From Anaerolineales bacterium (GTDB lineage: Bacteria > Chloroflexota > Anaerolineae > Anaerolineales > E44-bin32), in contig WVZH01000465.1 of the NCBI GenBank assembly GCA_011772595.1, positions 33,109 through 39,880 on the forward strand: 6,772 bases of DNA, read 5' to 3'. Shown here in pieces: positions 1 through 6,772 of the stretch. Position 1 is the first letter of the stretch. Every line of letters begins with the position of its first letter. Position numbers and translations under genes: made by a program. Under the pieces are notes generated by a model. That model saw only the letters and a list, made by a program, of their open reading frames with translations, did no database searches and was not told where the DNA came from.

Positions 1-231
1 GTCGGGAGCAGGTGAGCCTTCTAGTGGTTCATCTACCTCGACTTGTGCCGTCTGTGTCAGAATCGCGGAGCGAACAGCGTCCATAGTCGCCTGAGTGTCA
101 TCGACCAATTCGTCTTGCGGTTCCTCACTCGAGACGGGTGGAGGCGTGGATGCGGATCGTGTGCAGGCGGTAAAGAGGACGATGGAAACGAGAATCAGAA
201 ACACCGGGAAACGCAGGCGCTGATCACTCAT
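1..231 (-). CDS. Putative lipoprotein, N-terminal 77 residues (cut by the window edge)
   Basis: This open frame reads leftward from ATG at 231 and runs without a stop to base 1, so the C-terminal part lies outside the window. Residues 1-6 carry two arginines. Residues 8-22 are a hydrophobic stretch ending in LFTAC, a plausible lipobox with the lipidated cysteine at C23, although Phe at -3 is less usual than Leu. The mature part starts with a Ser/Thr/Pro-rich linker and becomes acidic, with a Thr/Gln-rich patch (ILTQTAQ, about 57-63). No domain is recognisable. A strong AGGAGGAG ribosome site at 242-235 lies 3 bases from the ATG, which fixes the start. The protein is probably exported and anchored in the membrane. 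Its function is unknown. Confidence 0.8.
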   Translation of the reverse strand, partial: MSDQRLRFPVFLILVSIVLFTACTRSASTPPPVSSEEPQDELVDDTQATMDAVRSAILTQTAQVEVDEPLEGSPAPD

Positions 232-234
232 GGG

Positions 235-242
235 CTCCTCCT
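235..242 (-). promoter_or_regulatory. Strong ribosome binding site of the lipoprotein gene
   Basis: The minus strand reads AGGAGGAG, followed by CCC and ATG. The AGGAGG core ends 5 bases before the start codon. This near-perfect anti-16S match is the main support for the partial gene at 231-1, which would otherwise be easy to miss. Confidence 0.8.
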
Positions 243-324
243 AGCGGATTATTCCTTCGGTCGAAGTAGGCCAAGGTTCGAATTCTTATTCACTATCGTA
301 CGTTGGCCTTTAAATTTCCCTATT

Positions 325-357
325 GGGGCTCACCTCGGGTTTCTTGAGGTGAGCCTC
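325..357 (-). repeat. Perfect 10-bp inverted repeat (leader hairpin)
   Basis: The arms GGCTCACCTC (327-336) and GAGGTGAGCC (346-355) pair perfectly around a 9-base loop. The stem can extend outward through a G-T and a G-C pair. No run of T follows on either strand, so it is not a classic intrinsic terminator. If the promoter at 382-410 is used, the hairpin lies in the middle of the lipoprotein mRNA leader. It could stabilise the mRNA, attenuate transcription or bind a protein. No known RNA family is recognised. Confidence 0.6.
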
Positions 358-381
358 CCTCGGCTTGACGTTCAAGCGCGC

Positions 382-410
382 ATGGTAGCACATGTGTTTG
401 GATGCGTCAA
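382..410 (-). promoter_or_regulatory. Predicted sigma-70-type promoter for the lipoprotein gene
   Basis: The minus strand reads TTGACG (410-405), a 17-base spacer, then TACCAT (387-382). The -35 matches the consensus at 5 of 6 bases and the -10 at 4 of 6, with ideal spacing. Transcription would start near 375, giving a leader of about 144 bases before the ATG at 231. The -35 lies inside an 8-bp inverted repeat, GCTTGACG (363-370) with CGTCAAGC (405-412), whose other arm falls near the predicted start site. That placement would suit an operator. Confidence 0.45.
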
Positions 411-504
411 GCGGGGTCGCTCATCAAAAAAGGGGTGCAAGAGATGTGCCTGTTCACCGGTCACTTGAATTCGCCGTTACAGGAAAGAATTGGTTAACTA
501 CCTA

Positions 505-542
505 ACAGAAACGAAGACCCGCAGGCGGTTTCGCTTGCGGGT
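505..542 (-). terminator. Intrinsic terminator of the mevalonate operon
   Basis: The arms at 517-527 and 532-542 form a GC-rich hairpin with a 4-base loop. In the minus-strand RNA it has 7 outer pairs, one A-C mismatch and 3 inner pairs. It is followed on that strand by the T-rich tail CTTCGTTTCTGTT (516-504). It begins 26 bases after the stop of the DUF35 gene (569), where the operon should end. On the plus strand the stem is complete with a G-U pair, but the downstream T-run is poorer and no plus-strand gene precedes it. Confidence 0.75.
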
Positions 543-568
543 ATGTTTCGACCAATGAAAATCAGCGC

Positions 569-976
569 TCAATTGGTCTGTAGGACCGGGCGAAACTTGT
601 ATCCGTAAACGAGCATGCCCCGGTCGCCGTCAGAGTGCAGTTTCCGTGTGATCATCTCCACCGGCATGCCTACTTCGACGGGTTGTTCCTGCTCGTCAAT
701 ATCCGTAAGCTGAGCCGTGACCATGGGGCCCTCTTCAAGTTTAACCAGGGCGATGGTATATGGAGCCTGCTCCTGGTGACCGGTAGGAGCCTGGTAAACG
801 GTGGTGTAGGAATAAACCTCACCGCGGCCGCTGAACGAATAAAGAGTCCTTGCATCTTCGCCGCAATCTGGACAAATATCCCGGGGTGGGAAGATTTTTT
901 CCTGACAGTTGGGACAGATTTCGCCCACAAGCGCATAGCGCTGCTTCTTTAATCGCCAGTGCCGTGATAATTCCAT
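569..976 (-). CDS. DUF35 Zn-ribbon/OB-fold protein, partner of the thiolase and HMG-CoA synthase
   Basis: This 135-residue protein has full family length. An N-terminal helix with WRLKKQRY (7-14) precedes a four-cysteine zinc ribbon (C21, C24, C35, C38; CPNC and CPDC knuckles). An OB-fold-like beta domain follows (about 46-125; GRGEVYSYTTVYQAP, then a LVKLEEGPMVTAQL strand pair). In the methanogen thiolase/HMG-CoA synthase complex, DUF35 bridges the two enzymes and frames a shared CoA-binding channel; in steroid degraders, DUF35 domains support the Ltp2 aldolase. The adjacent thiolase and synthase genes here point to the first role. AAGAGG (987-982) lies 5 bases before the ATG. It is the last gene of the operon, 92 bp after the thiolase stop. 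It is likely structural rather than catalytic. Confidence 0.9.
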   Translation of the reverse strand: MELSRHWRLKKQRYALVGEICPNCQEKIFPPRDICPDCGEDARTLYSFSGRGEVYSYTTVYQAPTGHQEQAPYTIALVKLEEGPMVTAQLTDIDEQEQPVEVGMPVEMITRKLHSDGDRGMLVYGYKFRPVLQTN

Positions 977-1044
977 AAAAACCTCTTACAGAGCCCCGTT
1001 ATTGGGATGGGGTTGATCCGAGTGTAAAGTTTAAAGCTATAGGA

Positions 1045-1074
1045 CTCTCAAGAGCTATCAACTTCCTCTCAAGA
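1045..1074. repeat. Short direct repeat at the thiolase 3' end
   Basis: The 9-mer CTCTCAAGA occurs at 1045-1053 and again at 1066-1074. The copies are 21 bp apart, about two helical turns, and the second overlaps the thiolase stop codon. The rest of the 92-bp gap to the DUF35 gene has no convincing promoter or terminator. The repeat may be chance. Confidence 0.35.
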
Positions 1075-2262
1075 CCCTTCGATACGTTCCAGGATGTGTG
1101 TGGCGACCGTTGCGCCTGTCCCGCCCAGGCATTGGGCCATGCCAATACGGGCGTTTGGTACCTGATTCCTACCCGCACGCCCCTGTAGTTGCAGGGTGAC
1201 CTCTGCAAGCTGGTACACACCCGTGGCGCCACCTGGGTCGCCTCGTGCTTTCGACCCCCCGAAGGTACATATCGGAATGTCTCCATCACGAGTTATGGCG
1301 TCGTTCTTTGCCAGCCGCCAACCTTCACCGCGTGTCGCGAAGCCCGCAGCTTCGAGGGAGAGTGCGGCGAAGATTGAGAAGCGGTCGTGCAACTCGAATA
1401 AGTGGATGTCTTCGGGTTTTGAGTCGGCGATTGCGTAGGCCTCCCTGGAAGAATCATTTACCGCTGTCAAGGTCAGGGGATCCGGACGGTCGTGGATGGA
1501 GACCGCCGTGATCGATGCCGAGGAGGCGGAGATACGAATCCTGGGTTGGGGGATGCTTTCGGGCATGGCGTCTGCACGCACAAGCATTAAGGCCGCGGCT
1601 CCGTCGGCGATGGGTGCAGCGTCGAACATGTTCACCGGTGCACTGATCATGGGTGCTTTTGAATAGGCGTTGATATCGATGGCGCGACGGTACATGGCGT
1701 TGGGATTATGGACAGCGTTGGCGTGTGCGGTGAGGCTGAAACCCGCAAAGGCATTCTCAGGCACATCGAACTCATGCAGATAACGCTGCATGAGAAGTGC
1801 GGCTTGGGCTGTGGCTGTGACTCCGTGCACGGCTTCGTAGTCTGCGTCGCTGGCCGTCGAAAGCGCAGCCTCGATCTCTGCGCTGGATCGATCGGTCACT
1901 TTTTCGACGCCCACGACGAGGGCCACATCGATGAACCCCGTAATGAGGGCTAGGTACGCTTGGCGCAGGGCTACCCCACCTGACGCGCCCGCGGCTTCGA
2001 CAGTGATTGCTTCAACGCCTCGTAAACCTGCGAAATCCGCCACCAGCGCGCCCAACTGACTCTGTTTGGAGAGGGAGGGGGCCAGCATGTTGGCGACGTA
2101 GAGTGCCTGCGGTTTGAGATTGGCTGCGTCGCTGCGTGCGGCGACAATCGCGTCCAGGGCTAGCTCGCGCAAGTGCTTTTCCCAATGCTCACCGACTGGC
2201 GTGATCCCCACGCCAGCGATCAGAACATCGTTCGGTTGAGTGGACTTCATTCCTGCTGTCAT
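1069..2262 (-). CDS. SCP2-like acetoacetyl-CoA thiolase homologue lacking the catalytic Cys and GHP His
   Basis: This 397-residue protein has the full length of the archaeal/SCP2-type thiolases that work with HMG-CoA synthase and DUF35. Recognisable motifs in order are an [13 protein letters not shown] start (15-27), YVANMLAP (55-62), VVGVEKVTD (116-124), LHDRF (291-295, H292 kept), GGATGVYQ (344-351) and CLGGTG (378-383, C378 kept). Family members normally read VEAACASGG, with the acyl-accepting cysteine. Here the codon at 1989-1987 is GGC, giving VEAAGASGG (G92). The usual GHP motif reads GDP, from GAC at 1239-1237 (D342). The frame is otherwise intact, so this is not an obvious pseudogene. 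The start ATG overlaps the synthase stop by 4 bases (ATGA) and has no good ribosome site, which implies translational coupling. The family is clear, but ordinary thiolase activity is doubtful; a scaffold or repurposed enzyme is likelier. Confidence 0.88.
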
Positions 2263-3332
2263 TTTTGTATCAATTTGCCACGGAAGCGAGAGTAGGTTGC
2301 ATAATCGATCTCTGTGCGTCGCTCGATGTAGCTCTGGGTCGAAGTGGCCTGGGTGCGACGTTGGGCCAATGATGGTGTCACCGTAAGGCTGAAGGCGTCT
2401 GAACCGGCACCCGATCCGTAGGAGACCAGCAACACGCGGTCTCCCGGCTGTGCAACATCCAGGATGGCCGTCAAGCCGACCAGAGCAGATCCAGCGTATG
2501 TGTTCCCAATCTTCGGAGCGAGCAATCCTGCCTGGATTTGCTCAGTTGTGAACCCAAGATTGCTGGCGACGCGTTGGGGAAATTTGGTATTCGGTTGATG
2601 GAAGACGGCGTGATGATACTCATCCGGTGCTGTATCCATAGCTTCCATCAAGGCCTCACTCGCAGCGATGATATGTTTGAAGTAAGCCGGCTCCCCTGTG
2701 AAGCGTTCCCCATGCTCGGGATATCTTTCGTAGGCGCGGCGGAAAAAATCGGGAGTGTCGGTGGCGAAGGAATAGGTTCCTTCGAACGTTGCGAGCGCCT
2801 CATCGGCTGGGCCGACCAAATAAGCTGCGCCACCGGCAGCTGCTGTGTATTCCAAGGCGTCTCCCGGGCGACCTTGAGCGATGTCCATGCCGATGGCGAG
2901 TGCGTACCGAGCCATGCCGGAACCTACGAAACCAATGGCAGCCTGAAGCGCCTCCGTCCCCGCCTTGCAGGCAAACTCCCAGTCCGCGGCCAACGTGTGG
3001 GGGGTGGCGCCGATGGCCTCCGCCACGACGGTCGATGACGGCTTTACCGCGTATGGATGGGATTCGGAACCCACCCACACGGCGCGGATCTCGGATGCAT
3101 CGACTTGCGCCCGGGCTAATGCATTGCGAGCCGCTTCGATTGACATCGTGATAACGTCTTCATCCAAACCGGCAACTGCCTTCTCCTCGACAGGAAGACT
3201 GCCACTACCGGCTTTCCAAACCCGTGCCACCTCACGTGCAGGCAACCGGTATCGAGGGATGTAGGCACCGTATCCAATTATGCCGACCCCTTGAAGTGGT
3301 TTAAACATGAGACTTGATTGTGTTTGTTCCAT
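2259..3332 (-). CDS. Hydroxymethylglutaryl-CoA synthase, archaeal type
   Basis: This cytosolic enzyme of 357 residues condenses acetyl-CoA with acetoacetyl-CoA to HMG-CoA in the mevalonate pathway. It matches the compact archaeal form (about 350 residues) along its whole length: [13 protein letters not shown] (17-29), [10 protein letters not shown] (89-98, E90), EFACKAGT (119-126, nucleophile C122), [15 protein letters not shown] (157-171), [14 protein letters not shown] (209-218), VFHQPN (243-248, H245), GNTYAG (276-281) and [10 protein letters not shown] (305-314). All three expected catalytic residues (Glu, Cys, His) are present. The Met at 9 is an alternative start nearer the usual family start, but it lacks a ribosome site; the chosen ATG has a weak CAGG 7 bases upstream. 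It follows the reductase gene by 80 bp and overlaps the thiolase start by 4 bases. I am confident of the function. Confidence 0.94.
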
Positions 3333-3412
3333 AACTTGCCTGCCCGAAGGTCACGAAAGTTCCTTTCATAGGGAAAATCGGTTATCGCCGCGATGGATTC
3401 TACTCGACGGCA

Positions 3413-4708
3413 TCAGTTTTCGCTTTCCCATTCTTGCACCAGTTCTTGGGCCCGCTCAAGGTGCACGGCATCCTCGGACACCAACTGGTGAGCCACACGC
3501 GCCACCAACTCACCCTGCGCGCCGGCGGCGATAGCGACCTGACGTGCATGTAGTGTCATGTGACCGCGCTGAATCCCTTCTGTTGCCAGAGCTCGTAATG
3601 CAGCGAGGTTTTGTGCCAGGCCTACCGAGACGATGACTTCGGCCAACGAACGGGCATTGTCGATGCGCATCAATCGGAGGCAGGCTTTTGCTGCCGGGTG
3701 CACACGGGTAGCACCCCCGACGGTGCCTACAGCCATTGGCATCTCAAGTTCGCCTCTCAAATTGCCCTTTTCATCGGACCACCAGCGGCTGAGGGAGGTG
3801 TAATGACCCTCGCGGGCAGCGTACGCATGTGCGCCAGCTTCTACCGCTCGCCAATCATTGCCGGTCGCAATAAGAACGGCGTCCACTCCGTTCATGATTC
3901 CCTTGTTATGCGTCGCCGCGCGATAGGGGTCGGCGGCGGCAAAGGCCCACGCTTCTATGATGCCGTCACGCACTCGTTGTCCGTCGAAATCTTCGAAAGC
4001 CAGGGATGCGCTTGGGATGGTACAGCGTGCAAGCGCCAGCCGACGGTCAGCGAGATTGCTGAGAATACGAAGGTGTGCACGCCCTGTGGTCATCTCTTCG
4101 ACCCACGGTGTCAGACGCTCGGCGGCTGTGTTGAGGGTGTTGGCTCCCATAGCGTCGCGGGTATCGTAAACAAGGTGGATCACGAGCATGGGGCCAACGG
4201 GTGTGCTCTCCAGTATGCGTACTTCGATATCGCGTGCTCCTCCCCCCAAGCGTAGAATGATCGGATCGACACTATTGGCAATCTCCAGAGCTTCGGCCTT
4301 GTGCTCCAGAAGTTGAAGGCGTGCTGTTTCGAGATCGGGAATGTCCAGCACCTGAATTTGACCGATCATTTCGGGTTCGGTGGTCTTGGCTTCGAAGCCT
4401 CCATTGGCGCGAGCCAGTTTGGCCATGAATGAAGCGCCGGCAACGACGGAGGGCTCCTCGACGACCATAGGGACTAAGACATCCCGTCCGTTGATCAGGA
4501 AATTCGTGGCGATGCCCAGAGGTAATCCAAAGACTCCCACAACGTTCTCAATCATGTGATCTGCCAGCTGGAGGGTCAATCCGTCGATACCTTGCAGCGT
4601 TGCTACCGTTGTAGTGTCGAGGTCTGCGGATTTAGAGACCATGGCCATGCGCTGCTCGATCGGCAAGTTGTATAAACCCGATAGACTTGAAGAGTAATCG
4701 GAAGTCAT
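3413..4708 (-). CDS. Hydroxymethylglutaryl-CoA reductase, class II
   Basis: This enzyme interconverts HMG-CoA and mevalonate with two rounds of hydride transfer. Its 431 residues match the class II enzyme of Pseudomonas mevalonii (about 428) closely by eye. Landmarks are IENVVGVFGLP (53-63), INGRDVLVP (72-80), VVEEPS (82-87, catalytic E85), LGGGARDIEV (154-163), DAMGANTLNT (185-194), ATHNKGIMNG (265-274, catalytic K269), ATGNDWRAVEAG (281-292, catalytic D285), LEMPMAVG (321-328) and IQRGHMTLHAR (379-389, catalytic H383). D148 aligns with the Asp that makes the P. mevalonii enzyme prefer NAD(H). No membrane segment is seen, so it is soluble. GGGAG lies 7 bases before the ATG. It is first in the operon, ahead of HMG-CoA synthase, which favours a biosynthetic role over the mevalonate breakdown known in P. 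mevalonii. Confidence 0.95.
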   Translation of the reverse strand: MTSDYSSSLSGLYNLPIEQRMAMVSKSADLDTTTVATLQGIDGLTLQLADHMIENVVGVFGLPLGIATNFLINGRDVLVPMVVEEPSVVAGASFMAKLARANGGFEAKTTEPEMIGQIQVLDIPDLETARLQLLEHKAEALEIANSVDPIILRLGGGARDIEVRILESTPVGPMLVIHLVYDTRDAMGANTLNTAAERLTPWVEEMTTGRAHLRILSNLADRRLALARCTIPSASLAFEDFDGQRVRDGIIEAWAFAAADPYRAATHNKGIMNGVDAVLIATGNDWRAVEAGAHAYAAREGHYTSLSRWWSDEKGNLRGELEMPMAVGTVGGATRVHPAAKACLRLMRIDNARSLAEVIVSVGLAQNLAALRALATEGIQRGHMTLHARQVAIAAGAQGELVARVAHQLVSEDAVHLERAQELVQEWESEN

Positions 4709-4720
4709 TGGCTTGCTCCC

Positions 4721-4745
4721 ATTCCGGAATCCGCAGAGGACTATA
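4721..4745 (-). promoter_or_regulatory. Candidate promoter and palindromic operator of the mevalonate operon
   Basis: The minus strand has TATAGT (4745-4740), a 5-of-6 match to the -10 consensus, which would start transcription about 25 bases before the reductase ATG. No good -35 lies 17 bases upstream. Between the predicted start site and the ribosome site sits a perfect 10-bp palindrome, ATTCCGGAAT (4721-4730). The half-site CATTCCG (4720-4726) recurs inverted as CGGAATG at 4777-4783. A repressor bound at the palindrome would block the promoter. This is inference only. Confidence 0.4.
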
Positions 4746-4829
4746 GGCGCTAATCGCTAGCAAAAACTATCAGGATCGGAATGCGGCCAATGGTTTACCC
4801 TCCGCCCACGGTGGAATGTAGACCAAGTT

Positions 4830-4857
4830 TTGCGATGCTTGCCGGATAGGGTAGAAT
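4830..4857 (+). promoter_or_regulatory. Predicted sigma-70-type promoter of the sensor kinase gene
   Basis: TTGCGA (4830-4835) and TAGAAT (4852-4857) are separated by 16 bases. The -10 matches the consensus at 5 of 6 bases and the -35 at 4 of 6. Transcription would begin near 4864, just before the GGAGG ribosome site at 4871-4875. The short leader has no notable structure. Confidence 0.45.
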
Positions 4858-4879
4858 CCCAAAAGGGGGTGGAGGCGCG

Positions 4880-6595
4880 GTGAGCGACGAAGAATCGAGA
4901 GTTGCGAAGGAAGAAGATCCTCAGTTGGAGGCTCCGACGGAAGAATCGCGAATGCGGTCACTCCATCGAGCCACGCTGAAACTTTTTGCCGACCTTTCAC
5001 TGGATGGGGTTCTTCGTCGTATCATCCATTCGGCACGAGAACTGGTTGGGGCACGCTACGCGGCTTTAGGAATCCCTGATGGCAAGGGGGGGTTAGAGAC
5101 TTTCCTGACACTCGGTCTCTCCAATAAGGAAATTCAGGCCATCACGCACGAGCCGGAAGGTAAAGGCCTCATCGGGGAGATGATGCGCACGGGCCAGAGT
5201 ATCCGAATCCCCAAAATATTGGAACATCCGCGATCTGTAGGTTTCCCGCCCGGTCATCCAGACATGCGTTCCTTTCTTGGCGTGCCCATATCCGCATACG
5301 GGCGACCCTTGGGCCAAATCTACCTCACGGATAAGCAGGGGGCGGACAGTTTCAGTATCGAGGACCAACGTCTGATCGAGATGTTGGCTTCCCACGCAGC
5401 TGCGGCCATCGAAAACGCCAGGCTTTACCGTCAGGTTCTGAATAGCGAGTCCGAGCTCACCCAGCGCAACCTTGAACTCGAGCTGATCAACGCTTTAGCC
5501 TCCGCAGTTAGTTCGACGATGGAGCTCGATGAGATCCTAGAGGTGATGCTGGAGAGAGTTATCCAACTGATTGGAGCGAAAGCCGGTGAAATCTTTCTCC
5601 TTGAGGAGGGGGAGGGCGTGTACCGAAAAGCGAATCATCATGGTGAGATTGTAGACGCCTTCTGGGAGGTAGATCGTTTCAGCTTTGGTGAAGGTTTCGT
5701 CGGTCGTGTCGCAAAGTTGGGAAAACCGGCTTGGACGAGCAGTCTTCACACCGAGCCCTCCCTTCTACGGGATGTATTTGCCGAAGTGGGGATAGGAACC
5801 ATGGTGGGAGTGCCACTTACCGCACCTGGGCAGGTCATGGGTGTGCTTTGTCTGGCCTTTACTGGGGAGCGTGTGGCACACGAACGCGAAATCGGGCTCC
5901 TTGAAGCGGTAGGCGCTGGGGTTGGGATTGCTATCGAGAACGCAAGGTTGTATCGCCATGCCCGTCGTCTGGCCGTACTAGAGGAGCGAGAACGCATCGC
6001 GATGGACCTGCACGATGGGACGATCCAATCTATCTATGCGGTCGGTTTGATCCTCGAATATGTCCGTCTCCTGATTCAAGAAAAGCCGGATCAAGCAGTG
6101 GAACGCCTTGAACAGGCAATCACCGGCTTGAATCAAGCGATCGGAGATATTCGCTCCTACATTCTCGATTTGCAACCGAGTCGCATTCAGATGGACGATC
6201 TCGGGCAAGCGCTAGATCGTCTCAGGCGTGAGTTTCGTGCCAATACACTCGTGGACGTGGAGTTGAAAACCGAAGAGGAAGTTTTGCAGGAAATCTCGCG
6301 CCCGGCAGCTATGGAACTCTTCCTCATCGCTCAGGAAGCCCTTGCCAACGTAGCCAAACACGCTCATGCCACTCAGGTCATGCTCAGCGTGCGTCGTATC
6401 GGAGACGATATCTCTCTACAGGTTATCGACAACGGTAAGGGTTTCGAGGTTGAGAAGCAACCGGACGTCTTGGGTCATGGACTTTCCAACATGGAAGAGC
6501 GAGCACGCCACGTTGGGGGACAGCTCGAGATTATCTCCAGCCCAGGTGAGGGCACTACCATCACGGTGCGACTGCCGCTGGATGGTGTTTCCTGA
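4880..6595 (+). CDS. Soluble two-GAF sensor histidine kinase (HisKA_3 type, DevS/NarX-like)
   Basis: This is a 571-residue two-component sensor kinase with no membrane segment or signal peptide, so it is cytosolic. Domains in order are an acidic N-terminal tail (1-25), GAF1 (about 40-178), a linker helix, GAF2 (about 212-355), a HisKA_3 dimerisation domain with phospho-acceptor H378 (ERERIAMDLHDG, 369-380), and an HATPase_c domain (about 475-567). The ATPase has the N-box EALANVAKH (486-494), DNGKGF (517-522), GHGLSN (532-537) and GEGTT (556-560). Both GAF domains end in the same AIENARLYR helix (176-184, 351-359). GAF1 carries GFPPGHPDM (121-129), resembling the haem-binding GAF of mycobacterial DevS/DosS; H126 could be the ligand, but this is unproven. 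The GTG start is chosen because GGAGG lies 5 bases upstream; the next ATG (residue 25) lacks such a site. The expected partner, a NarL-type response regulator, is not in the window. Confidence 0.93.
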   Translation: MSDEESRVAKEEDPQLEAPTEESRMRSLHRATLKLFADLSLDGVLRRIIHSARELVGARYAALGIPDGKGGLETFLTLGLSNKEIQAITHEPEGKGLIGEMMRTGQSIRIPKILEHPRSVGFPPGHPDMRSFLGVPISAYGRPLGQIYLTDKQGADSFSIEDQRLIEMLASHAAAAIENARLYRQVLNSESELTQRNLELELINALASAVSSTMELDEILEVMLERVIQLIGAKAGEIFLLEEGEGVYRKANHHGEIVDAFWEVDRFSFGEGFVGRVAKLGKPAWTSSLHTEPSLLRDVFAEVGIGTMVGVPLTAPGQVMGVLCLAFTGERVAHEREIGLLEAVGAGVGIAIENARLYRHARRLAVLEERERIAMDLHDGTIQSIYAVGLILEYVRLLIQEKPDQAVERLEQAITGLNQAIGDIRSYILDLQPSRIQMDDLGQALDRLRREFRANTLVDVELKTEEEVLQEISRPAAMELFLIAQEALANVAKHAHATQVMLSVRRIGDDISLQVIDNGKGFEVEKQPDVLGHGLSNMEERARHVGGQLEIISSPGEGTTITVRLPLDGVS

Positions 6596-6699
6596 TCGTA
6601 AGTGTGCGATTGATTCCCCATTTTCCAGACAGATGCGGCAATTGAGGTCCAGAATACTATCCTGGCACTGAAAAGAATTATCATACCGCTAAGTTGTCG

Positions 6700-6720
6700 G
6701 GCCTGAGATGCTATCAGGCC
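6700..6720. repeat. Hairpin downstream of the sensor kinase gene
   Basis: The arms GGCCTGA (6700-6706) and TCAGGCC (6714-6720) form a perfect 7-bp stem with a 7-base loop, 105 bases after the kinase stop. No T-run follows on either strand, so it is at best a weak or factor-assisted terminator. A second inverted pair, CAAGTCT (6720-6726) and AGACTTG (6764-6770), abuts it. No gene is supported in 6596-6772. Confidence 0.4.
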
Positions 6721-6772
6721 AAGTCTTGAGAATAATGGACAAAGCTGCTCTCTCGAGGCCAGGAGACTTGTC

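Follow-up and report, generated by a model that had tools for sequence, protein, structure and literature searches.

Related systems

The closest described system is the complex of a thiolase, an HMG-CoA synthase (HMGS) and a DUF35 protein represented by PDB 6ESQ. In the accessible part of PMC6392133, Cys85 is given as the active cysteine of the thiolase, and Cys114 and Glu82 of the HMGS as essential. Thiolase and HMGS share one CoA site and acetoacetyl-CoA is not released, as stated in the accessible part of PMC12329534. The Friedel-Crafts acylase PhlABC (PDB 5M3K) has the same three-part layout as the complex genes reported here. One of its two thiolase-fold subunits is without catalytic residues, yet is needed for the complex; the HMGS-like PhlA lacks Cys and Glu and the thiolase-like PhlC keeps Cys88 (accessible part of PMC6392133). 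The steroid aldolases Sal and Ltp2 (PDB 9MYR and 6OK1) also combine a thiolase fold with a DUF35 partner. As far as the accessible part of PMC12329534 describes them, they carry Tyr in a Y-D-x-F/Y motif, and their partners are steroid hydratases, not HMGS; CtSal, an active aldolase, has Gly at the place of the Cys, and Tyr302 and Cys304 in the motif. The SCP2-thiolase-like protein TbSLP (PDB 5AB6 and 5AB7) was crystallised with acetoacetyl-CoA and malonyl-CoA. According to the same part of PMC12329534, the five Cys of SCP-2 thiolases have no counterpart in Sals and SLPs, and together with the TbSLP structures this makes binding without a thiolase Cys possible. TbSLP, a thiolase-like protein whose function as a thiolase is doubtful, is a precedent for such binding, and differs from the protein reported here in having no DUF35 partner and in carrying Tyr in its YDCF motif (accessible part of PMC12329534). 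ST0096 of Sulfolobus tokodaii (PDB 4YZO) has an archaeal thiolase fold with Ser aligned at the place of the Cys, and differs in retaining the GHP His. The archaeal-type mevalonate pathway is already known in some Chloroflexota (accessible part of PMC13001223, citing Kanno 2024). No thiolase linked to HMGS and lacking its Cys is described in the titles and abstracts of the literature searched, a scope outside which most subscription papers fall.

Features of the locus

The window, which is the whole stretch of DNA analysed (6,772 nucleotides, from an Anaerolineales bacterium), carries a thiolase-like gene, an HMGS gene and a DUF35 gene side by side, each matching its 6ESQ subunit (Table 1). The model matched by the HMG-CoA reductase is named degradative, yet the gene adjoins an archaeal-type HMGS. 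A GAF-GAF-HisKA_3 sensor histidine kinase gene (4880-6595, plus strand) diverges from the mevalonate genes.

Table 1. Positions of genes and diagnostic codons in the window
Feature	Positions	Strand	Remarks
Thiolase-like protein, catalytically degenerate archaeal-type acetoacetyl-CoA thiolase subunit	1069..2262	-	397 aa, or 393 aa from ATG at 2250
Codon GGC, Gly92 replacing the nucleophilic Cys, in VEAAGASGG	1987..1989	-	Codon read and alignment
Codon GAC, Asp342 replacing the catalytic His of GHPxGATG	1237..1239	-	Codon read and alignment
His292 (HDxF motif), retained	1387..1389	-	Lost in 61/110 Cys-less copies
Cys378	1129..1131	-	Frequent in close relatives of the window, absent from 65/65 Cys-bearing copies
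Archaeal-type HMG-CoA synthase, Cys122, Glu90 and His245 kept	2259..3332	-	Among solved structures, closest in sequence to the HMGCS subunit of 6ESQ
DUF35 protein, ChsH2-type zinc ribbon and OB fold	569..976	-	Among solved structures, closest in sequence to the DUF35 subunit of 6ESQ
HMG-CoA reductase (TIGR00532), next pathway step	3413..4708	-	Upstream, same direction

The thiolase-like frame is unbroken over its full length, as an earlier note on this DNA had stated. The 4-base overlap with the HMGS gene (2262-2259) reported there holds if the ATG at 2262 is the start and vanishes if it is the ATG at 2250; the database copy P0001, of 393 residues, is consistent with the latter, at the Met of residue 5. 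Among solved structures, 6ESQ was ranked best by VIA-align Z (a ranking that concerns only the families shown in its list), and 7YVY first by sequence and by Foldseek E-value. The thiolases of both align without gaps around residue 92, and their Cys (EAACASG) falls on Gly92 of the window, which confirms the loss of the nucleophilic cysteine first noticed in the earlier note. A second loss was overlooked there: when the 7YVY motif GGLKARGHPVGATG is aligned with the window, the position of the catalytic His is occupied by Asp342. The window subunit accordingly differs from that of 6ESQ, whose Cys85 and GHALGATG His have no counterpart in it. The HDxF motif reads HDRF. Of the features of an active archaeal-type acetoacetyl-CoA thiolase, the protein has the fold and lacks the required nucleophilic Cys and GHxxGATG His; its scores stay below the curated NCBIfam cut-offs (PRK06064, 379.5 bits against 420; AcCoTHIOL_METTL, 317.4 against 600). 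In the window HMGS, Cys122 and Glu90 align with Cys114 and Glu82 of 6ESQ. PhlABC is thus the mirror image of the window, in which the thiolase is without Cys and His and the HMGS retains Cys and Glu, and the locus does not belong with the acylases. 

We regard the window protein as a pseudothiolase, which has lost Cys and His and is probably kept as part of a thiolase/HMGS/DUF35 complex (probability about 0.72, judged from sequence). The loss is real, old and recurrent, and affects one subunit of a known complex.

Homologues and distribution

The homologue search scored 7,999 candidates and gave 7,913 matches at E ≤ 1e-30, of which the best 120 were aligned with the window (121 rows). P0001, one of these 120, is the window's own protein, leaving 119 other homologues. 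Across the 121 rows (best 120 of 7,913 plus the window), residue 92 is Gly in 114, Glu in 7 and Cys in none, and residue 342 is Asp in 92, Glu in 28, Asn in 1 and His in none. Neither Cys92 nor His342 occurs in any of the 119 other homologues in this set of the best 120 of 7,913, and the Chloroflexota Cys-less copies form one tree group, which speaks against the recent loss considered in the earlier note.

The wider comparison pools two kinds of sample. Loci L001-L070 came from a search with the window's own Cys-less protein, which biases this set in its favour, and loci L151-L202 were found through HMGS in 251 evenly drawn Chloroflexota genomes, thus without selection for thiolase state. HMGS is present in 53 of these 251 genomes; 52 of the 53 loci were fetched, the exception being that of G002, whose locus L002 reads Gly/Asp. 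A linked thiolase could be scored at 50 Chloroflexota loci, 42 without Cys and eight with Cys and His. In a small archaeal phylum HMGS is present in 29/29 genomes (20 loci fetched), and in Asgard archaea in 57/79 (20 loci fetched, with a thiolase within reach in 14 and none within approximately 3 kb downstream in six: L226, L228, L230, L231, L233 and L241). In both archaeal groups, copies in which the Cys is replaced by Gly, Asn, Asp or Glu, and in which the His position carries His, Asn, Asp or Tyr, occur alongside intact ones.

When the residue at position 92 was tabulated in homologues next to HMGS, a check proposed in the earlier note, Cys was missing in 109 of 136. Of the 176 sequences compared, biased and unbiased samples together, these 136 linked copies divide into 98 without Cys and His, 11 without Cys and with His, and 27 with both. 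The 40 unlinked copies comprise 38 with both residues and two with neither; the latter (L011 and L027) sit at contig ends, where the neighbour is out of sight. Cys without His occurs in none of the 176, which fits an order in which Cys was lost first. The sole such case is L068, a distant Myxococcota protein (30% identity) outside the 176, with Cys and with Glu at the His place.

Identical copies were removed before comparison. L066-L069, L111-L113 and L115-L119 (partial, or other thiolase-like families) were left out of the 176; among these rows, both residues are present in L117, Cys is present where readable in L066, L112 and L113, and L067 has Gly. Also left out were L246 (another family, with Thr) and L256 (wrong frame); L120 is a fragment. 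The 20 second copies L243-L262 were hand-picked after a search with a Cys-bearing query, a procedure that favours intact sequences. L057 was counted as Cys-less although its alignment has a gap at 92; the residues surrounding this position are missing from the alignment.

A quick tree of 118 rows was built with the catalytic columns excluded and with no bootstrap. In it, the Cys-less copies of Chloroflexota fall into a single group (51 rows, SH-aLRT 88, not starred), which stands beside Cys-bearing copies, HMGS-linked or free-standing; the archaeal Cys-less copies are placed elsewhere, apart from this group. At the Cys site the tree requires at least six changes, in Chloroflexota and several archaeal lineages, and gives five independent pairs on well-supported branches. 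Paired tests of Cys with His, and of Cys loss with linkage, were not significant, with only five to six usable pairs. The direction is inferred to be loss from knowledge of the family, as the change counts fit loss or gain alike.

The most serious alternative, unlikely in our judgement, is that the subunit was repurposed for another acyl-CoA reaction (aldol/retro-aldol or decarboxylation, as in Ltp2 and Sal) with new catalytic residues, perhaps Cys378 in the window's clade. Classical thiolases carry a second Cys in a similar C-terminal motif. Cys378 is found in 103 of the 121 aligned rows (best 120 of 7,913 plus the window; two rows are the window protein itself), and CtSal, with its DUF35 partner and Gly at the Cys place, offers an active example (accessible part of PMC12329534). 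On a broader scale, Cys378 is present in just 31/110 Cys-less copies, Cys-bearing copies having N or S there (0/65 with Cys). The position of the aldolase Tyr is occupied by His292 in the window, with Arg at the place of Cys304, and by Tyr in only 3/110 Cys-less copies. Also, the replacements are diverse (G, D, E, N or Q at 92; D, N, F, Y or retained H at 342), so that no common new active site is visible, and the gene remains beside HMGS. The identity as an Ltp2/Sal-type aldolase that the earlier note had offered is excluded for the window by its missing Tyr (HDRF in place of Y-D-x-F/Y); other new chemistry is possible.

Other thiolases

A classical thiolase (TIGR01930) is carried by 42/42 Chloroflexota genomes with a Cys-less linked copy and 4/7 with a Cys-bearing one (Fisher p 0.0019 for 49 genomes with a scored linked copy, of 50 searched, with kinship ignored). 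Loci L201 (identical to L058, Gly/Asp) and L202 (where the contig ends) have no assigned state in this genome-level comparison. The three of the 49 without TIGR01930 all have Cys in the linked copy. Of the 86 genomes on the initial list, 80 were included in this search, and G007, G284, G292, G301, G306 and G312 were omitted; G007 (Cys and His) also has a classical thiolase, which gives 5/8 Cys-bearing Chloroflexota when it is included. This agrees with the expectation in the earlier note that acetoacetyl-CoA must come from elsewhere if thiolase activity is lost. Among the first 30 genomes a classical thiolase is present in 27, including G001 and G002, the nearest relatives of the window. It is missing from G015, whose linked copy is intact, from G016 (linked copy Glu/Phe, plus the intact archaeal-type copy L110) and from G030 (linked copy Glu/Tyr, plus the intact L117). 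The Cys motif and NEAF are present in all 20 classical thiolases fetched, 18 of which also matched the pattern used for the GHP His. Cys and His are found in 18/20 second archaeal-type copies fetched; L246 is of another family, with Thr, and L256 shows the GHP His. Nearly every genome tested thus has another complete thiolase. Cys loss and a classical thiolase are not significantly linked in the archaeal groups (p 0.12 and 0.30), because several Cys-less archaeal genomes have a second archaeal-type copy. In the Asgard genome G382 (locus L242, Asn/Asp) no other thiolase was found, even with the broad Thiolase_N model, and this genome is either an incomplete assembly or a counterexample.

Type II polyketide synthases pair an active KS-alpha with a KS-beta subunit, and a mixed thiolase of this kind, in which a Cys-less regulatory subunit joins an active Cys-bearing paralogue, would suit the many Anaerolineae that have both forms. 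It is nevertheless very unlikely, since the single archaeal-type copy (E ≤ 1e-10) is Cys-less in G001, the window's near relative, and in G020 and G023-G026 (records named Chloroflexaceae, Roseiflexus, Chloroflexales and Herpetosiphonaceae), all of which have classical thiolases in addition. Furthermore, in L109 and L101 none of eight genes near the paralogue encodes HMGS or DUF35. An association of this Cys-bearing paralogue with beta-oxidation genes was also considered and was not seen among these eight genes, which include two lipid-type acyltransferases.

Conservation and selection

Columns conserved in at least 93% of Cys-bearing copies (52 rows) were compared with the Cys-less copies (65 rows). 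Four fall below 50% in the latter, namely 92, 342, and 295 and 337 inside the HDxF and GGLKARGHP motifs, and 35 stay at 93% or more in both sets. The dN/dS is 0.035-0.19 in all 19 Cys-less pairs with usable dS, and 0.041, 0.153 and 0.208 in three Cys-bearing pairs. For HMGS it is 0.009-0.118, and the thiolase-like gene is higher in 16/19 pairs. Both pairs involving the window are saturated in dS, and selection was therefore measured in relatives. In 4/30 genomes a single stop interrupts the aligned part of the best copy, each still with an open frame of at least 377 aa. The relatives thus combine missing catalytic residues with purifying selection on the remainder, as is found in pseudoenzymes under selection.

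The partners are also retained. The HMGS active-site residues are kept in every readable case (Cys122 in 135/136, Glu90 in 135/136 and His245 in 136/136; L038 is truncated). A DUF35-family gene is present in 18/18 genomes searched; two of them (G016 and G018) have it at the locus, and 16 were chosen because none was seen there. A loss of DUF35 in Anaerolineaceae, which had seemed likely from the loci, was rejected, as 16/16 such genomes carry elsewhere a gene of the DUF35 family, which may be that of the complex. The proposal in the earlier note of a pseudoenzyme kept with the synthase and DUF35 is supported by this retention of HMGS active-site residues, DUF35 and fold under purifying selection.

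Decay towards loss, with the gene persisting only through its place beside HMGS, would account for clades with three catalytic elements gone (for example Glu92/Phe342 with Ser292), for the long branch of L194 and for a dN/dS mostly above that of HMGS. We consider it highly improbable, given that dN/dS is low in 19/19 usable Cys-less pairs, that a Cys-less tree group of 51 rows exists, and that the gene is kept even where DUF35 is not adjacent. A one-base sequencing or assembly error, also raised in the earlier note and favoured by the single base that separates GGC (1989-1987) from TGC, can be dismissed for practical purposes, since Cys and His are each found in 0/121 aligned rows (best 120 of 7,913 plus the window).

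Proposed role in the complex

The pseudothiolase reading rests on the loss of both residues, its recurrence, the maintained fold, neighbourhood and partners, the intact HMGS active-site residues, purifying selection and the further complete thiolase that nearly every genome tested possesses. Taken together, these data from sequence suggest that the thiolase-like protein is now a structural and substrate-docking part of the complex that starts isoprenoid synthesis. Because the CoA site of the solved complex is made up of all three proteins, the HMGS would still need the thiolase-like subunit to hold the CoA of acetoacetyl-CoA, and this type of HMGS may bind acetoacetyl-CoA poorly without the thiolase and DUF35 subunits. 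A separate free thiolase would make the acetoacetyl-CoA, which would dock at the shared site and be condensed with acetyl-CoA by HMGS. With such a supply, the thiolase half need not catalyse, and would have only to hold the CoA. The equilibrium of the thiolase reaction is unfavourable in the direction of synthesis. An active thiolase at the dock would cleave acetoacetyl-CoA with CoA; loss of the residues would stop the complex from cleaving what it receives, and loss of the Cys may be favoured for this reason. Complex assembly, CoA docking, supply by a free thiolase and protection from cleavage are the steps that we infer here.

A broader scenario, offered as doubtful, is that the channelled thiolase/HMGS complex was uncoupled repeatedly, apparently at least five times in Bacteria and Archaea, wherever a free thiolase supplied acetoacetyl-CoA. 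Selection would have eliminated the Cys and afterwards the His, leaving the thiolase half as nothing more than a CoA dock for HMGS, unable to cleave incoming acetoacetyl-CoA. The dead thiolase would then be an adaptation that lets a pair built for channelling use the cellular pool.

In their source records, many such proteins are named acetyl-CoA C-acetyltransferase, under which name they would be taken for the opening step of the mevalonate pathway. Should they prove inactive, this step is misassigned in several archaeal lineages and in most of the sampled Chloroflexota with this HMGS, and a complex reported to channel its intermediate would operate there without making that intermediate. The loci would also form a natural series of complexes with one dead half, with Cys-bearing relatives as controls, in which the role of the shared CoA site could be tested, and which would mirror PhlABC.

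Additional thiolase-like genes

The same genomes contain other thiolase-like families (L115, L116, L111 and L119) with Pro or Thr at the Cys place; the GHP His is kept in L115, L116 and L111, and L119 is cut at that point. A further thiolase-like copy of the Heimdallarchaeota genome, L100 (G030:C158), has one internal stop and no HMGS match, and adjoins a DUF35-type gene.
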